From an uncultured Bacteroidota bacterium (GTDB taxonomy: Bacteria; Bacteroidota; Bacteroidia; Bacteroidales; P3): a DNA stretch of 62,763 bases. The notes under the pieces are model-generated. The model was not told the DNA's origin, made no database searches, and was given only the letters and a program-made list of their open reading frames with translations. Every line of letters starts with the position of its first letter. Positions within the stretch are counted from its first letter, which is position 1. Both the position numbers and the translations under genes were made by a program. Below, one piece after another: positions 1 to 62,763 of this stretch. The stretch lies in contig CACZUZ010000014.1 of the NCBI GenBank assembly GCA_902784465.1, forward strand, positions 1-62,763, given 5' to 3'.

Positions 1-61
1 GATAATCTTGCCTTGCTTCTCATTGAAGCCGTCCTTACCCAGCTCCTTCAGGCGTTCCATC
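1..61. repeat. Terminal direct repeat, left copy (contig join)
   Basis: Bases 1-61 are identical to bases 62703-62763. Joining the two ends restores one uninterrupted reading frame on the minus strand, so the repeat is most simply the overlap left when a circular sequence was linearised. A genuine terminal repeat of a linear molecule is the alternative. Confidence 0.9.
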
Positions 62-198
62 GCTTTGTCCCAGGGGTACTCCTTGCCTCCGTCAATGGGA
101 TGCAGCTCCAGCGCAAAACGCTCATCGAGGGTTTCCACCATCACGCCCACGGCCTTGCCGTCGGCATCTTTCAAAATCGTTACAGGTTTCTGTTGCAT
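1..198 (-). CDS. Phage early protein, N-terminal part (continues across the contig join)
   Basis: This is the first 66 codons of a gene whose remainder lies at 62487-62702. Joined, they give a 137-residue protein with no recognisable family. It starts MQQKPVTILKDADGKAVGVM and contains a Lys/Glu-rich stretch followed by an acidic, aromatic-rich C-terminal half. The start at 196-198 is preceded by an AT-rich leader with the motif ACAGTATTAACCC, which also precedes the gene ending at 993. It belongs to the leftward early operon. The function is unknown. Confidence 0.75.
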   Translation of the reverse strand, partial: MQQKPVTILKDADGKAVGVMVETLDERFALELHPIDGGKEYPWDKAMERLKELGKDGFNEKQGKII

Positions 199-205
199 AA
201 TCATT

Positions 206-275
206 TAATTTATAGGGTTAATACTGTTGTCTCTTTCTTGGTGGATGCAGGCAGGTCTCCCCACCTGCACCCTGC
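206..275 (-). promoter_or_regulatory. Early-gene leader with hairpin shared with another phage gene
   Basis: Two elements lie upstream of the start at 198. The first is ACAGTATTAACCC (minus strand of 215-227), which recurs at 1199-1211 ahead of the gene 993-1181. The second is an inverted repeat whose arms, GCAGGGTGCAGGT and CCTGCATCCACCAAGA, recur with a different loop at 62402-62442 ahead of the gene starting at 62377. They may be ribosome-entry or operator elements common to early genes. The role is inferred. Confidence 0.45.
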
Positions 276-293
276 TACAATTCGCATTGAAGC

Positions 294-596
294 CTAGGAA
301 ATCTCTAACTGTGCCATCTGCAGGCTCTCCCACTGGTTCTTCACCCTCATCAGCTCGGTCTCTACCTCGATACATCCTTTGCGGTAGCGCTCGGCCTCTT
401 CGCGATTCGCGGCGCGGTATTCTTTGCGGAGTTCCTTCACCTTGTCCAGGTAATCCTTCTTGGCCTGTTAGGTCTCCAGTTCCAGCTTGTCTTTCATCTC
501 CTCGATGATGGAGATGTGTTTCATCTTGTTCTCGCCTTGGATGCGGCGCAGTTCCGTTTGCTTGTTGACGAATTCGTCGAATGTCATTTTTTCCAT
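294..596 (-). pseudogene. Small coiled-coil phage protein interrupted by an in-frame TAA
   Basis: Read from the ATG at 594-596, the frame gives MEKMTFDEFVNKQTEL and continues for 42 codons. It then meets TAA (468-470) and stays open after it for 57 further codons, Lys/Glu/Arg-rich and helical in character, to the stop at 294. Both halves have the same composition and lie in one frame, so this looks like one protein of about 100 residues split by a single C-to-T change (CAA to TAA). No internal ATG rescues the second half. A sequencing error or strain polymorphism is possible. Recoding is unlikely, because the other phage genes use TAA normally. Confidence 0.6.
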
Positions 597-608
597 TTTG
601 ATTTTGTT

Positions 609-902
609 TTATAGGTTTGTATAATAGTCGTTTCTCCATTGCCCCCTATAGGGATTCTTTTTTGTTCCTTCGCCTACAATCTCCGCTCTCCTTTGCCGCG
701 TCAGTCCGCTTGTCAGGTACTCCACCATCGGTCTCGGCTCGCGGCTTATCAGTTCCAGCATCATCTGCAGCTGCTCCTGTTGTGTCGGCTTGCGTGTCAG
801 CTTGTGCGTGTTGCAGAAATGGTCTTTCGTCTCTTTCAGCGTCTCCGCCATCAGCCTCACATGGTGCAGCACCAGCGCTTCGTCGTTCAGGTTCGTGGTC
901 AT
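609..902 (-). CDS. Hypothetical phage early protein (97 aa)
   Basis: The start is taken at MTTNLNDEALVLHHV (900-902), because the frame upstream of it is low in protein-like character and overlaps the preceding intergenic stretch. The protein is helical and charged, with HxxR- and KxTKD-type segments and a basic C-terminus. No family is recognised. It sits in the leftward early operon between two other small unknown genes. The function cannot be stated. Confidence 0.6.
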   Translation of the reverse strand: MTTNLNDEALVLHHVRLMAETLKETKDHFCNTHKLTRKPTQQEQLQMMLELISREPRPMVEYLTSGLTRQRRAEIVGEGTKKNPYRGQWRNDYYTNL

Positions 903-992
903 TGTATCTTGGATTGATAATGTGTTGGTTTTCCTAAAAATCGGCTGTCTCCCGACGGCCGACACACATACTAATGAGAAAAAAAATGTCCT

Positions 993-1181
993 CTATCTTG
1001 CAGCCTTCCATGCCTCATATCCGTGGTAGCATCTTTTCAGAGGCACTTCTATGTCGTTCTCGTTCATCCACCTCGTCATCGATGTCACGCTGTCGAAGCC
1101 TGTAAAGGTTCTTTCTCCACTTTTGTTGCACACCAGCGTCACTCTGCCGTTGGCGTTGTTGAAAATCACTGAATAAATCAT
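993..1181 (-). CDS. Hypothetical phage early protein (62 aa)
   Basis: Starts MIYSVIFNNANGRVTLV at 1179-1181. The longer upstream frame runs through the tRNA-like element and is rejected. The N-terminal half has alternating hydrophobic residues as in a small beta sheet, and the C-terminal half carries a helix with the segment SMTRWMNENDIEVPLKRC. It is preceded by the ACAGTATTAACCC leader shared with the gene starting at 198. The function is unknown. Confidence 0.6.
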   Translation of the reverse strand: MIYSVIFNNANGRVTLVCNKSGERTFTGFDSVTSMTRWMNENDIEVPLKRCYHGYEAWKAAR

Positions 1182-1296
1182 GGTACTTTGTTTTTTATGG
1201 GTTAATACTGTTTTTTCGTTTGCCGCTGCCCTCGGAGACCTGCGGAAAGCTCTTTCCGGGTGTCCCTCCTCGGTCGCGGACTTTCTTGTTTGCTGC

Positions 1297-1355
1297 TCCC
1301 CGGGGTGGACTCGAACCACCGACCCTTGCGTCTCTACCAACTGAGCTACCGGGGA
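1297..1355 (-). other. tRNA-like element lacking the anticodon arm
   Basis: On the minus strand the two acceptor strands TCCCCGG and CCGGGGA pair over 7 bp. They enclose a canonical D-arm (GCTCAGTTGGTAGAGA, three pairs) and a canonical T-arm (GGTGG, loop TTCGAGT, CCACC). Between the D and T arms there are only 10 nt instead of the usual 17-nt anticodon arm plus variable loop, so no anticodon can be formed. The 3' flank is GCA, not CCA. It lies between two early genes of the same orientation. It may be a deleted phage tRNA, a processing signal or a mimic. Confidence 0.6.
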
Positions 1356-1380
1356 AGCCCGTTCCTGAAAGGCTTTTTTT

Positions 1381-1614
1381 TTATTTTTCTTCCTCCCTTC
1401 CATCCTCTCCTAAATCTGCTACTGCCGCCACCAAGACCTCCTTCAATTCCGGTTGTTCTCTCGCCACATAGGCAAGAACTGCAGCAAGCTGTGTTCGTTT
1501 ACCTTCCATACAAAAGGAAAACTTTTTGTCGTCTGTCATGAGTACTATTGCAGATTCCAGGGCACCAACCTTGGCGTTCACCACGAATCGGCTAAGAATT
1601 TGCTTACTAATCAT
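1381..1614 (-). CDS. Hypothetical phage early protein (77 aa)
   Basis: Its ATG overlaps the last codons of the upstream gene (1607-1614), which indicates translational coupling within the early operon. The N-terminal part (FVVNAKVGALESAIVLMTD) is strand-rich. The middle reads TQLAAVLAYVARE and the tail is acidic. No family is recognised. The product could be a small regulatory or host-takeover protein, but nothing in the sequence decides this. Confidence 0.6.
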   Translation of the reverse strand: MISKQILSRFVVNAKVGALESAIVLMTDDKKFSFCMEGKRTQLAAVLAYVAREQPELKEVLVAAVADLGEDGREEEK

Positions 1615-1966
1615 TCCGCGCCTCCTTCCGTTCGCCCTTGGGGCATGACTGGCGGCTGTTGCAGCTTTCTTCGTCGCATTTGCAGCATGGAATACCCTTG
1701 CTGCAGTTCGGATAATTCACCAGGGTGCAGTCCGGGCAGAATGCCTTTTCCTCGCGCTGTTCCTTCGTCGATGCTTCGTCCGTGTCCGTCACCTCCTTCA
1801 TCAGCTTGCCGCCCAGCTCCTGGGCGCGGCGGCGTATCGACTCGGCGGTGTAGCCGCCGGTGGCGAAGGTCAGCGCGTTGTAGACGGTCTTCTCGCTCAC
1901 CGGGAACTCCTTCATCAGCTCTACCCGGATTTCGGGAGTGACCTTTATCATCTTTTCTGCTTCCAT
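1607..1966 (-). CDS. Early operon leader gene: putative HTH and Cys-rich zinc-binding regulator (119 aa)
   Basis: This is the first gene transcribed from the leftward promoter at 2022-2029, divergent to the repressor. Residues 8-50 (RVELMKEFPVSEKTVYNALT, then AESIRRRAQEL) look like a helix-turn-helix. The C-terminal 45 residues are Cys-rich with paired cysteines (CPDC, CCKC, ESCNSRQSC), consistent with a zinc-binding knuckle. By position it is equivalent to a Cro or early activator gene. That role is inferred from synteny and shape, not from a recognised family. Confidence 0.6.
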   Translation of the reverse strand: MEAEKMIKVTPEIRVELMKEFPVSEKTVYNALTFATGGYTAESIRRRAQELGGKLMKEVTDTDEASTKEQREEKAFCPDCTLVNYPNCSKGIPCCKCDEESCNSRQSCPKGERKEARND

Positions 1967-1999
1967 TACTTTTTATTTTTCCAATTCAGAAATATTTGC

Positions 2000-2007
2000 T
2001 ACTTTTG
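2000..2007 (+). promoter_or_regulatory. Rightward promoter of the repressor gene
   Basis: TACTTTTG fits the Bacteroidales minus-7 element TANNTTTG exactly. Transcription would start near 2014, leaving about 34 nt of leader before the ATG at 2048. No clear TTTG lies at the usual upstream spacing. It faces the leftward early promoter 15 bp away. Confidence 0.55.
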
Positions 2008-2021
2008 TAAAAATTACGGTG

Positions 2022-2029
2022 CAAAGATA
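2022..2029 (-). promoter_or_regulatory. Leftward early promoter
   Basis: The minus strand reads TATCTTTG, an exact TANNTTTG element, with a predicted start near 2015 and about 50 nt of leader before the ATG at 1966. Its core overlaps the start region of the repressor promoter, so the two transcripts run through each other's core. It lacks the TGTC upstream element found at the putative late promoters. Confidence 0.55.
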
Positions 2030-2047
2030 GTTTAAAATTTCGATATA

Positions 2048-2458
2048 ATGCAAGAAAATTCGTTAAAAATTTCGGAAATAAAAGGAAGATTTTTACAATT
2101 CCTTGAAAGTCAAAATATTTCCGTCTATAAATTTTCAACAAAAAGTGGTATTAGTAAGTCTCAATTTAGTGGAAAATCGCTCGAAAGTGAGTTGGGTGGA
2201 AGTCAAATTTCCGAAATTTTGACCCAATACCCCGACCTAAATTCCGACTGGTTGCTACTCGGTAGGGGTGGAATGTTGCGTTCCGCAACCCAGTCGGTGG
2301 GCAACATCACCCACTCGACAGCCGTGGGTGTCAATGTCAACGGCAACGACATCAACATCTCCAACAACACCCAGCAGCTCGTCGACACCATCGCCCGCCA
2401 GGCCGAGACTATCGCCCGCCAAGCAGCCATCATTGACCGCCTCACCACACCGCAATAA
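2048..2458 (+). CDS. Prophage repressor-like HTH protein (136 aa)
   Basis: The N-terminal 65 residues form an XRE-like helix-turn-helix (FLQFLESQNISVYKFSTKSG followed by SKSQFSG and a third helix), and the segment LNSDWLLLGRG is typical of Bacteroidetes phage repressors. A glycine/asparagine-rich linker follows, then a C-terminal repeat QLVDTIARQAETIARQAAII that should form a short coiled coil for oligomerisation. It is one of only four protein genes on the plus strand in the phage and lies opposite the early operon, as expected for the lysogeny repressor. It has no peptidase domain, so induction would not be by LexA-type self-cleavage. Confidence 0.75.
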   Translation: MQENSLKISEIKGRFLQFLESQNISVYKFSTKSGISKSQFSGKSLESELGGSQISEILTQYPDLNSDWLLLGRGGMLRSATQSVGNITHSTAVGVNVNGNDINISNNTQQLVDTIARQAETIARQAAIIDRLTTPQ

Positions 2459-2518
2459 AAAAGCCGCGCCCCTTCCGGAACACGGCCATCGCCACACAAA
2501 TGCCTTTTGCGATAGATG

Positions 2519-2767
2519 CTACACCTTGTCGACATCACCGGCGAATGCCAGCCCGCACCCTGGTATTCCTCGCATCTTGATTCCTCTCACACTCACCGTT
2601 GGGAATGTTCCTTCCGTTCCGTTTACACGGGCATCGGTGATGGTGATGTCAATTTCCGCTTCACCCTCCATGCGGATGTAGCTGTGCTTCTTTATCAGGT
2701 TCTCAGCATCCCTGATTCCTTTCGCAACCTGGTCGCAGGTGTCGGCAATTACTTCTCTTATATCCAT
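2519..2767 (-). CDS. Hypothetical small phage protein (82 aa)
   Basis: The start is chosen at MDIREVIADTCDQVAKGIRD, about 25 nt downstream of a TATATTTG element (2792-2799). A helical N-terminal half is followed by a strand-rich half ending GCGLAFAGDVDKV. It is convergent with the repressor gene and divergent from the membrane-protein gene at 2821, in the lysogeny region. No family is recognised. Confidence 0.5.
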   Translation of the reverse strand: MDIREVIADTCDQVAKGIRDAENLIKKHSYIRMEGEAEIDITITDARVNGTEGTFPTVSVRGIKMRGIPGCGLAFAGDVDKV

Positions 2768-2791
2768 AATTGTATGTATTAAAATTTTGTG

Positions 2792-2799
2792 CAAATATA
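2792..2799 (-). promoter_or_regulatory. Promoter core of the 82-aa gene
   Basis: The minus strand reads TATATTTG, an exact TANNTTTG core. The predicted start is near 2785, 18 nt before the ATG at 2767. Confidence 0.45.
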
Positions 2800-2820
2800 A
2801 ACCATCCATAAAAATCAATC

Positions 2821-3273
2821 ATGGACATTATTTCCATTATAGTCGCTATTCTTGCTGTAGTCGTCTCAGTATGTGCCGAATTAGGAGTTTACAGAGAACG
2901 CCGACGTTCAGAGGCATTCCGCAACGACTACGAGAAGCGCCTGTCTGAACTCCAGATACGGCAGCTTGAGCTTGAACAGGCAGATGCCGCATCTGCCAGA
3001 ATTGTCGTGGAGGCATTGCCGCACGTCGATAAGAAACTTCCGGGTTTTACCATTCGCAACGAGGGTTCCCACGCTGCCCAAGCACTTATGCTCTCCTCCT
3101 CTCCCAACCTTTCGTTGGTGCTTCCCGACGAATACCTGCCTTATCCAATTCTTGCGCCTGGTTGCCACTTCGATTTACACTACACCAACCATGGCCACCG
3201 CGTTGCACAGATTGAGATGACGTACACCGACGGCAATGGTCAACAACACCAAAATCTCACCCTGCAACTCTGA
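2821..3273 (+). CDS. Single-span membrane protein, possible lysogenic-conversion gene (150 aa)
   Basis: Residues 3-20 (IISIIVAILAVVVSVCAE) form one transmembrane helix. A charged coiled-coil stretch follows (RRRSEAFRNDYEKRLSELQI to about residue 60), then a soluble beta-rich domain (VVEALPHVDKKLPGFTIRNE onward) that resembles an immunoglobulin-like fold by strand pattern only. The gene lies between the repressor region and attR and is on the plus strand, the usual place for genes expressed in the lysogen, such as superinfection-exclusion proteins. That role is inferred from position and topology. Confidence 0.6.
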   Translation: MDIISIIVAILAVVVSVCAELGVYRERRRSEAFRNDYEKRLSELQIRQLELEQADAASARIVVEALPHVDKKLPGFTIRNEGSHAAQALMLSSSPNLSLVLPDEYLPYPILAPGCHFDLHYTNHGHRVAQIEMTYTDGNGQQHQNLTLQL

Positions 3274-3340
3274 CCGCGTTAGGGATGGCAGCACGTTACA
3301 AATTCAAGGTTTATGACCCAATCAGACGGTGTAACGCCCT
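3274..3340 (+). repeat. Intergenic element beginning GCGTTAGGGATGG, copy 1
   Basis: It starts just after the stop codon at 3273. It shares GCGTTAGGGATGG, AGCA, CGTTAC, AAGGTT and a terminal AACGCCC with the element at 46946-47016. The inner arms CGTTAC and GTAACG pair. In both places it closes a plus-strand unit, so it may be a 3' end structure. The family is not known to me. Confidence 0.5.
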
Positions 3341-3369
3341 AAAAAATAGTGTCATAAACGGGGTGCGTC

Positions 3370-3379
3370 TGTGACAGAT
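3370..3379. promoter_or_regulatory. Putative integrase arm-type site near attR
   Basis: TGTGACAGAT occurs here, 91 bp from the attR core, and again at 22731-22740, 43 bp from the attL core. Identical decamers flanking both att cores are what arm-binding sites of a tyrosine integrase look like. Confidence 0.45.
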
Positions 3380-3469
3380 TCGCGCCAAAAAATCACGTTT
3401 TTAACCAATTTTTGAAAAATAAAACACTGAAAACCAACAATTAATAACCCAGCCTACCGGCATACACCA

Positions 3470-3500
3470 TCGCGGGTTCGAGCCCCGTTTGTCGCTCAAA
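3470..3500. other. attR core
   Basis: A 31-bp identity with the 3' end of tRNA-Gly (22658-22688), covering the T-arm, acceptor strand and CA tail. To its left is phage DNA without the tRNA 5' half. To its right is the terminator and host gene expected downstream of the intact tRNA. Confidence 0.85.
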
Positions 3501-3524
3501 GAACTGTCAAACAGTTCTTTTTTT
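3499..3524 (+). terminator. Rho-independent terminator, originally of tRNA-Gly
   Basis: The arms GAACTGT and ACAGTTC are followed by a run of T. It was separated from its tRNA by prophage insertion. It also lies just beyond the stop of the convergent gene at 3526. Confidence 0.7.
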
Positions 3525-3525
3525 A

Positions 3526-4164
3526 TTACATTCCGTTGTCGCGGGAACCGAGGCTGACACCGAGGCCTGCGAAGAAGGAACTCCCCTCCCACGCCTTGGA
3601 AATGGACTGCTTGTCGGCAAGACTGAAATCGTCACGGTCGATGAGTCCTATGTTGTAACCCACGAAGAGACGCACCCTGTAGAACTGTATGCCGGCACCG
3701 ACGGTGCCGCCCATATCGAAATGAAGGTCGGCCTGCCTGTCGACACTGCCGAAATCGGAGAGGAACGACAGCGCCACATTGAACACGGGGCCTACAAAGA
3801 TGAAAACATCGGCGTTGGGACCCAACGAGAACTCGTAGTCGAACAGGCTCGGTATCTTCAACATAAAGGAAGAGGTGGTAAATTCATTCGTCGTGTCGGT
3901 AAGTGCATCCTTTATCTGACCATAACCCGCAAAGACACCTGTGGTGATGCCGATTTTGCCGATAAGAGGCACGCTCTGGGTCAGGCCCAGGAAACCACCC
4001 TTGAGCCAGGCTTTCTCCTGACTGAGACTGTCGAGAATACCGTTTTGATAGTTGAAAGTGTGCTGCTGGGTGAGAAAACCGGCGGCGATGCCGGTCTGTG
4101 CCGAAACACGGCCTACAGTTGAAAGGGCAGCAAAAAGAATTAAAATTGATAATACTCTTTTCAT
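3526..4164 (-). CDS. Outer-membrane beta-barrel protein (212 aa)
   Basis: The start is chosen at MKRVLSILILFAALSTVGRV, which opens a signal peptide ending at SAQ. The longer upstream frame is not protein-like. The mature part has alternating hydrophobic strands with aromatic girdles and ends in a glycine-rich strand (FFAGLGVSLGSRDNGM), in the manner of Bacteroidota PorT or OmpA-like small barrels. A TATATTTG promoter core lies about 70 bp upstream. It is a host gene, transcribed toward attR. The ligand or role is unknown. Confidence 0.7.
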   Translation of the reverse strand: MKRVLSILILFAALSTVGRVSAQTGIAAGFLTQQHTFNYQNGILDSLSQEKAWLKGGFLGLTQSVPLIGKIGITTGVFAGYGQIKDALTDTTNEFTTSSFMLKIPSLFDYEFSLGPNADVFIFVGPVFNVALSFLSDFGSVDRQADLHFDMGGTVGAGIQFYRVRLFVGYNIGLIDRDDFSLADKQSISKAWEGSSFFAGLGVSLGSRDNGM

Positions 4165-4231
4165 AGGATAGTTATTAATCTTCAACAATTTGCAAAGAAA
4201 ACAGACAGCTGTAAGCCTCCGTTTCACATTG

Positions 4232-4239
4232 CAAATATA
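4232..4239 (-). promoter_or_regulatory. Promoter core of the outer-membrane protein gene
   Basis: The minus strand reads TATATTTG, matching TANNTTTG. It leaves a leader of about 60 nt before the ATG at 4164. Confidence 0.5.
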
Positions 4240-4452
4240 AGAAAAATCGGCAACAGAAGCAGGTTTTCGCTGTTTTTTCGACAACCAAAGAGCTTCATTT
4301 TCTGAGATTGGATGCCATTGCGAGAGTGTTTTCGAAAGCGAAAGGACGATTTTAATAATTATTAACAAAGTTCACAGCATTAAACCACAACATTTTAACA
4401 AAAATCAAAGCACATAAGGTGAAAAACCTCATTATAATCGGAAAAAACAATG

Positions 4453-4460
4453 TATTTTTG
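4453..4460 (+). promoter_or_regulatory. Promoter core of rpsO
   Basis: TATTTTTG matches TANNTTTG and lies about 64 bp before the rpsO start codon, in an AT-rich intergenic stretch. Confidence 0.55.
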
Positions 4461-4523
4461 CAACCGATTTAAAAAAAGGAAAATCAAAAAATAGTTTTTA
4501 ACTTTAATATATAAACAGCACCC

Positions 4524-4793
4524 ATGTATCTGACAAAAGAAAAGAAAGAAGAAATCTTCGCCGAATACGGCAAGAATAGCAATGACACCGGCTCCGCCGA
4601 GGCACAGATTGCATTGTTCACCTATCGCATCCAGCACCTCACCGAGCTGATGAAGAAAAACAAGAAAGACCAGGTCTCCGAGCGCGCCCTCGTGGGTCTC
4701 GTCGGCAAACGTCGCCGTATGCTCGACTATCTGAAAGACAACGACATCGAGCGTTATCGTGCAGTTGTCAAGAAACTCGGTCTCCGTAAATAA
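4524..4793 (+). CDS. rpsO: Small ribosomal subunit protein uS15
   Basis: The 89 residues are the standard length of uS15. The hallmark segments are NDTGSAEAQIALFTYRIQHL near residue 20 (16S rRNA contact), LVGKRRRMLDYLK near residue 60 and the C-terminal ERYRAVVKKLGLRK. The protein binds 16S rRNA early in 30S assembly and forms the B4 bridge to the 50S subunit. It is followed by a strong terminator and then pnp, the rpsO-pnp pairing common in bacteria, here with a separate promoter for pnp. Confidence 0.97.
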   Translation: MYLTKEKKEEIFAEYGKNSNDTGSAEAQIALFTYRIQHLTELMKKNKKDQVSERALVGLVGKRRRMLDYLKDNDIERYRAVVKKLGLRK

Positions 4794-4859
4794 AAGCTTT
4801 TTCAGGCACAGCACCGCTGTCGCAAAGAGTATCAAAAGTTTTTTTTACATCAGAGAAAA

Positions 4860-4900
4860 AAAACAGTTGGGGGTTGCCTTGAGCGACCCCCAACTGTTTT
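4860..4900. terminator. Terminator after rpsO
   Basis: A 15-bp perfect stem (AAAACAGTTGGGGGT and its complement) with an 11-nt loop, with A and T runs on both sides, so it may act on both strands. Confidence 0.85.
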
Positions 4901-5025
4901 ATTCCCCACACTTGTACATCCCACGCACTAATCAGCTCTACGCGAGCCACAGGCTCTTGTACCACTAGTACACATTATTCTGTTAACGGCAAAATCTTTT
5001 TTTTCAGCAAATCAGAAAAAGGTAG

Positions 5026-5033
5026 TATATTTG
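5026..5033 (+). promoter_or_regulatory. Promoter core of pnp
   Basis: TATATTTG matches TANNTTTG. The leader of about 118 nt before the ATG at 5158 holds the arms CTCGGGGAC and GTCCCCGAG (5106-5127), a perfect hairpin that could serve in autoregulation. Confidence 0.5.
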
Positions 5034-5157
5034 CATTTCTTTTTTGCCGGTCTTTTGCTGCCCGACGATGGAGATAGGATTTTGAATATTAACACATTTA
5101 TAGGTCTCGGGGACGGTCCCCGAGGCTGCGGTAAAATAAATAGAAAACAAATAAAAA

Positions 5158-7431
5158 ATGAACATTATCACTAAAAAGTTCGACCTCGGCGACGGCCGCA
5201 TGATCGAAATCGAGACCGGCAAGCTGGCCAAACAGGCCGACGGCTCCGCCGTGGTTCGCATGAACGACACAATGCTCTTAGCCACTGTGTGCTCGAAGAA
5301 AGAGGTGGGCGAGAACGTGGACTTCATGCCCCTGACAGTTGACTATCAAGAAAAATACGCCGCCATGGGACGCTTCCCCGGCGGTTTTTTCAAGCGTGAG
5401 GCCCGCCCCAGCGAGCATGAAATACTCATCGCCCGACTCGTCGACCGCGCCCTGCGTCCTCTTTTCCCCGACAACTTCCATGCCGAAGTGCAGGTGAGCA
5501 TCACCCTCATCAGCGGCGACAAGAACACCATGCCCGACCAGTTGGCAGCCCTCGCTGCCGCCTCCGCCCTGGCCGTGAGCGACATCCCCTTTGGCGGTCC
5601 TGTCAGCGAGGTGCGCGTCAGCTACCTCGACGGCAAGTATGTCATCAACACCCCCATGCAGGACATCGACCGCGCCGACCTCGACCTTATCGTCGCCGCC
5701 ACCGCCGACAACATCATGATGGTGGAGGGCGAGATGAAGGAGGTCAGCGAGGATATCATGCTCGGTGCCCTCAAGGCCGCCCATGAGGCCATCAAGATAC
5801 AGTGCCACGTACTCGACGAGCTCACCGTCGAAGCCGGCAAGACCGAGAAACGCGAGTACTGCCACGAAATCAACGACGAGGAGCTGCGCCAGCGCCTCCA
5901 CGACGCCGTCTACCAGAAGTGCTACGACTTCAGCAAGCAGGGCATCGCCAACAAGCACATGCGCGAAGAGGGCTTCGAGGCTATCAAGCAGGAATTTATC
6001 GACGCCAACTATACAGAGGAGACCCTCACCGACGACATCAAGTTCATGATTGACCGCTACTACCACGACACCGAGCGCGAGGCCATGCGCGACATGGTTC
6101 TCGCTGAGCGTACCCGTCTCGACGGCCGCCAGCTCGACGAGATACGTCCCCTCTGGAGCGAGGTCGACTACCTGCCTTCCGCCCACGGCAGCGCCATCTT
6201 CACCCGTGGTGAGACCCAGTCGCTCAGCACCTGCACCCTCGGCACCAAGCTCGACGAGCAGGTCATCGACGGCGCCGTCATCGAAGGCACACGCAAGTTC
6301 CTCCTCCACTACAACTTCCCTGGCTTCGCCACGGGCGAGGTGAAACGTGCCGGCAGCACCAGCCGCCGCGAGGTGGGTCACGGCCATCTGGCTTGGCGTG
6401 CCCTCAAGGAGGTCCTCCCCTCGTCAGAGGAATGCCCCTACACCATCCGCGTCGTCAGCGACATCCTCGAGAGCAACGGTTCCTCGTCGATGGCCACCGT
6501 ATGCGCCGGATGCATGGCGCTGATGGATGCCGGTGTCAAGATACGCAAGCCGGTTGCCGGCATCGCCATGGGCCTCATCAGCAAGGGCGACAAATGGGCC
6601 GTCCTCTCCGACATCCTCGGCGATGAAGACCACCTCGGCGACATGGACTTCAAGGTCTGCGGCACCCGCGACGGCATCACCGCCTGCCAGATGGACATCA
6701 AGGTCGACGGACTGAGCTACGACGTGCTGGCCAAGGCCCTCGAACAGGCCCGCCAGGGTCGTCTCCACATCCTCGACCACATCCAGCAGACCATCCCCGA
6801 GCCGCGCGCCGACTACAAGGACTTCGTGCCCCGTATCGAGCAAATCAAGATACCCAAAGACTTCATCGGTGCCGTCATCGGCAAGGGTGGCGAAATCATC
6901 CAGAAAATCCAGGCCGAGACCAACACCATCATCAACATCGAAGAGGAAGGCGAATTCGGCATTGTCGACGTCGCTTCCGCCAACAAGGAGGACATCGCCG
7001 CCGCCATCAAGTGGATTAAGGACATCTGCACCGTCCCCGAGGTGGGCGATGTTTACGACGCCAAGGTCGTCTCGATTGTCGAGTTCGGCGCTTTCATGGA
7101 GTTCCTGCCTGGCAAGGAGGGCTTGATGCACATCAGCGAGTACCAGTGGGGGCGCACAGAGACCCTCGAAGGCCTCATCAAGGAGGGCGACGAGTTCCAG
7201 GTGAAGGTCATCGCCTTCGACGACAAGAGCGGCAAGATCAAGCTAAGCCGCAAGGCCCTCCTGCCCAAGCCCGAAGGCTACGAGGAGGAGAAGCCTGCCC
7301 GCGGTCCTCGCCGCGAAGGCGGTAACGGTGGCCCGCGCCGCGAAGGCGGCGACCGTGGCCATGGCCGTCGCGAGGGCAATGGCGGTGGCGATCGCCGTGG
7401 CCCCGGCAACGGTGGCGGCCGCCGTCGCTAA
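5158..7431 (+). CDS. pnp: Polyribonucleotide nucleotidyltransferase (PNPase)
   Basis: This phosphorolytic 3'-to-5' exoribonuclease is part of the RNA degradation machinery. The 757 residues carry two RNase PH-like domains: the first about 10-230, and the second about 310-550 with the core [14 protein letters not shown] and the catalytic-site segment [16 protein letters not shown] domain near 565-620 ([20 protein letters not shown]) and an S1 domain near 630-695 ([20 protein letters not shown]) follow. The last 50 residues are an Arg/Gly-rich tail (repeats of RREGG), an extension that should add RNA binding. A terminator follows directly. Confidence 0.97.
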
Positions 7432-7459
7432 TCTCCCGACACAAATAAAAATAATAACG

Positions 7460-7491
7460 AAAAAGAGGATGCCCGCAGGCATCCTCTTTTT
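7460..7491 (+). terminator. Terminator after pnp
   Basis: A 14-bp perfect stem, AAAAAGAGGATGCC and its complement, closed by the loop CGCA and followed by T. Confidence 0.85.
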
Positions 7492-7669
7492 GTGTAGACC
7501 AGAAAATAAAGAACACATTATTGGCGAAATGATTTCGTCGTTGTCAACCGCAATAATTTCTACACATTGCTGTCGTAGGATAGCGATGGGGAATACATCG
7601 GAAATCCATCGAAAAAAAATGAAAATTAATGTTTTTTTGCCTATCTGTGTTTATTACGGGAAATTTGTG

Positions 7670-7677
7670 TATATTTG
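7670..7677 (+). promoter_or_regulatory. Promoter core upstream of the PHP phosphatase gene
   Basis: TATATTTG matches TANNTTTG. The 285-bp gap between the pnp terminator and 7778 otherwise holds a C8 run (7733-7740) and nothing else I can name. Confidence 0.5.
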
Positions 7678-7777
7678 CAAAATAAGCAGAATACAACACT
7701 ATATTACTAATTAACTACGAATCAGCGATTTACCCCCCCCGGTAATCTGATAAAACGCGAAAACCATACCTACTTCA

Positions 7778-8509
7778 ATGTTTGGATTATTCAGAAAGAA
7801 AGAAACTTTTGCACCGCTGGCTGTCGACATGCACTGCCACCTGCTTCCCAACGTCGACGACGGGTCGAGTAATCCTGAGGAAACCGTTCATTGCCTCAAG
7901 GCAATGTCCACGTTGGGATATAAGAAGGTTTTTCTCACCCCCCATTTTCAATACCGCTACCCCAACAAAGAGGATGACATCAAGAAACGCTTTGAGGTGC
8001 TGAAGAAAGCCATCGCCCAAAGCGGCGAAACAGGGCTGCCGGAAATTGTCAACATCGCGGGCGAATACCGCTTCGACCCCGATTTCGCAAGAATACCTGG
8101 CGTGGACAACGTGCTTACCCTGCCGGGCAAAAGGCTTCTCTGCGAGTTCTCGCTCCACAACAACAACTATACGCCACTCGACATCTTCGCCCAATATGTA
8201 AAGTTGGGTTACAAGCTGATTCTCGCCCATCCCGAGCGTTACCCCTACCTCAACGTCCACAGCTCGGAGATAATAAAGATGCGCGAACTCGGTGTCGCAT
8301 TCCAAGTCAACATTCTGTCGCTCAACAATTTCTATGGCGAATCGGCGATGCGTAAAGGATTCGAGTACATCGAGAAAGGGATGTCGGAGTACTTGGGCAC
8401 CGACACCCACAACATGCGCTACATCCAAGCCCTGATGGAGACCGCCGAAAACAAGGAGGTTCAGAAAGTACTTAAAAACCACAAGTTCAAAAATGCCGAA
8501 CTGGCATAA
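7778..8509 (+). CDS. CpsB/YwqE-type PHP-domain tyrosine phosphatase (243 aa)
   Basis: The PHP metal-site motifs appear in order: DMHCHLLPNVDDG near residue 18, LTPHF near 57, ILAHPERY near 150 and GTDTHN near 210. In the CpsB/CapC/YwqE family these residues bind the metal cluster used to dephosphorylate tyrosines on polysaccharide co-polymerase kinases. The length fits that family. No capsule genes are nearby, so the substrate is not clear from context. It is followed after 19 bp by the metallopeptidase gene and probably shares its transcript. Confidence 0.85.
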   Translation: MFGLFRKKETFAPLAVDMHCHLLPNVDDGSSNPEETVHCLKAMSTLGYKKVFLTPHFQYRYPNKEDDIKKRFEVLKKAIAQSGETGLPEIVNIAGEYRFDPDFARIPGVDNVLTLPGKRLLCEFSLHNNNYTPLDIFAQYVKLGYKLILAHPERYPYLNVHSSEIIKMRELGVAFQVNILSLNNFYGESAMRKGFEYIEKGMSEYLGTDTHNMRYIQALMETAENKEVQKVLKNHKFKNAELA

Positions 8510-8528
8510 ATAATTCATAATCCGACCT

Positions 8529-10337
8529 ATGAAACTGTTCACATCCATTTTTCTCACATTGGGTCTGATTGCTGGCGCAACAAGTGTCGCCAACGCCCAG
8601 AACGATAAAGATTTCCAGAAAAAAACTATCGCCAAAAAAGAAGCAGTCTCGAAAGAGTCGCTCAAGTCCCATCTCCCCGTCACCAAGGACGACGGAGCCA
8701 TCAAAGGGAAAGTGCTGCAATACGCCAAAGTGCCATTGAAATACGACCTGGGGCATCTCTCCGAGCGTGAACGCGAACTGGTCGGTGTCTTCATCGACAT
8801 TGCCAGCGTCATCGACGACATCTACTGGGAGCAGGTGTTTGGCCTCAAAAACCGCGACAAGCTGCGCGACCTCAAGGATCCCAGCCTCCACCGCTTTGCC
8901 ATGATACACTACGGCGCATGGGACCGCCTCGACGGCAACCGTCCCTTCCTCCCCGAATACGGCGAGAAACCGGCAGGCTCGAATTTCTACCCTGCCGACA
9001 TGACCAAGAAGGAGTTCGAGAAGCTGGCCGACCCCATGAAGGATAGCCCCTACTCCATCATCCGCCGCAACGAGAAAGGCAATCTTAAGGTTATTCCCTA
9101 CAGCGTTGCCTACGCATCGCAACTGGAACAGATAGACAAGCTCCTGGACAAAGCCATCGAACTGGCCGAAGACGAAGGGCTGAAGAAATACCTGGAAGCT
9201 CGCCGCATGGCTCTCCGCAGCAATGACTACCAGAAGAGCGACTTCATCTGGATGGAGATGAAAGAGAGTATGCTCGACTTCGTCTTCGGACCCATCGAGA
9301 GCTATGACGATGGACTCTACGGCCGCAAGACCGCCTTCGAGGCCTTCGTGCTTATCAAAGACGTCGAATGGAGCAAACGCCTAGAGCATTTCACCAAGAT
9401 GCTGCCCAAGATGCAGGAAAAGCTGCCCTGCGACCCCAAATACAAAAAAGAGACCCCCGGCACCAATAGCGACCTCAATGTCTACAACGTGGTCTACTAT
9501 GCCGGCGAATGCAATGCCGGCGGCAAGACCATAGCCATCAATCTGCCCAACGATGAGAAGGTGCAGCTGAAATACGGCACACGCCGTCTGCAGCTCAAGA
9601 ACGCCATGGAAGCCAAGTTCGAGAACATCATGAAGCCCATAGCCCGACTGATGATTGACAAGAAGCAGGTAGAGAACGTCAAGTTCGACGCCTTCTTCAA
9701 CAATGTCTGCTTCCACGAGGTGGCCCATGGGCTGGGCATCAAGAATGTCGTGAAAGGCAACGGCACCGTGCGCGACGCCCTCAAGGAGCAGTACAGCGCC
9801 TGGGAGGAGGCCAAAGCCGACATCTGCGGACTCTTCATGGTGCAGCAGCTCATCGAGAGCGGCGACATCAAGGATATCACCGTCGAGGATGCCTACATCA
9901 CCTACATGGCTGGTCTGCTTCGCAGTGTACGCTTCGGAGCCAAGGAGGCTCACGGCATAGCAAACATCCTATGCTTCAACTATATGCAAGACAGAGGTGC
10001 CTTCACACGCACTAAAGAGGGCCGCTATCTGGTCGACATCAAGAAGATGGGCGTAGCCGTCAACGAGTGGGCAGCACTGGTGTTGAAGACCGAAGGCGAC
10101 GGCGACTACAAGGCTGCCGCCGACTATGCCGCCAAGAACGGAGTGGTGCGCAACGAGCTGAAGAAAGACCTGCAGAATATTGAGAACGCCAAAATCCCCG
10201 TCGACATAGTCTTCGAGCAGGGTCGCGAGGTGCTGGGTCTTCCCCAGTCGGCAGGCGGCCTCTCACTTCCCAAAAGAGCTGCCGACCCCACCAAACCCAA
10301 CATGAAACTCAAACCGAGACAAAAAAACATCAGATAG
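8529..10337 (+). CDS. Dipeptidyl-peptidase III-like (M49) zinc metallopeptidase
   Basis: The 602-residue protein has a signal peptide ending VANAQ, so it acts in the periplasm or beyond. The zinc site is FHEVAHGLG near residue 398, followed about 40 residues later by WEEAKADICGL, which matches the second M49 motif (EEXRAE/D) that supplies the third ligand. Classical M49 enzymes have the six-residue HEXXGH. Here the spacing is the five-residue HEXXH, as known for a minority of bacterial members. M49 enzymes release dipeptides from the N-terminus of peptides. Low similarity elsewhere makes the exact activity uncertain. Confidence 0.8.
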   Translation: MKLFTSIFLTLGLIAGATSVANAQNDKDFQKKTIAKKEAVSKESLKSHLPVTKDDGAIKGKVLQYAKVPLKYDLGHLSERERELVGVFIDIASVIDDIYWEQVFGLKNRDKLRDLKDPSLHRFAMIHYGAWDRLDGNRPFLPEYGEKPAGSNFYPADMTKKEFEKLADPMKDSPYSIIRRNEKGNLKVIPYSVAYASQLEQIDKLLDKAIELAEDEGLKKYLEARRMALRSNDYQKSDFIWMEMKESMLDFVFGPIESYDDGLYGRKTAFEAFVLIKDVEWSKRLEHFTKMLPKMQEKLPCDPKYKKETPGTNSDLNVYNVVYYAGECNAGGKTIAINLPNDEKVQLKYGTRRLQLKNAMEAKFENIMKPIARLMIDKKQVENVKFDAFFNNVCFHEVAHGLGIKNVVKGNGTVRDALKEQYSAWEEAKADICGLFMVQQLIESGDIKDITVEDAYITYMAGLLRSVRFGAKEAHGIANILCFNYMQDRGAFTRTKEGRYLVDIKKMGVAVNEWAALVLKTEGDGDYKAAADYAAKNGVVRNELKKDLQNIENAKIPVDIVFEQGREVLGLPQSAGGLSLPKRAADPTKPNMKLKPRQKNIR

Positions 10338-10359
10338 TCTTCAGTTGGCTATTCAGTAT

Positions 10360-10387
10360 AAAAGCGGCTCCGAGCGAGCCGCTTTTT
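10360..10387. terminator. Bidirectional terminator between convergent genes
   Basis: An 11-bp stem, AAAAGCGGCTC and its complement, with loop CGAGC and a T run. It serves the peptidase gene on the plus strand and the convergent synthase gene on the minus strand. Confidence 0.8.
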
Positions 10388-10996
10388 TTATTCTCTGATG
10401 GTTATGAGTTTTCCGTCAGAGTTGATTTTCAAAATCTTCGAGCCTCGACCGTCAGACGGCTGTTCGAAACAGGCGGGCACACAGTAGTCGACGCCCATAA
10501 TCAGCTCGGGATCAATGTCGCCGAAACTTTTAGGCGACGGCCTGCCCGAGAAATTGGCCGACGTGCTGACCACAGGGCTGCCAAACAAGGCCAGCAGCCG
10601 CCGACAGAAATCCATGCGGGGAATGCGTACTCCTATAGTGCCGTCGGCAGCCATCAGGTTGCCGGCAAGCGAGTTGTGGAGCCTCAGCGACCTGTCGCAG
10701 TCGCCTATCGGCAAAATCACCGTGGTGGGACGGTCACCGGACATCAGAAGCTGTTGAACACAATCCCCTACCCTGCCCACAATACGCTCAACCATGTCGA
10801 GGTCGCCGCATAAGACCAGCATACTCTTGCTGTGGTCGCGTTCCTTGAGGGCATAGATCTTCTCCACGGCATCCTCGTTGGTGGCGTCGCACCCTATGCC
10901 CCATATCGTGTCGGTGGGATAGAGTATCGTGCCGCCCCTCGCCAACACCGACAAAGCATTGTCGAGTACCTTATTATAATAGTTGTCGTTTCCCAT
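10388..10996 (-). CDS. tsaC: L-threonylcarbamoyladenylate synthase (TsaC/Sua5/YrdC family)
   Basis: The YrdC-type core (GGTILYPTDTIWGIGCDATN at residues 21-40, then KSMLVL, and PTTVILP near 105 with SANFSG near 150) identifies the enzyme that makes threonylcarbamoyl-AMP from threonine, bicarbonate and ATP for the t6A37 modification of tRNA. The start at MGNDNYYNKV gives 202 residues, the single-domain TsaC length without the Sua5 C-terminal domain. The upstream methionine would extend over the promoter core. A TATTTTTG core 10 bp upstream implies a very short or absent leader. Confidence 0.88.
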   Translation of the reverse strand: MGNDNYYNKVLDNALSVLARGGTILYPTDTIWGIGCDATNEDAVEKIYALKERDHSKSMLVLCGDLDMVERIVGRVGDCVQQLLMSGDRPTTVILPIGDCDRSLRLHNSLAGNLMAADGTIGVRIPRMDFCRRLLALFGSPVVSTSANFSGRPSPKSFGDIDPELIMGVDYCVPACFEQPSDGRGSKILKINSDGKLITIRE

Positions 10997-11005
10997 TTCA
11001 AATTG

Positions 11006-11013
11006 CAAAAATA
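11006..11013 (-). promoter_or_regulatory. Promoter core of the tsaC-like gene
   Basis: The minus strand reads TATTTTTG, 10 bp upstream of the ATG at 10996, so the message would be nearly leaderless. Confidence 0.5.
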
Positions 11014-11055
11014 CACCAAAATCGAAAAAAGAAGCCATTTTTTCAAAAAAATTAG

Positions 11056-11063
11056 TAAATTTG
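11056..11063 (+). promoter_or_regulatory. Promoter core of the peptide transporter gene
   Basis: TAAATTTG matches TANNTTTG, 70 bp before the ATG at 11134. It is divergent from the tsaC promoter. Confidence 0.5.
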
Positions 11064-11133
11064 CAAAATCATTTCACTGCATGGAATTTTATTTTTTAGT
11101 TTAATATATTAATAATCAAAAACATTTTACACA

Positions 11134-12705
11134 ATGAAAGGACATCCTAAAGGACTAATTGCCGCTGCATTGAGTAATATGGGCGAGCGTTTCGGCTACT
11201 ATATTATGAATGCAGTGCTGGTGCTGTTCCTCTGCTCCAAGTTCGGTCTGAGCAACAGCGTGGCAACGGGTATCTACTCCGCCTTCTATTGCGGAATCTA
11301 TATCCTGAGCCTTGTGGGCGGCATCATCGCTGACCGCACACAGAATTACAAGACCACTATCCAGTCGGGTCTTCTGGTCATGGCCGCAGGCTACATCATC
11401 CTGGCCATCCCCATCCTTGCCACCTCCGGCAACATCAACTGGCTGCTGCCCCTCACCTGCTTTGCGCTGCTGATGATTGCCTTCGGTAACGGTCTCTTCA
11501 AGGGCAACCTGCAGGCCATCGTCGGTCAGATGTACGACAACTTCGAGGCCGAAGCTGCCAAGATTAGTCCCGAGGCTCTCGCCGACGCCAAGAGCAAACG
11601 CGACCCTGGCTTCCAGATTTTCTATATGTTCATCAACGTGGGTGGTCTCATCGCCCCCTTCGTGGCTCCTCTGCTCCGCAGCTGGTGGCTCGGCGTCAAC
11701 GGCATGGCCTACAACGCCGACCTTCCCGCTCTCTGCCATCAGTACATAACCTCCATCGAGACGGGCGTCGCCATGGCTCCCGAGGCTATAGCCAAAGCCA
11801 CTGAGCTCTTCGCCGGCATGAACGTCACCCTGCCTACCGACAGCGCCGCCGCCATGGAGGTCTGCCAGAACTATCTCAACGTCTTCAACACCGGTGTCCA
11901 CTATTCCTTCATCGCTTCCGTGGCTGCCATGGTCATCTCCCTGACCATCTTCCTCGCCAGCAAGAAGAAATTCCCCACACCGGCCAAGAAAGCCTCTACC
12001 GAGAGCGTGACCTATACCGCCGAGGAGAAAGCCGCCATGGCCAAGGAACTCAAACAGCGTCTCTATGCACTCTTCGCAGTACTCGTCATCGCCGTCTTCT
12101 TCTGGTGGTCGTTCCATCAGAACGGCACTTCCATGTCGCTCTTTGCACGCGACTTCGTCAACACATCGCTCTTCCCGCCCGAGGTTTGGCAAGCTGTCAA
12201 CCCGTTCTTCGTCTGCCTGCTCACCTTCCCCATCATGTGGCTCTTCGGCACCAAGTGGGGCCGCAAATTCTCCACTCCCCGCAAGATTGCCATCGGTATG
12301 GGCATCGCTGCCATTGCTTACCTCTTCATGACCTTATTCTGCAAAAGCGCCGGTTATCCCTCGGCAGAAGACTTCACCGCCCTCGATGCCACCACCGCTG
12401 CCGGCCTGAAGGCTGGTCCCTGGGTGCTCATCGTCTACTACTTCTTCATGACAGTGGCTGAGCTCTTCATCAGTCCTCTCGGATTGAGCTTCGTCTCCAA
12501 AGTCGCTCCCAAGAACCTCCTCGGCCTTTGCCAGGGCTTGTGGCTCGGCGCCACCGCCGTGGGTAACGGACTCCTCTGGATTGGACCTCTGATGTACACC
12601 AACTTCCCCATCTGGATCTGCTGGAGCGTATTCATGGGCGTCTGCCTGCTCTCGATGATTGTCATGCTCTGCATGGTGAAATGGCTTGAGCGAGTGACCC
12701 AATAA
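11134..12705 (+). CDS. POT/PTR-family proton-coupled di- and tripeptide transporter
   Basis: The 523 residues have about twelve to fourteen hydrophobic segments. The N-terminal signature SNMGERFGYYIMNAVLVLFL contains the ExxERFxYY proton-coupling motif of the POT family, and GGIIADRTQNYKT matches the loop-2 motif. The segment after helix 5 (residues 140-165) is a hydrophilic insert. POT proteins import di- and tripeptides across the inner membrane. Placement near the M49 peptidase gene would suit peptide scavenging, but the two are convergently separated by tsaC, so a shared regulon is not shown. Confidence 0.9.
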   Translation: MKGHPKGLIAAALSNMGERFGYYIMNAVLVLFLCSKFGLSNSVATGIYSAFYCGIYILSLVGGIIADRTQNYKTTIQSGLLVMAAGYIILAIPILATSGNINWLLPLTCFALLMIAFGNGLFKGNLQAIVGQMYDNFEAEAAKISPEALADAKSKRDPGFQIFYMFINVGGLIAPFVAPLLRSWWLGVNGMAYNADLPALCHQYITSIETGVAMAPEAIAKATELFAGMNVTLPTDSAAAMEVCQNYLNVFNTGVHYSFIASVAAMVISLTIFLASKKKFPTPAKKASTESVTYTAEEKAAMAKELKQRLYALFAVLVIAVFFWWSFHQNGTSMSLFARDFVNTSLFPPEVWQAVNPFFVCLLTFPIMWLFGTKWGRKFSTPRKIAIGMGIAAIAYLFMTLFCKSAGYPSAEDFTALDATTAAGLKAGPWVLIVYYFFMTVAELFISPLGLSFVSKVAPKNLLGLCQGLWLGATAVGNGLLWIGPLMYTNFPIWICWSVFMGVCLLSMIVMLCMVKWLERVTQ

Positions 12706-12737
12706 CCGCACACAACAACCAAAACAATAGAAACAGG

Positions 12738-12771
12738 AAAGAGGGTGTCGCTCACTGACACCCTCTTTTTT
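12738..12771 (+). terminator. Terminator after the transporter gene
   Basis: A 12-bp stem, AAAGAGGGTGTC and its complement, with a 7-nt loop and a T run. Confidence 0.85.
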
Positions 12772-12810
12772 AGTTTTACCGTTCATTGTTGCATAAACAA
12801 AAAAAACCTT

Positions 12811-13479
12811 ATGCTTGTATACTATTTCAATGATTTTGAAACCGTCGACGGGGACACTATAGAACTGCTGAAGCCCCTGCTGCCACAGGAACAACAAGAG
12901 GCCATCGACGGCACCAAGCTGACCTCACGCAAACGCGAGATAGCCGTAAGCCACCTCATGCTCGCATACGCCATAAACAACAACAGAAACGAGATAAACG
13001 ACACGAGAACCACCATCAAGGCATTCAACCCTCGCCTGACACAGATACCCCCTACGGCCCTGTCTTTTTCAGGCATACAGTTCAAGACATCCCCTCACGG
13101 CAAGCCTTATATCACCAGCCCTGACGGCATCTTCTTCAACATCAGCCACTGCAAGGAGAGCATCGTTGTAGGTGTGGACAGGAAGGAGATAGGCATCGAC
13201 GTGGAGGGGCGGAGACGGACGAGCGAGACACTGATGAGCAGGGCTTTCAACGAAGGAGAGCTACAGATGATAAGAGAGGCCGAGGACAGCGAGATGGAGT
13301 TTGCCCGCATCTGGACACGCAAAGAGTCCTTCTTCAAATGGACCGGCACCGGCATACTTATAGAGCATATCAAAAGCGTTGAGGAAGACGCGGCAAAAGC
13401 CCACTGCACAATAACAACCCAACAGATAAGCCCACACTCAGGCAACCCGTTCTACCTGTCGATAGCGACCAAAAAATAA
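12811..13479 (+). CDS. 4'-phosphopantetheinyl transferase, Sfp type (222 aa)
   Basis: It transfers phosphopantetheine from coenzyme A to carrier proteins. The two family motifs are present: IGIDVEGRRR near residue 127 (magnesium-binding D and E) and FARIWTRKESFFKWTG near residue 168 (W-x-KE-S-x-x-K). The start at 12811 (MLVYYFNDFE) is preferred to the ATG at 12745, because that lies in the upstream terminator. The carrier protein served is not evident here. Confidence 0.88.
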   Translation: MLVYYFNDFETVDGDTIELLKPLLPQEQQEAIDGTKLTSRKREIAVSHLMLAYAINNNRNEINDTRTTIKAFNPRLTQIPPTALSFSGIQFKTSPHGKPYITSPDGIFFNISHCKESIVVGVDRKEIGIDVEGRRRTSETLMSRAFNEGELQMIREAEDSEMEFARIWTRKESFFKWTGTGILIEHIKSVEEDAAKAHCTITTQQISPHSGNPFYLSIATKK

Positions 13480-13485
13480 GGGCGA

Positions 13486-13610
13486 GCGGGGAAGGCGAGC
13501 AACAAAGGCGACAAAGAAAGGCGAGCAACAAAGGCGAGCAGCAAAGGCGAGCAACAAAGGCGAGCAGCAAAGGCGAGCAACAAAGGCGAGCAGCAAAGGC
13601 GACAAAGAAA
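13486..13610. repeat. Tandem repeat of GGCGAGCARCAAA units
   Basis: About nine imperfect units of GGCGAGCAACAAA or GGCGAGCAGCAAA follow each other, with two variants containing GACAAAGAAA. It is non-coding and lies directly after the transferase stop codon. Low complexity makes it a possible assembly break point. Confidence 0.8.
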
Positions 13611-13636
13611 GGGCGACCGAGATCGGTCGCCCTTTT
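13611..13636. terminator. Terminator between convergent genes
   Basis: GGGCGACCGA pairs with TCGGTCGCCC around a two-base centre and is followed by TTTT. It lies between the two low-complexity repeat tracts. Confidence 0.65.
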
Positions 13637-13637
13637 G

Positions 13638-13734
13638 CTAGGCTTTCTAGGCTGTCTAGGCTTTCTAGGCTGTCTAGGCTGTCTAGGCGGTCTAGGCATT
13701 CTAGGCTGTCTAGGCTGTCTAGGCTGTCTAGGCT
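13638..13734. repeat. Tandem 9-bp repeat TAGGCTGTC
   Basis: Eleven units of TAGGCTGTC, with variants CTTTC, CGGTC and CATTC in the last five bases, run up to the stop codon of the giant surface protein. It is a strict 9-bp period and non-coding. Its function is unknown. Confidence 0.8.
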
Positions 13735-16700
13735 TTATTTGACTATGAGTTTCCTCACAATGCTGAGGTTCTCGCCATTGACGCGGACGAAGTATGCGCC
13801 CTGGGCAAGGCCGCTGACCTCGACACTCTTGGTGCAGTCGCCCTCGCATGACATGGAGTCGCTTGCAACTACGCGACCGTTCATGTCGACGATGGTGATG
13901 CTGACCTCACCGTTCACGCCGCTGACGGCGATAGTGGTGACGTCGTTGGCAGGATTCGGGTAGATTGACAGCTGGTTGGCAGCTGAGACCTCGTTGATAC
14001 CCTCTCCCTGCTCAGGAGTGGTGAAGTCGGCCTGCTCTGACCAGTCACCCTCTACGCCTTCCTCGCAGATGGCCTTCACAAATACTGAGTAGTTGTGGTC
14101 CTCGTCAAGGTTGGTGATGGTATAGCTGGTGGCATTGTCGACGATGATGGTGGTACCGTTGCCTTCGCTGAAGTTACGGTCGCCATACTCGAGTTTGTAC
14201 TTCGAAACGCCGCTGTCGTTCCAGCTGACCACTACCGAGTGGGCGGTGACGCCGCTGGTGGTGACGCCAGTCACGCGACCGCAGGCGTTGGTGGTGAACT
14301 GGACGGTGTCGCTGTAGCCGCTCTCAACGATGCCGTTGCCGCAGAGGGCCTTGACGGCAGCATAGTAGCTGGTGTTGGCAGCGAGACCGGTCACGGTGTA
14401 GGTGAAGCAAGGCAGCTCGGCGGTGGTAAAGGTGCCTTCAACCCAGTCGGAGATGAGGCCCTCGGCAGCGTCGCAGATGGCGCGGACGCGGAACTGGTAC
14501 ATAGTTTCAGGCATCAAGTCGGTGACAACATAGCTGGTAGCATTGCTGACGGCAACCTCGGCAGGCCATGTGGCATCGGTGGCAGCCTTGACGGCAACCT
14601 CGAAGTCGGTGGCGTTGCCGCCCCAGTTGAGGGTAGCGCCCTCGTAGGTGATGTCGGTGGTAGGCAGCAGGGTGGGTTTGGGGCAGGCAGCACCACAACT
14701 GAAGAGAATAATGTCGCCAACAGTTGAAGAGACGTCGCCATAGTTGATTGACGCCGTTGCAGGATCGTAAGTGTAGTTGTCATTATAGTCGTAAACAGTT
14801 CTGGCCACAGTGTCTTGATGGGCATTGAAGGATGAACCACTGGTCCATGCTCCGTGTTCACGACTTACCGAGACAAGGATGTTGCTTACACCGTCCCACA
14901 CAAATGCAGTATCGAGACCATGAATCTGCCATTCAGTACTGTTGTATGAGAAGTCTGCACCGTCAATAACCATGTTGAAGGTGTGGGCACTGTCCTCGAG
15001 GATGAAGCCGTCGGTGAAGTAGTCTTCAGAGACATTCGACATCCATACTTTCATATTGGTAAAGTAAGAGCCGGCTGTTGTCGTAGAGGGCTGGAATGCC
15101 ATAGCAGTCACGTCACCTGCAAGTTCTGCCAAGCGAGCGGCAGGAATAATAGTCTGGACATAGCTGTAATTGTAATAGCTGTATCCAATGGGCGAAGAGC
15201 TGGATGTAGTCTCAGCCTGTGTAGTGTCATAGTTGTAGATTGTGACGACACCGTCGCACATAGCAGTCATCAGAGTGATCTTGTGCCACATTCCGGTGTC
15301 TCCGGCATTGCAAAGGCCACGGACATAGACATCATAGGAAGTGATTGGGTCGAGACCGGTGACGACATAACTGTTGCTAGTGGTGTTGTTGATGTCAGTA
15401 GCAGTTTCGACATCGAATCCGGCAGGACCGTAAACGACATCATAGCTTGTAGAGGAGCCAGTCCAGGTGATTGCCAAAGAGTTGCTGGAGGCAGCCACGC
15501 TCTCGTCAAGCATCAGGTCGCTGACCGGGCAGTTGTCGAGATAGCAAGACACGTTAACCACAAATCCGTCGTATGTCACAGAGCCGTCGGATGTGAAATA
15601 GAGGGTGATGGCGCCTGTCGAAGAGATGAAAGGTCCGAAGGTTTGAGATGAGGTCACACCGTAGTCATTCCAGAGTTCTACGCCGCTGGTGCCCTCGCCG
15701 TCATAGATGTGGAGATGATCCCAGGTACCCTCTGTGTAGGAAGTTCCGTCAACAGCAACCAGCGAGCCCGGTGTTTCGGGACGGATGATGACGTAGCTGT
15801 CCTGGTTGGAGCTGTATGCACCTGCGGGGCCGCCATCGTCAGTGACAACACCACCGCACATATAGAGAGTGTCGGTCTGGTTAGGAATCATGAACCAGCT
15901 GCCGGGGATGCTCATGACAGGGCCTTCCCAAGCCGAAGCGTCAGTAGCAGAGCAGACTGAGCGTACCCAGAAATAATAGGGAGTTCCGGCGACGAGGCCA
16001 GTGATGGTGGCTGCAGAAGTGCCAGTGACAGTGGTGTCAGCCACGGGAATGGCGTTGGGGTCTGTGTCATAGGCGACATCCCAGGTGGTTGCCGAGCCCA
16101 GCTCGTTCCATGCGATGCTTACGGAACTGCTGGTGTTGCCAGTGATAGCGAGGTCGAAGACATGCATGCACGAGGGGATGGAATCGAGTGTGATGTCATC
16201 CATGTAGCCATACCAATAGGTGCTACCGTTGAGAGGAGCAGCGCTAACCAGTGCTATATACTCACCATTGCCGCTATAGTTGCTAAGCGGAATCTCATAT
16301 TTTGCGTAGCTGGTATTGGTGAAGGTAACAGTGTCGAGAGCCTGGAACGTTGCGATAGACTGAGGATCAGTCATGGTTCCGACAACAATCGTCGGTTCAT
16401 TGTTGGAATAACCGTTGTATGCCCAGAAGCTGAGCATCATGTCGGCAATATTGATAACATTGGTGTCGACTGCCGGCAATGCAATCCAAGGATTGAAGTT
16501 GTCGTAGCTGTCCCAGTTCCAATAGAGAGACTGGCTGCCGGTATGGGCGCCGTAGTCAGATAAATAAGGATAGTAGTAGCTGTCGTTGGGGTCACTGACA
16601 CGAGTCCAGCAAGGATAGAAGTTCTGACTGTAGTTAGAGCCCCATCCCGGAGCGTTGTTCTCGAAACTCTCGTCATAGGGGACAGAAGTAATCTTCACAC

Positions 16701-19700
16701 AGTCGGTGCGGAAAGAAAAGGCGTTGCTCCAGTTGGAGGTGTCGCCACCGCCGCAGATTGCACGGACATAGATATCGTATTGGGTATTGGGAGAGAGATT
16801 GCCGATGGCAGCGCCGTTCACACTGGTGAAAGTGGAAGCGACAGTGTCGATGTCAAAGCCCGAAAGACCGTAGACGTATTCATATCCGTCGACAGCGAAG
16901 GAATCCCAGACCAGGATGGCAGAGTCGACAGTGGCATAGTCGAGCGAAATGTTCTCGACATCAGTGCAAGGACTGATAATGTTCACGGCGATGTCGTCAA
17001 TATAGATGTCGACATAGTCGCTAGTGGGCGAAACGATGGCGATGCGGGAGCCGGTGCCCTGATAGTTGTTGAAGCGGACCTTGACAGGAGTCCATGAAGC
17101 GACATCCGAGACGCTGACAACACCAACATTCTGGAAAGTGCTGAAGTTCTCGGCATCGGACATCACTCCGACCATCAGTTCGTTAGCATAACCGCTATAG
17201 GAGGCATACATCCAGAAGCTCATCTCCAGAGTGTCGACAGGAGCATCCAGTTCGGGCAGCACGAGATAGGTGTAGGTACTCGAGGAGGAATACATGTAGA
17301 GAGCCTGTGAACCGTTGTGGACGGTATATGTGGTCACACTTGGGTAGCTGCTGTAAGAGTAGGAGGAGGCACTGTACCAGCACGATGGAGTACCGGTGGA
17401 GGGGAAGTTCTCGAAGCCATTCATGAAAGGCAGAGGCTCAGAACCACACTTGGTCATTGCACTGACATAGGTGTAAATCACAGTGTCGCTGCAGACAGCG
17501 CCGACGCGGAAATGGTAGCGCAGGTTGGTAGTGAGGTTGGAGAAGCTCATAGAGGTGGTGTTGCTGGTGCCTGCGGAGATCCATGTATCGGTGGTGTCGG
17601 GACGGTACTCCACAGCCCAGGAAGTCTCCTGATAGCCGGCAGCCCAAGAGATGCCGATATAGTCGGTGGCGACAGAGTCGACAACCACAAGAGGAGCGGC
17701 ACAGGTGGCCAACTGTGTGCATTCAACGAATCCAAAGACAGCGTTCATGCGGTCGCTGGTACTGTAGCCTCCGGTGTAACCGATGGAATAGGGGCTGGCA
17801 TCCTGGTAAACATAGTGCGACGCATTGGAGCCAGCGCTATGTACATACCAGCTGTTGGAGCAGGAGTAGGCACCGGTCAGGTCGCGGAAGATGACGAGGA
17901 GGTTGTCTGTGCCATTATAGGCAAAGGACTGGTCGAAGTCTATCTGGCACCACTGGTCGGCAACAAAAGTGGGCGAGCCACTGTAGACCAATGACAAATC
18001 AGAGGGATACACGAAATTGGCTGCTGACGAATCGGCGATGTGACCGACGTAGAGCTCGATGTTGCGGCTAGTGCCATTGGGGGTGGCGATGGAAGAAGGC
18101 ATGAAAGAAATAGAGGACAGCGAACCGGCACCGTTCAGCTCAGAAGCCTTGTATATTTGCTGAGTCAGGCTATAATTGTAGCAAGTATACACAGGGAGAT
18201 AAGAGGAGGTTGAGGTTCCGTTGCCGATGGTGTCGAAATGCGAGTTGGACATATTCATCTCAACACAAGCAAGAGAGAGTGTGGTGAAAATTACGCTGTC
18301 GAACGAGCCATAGTTGTCATCATCGCAGAGAGTGCGTACCAAGACGGTATAGGGAGAGGCCGGTTCGAGGCTGGTGATCATCACGTTGGGAGCAGTGGTG
18401 GTCTCGGTGAAGGCAAGGGTACCTGTTGAGTCATAGCAGTTCACCTCATAGCCTGTGGGGACGCCCAGGTTGAGGCCGGAGACAGACCAGTCGACGTATG
18501 CCGATGTAGTGGTCACGCCCTGGACTTGCAGATTCTGGATAGAGGCACACTGGGGAGCGGCGATGCAGGAAGTGTGGAGCTCAAAACCAGTGTAACCATA
18601 GTTATAGGAGCCGGCGTTGAAATGGATGGTGATGGGACCTGAGAATGAGGTGGTGAGAGGAATAGTCTCGTTATAGTCGGAAGATTCCCAGAGGATGGTG
18701 CCATTTGTTCCGACGCCATCATAGATACGCAGTTTTGCATAGTAGCTGTAGATGTCGGTCGAGCCGCTGAAAACTATCAGGGAGTCTTCGCTTGAAGGAT
18801 AGAGAACCACCTTAGAGTTGGCGTAAACGGTGTATTCGCCTTCGGCGCCGCCGTCGTCATAGACCACCAGGCCGCAACCTCTGACGGTATCGGTACCCGA
18901 ATAGCTCATGTTGACGGTTCCAGGGATGAAGTTGATGGGGCCGACCCAGGGGCTGTTGTCGCCGCCACAGTCGCCACGCAGGTAAGCGGTATACTCCATG
19001 CCGCCAAAGAGGCCTTCCAGTACGACGTATGTGTCATTGAGAGCCACAGGTGTGAGCTCGGAGGTAGCCGGATCAAAAGGAAGGGTGTCGAAGATGATTT
19101 CCCACGAGGTGGCGTTCGAGTCTGTCCAGCTCAGTCCAATCCAATTGGCGCCGATGCTGTCGACGACAACATGGCTGGGAGGCAGACAGCTGGGGATTTC
19201 TGAAACACTAATGTCGTCGACCATGATTGTATAGCTGCTGGTAGATGTGACACGGATTGCCATACGCTCGCCTGTGCCGCTGTACTGGTCGAAATAGATG
19301 GTGTAAGGATTGTAAGAGTAATGCCAGTTGTTACCATTACCGGTTATAAGGTTCACAGTGTCAACAGGCACAAATACAGAATCTTCATCAACAACGCCTA
19401 CTTCAAAAACGAAGTTGTTATTCATGCAGGATGCATAGAATTCCAACTGGAGTGTGTTGATGTTTTCCATAGCAGGAAGCACAGCAATCTCGGTCTGACC
19501 GCTGTTGCTTTCGAACTCGAAATAGATGTCGCCATTGCGGGCATTGGTAGAATAATCATAAACCGAGGGAAAGATTCCGCTGCCACTTGTTCCAGTAGCA
19601 AAAGCCGACCAGCAGCTGGGCAACTCTCCATCGTCGTCATCCTCGAAACCTGTAGAATAAGGCACCGGGGTGTAATCAAAGCACTGCGAGCGGAAAGTAG

Positions 19701-20508
19701 TGGAAACAAAAGCAGAAGTGTCGTCAACACCGCAGAATGCACGGACGGCGACATCATAGACGGTGTTGGAGGTGAGGTCCGTCATTGTGTAGCTGGGGGT
19801 GCTGACCGTTGTAATGGGCTCTCCGCCAACATAAACAATCCAGCTTGTTTCCTGACCGCCGGCCGTCCAGTTCAATTCAGCCTGGTCATTGTCAGGAACA
19901 ACGGTCAAGCCTGTAGGCTTCGGACAGGTGATGGTACCATACTCGAAAGTGGTCTTGGGCAGGAAGTTGCGTGCAGTGGCACCGCTGGAAGGCACTCCGT
20001 TGTAGTTGTAGGACTGGATGGAAGCGCCGTTAAGAGTAACCCCATAGAAGGAACTGGAGCTGTAGCTGCCAGTAGTGTTCCAAATCTGAATCACGAGGTT
20101 GTCGCCCGTATACATGAACGGGTCATCAAGCTCAACATAGGCAACGCCATTGACCACCTCAAAAGAACCTTCCCAGCAGGTTGTGAAGAGGTCGTCGCTC
20201 AGATAATCGGACAACGTGTTCTGAGTCACTGTGGCCATCTTGATGGTAAACACAGCACTGCCCCACGAACCGGTGGCATTGGCCGAATAGAAAGTAAGGC
20301 TGTTAATGGACGAGCCTTGCATCGCCGTAATGGAGTCGGCGTGATACAGAATCTGTATCCTGTTAAACGCATCGTTGTAGAAGCCATAAATCGGGACATA
20401 ATCGTTAGTCTCTGTCCCGTCGGCAACCGTCAACGTTGACTGTGCATTCGTCACCCATGGCACGCATAGCAGTGCCACAAGCAACAATCTTTTTAAAAAT
20501 TGTTTCAT
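13735..20508 (-). CDS. Giant fibronectin type III surface protein with type IX secretion C-terminal domain (2257 aa)
   Basis: The start is set at MKQFLKRLLLVALLCVPWVT, a signal peptide ending TNAQ. The preceding 32 codons of the frame are not protein-like. The mature protein alternates fibronectin type III modules (recurring pattern of TSYTITNL, VFVKAIC and similar), jellyroll or CUB-like adhesion modules with D-D-I-S/T motifs after strands, and Ser/Thr-rich stretches. The last 80 residues (LSIYPNPANDVTTIAV to YFVRVNGENLSIVRKLIVK) are a type A sorting domain of the type IX secretion system, so the protein is exported across the outer membrane and attached to the surface. An adhesin or glycan-binding role is likely. 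No enzymatic domain was recognised. Confidence 0.88.
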   Translation of the reverse strand: MKQFLKRLLLVALLCVPWVTNAQSTLTVADGTETNDYVPIYGFYNDAFNRIQILYHADSITAMQGSSINSLTFYSANATGSWGSAVFTIKMATVTQNTLSDYLSDDLFTTCWEGSFEVVNGVAYVELDDPFMYTGDNLVIQIWNTTGSYSSSSFYGVTLNGASIQSYNYNGVPSSGATARNFLPKTTFEYGTITCPKPTGLTVVPDNDQAELNWTAGGQETSWIVYVGGEPITTVSTPSYTMTDLTSNTVYDVAVRAFCGVDDTSAFVSTTFRSQCFDYTPVPYSTGFEDDDDGELPSCWSAFATGTSGSGIFPSVYDYSTNARNGDIYFEFESNSGQTEIAVLPAMENINTLQLEFYASCMNNNFVFEVGVVDEDSVFVPVDTVNLITGNGNNWHYSYNPYTIYFDQYSGTGERMAIRVTSTSSYTIMVDDISVSEIPSCLPPSHVVVDSIGANWIGLSWTDSNATSWEIIFDTLPFDPATSELTPVALNDTYVVLEGLFGGMEYTAYLRGDCGGDNSPWVGPINFIPGTVNMSYSGTDTVRGCGLVVYDDGGAEGEYTVYANSKVVLYPSSEDSLIVFSGSTDIYSYYAKLRIYDGVGTNGTILWESSDYNETIPLTTSFSGPITIHFNAGSYNYGYTGFELHTSCIAAPQCASIQNLQVQGVTTTSAYVDWSVSGLNLGVPTGYEVNCYDSTGTLAFTETTTAPNVMITSLEPASPYTVLVRTLCDDDNYGSFDSVIFTTLSLACVEMNMSNSHFDTIGNGTSTSSYLPVYTCYNYSLTQQIYKASELNGAGSLSSISFMPSSIATPNGTSRNIELYVGHIADSSAANFVYPSDLSLVYSGSPTFVADQWCQIDFDQSFAYNGTDNLLVIFRDLTGAYSCSNSWYVHSAGSNASHYVYQDASPYSIGYTGGYSTSDRMNAVFGFVECTQLATCAAPLVVVDSVATDYIGISWAAGYQETSWAVEYRPDTTDTWISAGTSNTTSMSFSNLTTNLRYHFRVGAVCSDTVIYTYVSAMTKCGSEPLPFMNGFENFPSTGTPSCWYSASSYSYSSYPSVTTYTVHNGSQALYMYSSSSTYTYLVLPELDAPVDTLEMSFWMYASYSGYANELMVGVMSDAENFSTFQNVGVVSVSDVASWTPVKVRFNNYQGTGSRIAIVSPTSDYVDIYIDDIAVNIISPCTDVENISLDYATVDSAILVWDSFAVDGYEYVYGLSGFDIDTVASTFTSVNGAAIGNLSPNTQYDIYVRAICGGGDTSNWSNAFSFRTDCVKITSVPYDESFENNAPGWGSNYSQNFYPCWTRVSDPNDSYYYPYLSDYGAHTGSQSLYWNWDSYDNFNPWIALPAVDTNVINIADMMLSFWAYNGYSNNEPTIVVGTMTDPQSIATFQALDTVTFTNTSYAKYEIPLSNYSGNGEYIALVSAAPLNGSTYWYGYMDDITLDSIPSCMHVFDLAITGNTSSSVSIAWNELGSATTWDVAYDTDPNAIPVADTTVTGTSAATITGLVAGTPYYFWVRSVCSATDASAWEGPVMSIPGSWFMIPNQTDTLYMCGGVVTDDGGPAGAYSSNQDSYVIIRPETPGSLVAVDGTSYTEGTWDHLHIYDGEGTSGVELWNDYGVTSSQTFGPFISSTGAITLYFTSDGSVTYDGFVVNVSCYLDNCPVSDLMLDESVAASSNSLAITWTGSSTSYDVVYGPAGFDVETATDINNTTSNSYVVTGLDPITSYDVYVRGLCNAGDTGMWHKITLMTAMCDGVVTIYNYDTTQAETTSSSSPIGYSYYNYSYVQTIIPAARLAELAGDVTAMAFQPSTTTAGSYFTNMKVWMSNVSEDYFTDGFILEDSAHTFNMVIDGADFSYNSTEWQIHGLDTAFVWDGVSNILVSVSREHGAWTSGSSFNAHQDTVARTVYDYNDNYTYDPATASINYGDVSSTVGDIILFSCGAACPKPTLLPTTDITYEGATLNWGGNATDFEVAVKAATDATWPAEVAVSNATSYVVTDLMPETMYQFRVRAICDAAEGLISDWVEGTFTTAELPCFTYTVTGLAANTSYYAAVKALCGNGIVESGYSDTVQFTTNACGRVTGVTTSGVTAHSVVVSWNDSGVSKYKLEYGDRNFSEGNGTTIIVDNATSYTITNLDEDHNYSVFVKAICEEGVEGDWSEQADFTTPEQGEGINEVSAANQLSIYPNPANDVTTIAVSGVNGEVSITIVDMNGRVVASDSMSCEGDCTKSVEVSGLAQGAYFVRVNGENLSIVRKLIVK

Positions 20509-20581
20509 AAAAACAGATTTTTGGTTAATAAATAATTGAATTAAAAGGTTTCTAAACAAATTTTCCCAATCATAGGAACGG

Positions 20582-20589
20582 CAAAAATA
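20582..20589 (-). promoter_or_regulatory. Promoter core of the giant surface protein gene
   Basis: The minus strand reads TATTTTTG, giving a leader of about 65 nt before the ATG at 20508. Confidence 0.5.
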
Positions 20590-20731
20590 CACTTTATTTT
20601 TCATATATTAGTCAGTATGTTCAATCATTAGTCATTTTTAACAAAAAAATTTCATCTACACAATATAAAAACGGCATTGGCGTTGAATGGGTATTGTTTA
20701 GTGTCCAACCAACAAACCACACTTTTTCATC

Positions 20732-22405
20732 ATGCAAATCGAAGTCATCATCGAAAACACCGGCGAGCGCCGCATGGTAGAGCAAGGCATCGAGCTCAGC
20801 GAGCTTGCAACCCAGGTGAGCCACCACTGCAAATACCCCGTGCTCTGCGCCCTGGTGAACAACAAGATAAAGATGCTCTCCTACCGCATCTTCAAGCCCA
20901 AAAGCATCCGCTTCATCGACATCACCCACCGCCAGGGCTACCGCATCTACATCACCTCGCTATGCTTCTTGTTCTATAAAGCCGTCCGCGACTGCTACCC
21001 CAAGGCCGTACTCACCATCGACCACTGGATGGTCAGCGGCTTCTTCTGCAGAATAGAGCCCACAGAGGAAGGCTACCAGCTGCCGCCACAACTCGAAATC
21101 GTGCGTACCGTCCGCGACCGGATGGTTGAACTTCAACACCAGAACCTGCCTTTCATCTCCAAATCGATGTTGGTGTCTGACGCCATCAAGCTGATTGAAA
21201 ACGAGCCTATACCGGCCACGCGGAGACTGATGCAGGGCCTGCGCCAGCTCTACATCGAGATGTTCTTCCTTGGCGGCACGCCGCACAAGTGGGCCACCCG
21301 CCTGGTGCCATCCACCGGAGTCCTCACCCAGTGGGACCTGCGTTCCTTCAGCGAGGGGTTCCTCCTGCAATGCCCCGACCCCAACGTGCCGGAGAAGCTC
21401 GACATCTACCAGGAAGCCCCCAAGCTCTTCAACATCTTCCAGGAGCACCACAACTGGGCCAAGCTGCTCAAAGTGCCCACCATCGACGACCTCAACGAGG
21501 TGGTGCGCAACCACAACGAGAACCACCTCATCCAAGTCAGCGAGGCCCTGCACGAAAAGAAATATGCAGCCATCGCCGACATGATAGCACAGCGCCGCGA
21601 CAAGGTGCGCATGGTGCTGCTCGCTGGCCCGTCGTCGAGCGGCAAGACCACCAGCTGCCGCCGACTGGCAGTGCAGCTCGCCGTGCTTGGCTTCGACGTC
21701 AAGCAGCTCTCGCTCGACGACTACTTCGTAAGCCGCGACCGTACACCGCGCCAACCTAACGGCGACTACGATTTCGAAGCCCTCGAGGCCCTCGACATCC
21801 CGTTGCTCAACGAGCAGCTGATGCAGATGTTCGAAGGCAAGGAGGTGAAGGTGCCGACCTACGACTTCAAGAAAGGCGAGCCCTACTTCAGCGGACGCAC
21901 CATCAAGCTGGAGAAAGACAGCATCCTCGTTGTGGAAGGCATCCACGCCCTCAACCCCAAGCTGACAGCCGAAATCGACGACGAGCTTAAATTCAAGATA
22001 TACGTCTCCGCCCTCACCCAGATAGCCCTGGACAAGCAGAACATCATCCGCTCCAACGACAACCGCCTGATCCGCCGCATCGTGCGCGACAACAACTTCC
22101 GCGGCTACAGCGCCTACGCCACCCTTCAGCGCTGGCCCAGCGTTCGCCACGGCGAAGGGCTGCACATCTTCCCCTACCAGGAAAACGCCGACGTGATGTT
22201 CAACTCCGCCCTGCTCTACGAGCTGGGCATCCTCCGCCCCTTCGCCGAGCCTCTCCTCAAGATGGTGCCGCAAAGCAGCGAAGAGTATGCCGAAGCCACA
22301 AGACTGCTCAGCTTTCTGGAGCTGATAGAGCCCATCCAGACCAAGTACATCCCCCCCACCAGCATCCTCCGCGAGTTCCTCGGCGACAGCAGCTTTGAAT
22401 ATTAA
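20732..22405 (+). CDS. Uridine kinase-like nucleoside kinase with N-terminal TGS and SAD-like domains
   Basis: The 557 residues begin with a TGS-like domain (about 1-60) and a threonyl-tRNA-synthetase SAD-like region (about 70-250). A P-loop kinase domain from about 280 carries GPSSSGKTTSCRRLAVQL (Walker A) and, further on, LSLDDYFVSRDRTP and VVEGIHALNP, the motifs of uridine kinase/phosphoribulokinase enzymes. It should phosphorylate a nucleoside using a nucleoside triphosphate in pyrimidine salvage. This domain fusion is widespread in Bacteroidales. It ends just before a palindromic repeat and tRNA-Gly. Confidence 0.88.
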   Translation: MQIEVIIENTGERRMVEQGIELSELATQVSHHCKYPVLCALVNNKIKMLSYRIFKPKSIRFIDITHRQGYRIYITSLCFLFYKAVRDCYPKAVLTIDHWMVSGFFCRIEPTEEGYQLPPQLEIVRTVRDRMVELQHQNLPFISKSMLVSDAIKLIENEPIPATRRLMQGLRQLYIEMFFLGGTPHKWATRLVPSTGVLTQWDLRSFSEGFLLQCPDPNVPEKLDIYQEAPKLFNIFQEHHNWAKLLKVPTIDDLNEVVRNHNENHLIQVSEALHEKKYAAIADMIAQRRDKVRMVLLAGPSSSGKTTSCRRLAVQLAVLGFDVKQLSLDDYFVSRDRTPRQPNGDYDFEALEALDIPLLNEQLMQMFEGKEVKVPTYDFKKGEPYFSGRTIKLEKDSILVVEGIHALNPKLTAEIDDELKFKIYVSALTQIALDKQNIIRSNDNRLIRRIVRDNNFRGYSAYATLQRWPSVRHGEGLHIFPYQENADVMFNSALLYELGILRPFAEPLLKMVPQSSEEYAEATRLLSFLELIEPIQTKYIPPTSILREFLGDSSFEY

Positions 22406-22419
22406 TGGTCCAAAAGCCT

Positions 22420-22545
22420 CGTTATAACGTCATAACGAAATAACGTTATAACGAAGCCTCGAAATAACGAAATAACGTTATAACGTCATAACGAAGCCTC
22501 GAAATAACGTTATAACGAAATAACGTTATAACGTCATAACGAAAG
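22420..22545. repeat. Palindromic repeat cluster built on CGTTATAACG
   Basis: Five copies of the perfect 10-bp palindrome CGTTATAACG are separated by CGAAATAA, TCATAACGAA and AAGCCTCGAAAT spacers. The loop of the terminator that follows repeats CTCGTTATA. It is not a CRISPR array, because there are no unique spacers. It may be a host intergenic repeat or a protein-binding cluster. Confidence 0.75.
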
Positions 22546-22578
22546 AAAAAAAAATTTTCACCACCAAACAATAAACAA

Positions 22579-22608
22579 AAAACACCCTCGTTATAGTGGG
22601 GTGTTTTT
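22579..22608 (+). terminator. Terminator upstream of tRNA-Gly
   Basis: AACACCC pairs with GGGTGTT around an 11-nt loop and is followed by TTTT. It ends the nucleoside kinase transcript. Confidence 0.65.
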
Positions 22609-22611
22609 ATT

Positions 22612-22686
22612 GCGACAATAGCTCAGTTGGTAGAGCGGCGGCTTCCCAAGCCGCAGGTCGCGGGTTCGAGCCCCGTTTGTCGCTCA
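22612..22686 (+). tRNA. tRNA-Gly (anticodon CCC)
   Basis: The cloverleaf is complete: acceptor GCGACAA with TTGTCGC, D-arm GCTC-AGTTGGTA-GAGC, anticodon stem GCGGC with GCCGC and loop TTCCCAA (anticodon CCC), and T-arm GCGGG-TTCGAGC-CCCGT. Discriminator T is followed by CA. It reads GGG codons. Its 3' end (22658 onward) is the prophage attachment core, and integration restored it from phage DNA. Confidence 0.95.
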
Positions 22687-22688
22687 AA
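22658..22688. other. attL core (in tRNA-Gly)
   Basis: 31 bp identical to 3470-3500. It covers the T-arm and 3' acceptor strand of tRNA-Gly and is followed by the integrase gene. This is the usual arrangement for a tRNA-targeting tyrosine integrase. Confidence 0.88.
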
Positions 22689-22730
22689 TGTTGATAATAA
22701 GTCAATTAAGAGTGATTTTATAAAAATGGG

Positions 22731-22750
22731 TGTGACAGATGTGTGTCACA
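22731..22750. promoter_or_regulatory. Putative integrase arm-type site near attL
   Basis: TGTGACAGAT, also found at 3370-3379, here continues into GTGTGTCACA. TGTGAC and GTCACA form an inverted repeat just upstream of the integrase gene, so the site could also autoregulate integrase. Confidence 0.45.
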
Positions 22751-22796
22751 CGGATTTTTCTTGGTGAGCCGGTTAGGTTTTTCGCCAAGAAAAAAA

Positions 22797-23957
22797 ATGT
22801 CCTCAGTAGCAGCTCAAATTAAAATGTTTTTACCGGCAATTTTGAAGGAGTCCTCCTCGATGGGCTTCTATGCCGAGTATTACATTTATGATTCAATTAA
22901 AGAAGATATGGTGAGAAAGCGCACCAGGTTGTCTTCTGTCGTAAACCGTTATCGTACCGTCAGAGAGCGTAGGATTGCAGCTCAGGAGTTGGTGGAAGAG
23001 ATAAATAGAAAGCTGGCAGGTGGATGGTCGCCGCTCCATCAGACCGAGGACAGCAGACTTTACACCCCCATTGCCGACCTTTGCAATAAATTTGTGGCTG
23101 CAAAAGAGCGGGAAGGTGTGAGACCTACCACTCTCACAAATTACAGAAGTTACACTGGTCTCTTCCTCCGCTGGTGTGAGGACACTGGCCGTTCGAGGAA
23201 GTGCAGCGGTACATTCCTTCGTGTGGATGCTGTGCAGTATATGGATAGTGTGTTGGAGAAGGGTAACGGAAACCGTCACTACAACAATACCATGAAAGCT
23301 TTGCGCTGCTTTTGGCAGTGGTCTCTTGAGCATTGCTATTGCCGTGAGAACCCTTTTGCCGGATTGAAACTTTTGCCAAAGACGGCAAAAAAGAGAATCC
23401 TTGTGGATCCTGTTTCGCGGCAGCGTGTTTCTGACTACTTCGAGAGAGAGAAACCGCAGATGCTCCTTGTTTGTCAGCTTGTTTACTCTTCGGCCATACG
23501 ACCGAAAGAGATAAGCAACATCCAGTTGAAGCATATCGACCTGGACCGTCATTATATATTGATAGAAGGCGAGAATGCCAAGAATGGGAAGGCTCGTTGT
23601 GCCACCATCACACGAGAAATAGAGAAATACCTTGTGCTTTTGGTTGAGAAGTATAAGAATGGCGATTTTTACCTCTTTGGTACTGGGAAGCAGATGCTGC
23701 CATCTGTCAGTCCAGCCAGGCGTAATTATTTCACCAAGTGCTGGGATAAGATGAGACATGACCTTTTGCTGCCTGAGGAGATGCAGCTCTATTCCTTACG
23801 CGACACAGGGCTGATTGACTTGTTGCATGCCGGTGTCGACCAGCTGACCGTCCAGCACCACGCAGACCACAGTTCCTTGGCCATCCAGAACATCTACACC
23901 GACCACTACGATAGCGGACTAAATTCCAAGATTCGTGACCTTGCGCCACAATTTTGA
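22797..23957 (+). CDS. int: Tyrosine-family site-specific integrase (386 aa)
   Basis: It catalyses integration and excision between attP and attB in tRNA-Gly. The N-terminal half carries a core-binding SAM-like domain (ADLCNKFVAAKEREGVRPTT). The catalytic domain shows Arg235 in SSAIRPKEI, Lys262 in ENAKNGK, Arg335 in SLRDTG, His358 in ADHSSLAIQNIYTDH and the nucleophile Tyr367. The usual first His of the HxxR box is replaced by Tyr332, a tolerated variation in Bacteroides integrases. The ATG at 22797 is preferred. An in-frame GTG at 22743 would overlap the presumed arm site. It is the only rightward gene in this half of the prophage. Confidence 0.92.
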   Translation: MSSVAAQIKMFLPAILKESSSMGFYAEYYIYDSIKEDMVRKRTRLSSVVNRYRTVRERRIAAQELVEEINRKLAGGWSPLHQTEDSRLYTPIADLCNKFVAAKEREGVRPTTLTNYRSYTGLFLRWCEDTGRSRKCSGTFLRVDAVQYMDSVLEKGNGNRHYNNTMKALRCFWQWSLEHCYCRENPFAGLKLLPKTAKKRILVDPVSRQRVSDYFEREKPQMLLVCQLVYSSAIRPKEISNIQLKHIDLDRHYILIEGENAKNGKARCATITREIEKYLVLLVEKYKNGDFYLFGTGKQMLPSVSPARRNYFTKCWDKMRHDLLLPEEMQLYSLRDTGLIDLLHAGVDQLTVQHHADHSSLAIQNIYTDHYDSGLNSKIRDLAPQF

Positions 23958-23978
23958 TGTAATAATTGTAATAAATGT

Positions 23979-24012
23979 AATGCAGCTCATTCTTAGGTGA
24001 ATGGGCTGCATT
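23979..24012. terminator. Hairpin between convergent int and tail gene
   Basis: A 14-bp stem (AATGCAGCTCATTC, one G-T pair) with a 6-nt loop. GTAATAATTGTAATA repeats precede it, and the same sequence recurs in the AT-rich tract at 51105-51345. It lies between the stop of int and the stop of the convergent late operon. Confidence 0.7.
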
Positions 24013-24054
24013 GTAATCTTTCCAGTTTGTAATAAATTGGAATAAATTGGAAAG

Positions 24055-26742
24055 TCAGATGTCGACGTGTGGTGCTGCGCACTCGATAGTGGCCACCACG
24101 TATTGGCTTTCGCTGAACTCGAAGCTCATCTTCACAGGCAGGTATCTGTTCCCTCTGATGTAGAGCCAGCGGGTCTGTTGTGCCGGGCTTCCGTTCTGTG
24201 GTTTCAGCAGACTGTAAACCTTTTGGAACACCCATACTGGAAGGTGTGCTGTGAAGCGGTATCGTTCGCAGTTGCCAAGGAACTGATAGAGCGGATGCAG
24301 CCATTTCTGTCCGATGCTTCCGTTTCCGTCTGCCGACAGGTCCAGGAATGAGTTGTTGACGATTCCTGACACTCCGCTGGTGAACTGTGTCGGGTTGGCA
24401 TCCTCGATGTAGGCTTGTGTCGTTGTCACACCATCGGGAAGTGCCAGCAGGCGGTGTCCGTGATACTGCTGCAGCACGAAGTCGAACTCTCCATTGTAGT
24501 CTTCATCCAGCAGCTGGCTGTTGCCACCAATATTCAGTTCGCACACGTATTTTCTTTTCGTTTTGTCGATTTCTTCGTCCACCATCCGCATATTCGGCAC
24601 GTTGGCTTCTATACTCACTTCCTCAGTTTCTTCTGCGTTGGTTGCTCCTACTGACAATCTTCTGTCGTCCCCTCCTGCCTGGTCCCAGCGGAACCGTGAG
24701 GTTTCATCTATAATGGTGCTGCGTCGGTATGCTTTTTCTGCTTTGACAAAAGCGTGTTTGTTTTTGTTCACCACTGCCGGTGGTAGTTCGTCTGCTGTGT
24801 CGGCACTTTCGATGATGTTGTTTTCTGATACAGACTTGGCAGCCAGAGCCGGTGTGATTTGCACACGGTATTCTTTCGGCTGGAATTCCTGCCTCTCTTC
24901 TGTGCTCACCCATTGAGATATATCGAAGCTCTTGGCCTGCATTACATCGGAGAAGAAAGACAGCTGCACCTCTTTTGTCATCGGGTTGGCGAACATATTC
25001 AGTCCGAATAGTTGGCAGATCCGAGCGAGGAACTCGCCGTTAGATAAGTTCGGCACGTGGTCTTTCCAGCGTAGGATATTGGAGAATATATTGAGTGGCG
25101 TATCGGTCGTATCTATGGCCATTGATTCTTGCACTTCGTATTCTGTTAGGAATTCGATGTCGCCGTAGTTGCATTCTTCTATTCTGTCAAACTGCAGAGT
25201 GTTATATGTAAGAAGGATATCTGGTTTGTTGGTAGAGTTCACCTTACATTTCACTAATTGTATAAACAGATGATCCGTCGATGCCCAGTTTGGTTTCCAT
25301 TGAGGAGCGACACTTCCTTCTGTATAGCCTCCGAGATTGCTGAGAAACCACACGTTCTTTGTGTGGCTCCTTGTGAGTTGTATTAGCGTGGAGCGTGTCT
25401 CGGTGTAGAATGGTATACTATGAATACTCATCGGAATAGGCCCATACCAGTAGTTGAATCTGCAGTTGCCGTTACCTGTAAACCACAAAGACCCCAATGA
25501 TTCCGGGTTAACCTCAGCCCTGTTGATCAGCTCTGCGCCTGTTGGCATTTTGCCATACTTGTAGACCTTGGTACCGTCTGCCTCTGTGCTGCTTGTTTTC
25601 ATCCTGATATTGGGGAACTCGGCGTTGGCCTCTTTGATGACAAGAGCATATATTTCGTCCTCCTTGCTGACTTTCACCGGCAAACTCCCTTGGTTGTTTC
25701 CTATCCATATCGTCTGAGCTTCTGATTTATGAGTCAACTCTTCCACTGGTAGTAGCAGGCGAAAGCCCACGCTGACACCGCCTATCCAACCGAAACACTC
25801 GTGTGTGTTGCTGTCTCCGTCGACGTTGAATTTTTGGTCATTCTCAATGCTTTCACCGTACACGTTGATGTTTCCTCCGACCTGTAGCCAGGTGTTCACG
25901 CCGTATTGGAACACGTCTCCGTCCATTGCGTTGAGGCTTTGTGAAAACAGATTTTGAATTTGTTTGTTGGCAAAGAAACTACCCATCGCCGACAGTCCTG
26001 CATTCTGTATCACTTTTCGCACTAGCCAGTCCAGTCTGAGAGCCGGGGCGAAGCAGTAGCCATTTCTCTTGCCTGGATCGTTTGTGTTGAACACTCGCAC
26101 ACCTTGTCGTACCTTGGCATTATTGCCGTCTCGGTCTGGGTTCTGGATTATGTTGCCGATGCTATCGAAAAACAGGCGGTTCACATACTTGTGGAATTGC
26201 TTTTCATTGTTCTTGCCGAGCAGACCGGATATGATATCCATATGATACCCGAAGTCCTCGTTGTCGCTGTAGAAGTTCTCGTCGGCGAAGAGAAAAAACT
26301 TGTAGATGCTTTCGACGGCCAAGCTCGACTGGAGGAAAGATATCCAGCCGCTCTGGTGGTTTGCCTCTGATGCCGATATGGTGATATCCGTACCGTAGTC
26401 GTTGTCCCTCAATAGCCGTTCCCCGAATCCAACTCCAAAGCTGTTGGTTACTATTCCACAATTCAGTCGCTTAGCGTCGATAGCGGATTGTACATACAGT
26501 ATGCCCTTGGAGAACGGCACACCGTCTATTGACAATTCGCATTCGTAGCGTTTGCGTCCTCCGGTGTAGACGTATTGCACAGCCCCAAGCACTGCCTGAT
26601 TGGGTTTGGCTGGCAGTTCGAAAGTCCACACAACATCATCCATATACCCTTCGTTGTCGAAGGCATTGTTTGACTGTTCCAACACAAGCGCTGTGTCCTT
26701 GGGTATGTAGAGCGGCTTTCCGCCGACTTTTATTGTTATCAT
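24055..26742 (-). CDS. Large phage tail-tip or baseplate protein (895 aa)
   Basis: This is the last gene of the leftward late operon. The N-terminal 100 residues (MITIKVGGKPLYIPKDTALV, then VWTFELPAKPNQAVLGAVQY) look like a small beta-barrel adaptor of the kind found in distal-tail or hub proteins. The rest is strand-rich with no catalytic motif that I recognise. Its length, the overlap with the upstream amidase-like gene and its place at the end of the tail module suggest a tail-tip or host-contact protein. The exact role is inferred. Confidence 0.6.
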   Translation of the reverse strand: MITIKVGGKPLYIPKDTALVLEQSNNAFDNEGYMDDVVWTFELPAKPNQAVLGAVQYVYTGGRKRYECELSIDGVPFSKGILYVQSAIDAKRLNCGIVTNSFGVGFGERLLRDNDYGTDITISASEANHQSGWISFLQSSLAVESIYKFFLFADENFYSDNEDFGYHMDIISGLLGKNNEKQFHKYVNRLFFDSIGNIIQNPDRDGNNAKVRQGVRVFNTNDPGKRNGYCFAPALRLDWLVRKVIQNAGLSAMGSFFANKQIQNLFSQSLNAMDGDVFQYGVNTWLQVGGNINVYGESIENDQKFNVDGDSNTHECFGWIGGVSVGFRLLLPVEELTHKSEAQTIWIGNNQGSLPVKVSKEDEIYALVIKEANAEFPNIRMKTSSTEADGTKVYKYGKMPTGAELINRAEVNPESLGSLWFTGNGNCRFNYWYGPIPMSIHSIPFYTETRSTLIQLTRSHTKNVWFLSNLGGYTEGSVAPQWKPNWASTDHLFIQLVKCKVNSTNKPDILLTYNTLQFDRIEECNYGDIEFLTEYEVQESMAIDTTDTPLNIFSNILRWKDHVPNLSNGEFLARICQLFGLNMFANPMTKEVQLSFFSDVMQAKSFDISQWVSTEERQEFQPKEYRVQITPALAAKSVSENNIIESADTADELPPAVVNKNKHAFVKAEKAYRRSTIIDETSRFRWDQAGGDDRRLSVGATNAEETEEVSIEANVPNMRMVDEEIDKTKRKYVCELNIGGNSQLLDEDYNGEFDFVLQQYHGHRLLALPDGVTTTQAYIEDANPTQFTSGVSGIVNNSFLDLSADGNGSIGQKWLHPLYQFLGNCERYRFTAHLPVWVFQKVYSLLKPQNGSPAQQTRWLYIRGNRYLPVKMSFEFSESQYVVATIECAAPHVDI

Positions 26743-27290
26743 TTAGAGTATGCTTTTATAATGTCAATGATTTCTCGCTGAGGGTGGATGTCGGAACGCG
26801 ACTTGTCGAAGCTGCTTGCGAAATAGACTCCACTTTTTCCAGCCACCGCCCTGGGACATACCACGCCCAGTTGGTTGTCCCAAGGATAGCGGAAGCCCAT
26901 TTCCGACAGCCACTGCTGCAGCACCTCTTTCATTGTTGCCAGCTGCTTGTCGCCCACATATTCATAGTGCTGGCAGCCGTGGTATGGCTTGCAGCTGCAG
27001 AACTCGTATGGCGCTTTTACAGGATATGCTCCTGTTATCGGTCGGTACTTGCCTTCTGCGTCCATCCTTGCCGGCAGCCACAACCCTGTTGTTCCTTGCA
27101 CCACTGGACCGGCGTTCTCGATGGCCATTGTGTGCCCACCTCCGAGAGGTGTCTTCTCAATAGATCCGTCACGTCGTATAACGATGGCGGGTTTGTCATA
27201 GTTGTAGCGAACGGTGCTGTAGTAGTCGTTAAGGTCGCCGCTGTCGTAGTAACCTGTACCCACTATCACTATTTGATCAACACTTCCCAT
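26739..27290 (-). CDS. Putative tail-associated amidase-like (amidase_2/PGRP-like) protein (183 aa)
   Basis: The pattern IVIRRDGSIEKTP, GGHTMAIENAGPV and the C-terminal FDKSRSDIHPQREIIDIIKA follows the order of segments in phage N-acetylmuramoyl-L-alanine amidases of the PGRP/amidase_2 fold, where the final K-S-D-x-H-P-Q region supplies a zinc ligand. The first His ligand is not obvious, so it may be degenerate or structural. A second, clear amidase of another family is at 45108. Being inside the tail module suggests cell-wall opening at entry, not lysis. Confidence in the fold is moderate. Confidence 0.5.
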   Translation of the reverse strand: MGSVDQIVIVGTGYYDSGDLNDYYSTVRYNYDKPAIVIRRDGSIEKTPLGGGHTMAIENAGPVVQGTTGLWLPARMDAEGKYRPITGAYPVKAPYEFCSCKPYHGCQHYEYVGDKQLATMKEVLQQWLSEMGFRYPWDNQLGVVCPRAVAGKSGVYFASSFDKSRSDIHPQREIIDIIKAYSK

Positions 27291-28038
27291 TCTTGTGTGC
27301 CTCCTTTACTCTGCTTTCCAGTTGGAACAGGACACTTGGTACAGATAGCTGGTAGTATTTCTGCTCCTCGTAGAAGTTGTCGCCCATCATATTACGTATA
27401 ATTGTCAGCCAGTCTGTAGGTCCTTGTTTTTTCTTGTCTGCCTCAGTGGTTGTTTCTTCGTCGTTGTAGTCTGTGAATATATGGTAGTAGTGGTCTGTCA
27501 TACGCTTGCGCAGCAGCAGGTAGTTCACCTTGATGCTTTGCAGCGTCAGCTCATCCAGTTCTGCCATCTGTCCGGTTCTGTCCGACGCTCCGAACTTTGA
27601 GAATGGAATGCGTCTGTCTGTCTCCCGATTCCAGTCTTCTCTCTCTGGCCTGTACAGTACGGCTGCCACCACATCCCAACGGCCACGGCTGGCGTATGTA
27701 TCGGCGAACATCCATTCTTCCCACGTCACGTCGGAGAAGTCGCTGTTGTAGCCATAGCACACTGTGCCGTCTTTCAGCGTCACCTTGTCGACGTATAACT
27801 TTCCTATGCCATCTGTCACCTTCATCCATTCAAACTCCTTGCATACCATCCACCAGTCAGCTGTCGTCAGGCTGACGGCCACCACGTCGTCCATTCCGAT
27901 GACACGGCGTACAAGATCCAAAGTGAAACTGTTTATCTCGACGTATATCCGGAACTGCCCTTCTGTTACCTCGTTCCAGTTCTCCGGTACGTTATATTCA
28001 TACCGTTTGTCGGCCACAACAAAATCAATCTTCTTCAT
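27277..28038 (-). CDS. Hypothetical phage structural or assembly protein (253 aa)
   Basis: An N-terminal strand-rich part is followed by several helices with many Trp and Tyr (VTWEEWMFADTYASRGRWDV), then an acidic linker and a C-terminal helix. It overlaps the next gene by 14 nt. The position among neck and tail genes would suit a tail-assembly or adaptor protein. No family is recognised. Confidence 0.55.
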   Translation of the reverse strand: MKKIDFVVADKRYEYNVPENWNEVTEGQFRIYVEINSFTLDLVRRVIGMDDVVAVSLTTADWWMVCKEFEWMKVTDGIGKLYVDKVTLKDGTVCYGYNSDFSDVTWEEWMFADTYASRGRWDVVAAVLYRPEREDWNRETDRRIPFSKFGASDRTGQMAELDELTLQSIKVNYLLLRKRMTDHYYHIFTDYNDEETTTEADKKKQGPTDWLTIIRNMMGDNFYEEQKYYQLSVPSVLFQLESRVKEAHKNGKC

Positions 28039-28513
28039 CCCAGACGCTGTTGTTGATTAGACAAGCCTGTTCTTTGAACGACAGTGCGATAAGGTAGCCC
28101 ACGTATCTATCCTGCTCGTTCTGCAGGTATTCTCCGTGTATGTCGCTGGTGTCGATGCTGTAGAATGGAGACGCTTCGTCTACGATCATTCTTCCTAGGA
28201 CCTCCTCGGCTATACGCTCGCAGAGGCTCATTCTTAGAAGAATTTCGTCGTAGTCGTCGTGTTGGTCGTATGAGTCCACGACCATAAAGGTTGTTGTGCG
28301 AGTCTTGGTCATCTGCCCTATCTGGCCGGAATAGTCGTTTTCGCTTCTCTCTGTCACCAGGCAGGGGAAGTTCACCACTGAGCGGAATTGGTCCCAGAAC
28401 TCTTCCAGCTCGCCACGGAAGAAGTGTTTCTCTTCTTCCGTGTGGTGCAGGTCTCTATGCTTCTCGGCCAGCGACCGCATATAGGTTGTATAGTCAATCA
28501 GAAAGCTGTTCAT
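28025..28513 (-). CDS. Hypothetical phage neck/tail protein (162 aa)
   Basis: The helical N-terminal third (YTTYMRSLAEKHRDLHHTEEE) is followed by a mixed region with TTTFMVVDSYDQ, a strand typical of tail-terminator or head-tail connector folds, and then further helices. It overlaps both neighbours by a few bases, so it is co-translated with them. The function is inferred from position downstream of the portal gene. Confidence 0.5.
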   Translation of the reverse strand: MNSFLIDYTTYMRSLAEKHRDLHHTEEEKHFFRGELEEFWDQFRSVVNFPCLVTERSENDYSGQIGQMTKTRTTTFMVVDSYDQHDDYDEILLRMSLCERIAEEVLGRMIVDEASPFYSIDTSDIHGEYLQNEQDRYVGYLIALSFKEQACLINNSVWDEED

Positions 28514-29520
28514 GCCAGGAATGTTTTTTTACCTCTGTTGTCTCTGTGGTCAGCTGTCTTTTCGTGTGCGGTAGACAGTCCAATCTCTGCTATCTCAGGA
28601 TAAGTCTCGATGTGCTGCTTGCAGTATGTCACAAGCTGACCGATGTATCTTTCGGCCATTTCGCGGTGCTTCTTCTGGAGTATTCCTGTCAAGTCAGGAG
28701 GTATTGGGTTATTGCTCTCGCCGCCATTACCACCATTGCCCTGGTCGCTCACAACCACCGGGCCATTAGGTGACATAATGACATTGAGAGAAGGCAAAGC
28801 CTCTGCCATCGTCCAATGGGCCACAAATCCTTGTGCGCTTCGTAAGATTGTTTTCAGTCTGGCCTCCGTTCTGTTGTTTCTTAGCAGTGTTGAAAGTGCA
28901 CCTCCTACGCGGAATGGCAGCTCCATTGTCTCTGTCTCGCTGATGAACTGTCTCAGCTTCGCAAACAGACAGAAATCGTTGCCTATGGAGGTGATTGCCT
29001 CCATCTCTTTCATCGAGCGGATGACGCTGTCTTGTCTTTCGCTGTAGTAGTCACTTTCAGTGAAGCTGACAAAGATGTCTATATGCTCCATAATATAGCC
29101 AATGGCTGTATTGAGGTAGCCGAATCCTTGGCGTTGGAGAGACAGTTTCAGCCGATCCTCTTGGTAGCGGTAGGCGCGGTTCTCTCCATTGGTCACCTGC
29201 AGACCTCTGTCGCTCATCGTCACAGCTAGCTGGTCGAAACTCTCCCAATATGCCAGCCGTACAACAGCCATTTGGACGTATGATACCAGTTCGTTTTTCT
29301 CTGCGCTGCTGCCTTCTATTCCGTTCTCGGAATAATAGGTCGCCAGCTCGTTGAACAAAGTGTCGCCCATAAGTGGCCGCACGATGTTCTGTTCCGCCGT
29401 GGCGATAGCTGGTGCCAGTGTCACGAACGATGTGTTTACGTTCACCGGCAGGCAGCGTTTAAACTCTGCAGCGTTCTGAGTGTTGTTCTCTTTTTTGAAA
29501 AATTTCGGATCTGTCAGCAT
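28510..29520 (-). CDS. Hypothetical phage head-tail connector-region protein (336 aa)
   Basis: It opens MLTDPKFFKKENNTQNAAEF and continues as a mainly helical protein with a Gly/Asn-rich linker near residue 255 (GNGGNGGESNNPIPPD). It lies directly after the portal gene and overlaps the next gene by 4 nt (ATGA). Such N-terminal helical proteins after the portal are often connectors. This assignment is by position only. Confidence 0.5.
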   Translation of the reverse strand: MLTDPKFFKKENNTQNAAEFKRCLPVNVNTSFVTLAPAIATAEQNIVRPLMGDTLFNELATYYSENGIEGSSAEKNELVSYVQMAVVRLAYWESFDQLAVTMSDRGLQVTNGENRAYRYQEDRLKLSLQRQGFGYLNTAIGYIMEHIDIFVSFTESDYYSERQDSVIRSMKEMEAITSIGNDFCLFAKLRQFISETETMELPFRVGGALSTLLRNNRTEARLKTILRSAQGFVAHWTMAEALPSLNVIMSPNGPVVVSDQGNGGNGGESNNPIPPDLTGILQKKHREMAERYIGQLVTYCKQHIETYPEIAEIGLSTAHEKTADHRDNRGKKTFLA

Positions 29521-29530
29521 AACTATACAT

Positions 29531-30856
29531 TTAAGTCGTTACCTCCTCTTTTGCTTGGCCTGTGTTTAACGTAGTGAGGATGGTTTCCTTATATTTTAGC
29601 ACCAGGCCGTCATCGTGTCCGTTAAAGCGCAGCACCATCATAACTGGGTCAAGTACTTGCTGCTTCTCTATATATGTTGTGATTACCGACACCAGGAAAC
29701 TCTCTCGGATGTCGGACCCGCTACCAGCGTTTCCTGCGTAAGCTCCACCAGGCATACCTGCACCGAGCACCGAGGGGTTGAGCATCATAGAGAAAAGTAT
29801 CTCGCTGTTGGCGGCTGCAGAGGTCGAGAGTCTTTCCTTTGCGTCAATCTCGTTCTTCAGACGCTCAATCTTCCACTCGCGCGGTATCTTCGAATACTCC
29901 TCGATACCATATTCCGTGATAATTGTCTTGTTTGCATTCTCTTCGCCACAGAGAGAATCTTCTATCTCCTGCATTGCCTCGTTGATTTTGGCCGTCCGTT
30001 CTTCCTTGTTGGGGTATTCGTCTTCTGGATATTTGGTTTTCCAATAATCCTCCGGTATTTGGATGTGCCACATCAGCGTCATTGCGTTTGCATAGCTCTT
30101 GGCAAGGAACTGTGGTATGCGGTGGGCAATATCCACCCAGCCGCTTTTCCACGCAGCATCCCAATCGGGGATGCCGTAATAGTCGTTGTTACTGAAGTAA
30201 TTTCTGATGCGAGGGAATGCGATCGGTTTGCCATTCAGTTTACCCTGTTCCCGCATCACTTCCAGATCCAGGAATGGGTCGTCTTCGTCGAGCATACGGA
30301 TAACCTCTCCTTTGTCCGCTGTCGGCAGGCTATCGTCGAAGTCCGGGTAGACACACAGCCACTGTTTGTCCTTGCTGATTCGGCAATGGCGGGCATTGCG
30401 CAGCACCAGTCTAACAATCTTCGAACCGTCTTTGTTGAAATAAAAGATTGGGAAGCAGTTGCCGAACTTAAAGAGGTCGCGGAAGGCCTGGCTCATGTAT
30501 TGCCGGAACTCGTAGGAACGGAAGTAGTGCTGCACCTCGCTGTCTTGGCATGGACGCAGGGTCATGTTGCCGTCATCGTCATAGCCTGTGATGTCCATGG
30601 GAACCACTCCCTGCCCGAAGCTCGTTCTCGCTTTGAAACCGATGGCGGTAGAGAGTACGCCTGTCGTGCCTATGACACGAACAGCCTCATCAGGATAGTT
30701 GTTGTTCGGTCCCCAACTAACAAAATCAATATCCTTGAACGAGAATGTCTCCTTAGGATTCTCGCTTGTCTGTTGGCCTTTCGACACACTGACGGCGAAC
30801 AGGCGTTCGCTGCTCATCAGTACCGGGTAGCCTTTGCTGTTAAAAACGATATTCAT
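29531..30856 (-). CDS. Phage portal protein
   Basis: The portal forms the dodecameric channel at one capsid vertex through which DNA passes. Evidence is the 441-residue length, the early segment SWGPNNNYPDEAVRVIGTTG, the clip/stem-type segment FRDLFKFGNCFPIFYFNKDG near 130-150, and the long helices ERLKNEIDAKERLSTSAAAN near 345, all typical of Bacteroidetes-phage portals. Its start codon overlaps the end of the holin-like gene (ATGA). It lies about 16 kb from the terminase, which is unusual. Confidence 0.8.
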   Translation of the reverse strand: MNIVFNSKGYPVLMSSERLFAVSVSKGQQTSENPKETFSFKDIDFVSWGPNNNYPDEAVRVIGTTGVLSTAIGFKARTSFGQGVVPMDITGYDDDGNMTLRPCQDSEVQHYFRSYEFRQYMSQAFRDLFKFGNCFPIFYFNKDGSKIVRLVLRNARHCRISKDKQWLCVYPDFDDSLPTADKGEVIRMLDEDDPFLDLEVMREQGKLNGKPIAFPRIRNYFSNNDYYGIPDWDAAWKSGWVDIAHRIPQFLAKSYANAMTLMWHIQIPEDYWKTKYPEDEYPNKEERTAKINEAMQEIEDSLCGEENANKTIITEYGIEEYSKIPREWKIERLKNEIDAKERLSTSAAANSEILFSMMLNPSVLGAGMPGGAYAGNAGSGSDIRESFLVSVITTYIEKQQVLDPVMMVLRFNGHDDGLVLKYKETILTTLNTGQAKEEVTT

Positions 30857-31122
30857 TTTTCGACCTCCTCATTATCGTCTTTGCCTTTGTTGCTGATAAA
30901 TCTGCGTAGTTTGAAGTCGAAATAACTGTCGACACCCAGTAACGCGCCTGCAAGGGTGAACAGTTCACCCGATGCCCAAAGAGCCATGTCGGGGATTTCT
31001 CCGCGAGGTGGTAGTAGCATTGCCGTAAACAATATGGCACTGCCTACAGCACACAGTGCTGCACCGAGCCAGAACTTGCGTTCCTCTTTCCTTTCCGTTG
31101 ATGTTTTTTCTCTCTTTGCCAT
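30853..31122 (-). CDS. Putative holin (two transmembrane helices, 89 aa)
   Basis: A basic N-terminus (MAKREKTSTERKEERKF) is followed by two hydrophobic helices, about residues 18-38 and 45-65, joined by a short loop with PPRGEIPD, and then a charged C-terminal tail. Size and topology fit a class II holin that would release the endolysin, although it lies 14 kb from the amidase gene. A structural membrane protein is the alternative. The late-type promoter at 31139-31174 precedes it by 16 nt. Confidence 0.5.
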   Translation of the reverse strand: MAKREKTSTERKEERKFWLGAALCAVGSAILFTAMLLPPRGEIPDMALWASGELFTLAGALLGVDSYFDFKLRRFISNKGKDDNEEVEK

Positions 31123-31138
31123 TGTTTTAAATTTTTAG

Positions 31139-31174
31139 CAAAGTTACACATGTTTCCATACCCAACAGGGGACA
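31139..31174 (-). promoter_or_regulatory. Putative late promoter, copy 1 (holin/portal operon)
   Basis: The minus strand reads TGTCCC, 22 nt, then TAACTTTG. The element is shared in spacing with five other sites. Start would fall about 10 nt before the ATG at 31122. Confidence 0.6.
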
Positions 31175-34100
31175 CTACAGTCTAGCCCTATTGCGGAGAA
31201 AGTTCTCGTTGTTGTTGAAGTCATCCATTGTGCGGCGGCTGATGACGGCCTGACGGTTGCGTGGGTCTTTCTCGTATGTCACCAGCTCACGCATGAGGTT
31301 CACCATCTCGCGGCTATCGTTTCCGACGGCGGCTGCTGTCGGGTGTTCCCATACGGCTGCTGCCGACTGAGGCTGCACCACCACCCTGTTACGCCCTATT
31401 TGCTCCGATGCCGATATTGCCGCCGGCATGTCGAGTTGTGCCATGGGGATGTCAGCCAGTGCATGGCGGTTGCCCCGCTGGTAGTCTTCCAGCGTCTGGA
31501 TGATGGGAGCCGTCTGCGGGTCGCTCAAAAGCTGGTTTGAAGCCACCCATTCGGGGCCAGCCTCGCCAGCCTGATACACCGTGCGACGTGGCACGTAGCC
31601 ACCCTTTGCGTAAGGTTCCGGCTGACTAGCGATGGCGGCAATCTCTATTCCTGTTGCTGCTGCCACCATAGCTGCCAATGCAGGACCGAGATACGGACCG
31701 CCCTCTGCGTATGCTCTTACTGCTGCCAATGCGCCGTCTATTATAGCCTGTGTGTAGTCTAGTGCTTTTTGGCGTTTCCACTGTTCCAGCTCTTTCTCTT
31801 TCTCTTTTGCCTCATATTCATCATCAAGTGCTTCTTTCTGCTCGTTGTAATCCTCCTGGCTGATAAGCCCCTGCTCCAACTGCTCATCCAGATTCTCTAT
31901 TGCTTCATTCTTTTCTCTCTCCATCTTTTGAAGCTCGCTGTCCGCTATGTTGTCGAGAAGGGTATTGATGTTGCTGAATATGGAAATGGCCTGGTCACTG
32001 AACTGCTGTATCTGGTCGCACCAGCTTTTCAGCGTCTCGCTCAGAGCGTCGAACCTGGCCAGTTTTTCAGCCTCTTCACTCAGCTCATCCAATGCCTCAG
32101 CCTCTTCCTTAAGGGCTGCAGCGTTTGCCTGATGCTCCACGGCAGCAGAATAGTCGCCGTTCTCACCTGATACCCTTGCTAGTTCCTCTTCCGCCTCAAT
32201 GGCATCATTCAAGCTCTTCTCATACTCCTTCGCTTTCCTCTCAATCTCTTCGAGTGCCTTTGCCTTATTGTCAGAAAACGACAGGTTGTTGGTGCTTTCG
32301 AAAGGATTATTGATTTCGAAGTCTTTGATGTTTGAGTATGCGGAACTGATGGCTGCAGAACGAATCTCGCCGAGCTGTTTCAGTCTTTCCTCGATTTCTT
32401 TAAGCAGTTTCTTTGAGTCCTCGTCCGCCTTGCCTTCCAGCAGTTTTTTGTCGGTTCCCAGCTTGTTGATTTGGATGTCGATGTTGTTCAGTTTCTGGCG
32501 CAGTTCCTCTGTTGCCTGACTTACCTTTTCAAGCATCTTGTTGTCGCCGCTCTTAGCCGTATTCTTACGGAGGCGGTCTATCTCCTTATTCACCGAGGCA
32601 AGGTATTCCTCAACCTTGGTCTTTTTGTATTCCTCAGCCGCGGCAGACAGTCGTTTCTCTAAATCCTCGCTGCTCTCACCCGCAGCCTCAGCCGTTGCCT
32701 TCAGTCGCTCAACAATCTCGGCTGTCTTCTGGTCAACATCGTCTTTCACCTTCTGTAGTCCGCTCTCGGCTTTGAGCTTATACTGTCGGATCATCTTCTC
32801 TGCATCCTTTTGCGCCTTATCCCATGCCTTGCGATTACTCTCCGCTTCCTTTGCTGCATCCTTGCGCTGTTTCTCCAATTCTTTCGGGTCGGTGGTATCG
32901 TAGTCGCCGTTAGTGGTGGGTGTCTCCGTCTCATTCTTTTTGTCGTTCTGTAGCTTGGCAATCTGCTCGCGCAATGCTGCAATCTTCTTTGTTTCGCTGT
33001 CGAGTTTTTCGGCATAGCCGTCACGCCCGTTGTCAATCTGCTTGCGGTAGCTCTTCAGCAACCTCTCCGCTTTGGCAAGCTCACTGTTAAGCTGCTCCAA
33101 ACTCATCTTCTGGACACCAAAGGGGTCGGGGCTGTTGGCTCCCATATCGACCCTGAGAGCGTCGAGGTTCTTTTGGGCAATCTTGGATTCACCCATCATC
33201 TGCATCAGCTGATCTTTGATTTGCTGCGAACGGAATCCGTTTGCGTCGATACCGTTCTTTACAAGAATGTCGTTGGCTCGCTTCATTATCTCGACAGTAT
33301 TTGCAGCCCCTGTCGAGGCTTCGCTGAACAATGTGTTGAACTGTTGTTTCATATAGGTGCGTTCCGCCTCGCTGAGTTCTTTGCCGGCTTTGTCAATCCA
33401 CTTACTCACCTTCTCTATACGTTTGGCCATCGAATTTGAGATGTCGCCCTGCGTCTCGCTAACTTTGTCGGCATACATGCGGTCGTAGACACTCTGCCGC
33501 GCGGCCGCCGAGAGCTCGTTGTATGCCGCTGACAGATTACGGATTTTTCCCTCTTCGTCGACATGCTTGGCAATAAGGTCGGGGTATGCGGCTTTCAGAT
33601 CGTCGACGGCTCTCTTATAGGCTTCACTTCCTGCTGCTGCATCTTTGAGCCGTTCGAAAAGCACTTTCACCTTCCCCTCTGCCTCACCAGCCTCTTTGGC
33701 CGCGTCGCGCATCACCTGTGCCAGCTTCACCCGGTCGCTATTCTTCCAGATGCTGTAAAGGGCTGTACCGATACTGGCGAGAGAGGTTATTATCAATCCC
33801 CACGGGGTTGCCATCATGGCGGCCTTCTCCGCCTCGATGGCGGCAGTTTCGGCCTTGGTGGCGGCAGTGCGAGCCTCGGTGGCCACGGTGGCTTGTTTTT
33901 TCAGCGCCGTCTCCAGCTGCTCGGCACGACCCTGAGCCATGGTCTTTGCAGTCAGTGCGCTGTAGTCGCCCTCCTCGACCTTCATCATGGCAATCTTCTT
34001 TGCCTCGGCGAGTTCGGCTTTCATGATGGCTATGCGTTCCTGCTCACGCTCTGCTTTCAGCGTTGCTGCCACCGCCGCATTCCTCATTGTCTGCAACTCC

Positions 34101-35560
34101 TCTTTTTTCGCGATGGCGTTCTTTACCTTGGTAACGGTATGCTCTTTGATGATATTTGCAATGTTCAGCAGTCGGGCTTTTCCCAATGCTCCCAAAGCGG
34201 TGACTATAGGAATGATTATCGCTGGCTGCTCCCTCAGAAGCTGTATGAGTCCTGCTGCCCGGTTGGCGAGGTTGCCGCCAGCCTCGGTGAGGTGGATAAT
34301 GACAGGGTACAGCTCATTGCCTAGTGTTTCGGTGGCGTCGTGTGCCACCTCGCGTGCTTTGTCCATGCGAGCCTGAAGGGTGTTGTTTTTGGTGGCAAAC
34401 TCCTCTTCTATGCTGCTGCCTGTACTCATCTGGGTGTTGGCAATAGCCTGTGCGTCGTTCACCTTGTCGATGCTGCCTTTGAGGGTGGTGAGCATGGTGG
34501 TGACACCTTGGCCGGAAAGCTGTAGGTCTTTGAAGAGTGGAGCCAGCTTGGTCATGCCGCCCTCTTCGTTGAGTCCGGCAAGCACCGCCTTGATGGCTGC
34601 ATCCATATCGGTCTCCATGAGTTGGCGGAACTCGCCTACACCCTGTCTTGCTATGGCGGCAAACTCGGCGGGTTTCTGCATCATCTTGGCCATGAAGTTC
34701 TGGAACGCCGTGGCCGACTTCTCCACGCTCACGCCGCTTTGGTCGAGGGCAGAGGCATAGCCCAGCACCTGCTGTGCCGACAATCCCGCCTGACTGGCCA
34801 TACCGCCCAGTCGTGCCAGGAAGTCGACCATGTGAGGCTCGGCAGCCGATGAGGCTGCACCCAGCGAGTTGATGGCCGAGCCTATGCGGAGCATCTTCGC
34901 GCCGAGGTCGTCACCGGCATCGGAGAGTTCCTTGGTGGAGCGGGTGTAGACATCGGCCATCTTGCCGATGACGGTGGTGGCCTCCTCGCCGAGGTCTTCA
35001 CCCAGTGCCACCTTGATTTTGTCGGCCGAAGCCGTAAATGAAACAACGGCATCGACCCCTGTTCTGCCCAGTTTGCCCGCCTCGCTAGCCAGTTTATTCA
35101 GTTCCTCGCGGGCCGTCCGTGTGTCCATCTGCTTGAAGGTTTCGTTGAGCTTCATCACCTCATCGTGAGTGAGACCGGTGGTCTTCATCACGTCGGCATA
35201 GACATCGTCCATCTTGGCGGCTTCGTCGCTCAGACCCTTTGCCCAACTGTAAAGATCACCCCCTTTCTGCCACAGGGTTTTAAGACCAACGAGGATGTTG
35301 GAGAGGTCGGCTGCTTTTTTCCGGGCATCTTCGGTGGTTTTGCTTAAATCTTTAATAGCCTGCTCCTGTGCCTTTATGACAGTCTTTATTTCAGCGATTT
35401 TAAGCGAAGCTTTCACGTAGTCGTCACTCCCTATGGGTAGTTTTTTCTGCTCTCTCTCAAGGTCGCGCACTGCATTGCTCAAATCTTTAAGAGTGTCTTT
35501 GACCTGAGTGCCGTTGATGTATATGGTTACCTTGCGTGATAATGTTTTTGATGATGCCAT
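31175..35560 (-). CDS. Tail tape-measure protein (1461 aa)
   Basis: It sets tail length and is threaded into the tail tube. The N-terminal 120 residues are coiled coil (LKDLSNAVRDLEREQKKLPI). About 130-400 match the TP901-type tape-measure domain (FTASADKIKVALGEDLGEEA, MASQAGLSAQQVLGYASALD, LKGSIDKVNDA). A hydrophobic patch near 590 (WGLIITSLASIGTALYSIW) is a membrane-insertion candidate. Residues 880-1250 are almost entirely coiled coil, then a small hydrophobic Ala/Gly region. The length predicts a long non-contractile tail. No lytic domain was seen. Confidence 0.9.
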   Translation of the reverse strand: MASSKTLSRKVTIYINGTQVKDTLKDLSNAVRDLEREQKKLPIGSDDYVKASLKIAEIKTVIKAQEQAIKDLSKTTEDARKKAADLSNILVGLKTLWQKGGDLYSWAKGLSDEAAKMDDVYADVMKTTGLTHDEVMKLNETFKQMDTRTAREELNKLASEAGKLGRTGVDAVVSFTASADKIKVALGEDLGEEATTVIGKMADVYTRSTKELSDAGDDLGAKMLRIGSAINSLGAASSAAEPHMVDFLARLGGMASQAGLSAQQVLGYASALDQSGVSVEKSATAFQNFMAKMMQKPAEFAAIARQGVGEFRQLMETDMDAAIKAVLAGLNEEGGMTKLAPLFKDLQLSGQGVTTMLTTLKGSIDKVNDAQAIANTQMSTGSSIEEEFATKNNTLQARMDKAREVAHDATETLGNELYPVIIHLTEAGGNLANRAAGLIQLLREQPAIIIPIVTALGALGKARLLNIANIIKEHTVTKVKNAIAKKEELQTMRNAAVAATLKAEREQERIAIMKAELAEAKKIAMMKVEEGDYSALTAKTMAQGRAEQLETALKKQATVATEARTAATKAETAAIEAEKAAMMATPWGLIITSLASIGTALYSIWKNSDRVKLAQVMRDAAKEAGEAEGKVKVLFERLKDAAAGSEAYKRAVDDLKAAYPDLIAKHVDEEGKIRNLSAAYNELSAAARQSVYDRMYADKVSETQGDISNSMAKRIEKVSKWIDKAGKELSEAERTYMKQQFNTLFSEASTGAANTVEIMKRANDILVKNGIDANGFRSQQIKDQLMQMMGESKIAQKNLDALRVDMGANSPDPFGVQKMSLEQLNSELAKAERLLKSYRKQIDNGRDGYAEKLDSETKKIAALREQIAKLQNDKKNETETPTTNGDYDTTDPKELEKQRKDAAKEAESNRKAWDKAQKDAEKMIRQYKLKAESGLQKVKDDVDQKTAEIVERLKATAEAAGESSEDLEKRLSAAAEEYKKTKVEEYLASVNKEIDRLRKNTAKSGDNKMLEKVSQATEELRQKLNNIDIQINKLGTDKKLLEGKADEDSKKLLKEIEERLKQLGEIRSAAISSAYSNIKDFEINNPFESTNNLSFSDNKAKALEEIERKAKEYEKSLNDAIEAEEELARVSGENGDYSAAVEHQANAAALKEEAEALDELSEEAEKLARFDALSETLKSWCDQIQQFSDQAISIFSNINTLLDNIADSELQKMEREKNEAIENLDEQLEQGLISQEDYNEQKEALDDEYEAKEKEKELEQWKRQKALDYTQAIIDGALAAVRAYAEGGPYLGPALAAMVAAATGIEIAAIASQPEPYAKGGYVPRRTVYQAGEAGPEWVASNQLLSDPQTAPIIQTLEDYQRGNRHALADIPMAQLDMPAAISASEQIGRNRVVVQPQSAAAVWEHPTAAAVGNDSREMVNLMRELVTYEKDPRNRQAVISRRTMDDFNNNENFLRNRARL

Positions 35561-35581
35561 ATCTTGTTAATTTTGACATGG

Positions 35582-35617
35582 CAAAAATAAAAAATCCCCG
35601 CCCATTGGGTGGGGACA
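35582..35617 (-). promoter_or_regulatory. Putative late promoter, copy 2 (tape-measure gene), overlapping a terminator
   Basis: The minus strand reads TGTCCC, 22 nt, then TATTTTTG, 21 nt upstream of the tape-measure ATG. The same bases contain a hairpin (CCCCACCC-aat-GGGCGGGG on the minus strand) followed by six T, a good terminator for the upstream gene. Terminator and promoter may coexist. Confidence 0.5.
35594..35615 (-). terminator. Terminator of the 89-aa pentapeptide-repeat gene
   Basis: On the minus strand, a CCCC-A-CCC arm pairs with GGG-C-GGGG around a short loop and runs into TTTTTT. It sits inside the putative late promoter. Confidence 0.65.
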
Positions 35618-35638
35618 TGTTGCTATAACTAAACAGTT

Positions 35639-35908
35639 TTAATAACCACGGATACCATCGGTTGTACCGCCTCCGCCGCGTTCTCTGGTTGGTTCAAGAT
35701 AAGTGTCGGAAAAGTCGGTTCCGTCGATGATAGCACCATCGATGCAAGCGCCCCAAAGATTAGCCATGTGGAAATTTGCATCAGTCAGATCCATATCGCG
35801 CAAATCGGCAGATGGCAAATCTTCATACGAGAGGTCAGCTCCAACCAAAGAGTCGAGATCTGGGTATTCTTTCAGTAAGTCACCGTAGATGTCATAGATT
35901 CTTACCAT
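35639..35908 (-). CDS. Pentapeptide-repeat protein (89 aa)
   Basis: After an N-terminal VRIYDIYGDLLKEY segment, the repeats ADLSY, EDLPS, ADLRD, MDLTD, ANFHM, ANLWG and ACIDG follow A(D/N)LXX and should form a short right-handed quadrilateral helix. The tail is Gly-rich. A second pentapeptide protein with a similar N-terminus lies on the opposite strand at 36863. Known pentapeptide proteins include gyrase-protecting DNA mimics. Nothing here shows that role. Confidence 0.7.
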   Translation of the reverse strand: MVRIYDIYGDLLKEYPDLDSLVGADLSYEDLPSADLRDMDLTDANFHMANLWGACIDGAIIDGTDFSDTYLEPTRERGGGGTTDGIRGY

Positions 35909-35927
35909 TGTATTGTTCCTTTCTTGT

Positions 35928-36164
35928 TTAGTCCGCTTGGGTGTGCATTTCTTGCATTTTGTCGGCGAATTGGCGGCGCACGACGCTCATCAGATAGGTG
36001 GTGGCGCGGACTTGCCGCTGCATCTCCTTCGAGTTGAAATCCTCGGGGTGTGCCATGTAGCCCTGCATGAGGAGGGTGTTGAAGCCGTCGATGGCATCGT
36101 CGAGGTCGCCGCAGGTCATGGTGATGTCGAGGCTCACTGGCTCGAATTCTTTCCATCCTTTCAT
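35928..36164 (-). CDS. Hypothetical phage protein (78 aa)
   Basis: The ATG (36162-36164) overlaps the stop of the upstream gene. The sequence MKGWKEFEPVSLDITMTCGD leads into two helices (YLMSVVRRQFADKMQEMHTQ). By size and place just upstream of the tape-measure module (opposite the order found in lambda) it could be a tail-assembly chaperone. This is inference only. Confidence 0.5.
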   Translation of the reverse strand: MKGWKEFEPVSLDITMTCGDLDDAIDGFNTLLMQGYMAHPEDFNSKEMQRQVRATTYLMSVVRRQFADKMQEMHTQAD

Positions 36165-36475
36165 CTTGCACCTCCTTCCTGTGCCTTCAGCACGCTGAGG
36201 ACATTGATGGCATCCCTACGGCTGTAGCGGCCTCGGATCAGCAGTTCGGCCAGGTCGTCAATCAGGTCGTGGAGGTCGAAGGTGAGGGTTGCTGGAAGGG
36301 CGAACTCCACACGGACGATGGTCTGCTGGCGGTTGGCATATTGCCAGTTGCCCGTGGGCTGGTAGCCGCGCGAGGCATACCACTCCTTGGTCTTGCGGAT
36401 GTCAAACACGTCGCACACCGCGACGATCACTCTTTCTTTTGCGGTCTCTCCCGCCGTCTTCTTTGTTACTTTCAT
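36161..36475 (-). CDS. Hypothetical phage protein (104 aa)
   Basis: It starts MKVTKKTAGETAKERVIVAV after a 190-nt leader. Strand-rich in the first half (IVRVEFALPATLTF), then helices LHDLIDDLAELLIRG and RRDAINVLSVLKAQ. It overlaps the next gene by 4 nt. No family is recognised. Its expression probably depends on reading through the two terminator-like structures in its leader. Confidence 0.5.
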   Translation of the reverse strand: MKVTKKTAGETAKERVIVAVCDVFDIRKTKEWYASRGYQPTGNWQYANRQQTIVRVEFALPATLTFDLHDLIDDLAELLIRGRYSRRDAINVLSVLKAQEGGAR

Positions 36476-36492
36476 TGTTTCGATTTTTGAAC

Positions 36493-36665
36493 GGTTGATA
36501 AAAAAGGCCCGGTACGTGTCGTTCAGGACTCGAAACTGTCCTTGCGGGCATTACTGCTGCCGCACACGCCGAGCCTATGCTTTATGGCTCTGTCTTACTA
36601 TGTCTGGACACAAAAAAAGCCGGCGTTCCATAGGCCGACAGTCTCAGTGTCGTTTCGATTTTTGA
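36493..36665 (-). promoter_or_regulatory. Long leader with two terminator-like structures
   Basis: From the start near 36665, the minus-strand RNA first meets GTCGGC...GCCGGC followed by seven T (36612-36641). It then meets a second structure, AGGAC...GTCCT inside GCCC...GGGC, followed by six T (36501-36556). The 16-base sequence GTTCAAAAATCGAAAC occurs at both ends of the leader (36652-36667 and 36477-36492). This suggests attenuation or a small RNA. Confidence 0.5.
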
Positions 36666-36671
36666 ACACTG

Positions 36672-36702
36672 CAAAAGTAGTAACAATTTCCGATATGGCA
36701 AA
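36672..36702 (-). promoter_or_regulatory. Housekeeping-type promoter driving the long leader
   Basis: The minus strand reads TTTG, 19 nt, then TACTTTTG, a full match to the Bacteroidales consensus TTTG-N19-21-TANNTTTG. The predicted start is near 36665, about 190 nt upstream of the first gene. It lacks the TGTC element of the late promoters. Confidence 0.65.
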
Positions 36703-36822
36703 ATGTTTTTTGAAAATAATTTGCAAATTACTGAAAAAGAGAATAAAAAAAATACCGCCACAAGGGCGGCAAGGAATTAAATCTCCAACAAATACACCTT
36801 AAAGGGACACAAAAAAAATAAA

Positions 36823-36854
36823 TTTGGTGGTTTCAAAAATTATGCGTACCTTTG
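36823..36854 (+). promoter_or_regulatory. Housekeeping-type promoter of the plus-strand pentapeptide gene
   Basis: TTTG, 20 nt, then TACCTTTG, a full consensus match. The start would fall within a few bases of the ATG at 36863, so the transcript should be nearly leaderless. Confidence 0.7.
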
Positions 36855-36862
36855 CAATCGAA

Positions 36863-37135
36863 ATGATAGAGATAAAAGACATACACGGAAAGCTGCTTGC
36901 GACAATAGATGCCGACACACTTGAGTTCGCCGATCTGAGCGAGATGAACCTATCATACGCCGATTTAAGAGGCGCAAACCTTGACCACGCAAACCTTTTT
37001 TTCACAAATCTTGAATTTGCTGACCTACGAGATGCAAATTTACGTCATGCTAAAACCTATGGAACCAAGTTTGGCGGTTCTAAATGTGAGGGTGCAAAAC
37101 GTCGGCACAAACAATACTTCCCTTCATACTTATAG
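36863..37135 (+). CDS. Pentapeptide-repeat protein expressed from its own promoter (90 aa)
   Basis: MIEIKDIHGKLLATIDADTL is followed by repeats ADLSE, MNLSY, ADLRG, ANLDH, ANLFF, LEFAD and ANLRH, then a basic tail. It is an isolated plus-strand gene inside the minus-strand late region with a perfect consensus promoter, the pattern of a gene expressed in the lysogen (a moron). The N-terminus aligns with the minus-strand protein at 35639. The start is fixed by promoter position and by that similarity. The function is unknown. Confidence 0.75.
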   Translation: MIEIKDIHGKLLATIDADTLEFADLSEMNLSYADLRGANLDHANLFFTNLEFADLRDANLRHAKTYGTKFGGSKCEGAKRRHKQYFPSYL

Positions 37136-37173
37136 CAGAAGAGGGTCGCTCATCAGGGCGGCCCTCTCTGCTT

Positions 37174-37542
37174 TCAGCGTTTGAACTTCGTCTTTTTGTA
37201 CGTCTGGAACAGGCGGCGGTCATCGTCCGTCACTCCCACCGATGGCGGGAACAGACGGAAGCCGATGAATGCGCCGCCGTATGGAACACACTTCATGACA
37301 GCCCGGAAAGGGAATCGGTCTTTCATGCTGGCCACCTGTTCGATGATTTTCTTCGAGCTGGTGAGGAAAGCAGACTCCGTTCCGTCTGGCATAGTCACGG
37401 CGATAAGCTGGCGGGTTCCGTTGCTGGTCACCCTTTCCTCCATGCCCTTGTAGACGACAACACTATTCACCACATCGTCTATGGAGCAGAACTCCACATC
37501 GAACATGCCGGAAGTCGTGTTGTCGTCTGCAAAGTCGTACAT
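37174..37542 (-). CDS. Hypothetical phage protein (122 aa)
   Basis: The frame MYDFADDNTTSGMFDVEFCS continues with alternating strands and ends in a basic stretch (RRLFQTYKKTKFKR). The pattern DVVNSVVVYKGMEERVTSNG, then PFRAVMKCVPYGGAFIGFRL suggests a small beta-barrel (OB-like). Two bases separate it from the upstream gene. It could bind nucleic acid near the DGR, but this is a guess from composition. Confidence 0.55.
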   Translation of the reverse strand: MYDFADDNTTSGMFDVEFCSIDDVVNSVVVYKGMEERVTSNGTRQLIAVTMPDGTESAFLTSSKKIIEQVASMKDRFPFRAVMKCVPYGGAFIGFRLFPPSVGVTDDDRRLFQTYKKTKFKR

Positions 37543-37544
37543 GG

Positions 37545-37976
37545 TCAGAGAGTGTTAGGAATACCTGCGGCCACGCAGTCGGCCTCAACCATTTCCTTGA
37601 TAGCCTTACGGTCAGCGAGGAAGGCGAGATAGCCATCCTTGGCCGAGGTAGGCAGCACCTTCTCCTTGGCAGCCTGGTAGTCGTTGAACAGTTTTTGTTC
37701 GACGTGGCCGGGGTACTTCTCGGTAAGCAGCGTCTCGATGATGTTGTTCTGCGTCTTTGGGGCAGCCATCACCAGCGAGTTGTGGCGGTACTTGGTCACC
37801 GTCTCGGTGCGAGGTTCGTCGCCTTCCTCTTCCGGTTCCACGGTTACCTCTTCGGTGACAGTCTCCACGCCGAAGTTGTAGACGAAGCCGCCCTTGCCGT
37901 CCTGCAGCTCCACGAAAGTTTCGGGCATAGTGTCAGCGACAAGCCCTTCATGCAGTTTGATGATCTTTTTTTCCAT
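37545..37976 (-). CDS. Hypothetical acidic phage protein next to the DGR (143 aa)
   Basis: It begins MEKKIIKLHEGLVADTMPET with a strand-rich acidic half (VTVEPEEEGDEPRTETVTKY) and a helical C-terminal half with NDYQAAKEKVLPTSAKDGYL. Its start lies inside the last 29 nt of the reverse transcriptase gene, so the two are coupled. It does not look like the basic four-helix accessory protein Avd of other DGRs. A structural role is equally possible. Confidence 0.55.
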   Translation of the reverse strand: MEKKIIKLHEGLVADTMPETFVELQDGKGGFVYNFGVETVTEEVTVEPEEEGDEPRTETVTKYRHNSLVMAAPKTQNNIIETLLTEKYPGHVEQKLFNDYQAAKEKVLPTSAKDGYLAFLADRKAIKEMVEADCVAAGIPNTL

Positions 37977-39033
37977 ATTGATTTAAAATTTTGTTGATTA
38001 AAAATTCCTTGTGTTGTTTGCTGCAGTGTATCAGCCATCCATACTCCGAAGGGTATGCGTGTTTGATATCGTCTTCACACTGCAGGTTGTACTTTTCTTT
38101 AGTACGTTGCATCTTCTCAAAGAAGCGGTAGAGGATGCCCTTGCGCAGACGCACGTCGAATGGAGATATGCGGAACCCCACGTGGTCGATGTCGCGGCTG
38201 CTGATAGGGAACACTTGCCAGCTGGGGTTTATCTCCAGATGGTCGTGAGTGGCCAGGAACATAGCCGAGCGTGTAAACACCTCGTGCAGACGTTGCTTAT
38301 CGTCGCCGAGTATCAGTATATTATCCATATACACGAACAGGTAGTGGACGTGCAGCAGCTCCAGCGCGTAGTGTTCGTAGTCGGCCATATAGAAGTTGGC
38401 GAACATTTGGCTTGTGAAACGGCCTATAGGCAGAGCTATCTTGTTGCCGTTACAGTCCACAATCCGGTCCGTAATTTCCAGCAGATCTTCGTCGCCGATA
38501 CGCTTTCGGTACTTCCTTTTCAGCACCTCGTGGTCGATATTGTCGTAGTATTTATGGATATCCATAATAAGTGCATATCTTGTACCGGCCGGGTCGCGTT
38601 GTATGGCGGCCACGATATCGTCGAGGCAGCGGTGTATGCCTCTGCCCTTGATACACGAATAGGTGTGCTTGATGAGAGACGGACTCAGGATTTTGTCAGC
38701 CACGCTCACCACACAGTGGTCCACTATGCGGTCAGGGAAATACGGAGGTATTTTCAGCAGCCGTTCCTTCGGCTCGAAGATACGGCGTTCCCGTAGTGGA
38801 CCAGGAGTGTAGCGACGTTCTCGCAGCAGCCAGTACAGATAGTCAAGGTTTTCATAGAAGTTCTCGTTGAACTTGATGACAGCCTTGTTTCTGTGCTTTC
38901 TTACTTGCGACTTGGCTATGCAGTGCAGCAGGTTGTCCGGCTCGTACAGCAACCAATACACGTTGCGTACCTTCTTCGTCTTTGGGAAGAGGAAGAGGCA
39001 GTCTTCGAAGTCGCTGTAGAGGTAGTTGGGCAT
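37948..39033 (-). CDS. DGR reverse transcriptase (361 aa)
   Basis: It copies the template-repeat RNA with frequent errors at adenines. RT motifs in order: RYALIMDIHKYYDNIDHEVL with catalytic Asp158, LPIGRFTSQMFANFYMADYE (motif 4, SQ at 208-209) and the catalytic box YMDN at 235-238 (usually YxDD), then ILGDDKQRL. Size and the absence of maturase or msr/msd features fit a DGR enzyme, not a group II intron or retron. The template lies directly upstream and the variable gene just beyond. The second catalytic-box Asp is Asn here. Confidence 0.9.
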   Translation of the reverse strand: MPNYLYSDFEDCLFLFPKTKKVRNVYWLLYEPDNLLHCIAKSQVRKHRNKAVIKFNENFYENLDYLYWLLRERRYTPGPLRERRIFEPKERLLKIPPYFPDRIVDHCVVSVADKILSPSLIKHTYSCIKGRGIHRCLDDIVAAIQRDPAGTRYALIMDIHKYYDNIDHEVLKRKYRKRIGDEDLLEITDRIVDCNGNKIALPIGRFTSQMFANFYMADYEHYALELLHVHYLFVYMDNILILGDDKQRLHEVFTRSAMFLATHDHLEINPSWQVFPISSRDIDHVGFRISPFDVRLRKGILYRFFEKMQRTKEKYNLQCEDDIKHAYPSEYGWLIHCSKQHKEFLINKILNQYGKKDHQTA

Positions 39034-39155
39034 ACTCTGTGTCTTATTTTTGTGCCGAATATTTTTCGAGGTCTCTTGCTAAAAGCTACTAGAACTCATT
39101 ATATTCTATTTATACTATTTCACCAAGGGGTGAGGTCACATCCACATATAATATT

Positions 39156-39314
39156 TCAGATTATTCGGTATAGGCGGGCCCCGATATTCGCATTCGTATT
39201 CGCAGGACGGTTATTCGCATTCAGATAGCCGAAGCCCGCATTCGCTCCGTTATTCGCATTACCACCGAGCAAAGCAGCGAACCAGCCCTTTGTGGATGAA
39301 ACCTTGTTATTCAT
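39156..39314 (-). other. Short open frame containing the template repeat (52 codons)
   Basis: On the minus strand, an ATG at 39312-39314 opens a frame MNNKVSSTKGWFAALLGGNA that runs through the whole template repeat to TGA at 39156-39158. It is in the same frame as the variable region of the target gene. It may be a by-product of how the template arose by duplication, or the template RNA may be translated. Confidence 0.5.
39166..39288 (-). repeat. DGR template repeat (TR)
   Basis: 123 bp aligned without gaps to the variable repeat at 39421-39543 (offset 255). On the minus strand it is rich in AAT and AAC codons (NANNGANAG, NANNRPANTNAN). All 15 differences from the variable repeat fall on adenines of this strand (15 of 26), and none falls on the other 97 positions. 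Confidence 0.95.
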
Positions 39315-39354
39315 AATTAATTCTTATCCGTTTCAGTATTTGGTTTTTGCGGAT

Positions 39355-39386
39355 GGTGTGGCGGCACGCGCCGCGCGCCGCACACC
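39355..39386. other. Hairpin/cruciform just downstream of the variable repeat
   Basis: GGTGTG plus a bulged base plus CGGC pairs with GCCG plus CACACC around a GC-rich loop. DGRs often have a hairpin in this position, after the variable repeat, that stimulates retrohoming. Confidence 0.6.
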
Positions 39387-39413
39387 GTTTTCCGCATTGC
39401 TTCGCCTTGCCGA

Positions 39414-41042
39414 TTAATTACGGCACAGGCGGGCCCCGAGATTCGCAGACGTACGCGCAGGACGGAAAGACGCATTCAGATAGCCGAAGCCCGCATACGC
39501 TCCGCTATACGCATAACCACCGAGCAAAGCAGCGAACCAGCCCGCTCCTGAGCCGTGATAGTAGTAGTCGCCGACACCAGCGGCAGCACCGGCACCACCA
39601 CCTTGTACCATCGGCAGCGACAGGCCGTTTTCAGCCATTGACTCGCGAGCCAGGTAGCCGTCGGTCATCGGCATATTGGCGATGTTCACATAGCCGTTGG
39701 CTGCAGCGAGACTTTCAGCGCCACTGTCGGCAGGCGTGAAGTAGTGCGTCGGGTCGTCGCACCAGTAGGCCTTGAAGGTCGCACCGTCATTGTAGGCCAG
39801 CAGGTCGTCGCAGTTATGCCAGATGTAGGCGATAGGCAGTTCCACTCCGAAGAGGCATCCGCACTTGATTGTCTTCTCGGTGCCGTTGGCCATCTCCAGT
39901 TTGTAGGTCACATAGCCGGTGATGTCGCCGAGGGGAGCGGTCACGCCGTTGGGGATGAAAGGCTCATAGGCGGCAGCACCCCAGTTCTGCCATTCGGCCG
40001 AGGTCAGCTTCTCGGTTGTACCCTCTCCGAATGCTGCGACATTCTGGATGTCGTAGTTGAGATATTTGCAGCGGGCACCCCAGGCCAGCTCGTTGAGGAC
40101 GTGGAAGGAGCCTGTGTGCAGCACCTTGTCTTTGTCGCTCACGCTGAACGCCGTGTTGACGAGGTTGGCGGCAGCGCGGATGTCTGTACGGCTGATGCCG
40201 GTGCGACACATACCCAGCTCGCTGTGGAACGTTTCGTCGGTAGTGGTTCCGGTGACGTTGCCACCACGACACGCTTCAGCGAGCGTATGCCAGGCAGAGT
40301 CAGCCACGAGGCCTTCGTTCCCTTCGATTGTGCTGTCGAACTGACCGAAGTACGGAGTGCGGTAGTTTATGGTGCCTTCAGTGTTCTGCACGATATGGCG
40401 CAGGATAGGTGATTCGTCGCCGCTTGCGCACTGCATATAGCTGATGTTGTCCCATTTCAGCAGGCAGTTCGACACGAGGGCGTTCTGGACCAATGCACTG
40501 TTAGCTACCGTTGAGCCGGTATACAGCGAGGCCATAAACTTGCCAATCACCATACGAGGGATGTAGGTGAAGCCGGGCAGTTCGAAGTCGCTGTAGAGGC
40601 GATATCGGTCGCCGTCGCGGTACTCGACGCGCAGCCAGTGGCCGGGGATTTCCACCATCACGTTGCCGTCTTTACCCGTGAGGTCAGCCAAGGCAGTACC
40701 GCCTTCCTTGTAGCGGCTGTCGTTTTTGTCGAGGTAGTAGTTGACTGTTCCGTCACCCTTCTCGACAAACGAGCGGATGCGTTCCCACCACGGCTGGGCA
40801 GAAGGAGTCATCAGCTCCGGATTGACAGCCTCGAGCTCTTGACTGAGCGAGCTGCGCCAGTTTTTCTGGCAGATGCCGTAGTAAGGTTTGGAAGTCTTAA
40901 GGAAAGCCTCCAAAATTACGGCTGACTGGTCTACTTGCACTGTTTCACCGTTATCCTTACGGACACCGATTACCTGAACATTGCCTGCGTCGCCGTCGTA
41001 GACAGGCAGCGATGAGGCTCTTCTTACGTTAAATGTACTCAT
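39414..41042 (-). CDS. DGR target protein, putative variable tail or receptor-binding protein (542 aa)
   Basis: The last 42 residues lie in the variable repeat (GGYAYSGAYAGFGYLNASF, then RPARTSANLGARLCRN). Variable residues are interleaved with fixed Gly, Phe and Arg, as in the C-type-lectin folds of DGR targets. The N-terminal 450 residues are a large beta-rich domain (VDQSAVILEAFLKTSKPYY, VEIPGHWLRVEYRDGDRYRL, GFTYIPRMVIGKFMASLY) with no signal peptide, fitting a virion protein. It lies among tail genes, so diversification should alter host-receptor recognition, as with Mtd of phage BPP-1. The ligand is unknown. Confidence 0.88.
   Translation of the reverse strand: MSTFNVRRASSLPVYDGDAGNVQVIGVRKDNGETVQVDQSAVILEAFLKTSKPYYGICQKNWRSSLSQELEAVNPELMTPSAQPWWERIRSFVEKGDGTVNYYLDKNDSRYKEGGTALADLTGKDGNVMVEIPGHWLRVEYRDGDRYRLYSDFELPGFTYIPRMVIGKFMASLYTGSTVANSALVQNALVSNCLLKWDNISYMQCASGDESPILRHIVQNTEGTINYRTPYFGQFDSTIEGNEGLVADSAWHTLAEACRGGNVTGTTTDETFHSELGMCRTGISRTDIRAAANLVNTAFSVSDKDKVLHTGSFHVLNELAWGARCKYLNYDIQNVAAFGEGTTEKLTSAEWQNWGAAAYEPFIPNGVTAPLGDITGYVTYKLEMANGTEKTIKCGCLFGVELPIAYIWHNCDDLLAYNDGATFKAYWCDDPTHYFTPADSGAESLAAANGYVNIANMPMTDGYLARESMAENGLSLPMVQGGGAGAAAGVGDYYYHGSGAGWFAALLGGYAYSGAYAGFGYLNASFRPARTSANLGARLCRN
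39421..39543 (-). repeat. DGR variable repeat (VR)
   Basis: It forms the 3' end of the target gene, ending 7 bp before the gene's last base. Relative to the template it differs at 15 positions, all opposite template adenines. The GC-rich CGGGGCCCGCCT near its 3' end is the likely initiation-of-homology segment. Confidence 0.95.
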
Positions 41043-41072
41043 AAAGCTTTATGATTTAATGAATAAAATAGG

Positions 41073-41750
41073 TTACAAACACGGTATTTCTAGAGGCAAA
41101 TTGTTCTCATCCGTCAGAACTACGCCGTTTTCATCAGCCAGCAGCCAAGCGATGCGGAACATCTCGACACCGTAGACGGGGTGTTCCGGGTACCAACCGC
41201 TGAACATCACACGTGGCATTGGGCAGTCGTATTCGAACTGCAGCGTGGCACCGTTCTGGTCCGTAGCCGCCTTGCCGCTGGTAGCCTCTGCGCCATCAGC
41301 TATGATGGCACCCCTATCGAGGTCGCCGAGGATGTGCCATTCGCCATTCTCCAGCTTTGCCAGCAGGATGAACTCCATATTGGCAGCGATGCCGAGGAAA
41401 GCCAGCACCTTACGGCGGAAGCCAGGATGGAACACCTCCAAAGAGACGTGGAATGAGCGGTTACCCTTCGTAGCTCCCTGAGTGGTATACTTCAGTTCGC
41501 CGAGGTTACGCTGTGTGTATATCTCCGCGAACTCGCATCCGCTTTTCAGTGTCACAGCTTTCTGTGTCATAGCCTCTGAGCCGATGACCACATAATCCTC
41601 GAAACTTTCCGGCAGAGAGGCGATAGCCGCATTGATAGCCTCCACGTCCATTTTAGGCACGAAGAGCAGTCTGTGCACACCGCTCTTCACGTTGTCGCAG
41701 AACTTCGGAGTGCTGAGGCTTGCTATTGTCAAATTACAAGATTCTTGCAT
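41073..41750 (-). CDS. Tail-tube-like protein, paralogue of the gene at 51450 (225 aa)
   Basis: It shares with the 200-residue protein at 51450 the blocks LTI.SL, AINA, SLEVFHPGFRRKVLAFLG (versus TLEVFHPGMKRKLLGFLG) and EATSGKAATDQNGATLQFEY, followed by PMP. The C-terminal 30 residues are extra here and read like an added domain edge. Strand pattern and placement beside tail genes suggest a tube or tail-adaptor fold. The duplication separates one copy next to the capsid gene and one next to the DGR target. Confidence 0.7.
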   Translation of the reverse strand: MQESCNLTIASLSTPKFCDNVKSGVHRLLFVPKMDVEAINAAIASLPESFEDYVVIGSEAMTQKAVTLKSGCEFAEIYTQRNLGELKYTTQGATKGNRSFHVSLEVFHPGFRRKVLAFLGIAANMEFILLAKLENGEWHILGDLDRGAIIADGAEATSGKAATDQNGATLQFEYDCPMPRVMFSGWYPEHPVYGVEMFRIAWLLADENGVVLTDENNLPLEIPCL

Positions 41751-41761
41751 ATTATTAAGTA

Positions 41762-42472
41762 TTAATTATCAAAGTCGAAGCTGTTCGAAACATCCGATAT
41801 ACATTGACCTTCCGTTGCATCGTGTATCGTCTTACGTCCGAATGTGCAGCCATTGTTCTCGAGCAGGATAACTGCGTTGGCCACAATATTCAGGCGGTTG
41901 ATAGCCGAGATGAGACGCTGAGTAACCTGCGAGAAGTCGTTTTGTTTCGCTTTCGTGACAATTTCCGTCTGCAGCGTAGCCACTTTCTGCTGCTCGCTGG
42001 TCTGTGTGGTATGTATTGCGCTGTACCGTTGGTCGAGCAGGTCGATACGTCCGCTGTCTGTTGTCCTTTGGGTCTGCAGCGTGTCGATATCCGAGCGATC
42101 TGAGTTACGTTGCGAGCGCAGCGTGTCGACGTAGGACTTGTATGTCGTCTTGAAAGCCTCCAATGAGGTAATCTTTTCCAGCTGCTGAGTTTCGGCAGTC
42201 TCTGTCCCTGCCACTCGGCTTTCCATCGCCATTATCCTATTGACGGCATCAGCTCCCACGTCAATGTCAAGGTCAGCCTGCCGAATACCCTCTTCGAGTG
42301 TCACACCATTGATTGTCGGACGGTTTACCAGCTTGTTATAGTCTATTTTTCCATCCGTCAGGCTCTCCACTATAGCTCCATCAGTCTCATTGAAAGCGTC
42401 TATGAGTCTGTTGATAATCTCAAAGACCTGCCCTTGCGTCATTCCCTGCTGTATGTTGGGTATCTGTTCCAT
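41762..42472 (-). CDS. Coiled-coil phage fibre-like protein (236 aa)
   Basis: Residues 70-185 are heptad-patterned (LRSQRNSDRSDIDTLQTQRT, then SEQQKVATLQTEIVTKAKQN), as in trimeric fibre stalks. The N-terminal 55 residues include YNKLVNRPTINGVTLEEGI, a segment common near the base of phage fibres. It lies between baseplate and tube genes in one operon. The assignment as a fibre is inferred. Confidence 0.6.
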   Translation of the reverse strand: MEQIPNIQQGMTQGQVFEIINRLIDAFNETDGAIVESLTDGKIDYNKLVNRPTINGVTLEEGIRQADLDIDVGADAVNRIMAMESRVAGTETAETQQLEKITSLEAFKTTYKSYVDTLRSQRNSDRSDIDTLQTQRTTDSGRIDLLDQRYSAIHTTQTSEQQKVATLQTEIVTKAKQNDFSQVTQRLISAINRLNIVANAVILLENNGCTFGRKTIHDATEGQCISDVSNSFDFDN

Positions 42473-42474
42473 TG

Positions 42475-44100
42475 TCAGAAAATATTATTGTCTATCGGAT
42501 CAGTAATCACGTCGAAACTCACCACTTGGTTCTCATCATCGCTGAACACCACACCTTCGGCGCGGTTCATCGGGCCGGTGGAGAGGTTTTCCTGCTGGTC
42601 TTCCACGAAGCGCAGTTTCAGTTCTACAGCCAGCATATCGTTGTCGGCACCCCTTACAGTGAAGCTGTTCGGTTCTATTGTTACACGTTCCCAACGGCCT
42701 TGGTTCTGTATATAGTGATACTCGTTACCCACCGAGCGGCCTATGCGAGCCGCCGCTTCTCGGGTAAGTCCATCCAATGTCGCAGCATATACCTCGTGCC
42801 TTTTCACGTCAAGATACCTGCGACGATCCATAACCAGTTCCTCGCCTTCTGTAGTCACTTCGCGGTTCAATCTCCCGCACACAGCCACACGAAGCAGTCC
42901 GTATTTATCCTGCAGCAGCAGGTTGGTCTGCTCATACATATCGGGAAGCACGTGGTATGTCCGTGACCAGCTGCCCCACGACGTGCTGACCGTCACCGTG
43001 TACCACAGCAGATTCTCGCTTGCCAATCGTGATGGTCTCACGTCTATGCGGTACACCTGTCCGTTCACCTGAGTGTAGGTGTTGCTATTGCTCACCGTTG
43101 AGCCATCCTTCTTTTTCCCTGTCATAGCCACAGTCACCCTGTAGCTGTTGCCGACAGGCGTTCCTACATCTATACCGCTTCGATAGAAGAGGCCATAGAT
43201 CCATTCCGGCTGACTTTGTCTCACATACTGCACTTCACCAGTATCTTGGCCAATCACCCAGAAGATATTGTTGTCTATTCCCAACTGATAGTTTTGGCCG
43301 CTCTTCCAGTCTGGAAGATTGACTGCAGCATATCGTTCCGTCATCTCCCCACACAGAGCATAGAAATAGTCGGTCCAGGCCATACTCTGAACCAGCGGAG
43401 AGTCGCTGCCCCACATCTCGCCATAGCGAATTCTATACTTCATCAGTGCGTTAGTCAGCAGCTGCCAAGGAGAATTGGTGCCTGTTGGCAGGTCCGGTTG
43501 AGGGATAAATCCTGCGAGCATATCCATAGGCACCGACACGTAGTTGTTATCATCAGGGTGGAACACCATCGGATCCGTTGTGAGCGTCTTCAACGTGTTG
43601 TAGTCGTTCACCGTCACTTCCGCCATTGCCGTAACAGCGTAGTTGTCCTTGTTTTTCTTGTCTAGTCCTTCATAGTATGGACTGACAGAAGAGACAAGGC
43701 TTGCCTCTCCGCCGTCACGCTTTCCGCTTGCATTCGTCGTGTATATCTCCACCGTATGGTGGCCGACGGAGGTGCCGTAGAGCTGCAGCGTCATATTGTT
43801 CGTATCTATAGTCGTTGTAAACACTTCATTCACATAGAAGTTATTTCCCATCTTTGTGATGAGTGCCGATAGGCTGTTTGCCCGATATTGATCCGAGCCG
43901 CTGCCGATGGTATACACCAGTTCTCGACCATCGACCACCAGCACCACGTGAGTTCCAGAGCTGCCGAGTGTCGAGAAGTAGAACTTGAAGTTAGCGTGAG
44001 AGCCTGACGACTGCTGGATGCTGCTGCATAGCAGTTTCAGCCGGGCGCGGTTGCGAGCCCAGCCGAACAGGAAAGGAGTTTCGTTAATCGTCAGTGCCAT
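42475..44100 (-). CDS. Phage baseplate or tail-associated protein (541 aa)
   Basis: MALTINETPFLFGWARNRAR opens a long beta-rich protein with repeated strands (VVLVVDGRELVYTIGSGSDQ, TVEIYTTNASG). A late-type promoter lies 18 nt upstream, and it is separated by 2 bp from the fibre-like gene. No catalytic residues are apparent. It may be a distal-tail or adhesion component. The family is not recognised. Confidence 0.6.
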   Translation of the reverse strand: MALTINETPFLFGWARNRARLKLLCSSIQQSSGSHANFKFYFSTLGSSGTHVVLVVDGRELVYTIGSGSDQYRANSLSALITKMGNNFYVNEVFTTTIDTNNMTLQLYGTSVGHHTVEIYTTNASGKRDGGEASLVSSVSPYYEGLDKKNKDNYAVTAMAEVTVNDYNTLKTLTTDPMVFHPDDNNYVSVPMDMLAGFIPQPDLPTGTNSPWQLLTNALMKYRIRYGEMWGSDSPLVQSMAWTDYFYALCGEMTERYAAVNLPDWKSGQNYQLGIDNNIFWVIGQDTGEVQYVRQSQPEWIYGLFYRSGIDVGTPVGNSYRVTVAMTGKKKDGSTVSNSNTYTQVNGQVYRIDVRPSRLASENLLWYTVTVSTSWGSWSRTYHVLPDMYEQTNLLLQDKYGLLRVAVCGRLNREVTTEGEELVMDRRRYLDVKRHEVYAATLDGLTREAAARIGRSVGNEYHYIQNQGRWERVTIEPNSFTVRGADNDMLAVELKLRFVEDQQENLSTGPMNRAEGVVFSDDENQVVSFDVITDPIDNNIF

Positions 44101-44118
44101 ATCTTGATTTCTTTATTG

Positions 44119-44154
44119 CAAAGATATACCATATAATATATTAAAGAAGGGACA
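44119..44154 (-). promoter_or_regulatory. Putative late promoter, copy 3 (baseplate/DGR operon)
   Basis: The minus strand reads TGTCCC, 22 nt, then TATCTTTG, ending 18 bp before the ATG at 44100. Confidence 0.65.
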
Positions 44155-44155
44155 G

Positions 44156-44617
44156 CTATTTTTTGACACCAGCGAACACACGGATAGCTTTATCGGCGTG
44201 TTGTTCGGCCACAATATCAGCCAATTCATCTTCTTTGCGTTCCAGAGTGCCGCTGAGCCAGTCCGATATCCTTCGAGAAGTATGCCCCACCATATTTCGT
44301 GGAGTCCCTCGCCCCACACCATATTCCCTGAAAATGCCGTGCACAGGAAACTGGAAAGCCACGCCTGCCACCTCTCCTTCGTCGCTTTTGAGCTGGTACT
44401 GGATGTGGTTGCGCAGCACCGGTTCCACGGTGCCCTTTTTCGGTCCACTCAGGTATGTGTGGCTTCGTTTCTTTCCCTTGCTGAAAGCAGAGGCCTTCGC
44501 CTTTGCCATCTGTTGTACCGATGTGCTCCACCGTTGCATTTTGCCGTTGTACTCCGAGTTGTCGAGAATACCACGGCGGCCAGTGTGCACATCTTTTACT
44601 TGAACCTTCCTTGCCAT
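44156..44617 (-). CDS. HK97 gp10-like neck/tail-completion protein (153 aa)
   Basis: Basic and helical at first (KGKKRSHTYLSGPKKG), with FPVHGIFREYGVGRGTPRN in the middle, a pattern typical of phage tail-completion or gp10-family proteins. The tail ends in a helix IVAEQHADKAIRVFAGVKK. It overlaps the spanin-like gene by 22 nt. Family placement is by resemblance of the aromatic-Gly segment and by position. Confidence 0.6.
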   Translation of the reverse strand: MARKVQVKDVHTGRRGILDNSEYNGKMQRWSTSVQQMAKAKASAFSKGKKRSHTYLSGPKKGTVEPVLRNHIQYQLKSDEGEVAGVAFQFPVHGIFREYGVGRGTPRNMVGHTSRRISDWLSGTLERKEDELADIVAEQHADKAIRVFAGVKK

Positions 44618-45024
44618 ATTCTAAAACCGAGGTACAACAGACCACCAGCGACAACTATAATAAGGATCCATCCGGCACGGATGAGCAGCTGCTGCCAGAA
44701 CGACAGTTTTTTCTCCACTTCCACAGGCACTTTCTGCAGCACAGGCACCTCGCGGTACATCCAGGCGGTGTCATTCTTGATGACACTGTGCCAGCGGTCG
44801 ATGCTGTCGTGGATGAATACCGTGTCGCCGCTGAGCCACTGGGTGTGCCAGCGGTCGATATAGGTGCTGTCGTGCACCATCCGCACCGTCTCTGTTGTGT
44901 CGTGGATGTACACCGGCTCCACGACAGGTGCAACCGTTTTGCGGCTGCACCCCGTAAGAGCCAGCAACAATATTAATCCTAAAACTATGGCTGCGACCCA
45001 ATTGAAATTACTACTTGTTTTCAT
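44596..45024 (-). CDS. Unimolecular spanin-like lipoprotein (142 aa)
   Basis: From the ATG at 45022-45024, MKTSSNFNWVAAIVLGLILL leads to the lipobox LTGC with Cys26, a lipoprotein signal. A periplasmic region with many Asp, Trp and His (HDTTETVRMVHDSTYIDRWH) follows, and a C-terminal transmembrane helix WILIIVVAGGLLYLGFRIW. An outer-membrane lipid anchor plus a C-terminal inner-membrane helix is the u-spanin design (as in phage T1 gp11), used to fuse the two membranes at the last step of lysis. It follows the endolysin gene. A longer start at 45111 would add a 29-residue cytoplasmic stretch and disrupt the signal. Confidence 0.6.
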   Translation of the reverse strand: MKTSSNFNWVAAIVLGLILLLALTGCSRKTVAPVVEPVYIHDTTETVRMVHDSTYIDRWHTQWLSGDTVFIHDSIDRWHSVIKNDTAWMYREVPVLQKVPVEVEKKLSFWQQLLIRAGWILIIVVAGGLLYLGFRIWQGRFK

Positions 45025-45107
45025 ATCGTTAAGCTCTACTTCTGGTTTCCAATGATAACCACCCTCTTCATCAAGCTTCTGATAAGGTTTTGGCTGAGGT
45101 GATTTAC

Positions 45108-45710
45108 TCATACTATATATTTTTTAATTCCTTCCACGTGAACACGGGCACACATTTCCTTGGCTTCGTCGGTCAGCAGCCATTCGCACTCTTCGCGGCA
45201 ATCCATAAAGAAATTCTCCGTCAGAACTGCGGGCATCGACGTGTGGCGAAGAACATAGAACCCCGCTTCCTGGTCAGCATCGCCGTCGCTGAAATCGCGT
45301 CGCAGACGTTTTTCCGCTGGGAAAATCTCGGCTGCTGCATCGTAGAGGCAGGTAGCCAGACGGTCGGCCTTGGTCTCGCCGCGAGAAGTATATGCGCTCC
45401 ATCCGTAGGCCTTAACCCACTGCCCTTTGTTCCCTGCAGCGTTGCAGTGAACCGACAGAAACACCGTCGGCACCTTCGACTGCTTTGTGATTGCGTTGGC
45501 TCTCCGGCAGCGTTCCTCCAGCGACACATCCCACTCTTCCGGCGTGATGATGCTGTATGTTATACCTTCCGCCTCGAGCATACCTGCGATGAGGCGCACC
45601 ACCTCGCGCGCCCACCGGTATTCCAGCAGCTGGCGGCCATCCTCCAATTTTGGGCTGCGTTTTCCGGCTGTATTTTCGCCGTGGCCATTATCAAGCAATA
45701 CGTGTATCAT
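45108..45710 (-). CDS. Endolysin: N-acetylmuramoyl-L-alanine amidase, Amidase_3 family (200 aa)
   Basis: Cleaves the amide between muramic acid and L-alanine in peptidoglycan. The family zinc ligands are visible: DNGHG (His10), SVHCNA (His88) and the catalytic Glu in VLTENFFMDCREE near residue 164. The body between them is typical of the family (RWAREVVRLIAGMLEAEG). There is no signal peptide, so release depends on a holin. Spanin-like and small late genes are adjacent, making a lysis cassette. Confidence 0.9.
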   Translation of the reverse strand: MIHVLLDNGHGENTAGKRSPKLEDGRQLLEYRWAREVVRLIAGMLEAEGITYSIITPEEWDVSLEERCRRANAITKQSKVPTVFLSVHCNAAGNKGQWVKAYGWSAYTSRGETKADRLATCLYDAAAEIFPAEKRLRRDFSDGDADQEAGFYVLRHTSMPAVLTENFFMDCREECEWLLTDEAKEMCARVHVEGIKKYIV

Positions 45711-45991
45711 AGCACTACTATTTGATTGTTAAACATTCTGATATTGTCGATACTCACCGGCACCACGTGCCCGATTTTGTTTCCAGCCGCGTCGCATTGC
45801 TGCACACCGCGAAGCCTTTCCTTCTTCATATTAGCCTTCAGTCCGGCGCAGAAGGCGTGGCTCATCGTCACAACTTCGCCATCCTTGTTGTAAAACTGGA
45901 TGCTGAAAAGCACCCGCTTTCCATACTGGTCTTCGCGGACCTCCATCTGACGCACAGCGTCGACTCTGCGTATCGTTTTATCATTTTCCAT
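45707..45991 (-). CDS. Hypothetical small phage protein (94 aa)
   Basis: MENDKTIRRVDAVRQMEVRE opens a strand-rich protein (RVLFSIQFYNKDGEVVTMSH). It is the first gene of the lysis segment and overlaps the endolysin gene by 4 nt. A late-type promoter core ends 6 bp before its start codon, so the message should be leaderless. No family is recognised. Confidence 0.6.
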   Translation of the reverse strand: MENDKTIRRVDAVRQMEVREDQYGKRVLFSIQFYNKDGEVVTMSHAFCAGLKANMKKERLRGVQQCDAAGNKIGHVVPVSIDNIRMFNNQIVVL

Positions 45992-45996
45992 ACTTG

Positions 45997-46032
45997 CAAA
46001 AATAGACCTTTCAAGACGTTATACAGGGGACA
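45997..46032 (-). promoter_or_regulatory. Putative late promoter, copy 4 (lysis segment)
   Basis: The minus strand reads TGTCCC, 22 nt, then TATTTTTG, 6 bp before the ATG at 45991. It points away from the structured non-coding region to its right. Confidence 0.65.
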
Positions 46033-46129
46033 GCCTATCTGGAAACCCGGAAAATCATCGCTCTATTCCATCGAAATGTTAAAAACTCCACAATAACTGT
46101 TCAAAAAACTGACCTGACGGTTCAAAAAT

Positions 46130-47020
46130 GTGACGCTACGCGATTAATGTGCTTCGAAAGCGGGGGCTCGCCCTATCGAGTAGCGTTCGCACAAGAGCGA
46201 TGCCATTACCGAAATGTGAATGGGGGGGGAGGGGGGGAGCGAGAGCCGACCCGCGCCTTTGCGCTGCCTTTGTGCAGCAGTTATTCCAGCAAGTGTGTTG
46301 CCGATAGGCGACACTCTTGCCTTCCACCGAAATTGTGTGCCGATGCAGCAAGAGGTTTCTGTGGTGTTAGCGTTCAGAGCTTGCTCCGAATAGCGAGGCA
46401 CAGAGTTCTCGAAGCAAGACGGCACTCTATTTCGGACATATACATCCGAGACCCTCTCGACCGTCAGGGAGAGTGAGTCTCACCGCTGAGGAAGCAGCGA
46501 CACGCCAGGAGCGCAGCCGTTGCCATCGCCGACAGATTGTGATGGTCTTGTGAGTGGCTTCTGTCAGCGTGAATGGCGACAGCGCAGCGACAAGTGTCGG
46601 TGCTTCCGTCCGCCGAAACGGTGTGCTTCCGACACTTCGGTGGCACTCCGTTTCGGTCATTCAATCACACACTCTCTCACTATCAGGCAGACACAACAGC
46701 AAGTAGAGAAGCGCTTGCCGTCGTGGATGCCAGAGTGAGAATGTGTGTGCTGCTCCGTGGCAATATCGGCAGCTCTTCGTAGAAGATGTGTTGATTTTGC
46801 CACACCTTATTACAGGTTGCCGGATAGAGAACCTGAGAACGTCCAGCAACAGCAGAATGGCAGACTGCCAGCGGCCAGGCTCTACATCACACACTCAGCA
46901 GTCCACGAAGTAGTCTGCCGAGCGAGTGACGTTGTGCCTGGCCGCAGCGTTAGGGATGGGAGCAACGTTACCGAAGGTTAAGGCGTACAGCCCGACGGCT
47001 ATGCCGGAACGCCCCACGCA
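46130..47020 (+). ncRNA. Candidate giant structured RNA (about 0.9 kb)
   Basis: No convincing reading frame fills the region between 46033 and 47033. Direct pairing search finds these helices: 46133-46139 with 46180-46186; 46289-46302 with 46307-46320; 46327-46342 with 46420-46435 (14 of 16 pairs, two U-U); and 46352-46363 with 46399-46410, enclosing a GAG-CUUG-CUC loop. Two interleaved pairs form pseudoknots: 46592-46600/46629-46637 crossing 46613-46621/46648-46656 (9 bp each, enclosed by 46570-46575/46658-46663), and 46859-46866/46912-46919 crossing 46871-46880/46936-46945 (8 and 10 bp). G-U and U-G pairs in several stems become A-C on the other strand, favouring plus. It lies divergent from a late promoter and tail-to-tail with TerL. 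GOLLD and ROOL RNAs are precedents in prophages. I cannot assign this to either. Confidence 0.6.
46946..47016 (+). repeat. Intergenic element beginning GCGTTAGGGATGG, copy 2
   Basis: It aligns with 3274-3340 over GCGTTAGGGATGG, AGCA, CGTTAC, AAGGTT and AACGCCC. Here GGCGT pairs with ACGCC around GCC-cgac-GGC. It closes the 3' side of the structured RNA region, as copy 1 closes a plus-strand gene. Confidence 0.5.
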
Positions 47021-47033
47021 TTATTATATATAA

Positions 47034-48791
47034 TCAAATATTTCTACCGCCTATTCTTAGAATACCCGAGCCACCGTGTTTCTTCCTTCCCAGCAAATTG
47101 CCGAACTTAGTCCACATAATCTTATCGGCAGCGTCGGAGAAGTGGGTAGCCTCCTCCGGCAGCACACCCGAGTCTGGGCGCTCAGAGGACTTATCCTTCT
47201 CCAGTTTATCCTTCACCTGTTTCACTTTGGCGTTGTTCATACTGATGAGCGTATAGTGGCACTTGTCCCCGTTAATACGGAAGCGAGGGTAGTTTTCATC
47301 CTGCTCGCTTAGGATGATACCCCACAGAACATACTTGTCCGACTGAGGCGGCTCCATACCCTTGTGCTCCTTCATCACGACAGACCAGCCGTGACGGTGT
47401 AGCACCTCCACAGCCATATCGTTGTATGTCCGGCTATTCATCACGGCAGGGTTTTTATGGTCGCCGTATTTGTCTTTAAAGAACACAGCAGTCTTGCAGC
47501 AATGCTGCTCGTAGTACTTACAGAACTGGCCGATAAGGTTGTCAATGACAACATTGTCGCTTCCGTCCGGTTTACAGTAGAACTCGTTTATCATCGTCTG
47601 GCACACCTGGTCAGAAGCGCAACCATTCACGAAGTCCCAGTGGCGAGGTTGAGACACCTGCATCACGCAGATCTTCGAGCCCCAGTCGAACGACAGTTCC
47701 AGAGGTGAAGAAGCGTCGCAGTCCTTGTCATAGACAGAAGATTTGAATTCCTCCTCCGACAAGTCGAAGCCCGGCTGAGACATCACGCCGCGCAGCTGGT
47801 CGTTGTCGTAGTGATTGTAGTAGACGTGTTTTCGCTCCTGGATAGAGTAGAAGCAGTCCTCAACCTTATCGTAGAAGAGGTTCATAATCTCTGTCATAAA
47901 GATGAGCGACGGCAGCTGCTTCTGATTCTTCAGCAGATAGTCGAAAGTCAGCATCTCCAAGTTGTCGAATGCATTCGACAAAGTGAACAGCACACCGTCC
48001 TTCGACACGAATGGAGCCATCTGCTGTTTGAGCCTGACAATTTCGTTCCATTGTCGGCGGAACTCTGGCACCAGTTCTTTGTTTTTCGTCTGCTTATACT
48101 CTTCCACCACACGCAGCAGGTCCACCTGCATCATCACCACACGGTTCCATATATCGAACAGGCGCACACCGCGTTCCTTATAATAATAATCGCCGTACTC
48201 CAGCACCCAACGGCCTTCCTTTGTCACCGGCATAGATGTCGAGTACTTGAAGCCGTGGTGCATAGGTACCGGGTTGCCACTTTTCTTCCCGAAGAACTCA
48301 TTGTTGCCACGGTTAGTAGGCGACACTTCGTTGTTGTATTGCTCTCGGTCTATAGTCAGAGCCTCATCCACAATCTCGTAGTCCGAGTTGGCACCACGTC
48401 CGCTGCCAGGTTCCGATTGTGATATCAGAACAAAGCGGGTACCGTTCCGAAACGATATCACGTTGTCGAACTTGTTCAGCTGCTCGTATGATGAGAGGAA
48501 GTCAGCCGGCGGCTTACGGCCAATCACATAGTCGTAGTCCTTTTGGTGTCCCATCTGGTTGAGCAGCTTCAGCGACGAAGGCAGCGTCCTTGTCAGCAGT
48601 TGTCCGAATGTCTTGCCTGTAATGGTGCAGATGCCTCGTGGCATATAGCGTATGATGGCATCCATCTTGAAACCGATGTCGAACGACTTACCCGTGCCGC
48701 GACCTTCCACCGACACCTCGCAGGGTGCCTGTAGCAGCAGCTTCGGAAGCTGGGCTTTGTTGCCATACAGATACACGTCAGCCATAGGCAA
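47034..48791 (-). CDS. Terminase large subunit (TerL, 585 aa)
   Basis: The motor and nuclease that package DNA into the capsid. The Walker A box is GRGTGKS at residues 30-36, a Walker B-like segment is SDYEIVDEALT near 135-145, and a nuclease-type acidic strand is LELSFDWGSKICVM near 365. Further acidic residues lie around SDAADKIMW near the C-terminus. Length fits phage large terminases. The small-subunit candidate and three other packaging-module genes lie directly upstream in the operon. Confidence 0.85.
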   Translation of the reverse strand: MPMADVYLYGNKAQLPKLLLQAPCEVSVEGRGTGKSFDIGFKMDAIIRYMPRGICTITGKTFGQLLTRTLPSSLKLLNQMGHQKDYDYVIGRKPPADFLSSYEQLNKFDNVISFRNGTRFVLISQSEPGSGRGANSDYEIVDEALTIDREQYNNEVSPTNRGNNEFFGKKSGNPVPMHHGFKYSTSMPVTKEGRWVLEYGDYYYKERGVRLFDIWNRVVMMQVDLLRVVEEYKQTKNKELVPEFRRQWNEIVRLKQQMAPFVSKDGVLFTLSNAFDNLEMLTFDYLLKNQKQLPSLIFMTEIMNLFYDKVEDCFYSIQERKHVYYNHYDNDQLRGVMSQPGFDLSEEEFKSSVYDKDCDASSPLELSFDWGSKICVMQVSQPRHWDFVNGCASDQVCQTMINEFYCKPDGSDNVVIDNLIGQFCKYYEQHCCKTAVFFKDKYGDHKNPAVMNSRTYNDMAVEVLHRHGWSVVMKEHKGMEPPQSDKYVLWGIILSEQDENYPRFRINGDKCHYTLISMNNAKVKQVKDKLEKDKSSERPDSGVLPEEATHFSDAADKIMWTKFGNLLGRKKHGGSGILRIGGRNI

Positions 48792-49373
48792 TCAGTTTTC
48801 CAGCAGAGCCACAGCGCCATCGTCGTCGATGGTGCCGTTGTTCATAGCGTTAAGAATCTGTTGCCGCACCTCGACAGGCAGCAGAGCCAATGTCTTCTCA
48901 GGCAGCGTGAATGTCTTGTTGTTGAGGTTCACCTGGATGTAGATTTGGTTGGACTCAGTCAGGTGTGGGTCAACCTGTTTGTCCGGTCGGCTCTCGATGT
49001 ACTTCTCCAATGTGGCAAGGTTCTTAGACCGGACCGCCTCCGAAGCACCCGGTCTCGATATCTCGTGCATCAGTTTCTCGATGAAGTAAGTCTCGAGGAA
49101 TTCGCGGCTGAAACTGAGGTAATCGCCCCACGTCTTTCGAGTGAAGTCGACGTATCTTCTAGCCGTTGTTTCAGGCAGATTCTTCAATGCCATAAGTTTG
49201 CGGATGCATACATTCTTCTGTGGGAAATCCCGCAGCAAGCCATAGCAGGCCACACAAATATCCAGCATTCTCTTGTGGTCAGGATCCAAAGCCTTCGAGC
49301 TTCCATTGTTGATGTAGTCCTGCAGAATCTCGAAGTCAATATTTGTCACACTTTCCATTGGTAAGTACCTCAT
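48792..49373 (-). CDS. Hypothetical packaging-module protein (193 aa)
   Basis: The start overlaps the upstream stop as TAATG, as does another gene pair in this operon, suggesting re-initiation. It is helical (DICVACYGLLRDFPQKNVCI, then LATLEKYIESRP) with a strand-containing C-terminal third. It sits between the small-subunit candidate and TerL, so a role in DNA recognition or packaging is likely but not shown by motif. Confidence 0.6.
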   Translation of the reverse strand: MRYLPMESVTNIDFEILQDYINNGSSKALDPDHKRMLDICVACYGLLRDFPQKNVCIRKLMALKNLPETTARRYVDFTRKTWGDYLSFSREFLETYFIEKLMHEISRPGASEAVRSKNLATLEKYIESRPDKQVDPHLTESNQIYIQVNLNNKTFTLPEKTLALLPVEVRQQILNAMNNGTIDDDGAVALLEN

Positions 49374-49669
49374 TAATATATCAGTTTTTCGTGTTCCTCA
49401 TCTGTTGTCTGCAGTATATTCTGCAGTTTACCCAACATCGGCGACGAGCCGTTCTTAGCTTCCCGAAGGATAGTCAGTCTCAGATCCAATTCCGTTTGCA
49501 GGCGCCCTTTCATCCACGCCTGGTAGATTCTGCCTTCGTGATTCTCAAACTCTTCACGCACCTCACTTTCTGGAATAGATAGTGCCAAAGCAACTTCCTT
49601 GTAGGAGAAGCCCACACCACCCATCTTTTCTATGTTGGCCATATCGGCCTCGGTCAGTTCTTTCATCAT
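49373..49669 (-). CDS. Putative terminase small subunit (98 aa)
   Basis: It contains a helix-turn-helix pattern (MGGVGFSYKEVALALSIPES) and a helical oligomerisation region (WMKGRLQTELDLRLTILREA). Small terminase subunits bind the packaging site and pass it to TerL, and this gene lies two genes upstream of TerL. The ATG overlaps the upstream stop by 4 nt. The family match is by pattern only. Confidence 0.6.
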   Translation of the reverse strand: MMKELTEADMANIEKMGGVGFSYKEVALALSIPESEVREEFENHEGRIYQAWMKGRLQTELDLRLTILREAKNGSSPMLGKLQNILQTTDEEHEKLIY

Positions 49670-50292
49670 TCAAAGCTTTTGATTCCGTCGAAATATTCCT
49701 TAAAGAACAGGCACACACCTTCGTCGATAGTGATGCTGCCTTGCTCTGTTCGTGGATTGGTGTTGATGTTCGCCGAGCATTCTATCACGAAGTGGAAGTC
49801 GTCGCCCCATCCCGCATATATCTTCGAGTGGTTACGGAACACGGCAACACGACCGCACTGTGTCCGCTCCACCAGATCCTTCAGCATACGGTATTCCACC
49901 CGGTACTGGTTAGGGAATATCTCTCCAACGTAGCAGTCTAGATGTTCAATGACACCTTGTTCAATCCACTCGCTGAACTGCAGGATATCCTCAGCAGCCA
50001 TACACCACGTAGAGAACAGCAGGTAGTGCAGCTTTGGTTGGTGTATCAGCACCACCTTCAGAAACGACAGCGAGTCCACGTCGCCTGCCGTGATGAAGTG
50101 CCAGCATTGCCCCTTCTCAAATTTTTCAAGATTCATTGCCTCAAGCAGACGCGCCTCGGAGAAGCCGCGTCTATATAGATATTGCTTTGAGAATGTGGTG
50201 CAGGCCGTTGTTCTACGGTGCGAGTGATCACTGCTCTTTTTCTGCTGCTCATCAGCTGCCTGAGGTGCATCGTTGTTGAAGTTCAAATCCAT
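49666..50292 (-). CDS. PLD-like (HxK) phage protein in the packaging module (208 aa)
   Basis: The segment VAVFRNHSKIYAGWGDDFHF carries H-x-K, and then IECSANINTNPRTEQGSITI supplies the Asn/Asp-containing strand typical of phospholipase D-like single-domain proteins, which include nucleases. The N-terminal 35 residues are a polar linker with no fold. The start is at 50292 as TAATG with the upstream stop. Proteins of this shape occur next to terminases in Bacteroidetes phages. Its activity is not established. Confidence 0.55.
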   Translation of the reverse strand: MDLNFNNDAPQAADEQQKKSSDHSHRRTTACTTFSKQYLYRRGFSEARLLEAMNLEKFEKGQCWHFITAGDVDSLSFLKVVLIHQPKLHYLLFSTWCMAAEDILQFSEWIEQGVIEHLDCYVGEIFPNQYRVEYRMLKDLVERTQCGRVAVFRNHSKIYAGWGDDFHFVIECSANINTNPRTEQGSITIDEGVCLFFKEYFDGIKSFE

Positions 50293-51026
50293 TAGCACCC
50301 CCTTCTTTTAAGTTCCGATTCCAGTTTGGCCAGCTCATCCTGTTTCGCAGTAAGTTTTTTTTCAATCTCCTTTCGTTTCGGGCATTGCGGCATTGGATTT
50401 TCTTTTTTTGCGGCCGTGTCCTGCTGGTAGCGCAGCTGGTTCTTAGCCCTGTTGATGGCGGCTTTCGCTGCCTTGGCCTTTTTAGCCAGCTGCAAATCGG
50501 ACATCTGCTGCATAGGCGTTTCGACTTTGTGCGTTTCAGGATGCAGCACCTGGTCGAGAGTCTTACCCTCCATAACCTCTTTCAGCTGTTCTTCAGACAC
50601 CCGACCAGCGAAATACTCTTCCTTTGCCTCGTAGATAGAGTTATAGCGTTCGATGAGAGGCTCACGTTCCTTCATCAGTTCCAGTCTTTTTTTCACAGAG
50701 GCATCTTCGTTACTTTCCCCTGTCTCAAACATTGAGCGGTGAATCTTCGACAGCCTTACCCACGTATCGTGGATCATCTGCTTTGCGCTCTCAACGACAG
50801 GTGGTACGGCAGGAACAGCGGAATGTTTTTCTTTAACATCATAATTCTTTAACCTACCACCTACCTTTCGCAGTTCTGCCACGAGGTCGCCCATAGCAAA
50901 ACGAGGCGAGCGGTTCGAGAAAACTCGTACCAGCTGACTGTTATTGGTGGCCATCTCCAGCATCTTGACACCAGCCTTGTAGTCGCGCTGAGGGTCAGAT
51001 ATCCATTGTTCTATATCTATATTCAT
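50292..51026 (-). CDS. Coiled-coil packaging-module protein (244 aa)
   Basis: The start at 51026 is fixed by the promoter core 5 bp upstream. The protein has a helical N-terminus (MNIDIEQWISDPQRDYKAGV) and a long charged coiled coil (LAKKAKAAKAAINRAKNQL, then KKLTAKQDELAKLESELKRR). The middle reads SNEDASVKKRLELMKEREPL. It is the first gene of a five-gene packaging operon. A scaffold or adaptor role is possible. Confidence 0.6.
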   Translation of the reverse strand: MNIDIEQWISDPQRDYKAGVKMLEMATNNSQLVRVFSNRSPRFAMGDLVAELRKVGGRLKNYDVKEKHSAVPAVPPVVESAKQMIHDTWVRLSKIHRSMFETGESNEDASVKKRLELMKEREPLIERYNSIYEAKEEYFAGRVSEEQLKEVMEGKTLDQVLHPETHKVETPMQQMSDLQLAKKAKAAKAAINRAKNQLRYQQDTAAKKENPMPQCPKRKEIEKKLTAKQDELAKLESELKRRGC

Positions 51027-51030
51027 ACTG

Positions 51031-51066
51031 CAAAGATAAATATATCCGTTCGCACGTTCAGAGACA
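51031..51066 (-). promoter_or_regulatory. Putative late promoter, copy 5 (packaging operon)
   Basis: The minus strand reads TGTCTC, 22 nt, then TATCTTTG, 5 bp before the ATG at 51026. It has one mismatch to TGTCCC. Confidence 0.6.
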
Positions 51067-51104
51067 GATGGAAAAAAATTTTTTTTCAATCTGTAGACAC
51101 ACTT

Positions 51105-51345
51105 TTCCTTGTAATAATTGTAATATTTGTAACATCGTTGATTGTCAACGATATACAATATTACAACCCTCCAAAAAATGTTACAATTATTACAATTTGG
51201 GGTCAAAATGGCCCAAACTTACCACTTGAAGAGAAAAATATTACAGAATATTACAATTTATTACAATGTTGTAATAATGTAATTTATTGTATATCAATAA
51301 TATTACAATTATTACAATTATTACAACGTTTTTCAGCTGAAAATA
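51105..51345. repeat. AT-rich tract of ATTACAATTATTACAA-type repeats
   Basis: About a dozen copies of ATTACAA or its complement TTGTAAT, in clusters such as ATTATTACAATTATTACAA, lie between the packaging and capsid operons, with one perfect inverted repeat TCGTTGA-ttg-TCAACGA (51136-51152). GTAATAATTGTAATA recurs beside the int terminator (23957 onward). Candidate roles are the packaging start or a replication origin. Confidence 0.55.
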
Positions 51346-51383
51346 TCAAAAAATTTTCACTCCAAAATTACGCCACTGGGCAC

Positions 51384-51413
51384 AAAAAAAGACCCCGGCA
51401 ATGCCGAGGTCTT
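51384..51413 (-). terminator. Terminator of the capsid operon
   Basis: On the minus strand AAGACCTCGGC pairs with GCCGGGGTCTT (one G-T) around ATT and is followed by T7. It ends the transcript from 54165 before the AT-rich repeat tract. Confidence 0.8.
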
Positions 51414-51449
51414 GCGACTGTTTAACAGCTATGGCTCGAAGGCCGTGAC

Positions 51450-52052
51450 TTAGGCTGCAGATATCATCGGCAGTCCGTTGGTGCTGTCTTCCGGGCTCCA
51501 CTCGGGGTAGAACACCTGCGGCATCGGGGTGTCCCACTCGAACTGCAGGGTGGCACCGTTCTGGTCGGTGACAGCCTTGCCGCTGGTTGCCTCCACGCCG
51601 TCGGCTATCTCGGCACCGCGTTCGAGGTCGCCCATCAGGTGGATTTCGCCGTTGTTCTGGACGGCCACGATGATAAGCTCCTGGTTGATCATCGTGCCGA
51701 GGAAACCGAGCAGCTTGCGCTTCATACCCGGATGGAACACCTCGAGGGTGGCTTTCAGCGAACGGCTTCCGACACCGGCACCCTGGACGGCGTATTTGAT
51801 TTCGCCGAGGTCCTTGGCACAGTAGAGCTTGGCGAAGCCCTTGCCGGTGGCCACGGTGAAGGCTTTGCCTTCCATAGCGGCGGAGCCGATCTGGACGTAG
51901 TCCGTGAAACTGGTTTTCGTGGTGGCCAGCACCGCGTTGATGGCGGTTACGTCGCTCTTCAGGATGTAGTACATAGTCTTCACGCCGGACATATTGTTCT
52001 GGCAGAACTCGGTGTTTGCCAGCGATTCTATAGTCAGTGTGCAATCACTCAT
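51450..52052 (-). CDS. Tail-tube-like or capsid-associated protein (200 aa)
   Basis: MSDCTLTIESLANTEFCQNN opens a strand-rich protein. Blocks shared with 41073: TLEVFHPGMKRKLLGFLG and EATSGKAVTDQNGATLQFEW, then DTPMP. It directly follows the capsid gene and ends in the operon terminator. Position suggests a tail tube, decoration or head-tail adaptor protein. The paralogue elsewhere argues for a tube-type fold. I cannot decide between these. Confidence 0.7.
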   Translation of the reverse strand: MSDCTLTIESLANTEFCQNNMSGVKTMYYILKSDVTAINAVLATTKTSFTDYVQIGSAAMEGKAFTVATGKGFAKLYCAKDLGEIKYAVQGAGVGSRSLKATLEVFHPGMKRKLLGFLGTMINQELIIVAVQNNGEIHLMGDLERGAEIADGVEATSGKAVTDQNGATLQFEWDTPMPQVFYPEWSPEDSTNGLPMISAA

Positions 52053-52086
52053 TGTTGAATCTCCTATGCTTTAAAGGTTTGACATT

Positions 52087-53082
52087 TTATTCCTCCACGG
52101 CGCTGCCGTCGGTCTTCCAGCCGACGGTGTTGGTGGAAGCAAACACTAGGTCGTTGTCGGTGAATCCGAGACCCTCGAACCAGTCGCACATCACGTCGAC
52201 ATCGCGGTGGAAGGCCTGCATATCGAAGTTCTTGCTGCTGCGCTTGGTGAGGTGGAGGATGTTGCCCGGGGTTGTTGCCCAGATGTCGGTCGAACCGGTC
52301 ATACAGGGAGCGCCCTGAACGAGGTGCTTGGTCTTGTCGACATAGTCGCTCAGACCGCTGGCGCTGCTCACGTCGTAGAAGCCGAGAGCGCGGAGCTTGC
52401 GGAAGTATGCCGTGGCCATCTCGGGAGCCATGAAGATGTACATATTCTGCTTCTTGAGGAAGCCAGGGATGGCATCCTCGAAGGCTTCGACCTGGTCGAA
52501 GATGTCGCTTGCGTTGAGCACACCGATGTCGGCAACCTTGTGGATGGGGTACACGTGGTCGGCAGCAGCAGCGGCGGTGAGGATGGCTTTGAAGCCGTCC
52601 ATAGCGTTCTCGGCATCTCCGGCGGTTCCCTCGGTGGGTGCCTGGTACTGGCCGGTGTATGCCAGCTTCATCTCGCGGTCGTTCTCGATCTGAGCGCCCA
52701 CAAGTTCCTCCATAACGTAGCGCACGAAGGGCCAGTCCTTCGGGTGCTTGTTGTCAGCGCTGAGGAAGCCAAGCCAGTTGTCCCAGCATACGTCTGGTTT
52801 CAGCTGCTTGTCGACCTTCATCGGGCGGAGGATGATGGTGTTGGGGTGGAACTCGGTGTCGCCCTTGGGCGTGAATCCGTGCTGGTAGCCCTGGATCACC
52901 TCGGTGGTTTCCACGTTGGCCGTCTGGTAGACGGTCTCCGTGCTGTTGATGTGGCGGATGCCGGGGAGGTTCAGCGTCTCGCTGCCCTGCATTAGTTTCT
53001 TGACCAGACGGTTCATGTTGTTCTGGCCTTTGATGTAGTAGTTACCGAAAGCGGTAACCAGCTCTTGAACAATTTCTGCCAT
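52087..53082 (-). CDS. Major capsid protein (HK97-like, 331 aa)
   Basis: The start at MAEIVQELVTAFGNYY is preferred to the ORF's upstream methionine. A helical N-arm is followed by LNLPGIRHINSTETVYQTAN, a long mixed domain and the C-terminal strand pattern FMAPEMATAYFRKLRALGFY, then DWFEGLGFTDNDLVFASTNT, which fits HK97-type capsid proteins. It lies directly after the protease-scaffold gene, as in other HK97-like phages. The fold assignment is by length and context, not by a strong motif. Confidence 0.75.
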   Translation of the reverse strand: MAEIVQELVTAFGNYYIKGQNNMNRLVKKLMQGSETLNLPGIRHINSTETVYQTANVETTEVIQGYQHGFTPKGDTEFHPNTIILRPMKVDKQLKPDVCWDNWLGFLSADNKHPKDWPFVRYVMEELVGAQIENDREMKLAYTGQYQAPTEGTAGDAENAMDGFKAILTAAAAADHVYPIHKVADIGVLNASDIFDQVEAFEDAIPGFLKKQNMYIFMAPEMATAYFRKLRALGFYDVSSASGLSDYVDKTKHLVQGAPCMTGSTDIWATTPGNILHLTKRSSKNFDMQAFHRDVDVMCDWFEGLGFTDNDLVFASTNTVGWKTDGSAVEE

Positions 53083-53116
53083 TGTAATGATAATTTTGAT
53101 TGTAATACTCAGTTCA

Positions 53117-53533
53117 CTACTCCTCAACGCCGAGCTGAGCGCAGGCTTTCTTGTAGCTCTCGCTGTCGGTCCAGCCTGTCTTGTCCTCGGTTTTGGTGTC
53201 CTTGCCGAGCACCGAATTGGTGGCTGCAGGGATTTTGTCGAGCAGGTTCTTCAGCTCGCTGACGCGGTCTTCGGCGGCTTTCTTTGCGGCTTCAGCGTCG
53301 GCCTTGGCGGTCTCGGCGGCAGCCTTCTCGCTTTCGGCGGTGGCTTTGGCGTTCTCGGCAGCTTCTTTCTGCGACTTCAGCGTGTCGATTTCGTTCTGCT
53401 TGTTCTGCAGCTCATCGTTGAGTTTCTTCAGGGTGTCGTCGTCCATCAGGAACGCACCCTCTTTGTTGGCATCCAGTTCCTGGACGGCCAACAGAGCGGC
53501 AATGGCCGCATAGGTCATGATGCTTTTCTTCAT
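53117..53533 (-). CDS. Possible internally initiated scaffold protein (138 aa)
   Basis: Within the protease-scaffold gene an ATG at 53531-53533 (MKKSIMTYAAIAALLAVQEL) follows an AT-rich stretch TTAAAAAATAGACCC, the kind of leader that precedes start codons in this group. It would make the scaffold domain alone, as Nu3 does inside the lambda protease gene. This is inferred from sequence only. Confidence 0.35.
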   Translation of the reverse strand: MKKSIMTYAAIAALLAVQELDANKEGAFLMDDDTLKKLNDELQNKQNEIDTLKSQKEAAENAKATAESEKAAAETAKADAEAAKKAAEDRVSELKNLLDKIPAATNSVLGKDTKTEDKTGWTDSESYKKACAQLGVEE

Positions 53534-54148
53534 GGGTCTATTTTTTAAGTTGAACATATTTTGGATCCTTGTCTTCAAATAGTCGCTGTCGGCAGCCGTA
53601 GCCGTGATTTCCTCCGTGATGAAGCCGTACTGCAGGCATTCGTCTGTGTTGAGCCAGGCACCGTCGCCGTTGTTTCTTTCCATCAGCGCCTCGATGTCCT
53701 CTTTCTTGCCTCCTGTTCGGTCGGTGTAGATAGACACAAGTCTGCTGTTGATGGCGCGTTGTGCTTCCAGTTCCTCCTCCAGCACATTCTCGTTGCCTAC
53801 CACGCCGCTCCAGCACTTGTGGATGAGGAAGAGCGCGTAGCGGCTCATCTTTCGTGTTGCGCCTGCCATAGCTATTATGGTGGCTGCAGAGGCGCAGCGG
53901 CCGTAGCATTCGGTGGTCACTCTGTCGCCCATTGTTAGCAGCAGTTCGTAGATGGCCAGAGCCTCATCCACATCGCCTCCGAGTGAGTTGATTTTCACGA
54001 TGACGTTCTTTTTCGTGCTGGCCACGTTGCCCAGCTGCTGCTTGACGCTGTTGAGCGTCACGCCATCGCTCCACCAGCTGCCGCCGATCTCGCCTTGTAT
54101 CTCCACGGTCACGTCGCCGGGGTTCTCTATGATGTTGAATACTTTCAT
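53117..54148 (-). CDS. ClpP-like capsid maturation protease fused to a scaffold tail (343 aa)
   Basis: Residues 1-200 match the ClpP/S49-like prohead protease fold: GDVDEALAIYELLLTMGDRV, the nucleophile region GRCASAATIIAMAG with Ser near residue 87, and the catalytic His in LFLIHKCWSG near 110. The Asp/Glu lies near DTDECLQYGF. Residues 230-310 are an Ala/Glu/Lys coiled coil (ESEKAAAETAKADAEAAKKA), the scaffolding part. The start at 54148 is near the promoter core. The longer frame to 54184 overlaps it. Confidence 0.82.
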   Translation of the reverse strand: MKVFNIIENPGDVTVEIQGEIGGSWWSDGVTLNSVKQQLGNVASTKKNVIVKINSLGGDVDEALAIYELLLTMGDRVTTECYGRCASAATIIAMAGATRKMSRYALFLIHKCWSGVVGNENVLEEELEAQRAINSRLVSIYTDRTGGKKEDIEALMERNNGDGAWLNTDECLQYGFITEEITATAADSDYLKTRIQNMFNLKNRPMKKSIMTYAAIAALLAVQELDANKEGAFLMDDDTLKKLNDELQNKQNEIDTLKSQKEAAENAKATAESEKAAAETAKADAEAAKKAAEDRVSELKNLLDKIPAATNSVLGKDTKTEDKTGWTDSESYKKACAQLGVEE

Positions 54149-54164
54149 ATTGCTGATTTTGCTG

Positions 54165-54200
54165 CAAAGATACAATCGTGTCATCTCTAAGTTGTTGACA
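54165..54200 (-). promoter_or_regulatory. Putative late promoter, copy 6 (capsid operon)
   Basis: The minus strand reads TGTCAA, 22 nt, then TATCTTTG, 17 bp before the ATG at 54148. It keeps TGTC and the spacing of the other copies. CC is replaced by AA. Confidence 0.5.
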
Positions 54201-54216
54201 TTTTGCCGCGTCAGCC

Positions 54217-54292
54217 ACAGCCCATCCGTTCCGCACCGGGGCAGCTCGAAGAGCCGGTTTGGTCGGGCCGGAATGCGGAACGGATGGGCTGT
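54217..54292. repeat. 19-bp perfect inverted repeat upstream of the capsid operon
   Basis: Arms at 54217-54235 and 54274-54292 pair perfectly (19 bp, both G+C-rich) around a 38-nt loop, itself with CTC-gaa-GAG. There is no T run on either side, so it is not a simple terminator. It lies just upstream of the promoter at 54165-54200 and may be an operator, an RNA domain or a packaging signal. Confidence 0.7.
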
Positions 54293-54312
54293 CTATACAT
54301 ATTATATATATG

Positions 54313-54341
54313 AAAAAAGAGAGCCGCCCAAGCGACTCTCT
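54313..54341 (-). terminator. Terminator of the 149-aa gene
   Basis: On the minus strand GAGAG-T-CGC pairs with GCG-G-CTCTC around TTGG and is followed by T6. Confidence 0.75.
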
Positions 54342-54366
54342 CCACTAACTAATAACACAATGAAAA

Positions 54367-54816
54367 CTAACTCATCATCATCTGTGGAAAGGCTGTGAGT
54401 GCCGAGAATGCGATGTTGTAGGCTGTCTCTCCTTCAGGGCTTCCGTCGTTGTTGTCTTTCATCGTCATACGCATTGGTGCCGTTGTGTCGCCCATCAGCC
54501 ACTTCACTCCGTTGTTGTCTGTCACTCTTACCAGGTAGCGGCCACGCTCCAGCGTCATCAGATCGCGTACCGGCACACCGCCTTTGGCGGGAACTGTGAC
54601 TTCCACCGTGTGGCGGTAACACTCTCCCACGCTTTCCGTGTTCACCTTGGCGTTCTTAAAATGGATCCTGCTCCAGTAGTGCCCTGATGCCAATGTGACG
54701 TTCCAACCGTCCTCTGTTGGTGTCATTGTTGCAACATTCTTGATGTCAACATAATGCAGCGTTTTAACGCCCGCCATTGCGCTGCAGAACGGGTTTTTTT
54801 CTAAATTTTTTTCCAT
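54367..54816 (-). CDS. Hypothetical phage protein, possibly structural (149 aa)
   Basis: MEKNLEKNPFCSAMAGVKTL opens a beta-rich protein with the strand-turn-strand LERGRYLVRVTDNNGVKWLM. It is followed by its own terminator and lies between the early region and the capsid operon. A Trp-rich tail ends FPQMMMS. No family is recognised. The position would fit a late activator or a small virion protein. Confidence 0.55.
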   Translation of the reverse strand: MEKNLEKNPFCSAMAGVKTLHYVDIKNVATMTPTEDGWNVTLASGHYWSRIHFKNAKVNTESVGECYRHTVEVTVPAKGGVPVRDLMTLERGRYLVRVTDNNGVKWLMGDTTAPMRMTMKDNNDGSPEGETAYNIAFSALTAFPQMMMS

Positions 54817-54871
54817 ATAATTTGTATTAGGGACAATTTGACCATAAATAATTGTGCTAAAATGTGCTTTT

Positions 54872-55369
54872 TTAATCGTTTAATGTTTTGATTTCGTTTA
54901 TTATTGCATCTTCTTTTTGTCGGTAGTGTCTTTGGTAGTGTTTTTTTAGTGCCTCGAAGCTAAGTTCGTCTTCTTCGATATCCTCTTTTTCCAGAAAATG
55001 GCGCATCAGTTTGTTTCGCTCTATGTCTGTTGCGATATGGAATATGGCCACCTGCAGGCATAGCTGTTCCCTCTTCTGTTTAAAAAGAACACGACTGATG
55101 TTCGCTTGTCGTGGCAGTCTCATATAGCGGCCATATCGCAGGCTATCCTCATAGAGTATGTATATCTTCCCTTTCACGAGGTTCTTCGGCATACGGCTTT
55201 TGTCGCGCATAGGTGTCAGCACCTGCTGTCTTTCCAGTCCTTGCAGTATGAGGTAGTAGAGCCATCCTCTGCCAACGTCCACGGCTTTGCCGTCGAAGTG
55301 GTAGTCCTTTTTCAGCATCTTCCACGCTATCGGGTGTAATGCTAGTTCTATTGTTATTTTTTCGCTCAT
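54872..55369 (-). CDS. Hypothetical phage protein (165 aa)
   Basis: The start at MSEKITIELALHPIAWKMLK (55367-55369) is chosen because the upstream frame is compositionally unlike protein. It is helical, with RQQVLTPMRDKSRMPKNLV, VAIFHIATDIERNKLMRHFL and a charged C-terminal coil LSFEALKKHYQRHYRQKE. As the last gene before the virion modules it is a candidate late regulator or DNA-binding protein. No DNA-binding motif was seen. Confidence 0.5.
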   Translation of the reverse strand: MSEKITIELALHPIAWKMLKKDYHFDGKAVDVGRGWLYYLILQGLERQQVLTPMRDKSRMPKNLVKGKIYILYEDSLRYGRYMRLPRQANISRVLFKQKREQLCLQVAIFHIATDIERNKLMRHFLEKEDIEEDELSFEALKKHYQRHYRQKEDAIINEIKTLND

Positions 55370-55791
55370 AGGAATAATGATGTTTGTTTCTTTGCTTCCT
55401 CTTCGGCCTTGCGCTGCCGTTCGGCCTTCTTTTCCTCGTCCCATTCCCTCAGCTGATCGTCCACTTTTTTCTCGGCTTCCTTGGCGGGGCTCATATACCA
55501 ATGGCCGCCGCCTTGCTTCATCCATTCCTTCTGTTTTGCCATCATATCGGCCACGTCGAGGAAAAACTGTTCTCTTTTGCTCTCGGCCTTTTTGCCTTTG
55601 GGTCTTATCATCATCACAAATTCCACCTCTTCGCGCACCTTGGCCTCCTGTTCTCTCATCAGCTCGAGTGCTTTGGGGCGGTCGGCATCGTCTTTCCGGC
55701 AGCGGAAGAAACGGCGCTGTCTGTAACGTAGCTCGCGCACCTCTTTTTCAAATGTCTCTTTATCCATCAGTCCGTACATTATCATCTTCAA
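55366..55791 (-). CDS. Hypothetical charged helical phage protein (141 aa)
   Basis: A helical N-terminus (MYGLMDKETFEKEVRELRYR) is followed by a strongly charged coil (KEAEKKVDDQLREWDEEKKA) ending KQTSLFL. It overlaps the next gene by 4 nt (ATGA). The basic-acidic pattern is typical of nucleic-acid or complex-assembly proteins, but no family is recognised. Confidence 0.5.
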   Translation of the reverse strand: MKMIMYGLMDKETFEKEVRELRYRQRRFFRCRKDDADRPKALELMREQEAKVREEVEFVMMIRPKGKKAESKREQFFLDVADMMAKQKEWMKQGGGHWYMSPAKEAEKKVDDQLREWDEEKKAERQRKAEEEAKKQTSLFL

Positions 55792-55945
55792 AAAGTTTCA
55801 GTTGGTTCGGGTCTTCTATGTGTGGCATATCCGTCGGGCGTATTATCTCATAGATAGCAGCCATATTGTTTGCTGCCCAGCGCAGCTCTTTGTAGGCGCG
55901 CCGGGCATACTCTGCCACCTGGTGTTGTCTTTCATCATTCGCCAT
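55760..55945 (-). CDS. Hypothetical phage protein (61 aa)
   Basis: MANDERQHQVAEYARRAYKE is a single long helix followed by LRWAANNMAAIYEIIRPTDM and an acidic end. It overlaps both neighbours (11 and 32 nt), consistent with tight early-operon packing. The function is unknown. Confidence 0.45.
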   Translation of the reverse strand: MANDERQHQVAEYARRAYKELRWAANNMAAIYEIIRPTDMPHIEDPNQLKLFEDDNVRTDG

Positions 55946-56261
55946 AGTCCACCAGCTCGTATTGTTCGTTGCATACTCCGAAGTTCAATGCCTGTGCAAT
56001 GGTTATCTCCAGCCTTGCACCCTTGCTCTGCTCGAATCCTGGCAGCATATGGATGTAGTTGCAGGTGGTGAGGTTGACAATGCATTTCTTCATCGCATAG
56101 GTCCAGTCTTCTCCTTTGCTGCAGAAGTCGAATGGGTTTACCACGAACACAGCGTCGCCGTGCTTCTTTTTGATTTCGTTGGCTGCTTTGTCGAAGTCTG
56201 CCTTTGCCTCTTCAAAACTGCGACTTGTTACAGGTCCGCTGATGTAAACATATTTTGCCAT
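55935..56261 (-). CDS. DUF4406-like (nucleoside deoxyribosyltransferase-like) phage protein (108 aa)
   Basis: The start YVYISGPVTSRSFEEAKADF and the end GFEQSKGARLEITIAQALN fit the nucleoside 2-deoxyribosyltransferase-like (DUF4406) small proteins widespread in phages. The related enzymes cleave or move the glycosidic bond of deoxynucleosides. It lies just downstream of the primase-helicase. The substrate is not known. Confidence 0.7.
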   Translation of the reverse strand: MAKYVYISGPVTSRSFEEAKADFDKAANEIKKKHGDAVFVVNPFDFCSKGEDWTYAMKKCIVNLTTCNYIHMLPGFEQSKGARLEITIAQALNFGVCNEQYELVDYGE

Positions 56262-56284
56262 TTTCTTTGTGTATTGGTTTGTTC

Positions 56285-59200
56285 TTAATAAGGTAGTTCT
56301 GCTTTTGCCTCCTCGCTGTCTTCGTCAATGTTGCTCTGAACGTTGAGGTCGATGCCGTAGAGTTCCACCAGCTTGGCGTAGTTGAACACCAGGCTTCGGT
56401 TGGCTTTCTGCAAGGCTGTGACCTGCTGTCCGCTCTCCGTGAAGCTCTTGCCTTCGCCAGGGTTGTCGCGCAGGCGGGTAGGCACTCTGAACTGTTTCAC
56501 GCACTCTCCCATGTATTCGTCTTGGGCTTTCAGTATTCGGATCATACTGTCGGTGTCGGCCGTCTGTGCCTTGTTGCTCTGGGTGGCTTTCATCTGCTTG
56601 GCGTAGAGGCTGAACACTCGGCTGGTGTTGAGGTATATCACATCCAGCGTCTGCGAGTATTCCAGCTCCTTGCGTCCTGCACCGGTGCCCTTGTAGCACT
56701 TGATGTTGCTCTTGCCGAAGTAGAGCTTCAGGTCGTAGTTCGTCTCGATGTCGCCGTTGGTGAGCAGCGTTTCCACCACGCTCCAGAACTGGGCCACGGC
56801 GTTGCTCTCGGTCACGGCTTCCTGCTGCTGCTCCATGCCTTTGGCGAACACGTCTATGGCCTGTTCGTAGCTCCACGGCAGCGTCACTTTCTGTCCTATC
56901 GTCCTGAGCATTGCCAGCACCATTTTCCAGCTGATGAGGATTCGGTCTTCCATCCTTTTGGTGTTGACGGCTTGCCTCAGTTCCTCCTCGGTGTTGGCCA
57001 ACTGCTCCTCGTAGTGTGCCAGGATGTAGTCGCGCAGCGTCAGCAGTTCGTTGGTGATGCATGTCAGCCCCCGCTTTTCATATTGTTTGAGGTCGTTGTA
57101 TGCCTCTGTCTCTTTGTCGGTGTGCACCCGCTTCTTCACCGTGAGGTAAATGACACGTGTAAACAGGGCGTTGTCTGCCGTGGTGCTCTCCTGTCCGGTG
57201 AGGATGATGCCGCAGTCCACCGGCACCATCTCCTTCTTTTTGTCGCGGTCCATGTTCATGCGGCTGCGCCCGATGCCGTCGAAAGCGCCTTTCAGAATCT
57301 CAATCTTCTCGTATTCCATCGAGTTTTTGTATTCCTCGAGGTGTACCATTGCGTTACGGCAGTGGCTCAGGTGGTCGGCTACAGCCGGTATGGTGGCGGT
57401 GTTGATGTTGGGGCCGCTGCCCTGGTTGCCGAAGAGCTGCATCAGCGTGATAGCCATCTCTGTCTTTCCGGATCCGCGTTCGCCGAAGAGGTTGAGGATG
57501 GGGAAGTGGTTGAACTTGTTGAACACCACGTCGCGGAAGAGTGTCGTCATATAGTAGCCGAGTCCTACGATGGCGTTTTCTCCATACACCTCCAGCATCT
57601 TGCTGGCGAGGGTGTAGAGGTCGGCGCGTCCTGCCGTGTGTATGAATCGGCGCTCGAACTGGAACAGCTGCGTGTCGGCCTTGAAGAAGCTGCTCAGTGC
57701 CGGAAGGTAGTACCATTGTTTCCCCACTTCCACGCTGCCCAGCTCGTCGATGCTTCGCATCTCGCCGCTGTCGTCTATCACTCCGTTGCTCCACGCCCAG
57801 AAGCCTTCCTTCTGCCATCCCAGCTGCTCCACCTCTCGGCAGGTCTTTGTCCGCTCGTAGAGGTATGCCTTGATTTTGTTGAGGTCGGTATCGCTGCCGG
57901 TGAAGAGGAAGTTGCCGAAGCTCTCCACCTTGGTCTTGAATGCCGACAGGCTCACCAGGTCGCGCTGGGCAATCTCCAACTCGCGCACCACGCCGCGGTT
58001 GTTCATCAGGCGGTACAGTCGCTTGGCGTTGATGGTGCTCTCGATGTGGAACAGCGGTTCCAGTTCGAAGTTGCTCACCTGGCGGTAGCCTCCGTTCACG
58101 TCGCTTATGATCTGATAGCAGTGGTCGCGCACGAAGAAGCCGTAGTCGTCAATCATCTGCTGCTGCTCCTTGGTGAATCCCTGGCTGTTGAGCTCCTTGG
58201 TGGTCTTCTGCTGTACCTGCTTCAGGGCGGCATTCCATACCTTCTTTGGTGGGATGATCTTTGCCAGCTGGTCAATGTGGCCCATCCGTTCACCCTCTTC
58301 TCTCGACAGTAGCAGCTTGGCCATCTCTCCTGCCACCTGCGACACCTCTGCAGGGTCGGGTTCCTTGCCAAGTTCCTCCTTGCGCCTTTCGGCCACAAAT
58401 ACAAACCAGCTCTTCCTCATTTTCGTGAAGTCACGAAAATGGTCTGCGCTCTCAAAAAATGTGTCGGGGTCCTGCTTTTTCAGTTCTCCCGTTGTCTCGT
58501 CCACCGCCTCGGGTATGGTCAGCGTGTAGACCATCACGCCAGCTTCCAGCAGCACGCGACCGTTCTTCTCGGTGGCTTTCTGTCCGGCTTTGTCGCTGTC
58601 GTAGAGCAGCACGGCGCGTCTTACGCTCTTGGCCAGTGTCTGCGCCTGCTTCGTCGTGAGTGCCGTTCCGCAGGCGGCCACCACATTGGTCACGCCTATC
58701 TGGTGCATCTTGATGGTGTCGGGGTTGCCCTCCACAAGCACTACCTCGCCTTGTCTCGACGCTTCCGCCCTCGCGAAGTTCCAACCGAAGAGCGTCTCTC
58801 CTTTAATATATATATTGTCGGCTGCCTGTTCGTCGCCGCTGCTGTTGACATACTTGGCTTCTTTCTGTCCCTCCTTGGTTTCGTGCCACGGTACCAGCCT
58901 GCCGCTGAATGCCACCGGGTCGCCGCTGGGGTTGAGGATGGGGAACATCAGGCGGTCGCGGAACTTGCAGTAGTATGTCCCGTTCTTGGCCTTGCCGAAT
59001 AGGGTGCTGCGTGTCAGCGTGTCGTAGGCCACGTGCTTCTCTTTCCTCAGCCAGTCGAAGAGGGCGTTCCAGTCGTCCGGTGCGTAGCCTATCTCCCATT
59101 GCTGCACCGTCTCGTCGTTCCATCCTCTCTCCTTCACGTAGGCCATTGCCTGGCTGTTTTTCTTCAGCTGCTGCTGGAACCATACCACGGCCAGCTTGTT

Positions 59201-59554
59201 GACCTCCACCTGCTGCATCTTGCGCTCCCTCACCTGGCGTTGTTCCGTGGTCTCGTGGTAGTCATCTGTGACTGTGTAGCCGATGATGTCGGCCACATAC
59301 TTCACCGCCTCGATGAAGTCGCAGCCTTTGCGCTTCATCACGAAGTCTATGGCGTTGCCGCCCTCTCCGCACCCGTAGCACTTCCAGTGGTTGTTGCGTG
59401 GATGGACGGTGAAGCTGCCGGTCTTCTCGTTGTGGAAGGGGCATCGTCCTACCCAGTTGGCACCAGCCCGGCGCAGTTCCACGCCCAGGCTTTCCACTAC
59501 GCGTTTGAGGTCGGCTTCCTCTTTTATATGTTGTATTTGGTCTAAGGGTATCAT
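56285..59554 (-). CDS. Phage primase-helicase with CHC2 zinc finger, Toprim and ATPase domains (1089 aa)
   Basis: Primes and probably unwinds DNA at the phage fork. The zinc finger has Cys38, His41, Cys59 and Cys62 (RCPFHNEKTGSF...HWKCYGCGEGG). Toprim acidic residues are in LVEGNPDTIKMHQIG near 271 and VLLYDSDKAGQKA near 321. A P-loop ATPase follows with FGERGSGKTEMAI near residue 688, then a Walker B-like VHLEEYKNSMEY near 740 and an ILTGQE sensor near 783. The ATPase is not of the DnaB-like RecA type seen in T7 gp4. It looks like an SF3/AAA-like motor. Replication and packaging of this phage would start from this early operon. Confidence 0.88.
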   Translation of the reverse strand: MIPLDQIQHIKEEADLKRVVESLGVELRRAGANWVGRCPFHNEKTGSFTVHPRNNHWKCYGCGEGGNAIDFVMKRKGCDFIEAVKYVADIIGYTVTDDYHETTEQRQVRERKMQQVEVNKLAVVWFQQQLKKNSQAMAYVKERGWNDETVQQWEIGYAPDDWNALFDWLRKEKHVAYDTLTRSTLFGKAKNGTYYCKFRDRLMFPILNPSGDPVAFSGRLVPWHETKEGQKEAKYVNSSGDEQAADNIYIKGETLFGWNFARAEASRQGEVVLVEGNPDTIKMHQIGVTNVVAACGTALTTKQAQTLAKSVRRAVLLYDSDKAGQKATEKNGRVLLEAGVMVYTLTIPEAVDETTGELKKQDPDTFFESADHFRDFTKMRKSWFVFVAERRKEELGKEPDPAEVSQVAGEMAKLLLSREEGERMGHIDQLAKIIPPKKVWNAALKQVQQKTTKELNSQGFTKEQQQMIDDYGFFVRDHCYQIISDVNGGYRQVSNFELEPLFHIESTINAKRLYRLMNNRGVVRELEIAQRDLVSLSAFKTKVESFGNFLFTGSDTDLNKIKAYLYERTKTCREVEQLGWQKEGFWAWSNGVIDDSGEMRSIDELGSVEVGKQWYYLPALSSFFKADTQLFQFERRFIHTAGRADLYTLASKMLEVYGENAIVGLGYYMTTLFRDVVFNKFNHFPILNLFGERGSGKTEMAITLMQLFGNQGSGPNINTATIPAVADHLSHCRNAMVHLEEYKNSMEYEKIEILKGAFDGIGRSRMNMDRDKKKEMVPVDCGIILTGQESTTADNALFTRVIYLTVKKRVHTDKETEAYNDLKQYEKRGLTCITNELLTLRDYILAHYEEQLANTEEELRQAVNTKRMEDRILISWKMVLAMLRTIGQKVTLPWSYEQAIDVFAKGMEQQQEAVTESNAVAQFWSVVETLLTNGDIETNYDLKLYFGKSNIKCYKGTGAGRKELEYSQTLDVIYLNTSRVFSLYAKQMKATQSNKAQTADTDSMIRILKAQDEYMGECVKQFRVPTRLRDNPGEGKSFTESGQQVTALQKANRSLVFNYAKLVELYGIDLNVQSNIDEDSEEAKAELPY

Positions 59555-59784
59555 TGCTGTCGTGTGTCTATTGTGCCAATCTGAAGCTCATCCAGCTTGG
59601 CTTTCATACGTTCAATGCGCTTCATCCGCGCCTCGTGTTCGCGCTTCACCTTCAGCAGAGCCTCTTCGACGATGACGTTGCGACGCTCACCGCGAGAAAC
59701 AGCCTGCACCAGGCTTGCGCTCACGCCCAATTCTGCCGCCACTCGGCTGCAAGCCCCGTGTGGTAATCCTTCAATCTTTGCCAT
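59551..59784 (-). CDS. Small HTH DNA-binding protein (77 aa)
   Basis: GACSRVAAELGVSASLVQAV is a compact helix-turn-helix (XRE/winged pattern), followed by a basic helix (VEEALLKVKREHEARMKRIE). The ATG and the stop of the methyltransferase gene overlap (59771-59784). It may regulate late genes or mark the replication origin. No target site was identified. Confidence 0.6.
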   Translation of the reverse strand: MAKIEGLPHGACSRVAAELGVSASLVQAVSRGERRNVIVEEALLKVKREHEARMKRIERMKAKLDELQIGTIDTRQQ

Positions 59785-60256
59785 TGCAATCCTCCGGGAA
59801 TTTCATGAATGCCATCCATACGGTCTTGCCGCCGCCAAGCCTCTTATGCCCGAATAGCGGCTGCCGTCCGATGGCTTTAATAATAGTTTTGACTTTCAAT
59901 TGGCTTTCAGCCCACTTGAAGATAAGTACTCCGTAATCGTCCAGCACCCGGAAACACTCATCGACTCCCTTTCGTAGTTCCTCTTGCCAGTTGTCGAGTT
60001 TTCCGTACCGCTTGTAGAGGTTGCTTGCCTTGCCAGCCCAAACGAGGTGTGGCGGGTCGAACACTACCAGTTTGAAAGATTTGTCGGGGAACGGCATTGC
60101 TGTGAAATCCCCCACAATGTTAGGGTGCACAATCACCGTCTGACCGTCCGATAGGGTACAAACCTCATCGCGCTTGTCCATAAACACAACATTGGGGTTG
60201 TCCTTATCAAACCAAAACATTCTGCTTCCGCAACAGGCATCGAGTATTGGTTTCAT
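59771..60256 (-). CDS. Class I SAM-dependent methyltransferase, DNA-methylase type (161 aa)
   Basis: A motif I-like DACCGSRMFWF opens the protein, followed by NIVGDFTAMPFPDKSFKLVV and a motif IV VVFDPPHLVWAGK (DPPH), matching short phage N6-adenine or N4-cytosine DNA methyltransferases. At 161 residues it is near the minimum for the fold and has no recognised target-recognition domain. It would modify phage or host DNA, possibly against restriction. It overlaps the upstream gene by ATGA. Confidence 0.75.
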   Translation of the reverse strand: MKPILDACCGSRMFWFDKDNPNVVFMDKRDEVCTLSDGQTVIVHPNIVGDFTAMPFPDKSFKLVVFDPPHLVWAGKASNLYKRYGKLDNWQEELRKGVDECFRVLDDYGVLIFKWAESQLKVKTIIKAIGRQPLFGHKRLGGGKTVWMAFMKFPEDCNGKD

Positions 60257-60414
60257 AACTCGAACTCCTTTCGCAATTTCTCTTCGCCGTACCTTTCCAC
60301 GATCACGTCGTATGCTTCGCGTTCTGCTTTCGCCTTGGGCATCTTTCCCAACACGACTTTCATTGCCACGAGGCAGTACCAGAAAGCGTGTATCTTTTCC
60401 CCTTCCTTGGTCAT
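60253..60414 (-). CDS. Hypothetical small phage protein (53 aa)
   Basis: The ORF starts MTKEGEKIHAFWYCLVAMKV at 60412-60414 and ends TTATGA, overlapping both neighbours. It is a helical peptide with KAEREAYDVIVERYGEEKLR. Too short to name. It belongs to the tightly packed early operon. Confidence 0.55.
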   Translation of the reverse strand: MTKEGEKIHAFWYCLVAMKVVLGKMPKAKAEREAYDVIVERYGEEKLRKEFEL

Positions 60415-60593
60415 CTCCTAACCTCCTTCCTAGCGAAGCTTCTACGGCTTATGCAGTCGGTTTCCTTGACCGTATAGACAGGCTGGACGAAGTAGCCTTT
60501 TGCATCCTGTCCGGCGATGCATACCATTTCCCTTGTCTTGTTGTCCTTGTGGCGCAGTGGACACTTCTTTGTCAGGCAGACACGCTCTTTCAT
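60411..60593 (-). CDS. Hypothetical small Cys-rich phage protein (60 aa)
   Basis: MKERVCLTKKCPLRHKDNKT has two N-terminal cysteines and EMVCIAGQ and TDCISRRS further on, so it may bind zinc. It overlaps both neighbours by ATGA. No family is recognised. Confidence 0.5.
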   Translation of the reverse strand: MKERVCLTKKCPLRHKDNKTREMVCIAGQDAKGYFVQPVYTVKETDCISRRSFARKEVRR

Positions 60594-60790
60594 TGCTGCA
60601 CCTCCCTTCTTTCTTTGAGGGCGTTGCGCAGCTCCTTGCAGCGGTCGTGACTTACTGCGCTACAGTCAACCCAGTAGGGTGCCGTATCCGGCATTTGCTG
60701 GTTGCATTGGGCGAAGGGCTTTGCACCCTTGCTTGTTGTGGCTGTCACCAGGCGCGGACAACCAATGAATTTACAATATCTTGCTTTCAT
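60590..60790 (-). CDS. Hypothetical small phage protein (66 aa)
   Basis: MKARYCKFIGCPRLVTATTS has an N-terminal CxxxxC, and WVDCSAVSHDRCKELRNALK closes it, suggesting a small zinc-binding protein. The start overlaps the upstream stop by ATGA. No function can be given. Confidence 0.5.
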   Translation of the reverse strand: MKARYCKFIGCPRLVTATTSKGAKPFAQCNQQMPDTAPYWVDCSAVSHDRCKELRNALKERREVQQ

Positions 60791-60802
60791 TGTGCTTGCT
60801 TA

Positions 60803-61075
60803 TTAGTTGTTCCACCACGCCCCGCTGTGGTCGTAGGCAGGGCGTTTGCTTACTGTTGCCGTTGCAAACATACCGTGCATCTGCACGTTATGTTTGCGTA
60901 CCTTCAGCTGGTCATTCTGCCTGTGGTTTCCCACTGGCAGTATGAGCCGGATGAGATACTGCTTCTCACTCTCGCCCAGCACGGTGACCTTTACCTGCTG
61001 GACGCTGAAAGTGCCGTCGAAGTTCGGCGACTTGTAGTTGTAGGTGTCCTCCTTGGGCGTGGCGTATATATTCAT
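60803..61075 (-). CDS. Hypothetical phage protein (90 aa)
   Basis: MNIYATPKEDTYNYKSPNFD is a beta-rich start, followed by KVTVLGESEKQYLIRLILPV, HRQNDQLKVRKHNVQMHG and a C-terminus KRPAYDHSGAWWNN. It overlaps the PP-loop gene by ATGA. No family is recognised. Confidence 0.5.
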   Translation of the reverse strand: MNIYATPKEDTYNYKSPNFDGTFSVQQVKVTVLGESEKQYLIRLILPVGNHRQNDQLKVRKHNVQMHGMFATATVSKRPAYDHSGAWWNN

Positions 61076-61920
61076 AATTCTAATCTTGTTTGTCTTTGTT
61101 TTGCTTTATAGGTCTCGATATTCTCCTTACTTTTCCACCACTCATAATACTCTTCGGCTGTTCCGAAACCTCTTGTTCCAAACCAATTCTTTCTTTCCAG
61201 ATATTTGCTGTAGGATGTAATCAGTCTTTCCTTGAATTTCGGGTAGGCCTTTTCGTAATACTCTATCTGGTGCTTCTTGCTGAACGGGCAAAACATGCAA
61301 CCAACTCTTCCGCTTTGCTGATAACATGGGTTCACATGCAGCCCATGTGTATAGATAAAATCCCACACATCTTCTTCCGACCATTGCAGGATGGGGTATA
61401 TCATCAGGGCATCTTTGCCTTTGATACATCTGTGTTCGTTCTGCTCAATCTCTTCGATGGTGTGTTGTTTCTGTCTTTCAGCGTGTTCTTTTCTTCTGCT
61501 GAATATTCCGACTTCACTGTATTTGGCTCTTTTCCTGCTTTCGTCAGCCCTTACTCCTGTCAGCACTGCACTCCCCGCCCCGGCATGTTCTTTTAGCTCG
61601 GTACAGCAGAATCTGTGTACCATAGTCGGCATCCCTTTTTTTTCTACCAATTTGAAGAAATTTTCTTTGGGGTGAAGGAACGTCACTTCGGGATAATGCC
61701 GACGGATAAAGTAGATGTTTTCGGGCGGGTCGATGGTTGTTACGGAGTAATATGCATGGTATTTTACACCGGCCATCTTGACCAATTCCAAAAGCACTTG
61801 ACTATCCTTGCCGCCACTGAATCCCACAAAGTAGCCCTCTGGGTTTAGTGCCAGTGCCAACTTCTCACCTTTGCGGATGAGTTCTATGCTATAGTCGATA
61901 TGCTCGTTGCCTGTGCTCAT
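61072..61920 (-). CDS. PAPS reductase-like PP-loop protein (282 aa)
   Basis: FVGFSGGKDSQVLLELVKMA (PP-loop, S35-G-G-K-D-S40), VHRFCCTELKEHAGAG and YPILQWSEEDVWDFIYTHGL are the blocks of the phosphoadenosine-phosphosulfate reductase superfamily, with NPCYQQSGRVGCMFCPF giving a Cys cluster. Relatives include DndC-type proteins that act in phosphorothioate DNA modification, and simple reductases of sulfate assimilation. Phage members are common and their function is often unclear. No Dnd partners are nearby. Confidence 0.75.
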   Translation of the reverse strand: MSTGNEHIDYSIELIRKGEKLALALNPEGYFVGFSGGKDSQVLLELVKMAGVKYHAYYSVTTIDPPENIYFIRRHYPEVTFLHPKENFFKLVEKKGMPTMVHRFCCTELKEHAGAGSAVLTGVRADESRKRAKYSEVGIFSRRKEHAERQKQHTIEEIEQNEHRCIKGKDALMIYPILQWSEEDVWDFIYTHGLHVNPCYQQSGRVGCMFCPFSKKHQIEYYEKAYPKFKERLITSYSKYLERKNWFGTRGFGTAEEYYEWWKSKENIETYKAKQRQTRLEL

Positions 61921-62171
61921 TTCTCACATCCTTTCTTGCAGCTGTTTTCCACTATCCGAACCAGGCGTGCCACCTCTTCCCCTATTGGGTTGTCGGCATG
62001 CTCCATTGCGCCTGCCACCGACAGATGCACGGCTCTTTCGCTACCATGCTGGAAGACGGCTGTCCTCATCACGTCGCCCTGCTTCTCTCCGATGATTGCG
62101 CAGATGGTTCTGTTCTTGATGTCCTCTTCCACCCATGCTGCCATTAAACCTGTAAATGTCGCGACATTCAT
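61917..62171 (-). CDS. Hypothetical phage protein (84 aa)
   Basis: MNVATFTGLMAAWVEEDIKN leads to strands CAIIGEKQGDVMRTAVFQHG and a helix GEEVARLVRIVENSCKKGC. It overlaps the PP-loop gene by 4 nt. No family is recognised. Early-operon placement only. Confidence 0.5.
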   Translation of the reverse strand: MNVATFTGLMAAWVEEDIKNRTICAIIGEKQGDVMRTAVFQHGSERAVHLSVAGAMEHADNPIGEEVARLVRIVENSCKKGCEK

Positions 62172-62377
62172 TCCTCATCCTCCTTTCTCACCTTGCGGCG
62201 TTTTGTCCATGCCTCGCACACATGGCGTGGCGGCACGATGGTCAGTCCTGTGTGGCGGCACTTGCCGCGCACCCAGTCGGCATACCCCGTCTTGTTGTCC
62301 CAATGTTCGCATGTCCTGCACTCCATCACCGGCTGTTTGTCTTCCGGCAGGAAGGGGTCTTTCTTTGGTTTGCTCAT
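62168..62377 (-). CDS. Hypothetical small Cys-rich phage protein (69 aa)
   Basis: MECRTCEHWDNKTG and RGKCRHTGLTIVPPRHVCEA contain CxxC...C...C, a probable zinc-binding fold. The last dozen residues are basic. It is preceded by a hairpin leader (62402-62442) also found upstream of the gene starting at 198. The function is unknown. Confidence 0.55.
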   Translation of the reverse strand: MSKPKKDPFLPEDKQPVMECRTCEHWDNKTGYADWVRGKCRHTGLTIVPPRHVCEAWTKRRKVRKEDEE

Positions 62378-62401
62378 ATTTCTTTGCTTTTAATGTTTGT
62401 G

Positions 62402-62442
62402 TCTTGGTGGATGCAGGTGGCTCTCGCCTACCTGCACCCTGC
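62402..62442 (-). promoter_or_regulatory. Leader hairpin shared with 236-275
   Basis: Minus-strand GGTGCAGGT and ACCTGCATCC arms pair. The outer 13-16 bases of both arms are identical to those at 236-275, while the loop differs. It ends 25 bp before the ATG at 62377. Confidence 0.45.
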
Positions 62443-62476
62443 GGGCAGTTCTCTCAGGGCACCCGAAAATTTTTCG

Positions 62477-62500
62477 ACCGCGCCGCTCAAACGGCGCGGT
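62477..62500. terminator. GC hairpin at the end of the join-spanning gene
   Basis: ACCGCGCCG pairs with CGGCGCGGT around CTCAAA, and the stop codon of the gene sits in the loop. On the minus strand it is followed by CGAAAAATTTTCG and not a pure T run, so termination is likely but weak. Confidence 0.5.
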
Positions 62501-62763
62501 GCAATAATTCTTCAATCTGTTTTGAAGCGAGGAGCGGGCGCACCTGAAAACTGTTGTACTTGTAGCAGTTGTACAAAGCACCGACGTCGGGGCCGTAAAA
62601 CCAGGCGATGTTGCCATCGTACTCACCGACGGCCCATTCCCAGCCTAACTTATCTCCACCAGCCTCTTCAAGTGCTGCGTCAATCTCTTCGTGATAGACG
62701 GCGATAATCTTGCCTTGCTTCTCATTGAAGCCGTCCTTACCCAGCTCCTTCAGGCGTTCCATC
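62487..62763 (-). CDS. Phage early protein, C-terminal part (continues from 198)
   Basis: Codons here continue in frame from the minus-strand gene starting at 198. Together they give 137 residues. The end GNIAWFYGPDVGALYNCYKY, then SKQIEELLHRAV is aromatic-rich. Bases 62703-62763 repeat 1-61. It is a small globular protein of unknown function at the head of the leftward early operon after several others. Confidence 0.7.
   Translation of the reverse strand, partial: MERLKELGKDGFNEKQGKIIAVYHEEIDAALEEAGGDKLGWEWAVGEYDGNIAWFYGPDVGALYNCYKYNSFQVRPLLASKQIEELLHRAV
62703..62763. repeat. Terminal direct repeat, right copy (contig join)
   Basis: Identical to bases 1-61. The sequence should be read as a circle of 62702 bp for feature purposes. 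Confidence 0.9.

Follow-up and report, generated by a model that had tools for sequence, protein, structure and literature searches.

Computational analysis shows that, in one clade of Bacteroidales phages, a conserved structure of multiple hairpins is encoded in the interval following the terminase large subunit gene (terL). This is a real, lineage-specific phage structure and very probably RNA; judging from its sequence, it probably represents a phage RNA of a new kind, not assigned to any family, whose hairpins persist in related phages while their letters differ. The window, that is, the whole stretch of 62,763 nucleotides under analysis, is contig 14 of a 2.53 Mb genome (G000; 84% complete) and carries a prophage with a tRNA-Gly and an integrase at 22.6-24.0 kb and its structural genes on the minus strand. 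The structured non-coding region, composed of a rod array and a 3′ element, spans 46123-47033 on the minus strand, read in the sense of terL, and its DNA occurs a single time in its own genome. It lies within a minus-strand operon between terL (47034-48791, minus), the upstream neighbour, and gp94 (45707-45991, minus), a small conserved late gene of 94 aa with no assigned function that is followed by the endolysin gene (45108-45710). The terL product was recognized by tblastn to annotated terminases of Microcystis phages (29% identity, 94% coverage), while no match to it was found in PHROG or Pfam. The preliminary description had placed a GC-rich structured RNA at 46130-47020; the structured part is slightly longer than that, the stretch at 46947-47012 is a palindromic element also present elsewhere, and the GC enrichment is only mild (0.54). 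The absence of a credible gene claimed there was borne out, as the ORFs of the terL-gp94 interval are small and overlapping, and a coding gene was rejected because the indels between relatives are non-triplet: a 95% identical copy in another genome of the genus (locus L015, genome G089) differs from the window by 32 substitutions over 1039 aligned bases and by indels of 5, 14, 2, and 1 nt, and the first 670 bases of the relatives L016 and L018 differ by 43 substitutions and indels of 2, 1, and 1.

In the window, eight rods of 34-118 nt each stand in tandem, with a sequence-conserved 3′ element after them, and six of the seven linkers between rods measure 5-12 bases, the one after rod R1 being 65 bases long. 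All of these features are read on the minus strand. Directly after terL comes the palindromic element (46947-47012; GCGTTCC...CCCTAACGC, and also GCGTTAGGGAT...AACGCCC), which is found twice in its own genome, with a related sequence at 3278-3292, and also has related sequence at second places in two other genomes; L003 and L005 are among the relatives that have it, and it scored 15.8 bits on the plus strand against Rfam Flavo-1, below the gathering score of 42. Rod R1 (46871-46945; fold of -55 kcal/mol) consists of a 10-bp base, an A.A step, a C-G pair, a second A.A step, and then a long stem. Rod R2 (46755-46805; GTGTGGCA...TTGCCACGG) has hairpins of similar look in L016 and L042. Then follow rod R3 (46666-46749), rod R4 (46613-46656), with the arms CCGAAACG-GAG/CAC-CGTTTCGG and an A.A step, rod R5 (46490-46607), and the small rod R6 (46448-46481), whose stem was read from the sequence. 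Rod A (46327-46435; CCGAAAT A.A G-C A.A GTGCCG / CGGCACACAATTTCGG) has counterparts in L016, L017, L018, L043, and L045, and rod B (46288-46321, or 46285-46324 with 3 nt on each side) reads GGCAAG A.A GTGT...ACAC ACTTGC. The 3′ element, element C (46123-46219; TCACATWTCGGTA...TAGGGCGAGCCCC..., followed by a T run), shows the highest sequence conservation of the region and is kept by sequence in 12 loci; since it has no convincing covarying consensus structure, it may be terminator-linked or a DNA element. A C7-T-C8 tract at 46221-46243 (G runs on the plus strand) stands just before element C, and C runs are also seen in L017 and L043.

Several lines of evidence revealed that these helices exceed what chance offers, as the preliminary description had supposed. 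The fold of the whole region had a z of -11.2 on the minus strand and -7.4 on the plus strand, with none of 20 shuffles as stable on either. In 200-nt windows, the mean z in the region was -3.06 on the minus strand (n=5) versus -0.64 (sd 1.47, n=184) elsewhere in the prophage, and -2.25 versus -0.61 on the plus strand, with single windows elsewhere (54200, 60800) roughly as low as the region. The same measure was not lower in the interval of L017 (-0.36 versus -1.14 elsewhere) and hardly lower in that of L045 (-1.68 versus -1.19). Regarding stems, the region of the window holds 7 strong ones versus a mean of 0.87 and a maximum of 3 in 100 shuffles. When each of ten phages was compared with its own 100 shuffles, no shuffle reached the paired bases of any of them, and the stem count lay beyond all shuffles in every phage except L042, reached by 4 of 100. 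An unbiased count, in which G.T and A.C were weighted alike and each sequence was trimmed close to where element C ends, gave 34 strong stems and 552 Watson-Crick pairs in seven non-redundant phages, against a mean of 5.18 and a maximum of 12 stems in 200 shuffle sets, and a mean of 8.12 and a maximum of 17 when 200 sets were drawn from elsewhere in the same contigs. This count left out L015, L018, L043, and L046 as near duplicates, together with L019, L020, L048, and 13 other intervals; a count over 11 loci, L018, L043, L020, and L048 included, yielded 53 stems versus 13.2, and in an earlier one that favoured G.T, L017 and L047 did not stand out from 10 shuffles. For eight rods located by their arms only, the inner parts had z values from 0.07 to -6.2 (mean -2.6), the rod B inner part of L017 (0.07) being no better than shuffles and the seven others ranging from -1.1 to -6.2.

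Conservation concerns a series of separate rods, which differ between phages in number and in distal sequence; the compact, knotted, and ornate fold initially envisaged is not supported. The two crossing helix pairs noted initially do exist, one formed by 46613-46656 with 46592-46637 (9/9 bp) and the other by 46871-46945 with 46859-46919 (10/8 bp), but that they are special was not borne out: five crossings of perfect helices of at least 8 bp occur in the region and 5 of 50 shuffles reach five, while one crossing of helices of at least 9 bp occurs and 1 of 50 shuffles reaches one. Every crossing uses bases that are also paired in local rods, the 9/9 crossing being an alternative pairing of the R4 loop with 46592-46600. 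In L015, the second crossing is intact and one arm of the first is broken, and in the other eight phages the exact crossing arms are absent as a pair, though other letters could pair there. Conserved pseudoknots are thus not supported, being near chance in number and with the first one broken in the 95% relative.

The nearest relatives by terL are Bacteroidales metagenome-assembled genomes; 27 loci came from species genomes, and viral contigs supplied 13 loci and 2 more. Such a terL was present in 6 of 190 genomes of the family, all six belonging to the genus of the window. The comparison covered 27 intervals, running from terL to gp94, or to the contig end in L043 and L046; outside it stood terL relatives without a gp94 match (those two excepted) and L033. 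Ten distinct phages (the window, L015, L016, L017, L018, L042, L043, L044, L045, and L047) have patchy shared sequence and strong stems in the same genomic place despite their diverged terL, in intervals of 538-1058 bases, of which those of L016 and L043 continue into other sequence. L046, identical to L045 over 525 bases, shares the patchy sequence too. In L020 and L048 (terL 62% alike), element C is kept with no rods and no stem excess, the 282-base interval of L019 is mostly a 33-base tandem repeat (6758-6886, 3.9 copies) of palindromic units that makes two strong stems with A.A, and the remaining intervals are short (218-321 bases) or kilobases long. The post-terL intervals of L016, L020, and L048 carry extra ORFs, one being DnaJ-like at its start and one methyltransferase-like by eye; the place itself is likely a cargo hot spot, as far as its sequences tell.

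The rod array is known only from one Bacteroidales phage clade. Among 120 genomes of the genus, four had any DNA match to the region, and the G089 copy alone was full-length besides the window itself. Known phage records gave 10 stray matches covering 2-4% of the query with E-values of 1 or worse. The pattern of element C was found in four viral contigs, all already known, and, among 393 genomes sampled from the order, in that of the window alone; that of rod A with a 25-55 nt loop was found in one viral contig, the known one of L043. The arms of rod B were found by pattern in 17 viral stretches, of which a covariance model of this rod (model R1, below) accepted L093, which is the known L044 contig, with an E-value of 3.8e-5; the best unrelated stretches reached only 0.28 and 0.36.

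Covariation among homologues, which the preliminary description had named as a check, was analysed by alignment on rod B and is present there. In the alignment of L017, L043, and L045, 12 of 36 pairs were changed on both sides versus a shuffle mean of 4.7, with none of 500 shuffles as high, slid structures gave 1-5 such pairs, and 87.9% of cells were paired; these figures come from three sequences only, with the structure derived from the same alignment. The helices of rod B are supported by covariation in this sense. For apical arms, pairing within the same phage gave -13.6 to -21.3 kcal/mol and pairing with the partner from another phage -3.0 to -12.3 kcal/mol, and for middle arms some cross-phage pairings were as strong as own pairings. 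Moreover, model R1, a covariance model with structure built from the same three phages, and model R2, built likewise without structure, were compared. In a search of 36 sources (481 kb, up to E 1), model R1 returned 12 matches, recovering L044 (E 0.0001), L047 (0.0019), and the G089 copy and the window (0.0049 each, 95% alike), all in the same interval and sense; the rod B of the window was thereby found from three other phages. The other eight matches were the three training loci, their three reverse strands, and two further places in the L044 and L047 intervals. Among these new loci, model R2 found only L044, at E 0.25, even when extended to E 10. On the 120 genomes of the genus, model R1 reached E ≤0.01 in G071 alone, a genome that contains one of the training sequences, under stricter filters that missed the own genome. 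Together, synteny in relatives, rod B covariation, and the recovery by model R1 as compared with model R2 uphold the proposal of a structured non-coding element of the prophage.

These results bear on the notion of passive palindromes, by-products of template switching or repeats that are tolerated in a spacer without function. Fast turnover would suit it, as would the simple palindromic repeat of L019 in the same place and the little constraint between the two closest copies: the 32 substitutions separating the window from L015 include no both-sided change in either single-sequence fold, and 12 of 17 changed pairs (fold of the window) or 13 of 18 (fold of L015) are broken. Nevertheless, it is very unlikely in view of the covariation of rod B, of diverged rods that are recovered only by a structure-aware model, and of an A.A step that recurs.

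This A.A mismatch inside stems is the hallmark of the array. Several rods bear a 1×1 A.A step near the base, most commonly framed by 5′-GAG / 5′-CAC, and 19 of 43 steps tabulated at a lower threshold were placed between two G-C pairs in that frame. The strong stems of the seven phages contain 101 non-Watson-Crick positions, G.T included, of which 35 are A.A and 6 T.T, versus 209 A.A among 1800 such positions in other stretches of the same contigs; the stem and A.A counts are not fully independent, because the phages share homologous rods. The A.A step alone does not decide the strand, because A.A on one strand is U.U on the other. In the same stems, G.T outnumbered A.C (24 versus 12), with p 0.065 when taken by itself, p 0.025 in a Fisher comparison with other stretches, and p 0.02 to 0.08 across eight settings, while one-sided stem changes between orthologues (22 to G.U, 27 to A.C) were neutral on strand. 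The mismatch types, the lower fold z, and the minus-strand operon make it quite likely that the functional strand is the minus strand. A plus-strand RNA was not favoured, given the mismatch types and the lack of a TAnnTTTG motif on the plus strand in the stretch of the window.

The same asymmetry weighs on a DNA-level reading, in which the imperfect palindromes would serve packaging, recombination, or replication by forming cruciforms or single-strand sites, and element C, with its CGTGCGCACG-like palindrome, would be the core site. Sites in double-stranded DNA should not display an excess of A.A over T.T, nor the weaker one of G.T over A.C, both strand-specific. REP/BIME elements are imperfect palindromes between genes, a likeness shared by the rods, but dispersed copies of rod A are lacking in its own genome, where its arm occurs once exactly and its five one-mismatch matches do not fold into a rod, and no Y1 transposase (RAYT) was found in this genome (84% complete; one genome). 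A dispersed host repeat was accordingly not found for rod A, and was found for the 46947-47012 element. A DNA-level role is therefore unlikely, the arguments for it being an element C conserved by sequence with no covarying structure found, the persistence of this element without rods in L020 and L048, and the extra ORFs in the intervals of L016, L020, and L048.

Concerning transcription, the late-promoter-like motif TGTCCC-N22-TAnnTTTG occurs four times in the window versus 0.06 expected, always on the minus strand (31139-31174, 35582-35617, 44119-44154, and 45997-46032). The last copy stands before gp94, as it does in relatives, and indicates where the following operon, and not the RNA, begins; it ends 5 nt before the gp94 start, so that a leaderless message is possible. 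Over the last 500 bases of terL up to its stop, and among the rods of the window, neither this motif nor plain TAnnTTTG is found, and with no Bacteroidetes-type promoter of its own found, the predicted RNA would most simply be a 3′ extension of terL transcripts. A sigma-70-type scan of 45600-47400 gave three weak matches versus 1.0 expected, which is chance level, and since one of them lies inside terL (47341-47314, minus strand) an own promoter stays conceivable. It is likely, on these sequence signals, that the minus strand is functional and that its RNA is made late as an extension of the terL transcript.

This arrangement could also be that of a cis-acting 3′ untranslated region, whose rods would keep 3′ exonucleases off the terL message and act as an insulator between it and the gp94/lysis operon, with no need of a partner protein in trans. 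A location immediately downstream of terL and ahead of a late promoter, and the T run after element C, agree with such a role, for which any strong stem would do, fitting the fast sequence change. Yet one or two hairpins, not eight, are needed by a stabilizer, the A.A step is left unexplained, and no classical terminator was found on the minus strand in the 45600-47400 scan, all of which makes this explanation rather doubtful.

Comparison with described RNAs gave no assignment. No family of the whole Rfam 15 library fitted the array, whether searched in the window (gathering score) or in the region and six relatives (E-value mode); a c4-2 RNA elsewhere in the window (36503-36576, minus strand) is above its gathering score. 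The preliminary description, which could place the RNA in neither the GOLLD nor the ROOL class, is sustained by the lack of covariance matches to either in the window, the region, or the six relatives, and the further models that it had suggested (HEARO, OLE, raiA) did not match either, nor did phi29 pRNA or self-splicing introns; HEARO, raiA, phi29 pRNA, and the introns are presumably all present in Rfam. GOLLD is often near a tRNA island, and its RNA rises at phage lysis. The window has one tRNA, 23 kb away from the region and beside the integrase. The pRNA of phi29 is short and forms a ring; it resembles the region as a phage RNA, the region adjoining the packaging terminase gene, a likeness of neighbourhood alone, and differs from it in that short ring and in the absence of an Rfam match. 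Type III toxin-antitoxin RNA repeats and phage decoy RNAs are repeated RNA structures that bind a protein; the region differs from them in having no recognised adjacent toxin gene, and its rods do not repeat one another in sequence. The parts of the literature that the search returned name no RNA of this kind downstream of terL in phages of Bacteroidales.

GOLLD is described as a large structured phage or prophage RNA, with function not known, composed of a variable 5′ part and a conserved 3′ part, and ROOL as folding in a complex way that includes several pseudoknots (PMC12286853). The region resembles GOLLD, as described there, in its size, phage origin, more conserved 3′ part, and variable 5′ part (PMC12286853), and ROOL in being a large phage or prophage RNA, with 'rumen' in the name of ROOL. 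It differs from the knotted core of GOLLD by its rods in a row and the lack of a covariance match, and from the complex conserved pseudoknotted fold of ROOL by crossings that are near chance, the first of them broken in the 95% relative. A self-assembling ornate RNA forming cages or filaments from many copies, working like GOLLD or ROOL, would account for the features shared with GOLLD, but it is quite improbable, as no conserved core fold emerged from the alignments made, the rod number varies widely, and Rfam gave no match.

The explanation tentatively preferred overall, though held with somewhat less than even confidence, is a late terL-linked rod RNA with a docking or decoy role. The predicted RNA would be made late with the terL transcript, as its 3′ extension, would stop close to the T run in element C or at it, and would be followed by the next late promoter, which starts gp94. 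One putative double-strand-RNA-binding protein, from host or phage, would recognize every rod by its A.A-marked base; beyond this base, the rods would drift freely while staying double-stranded, and their number would set the valency. Such a multivalent docking or decoy RNA, a possibility that the sequence patterns suggest, would explain the kept base motif, the diverged tips, the gain and loss of rods, and the relatives without the array. More speculatively, and with low confidence, the comb of A.A-flagged rods may represent a new phage RNA class, expressed late with the terminase. It would then be a multivalent RNA serving a double-strand-RNA-binding protein as decoy or scaffold; this protein might be a nuclease or a factor of host defence, and the rod tips would diversify in an arms race.

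Other features were observed in the window. A probable diversity-generating retroelement occupies 37948-41042, with a reverse transcriptase (37948-39033, PF00078) beside a 542-aa protein (39414-41042), and in the relative L009 a 44-aa piece of this protein is repeated next to its gene. AT-rich palindromic repeats (ATAACGTTATAACG..., TTGTAATAATTGTAATATTTG...) at 22416-22537 and 51109-51326 are perhaps operators.

Large phage RNAs without known function are few. The array is kept in place in ten phages, and its A.A step, rods, and 3′ element offer concrete experimental handles. Moreover, a row of independent rods would add a design unlike the knotted cores of GOLLD and ROOL.
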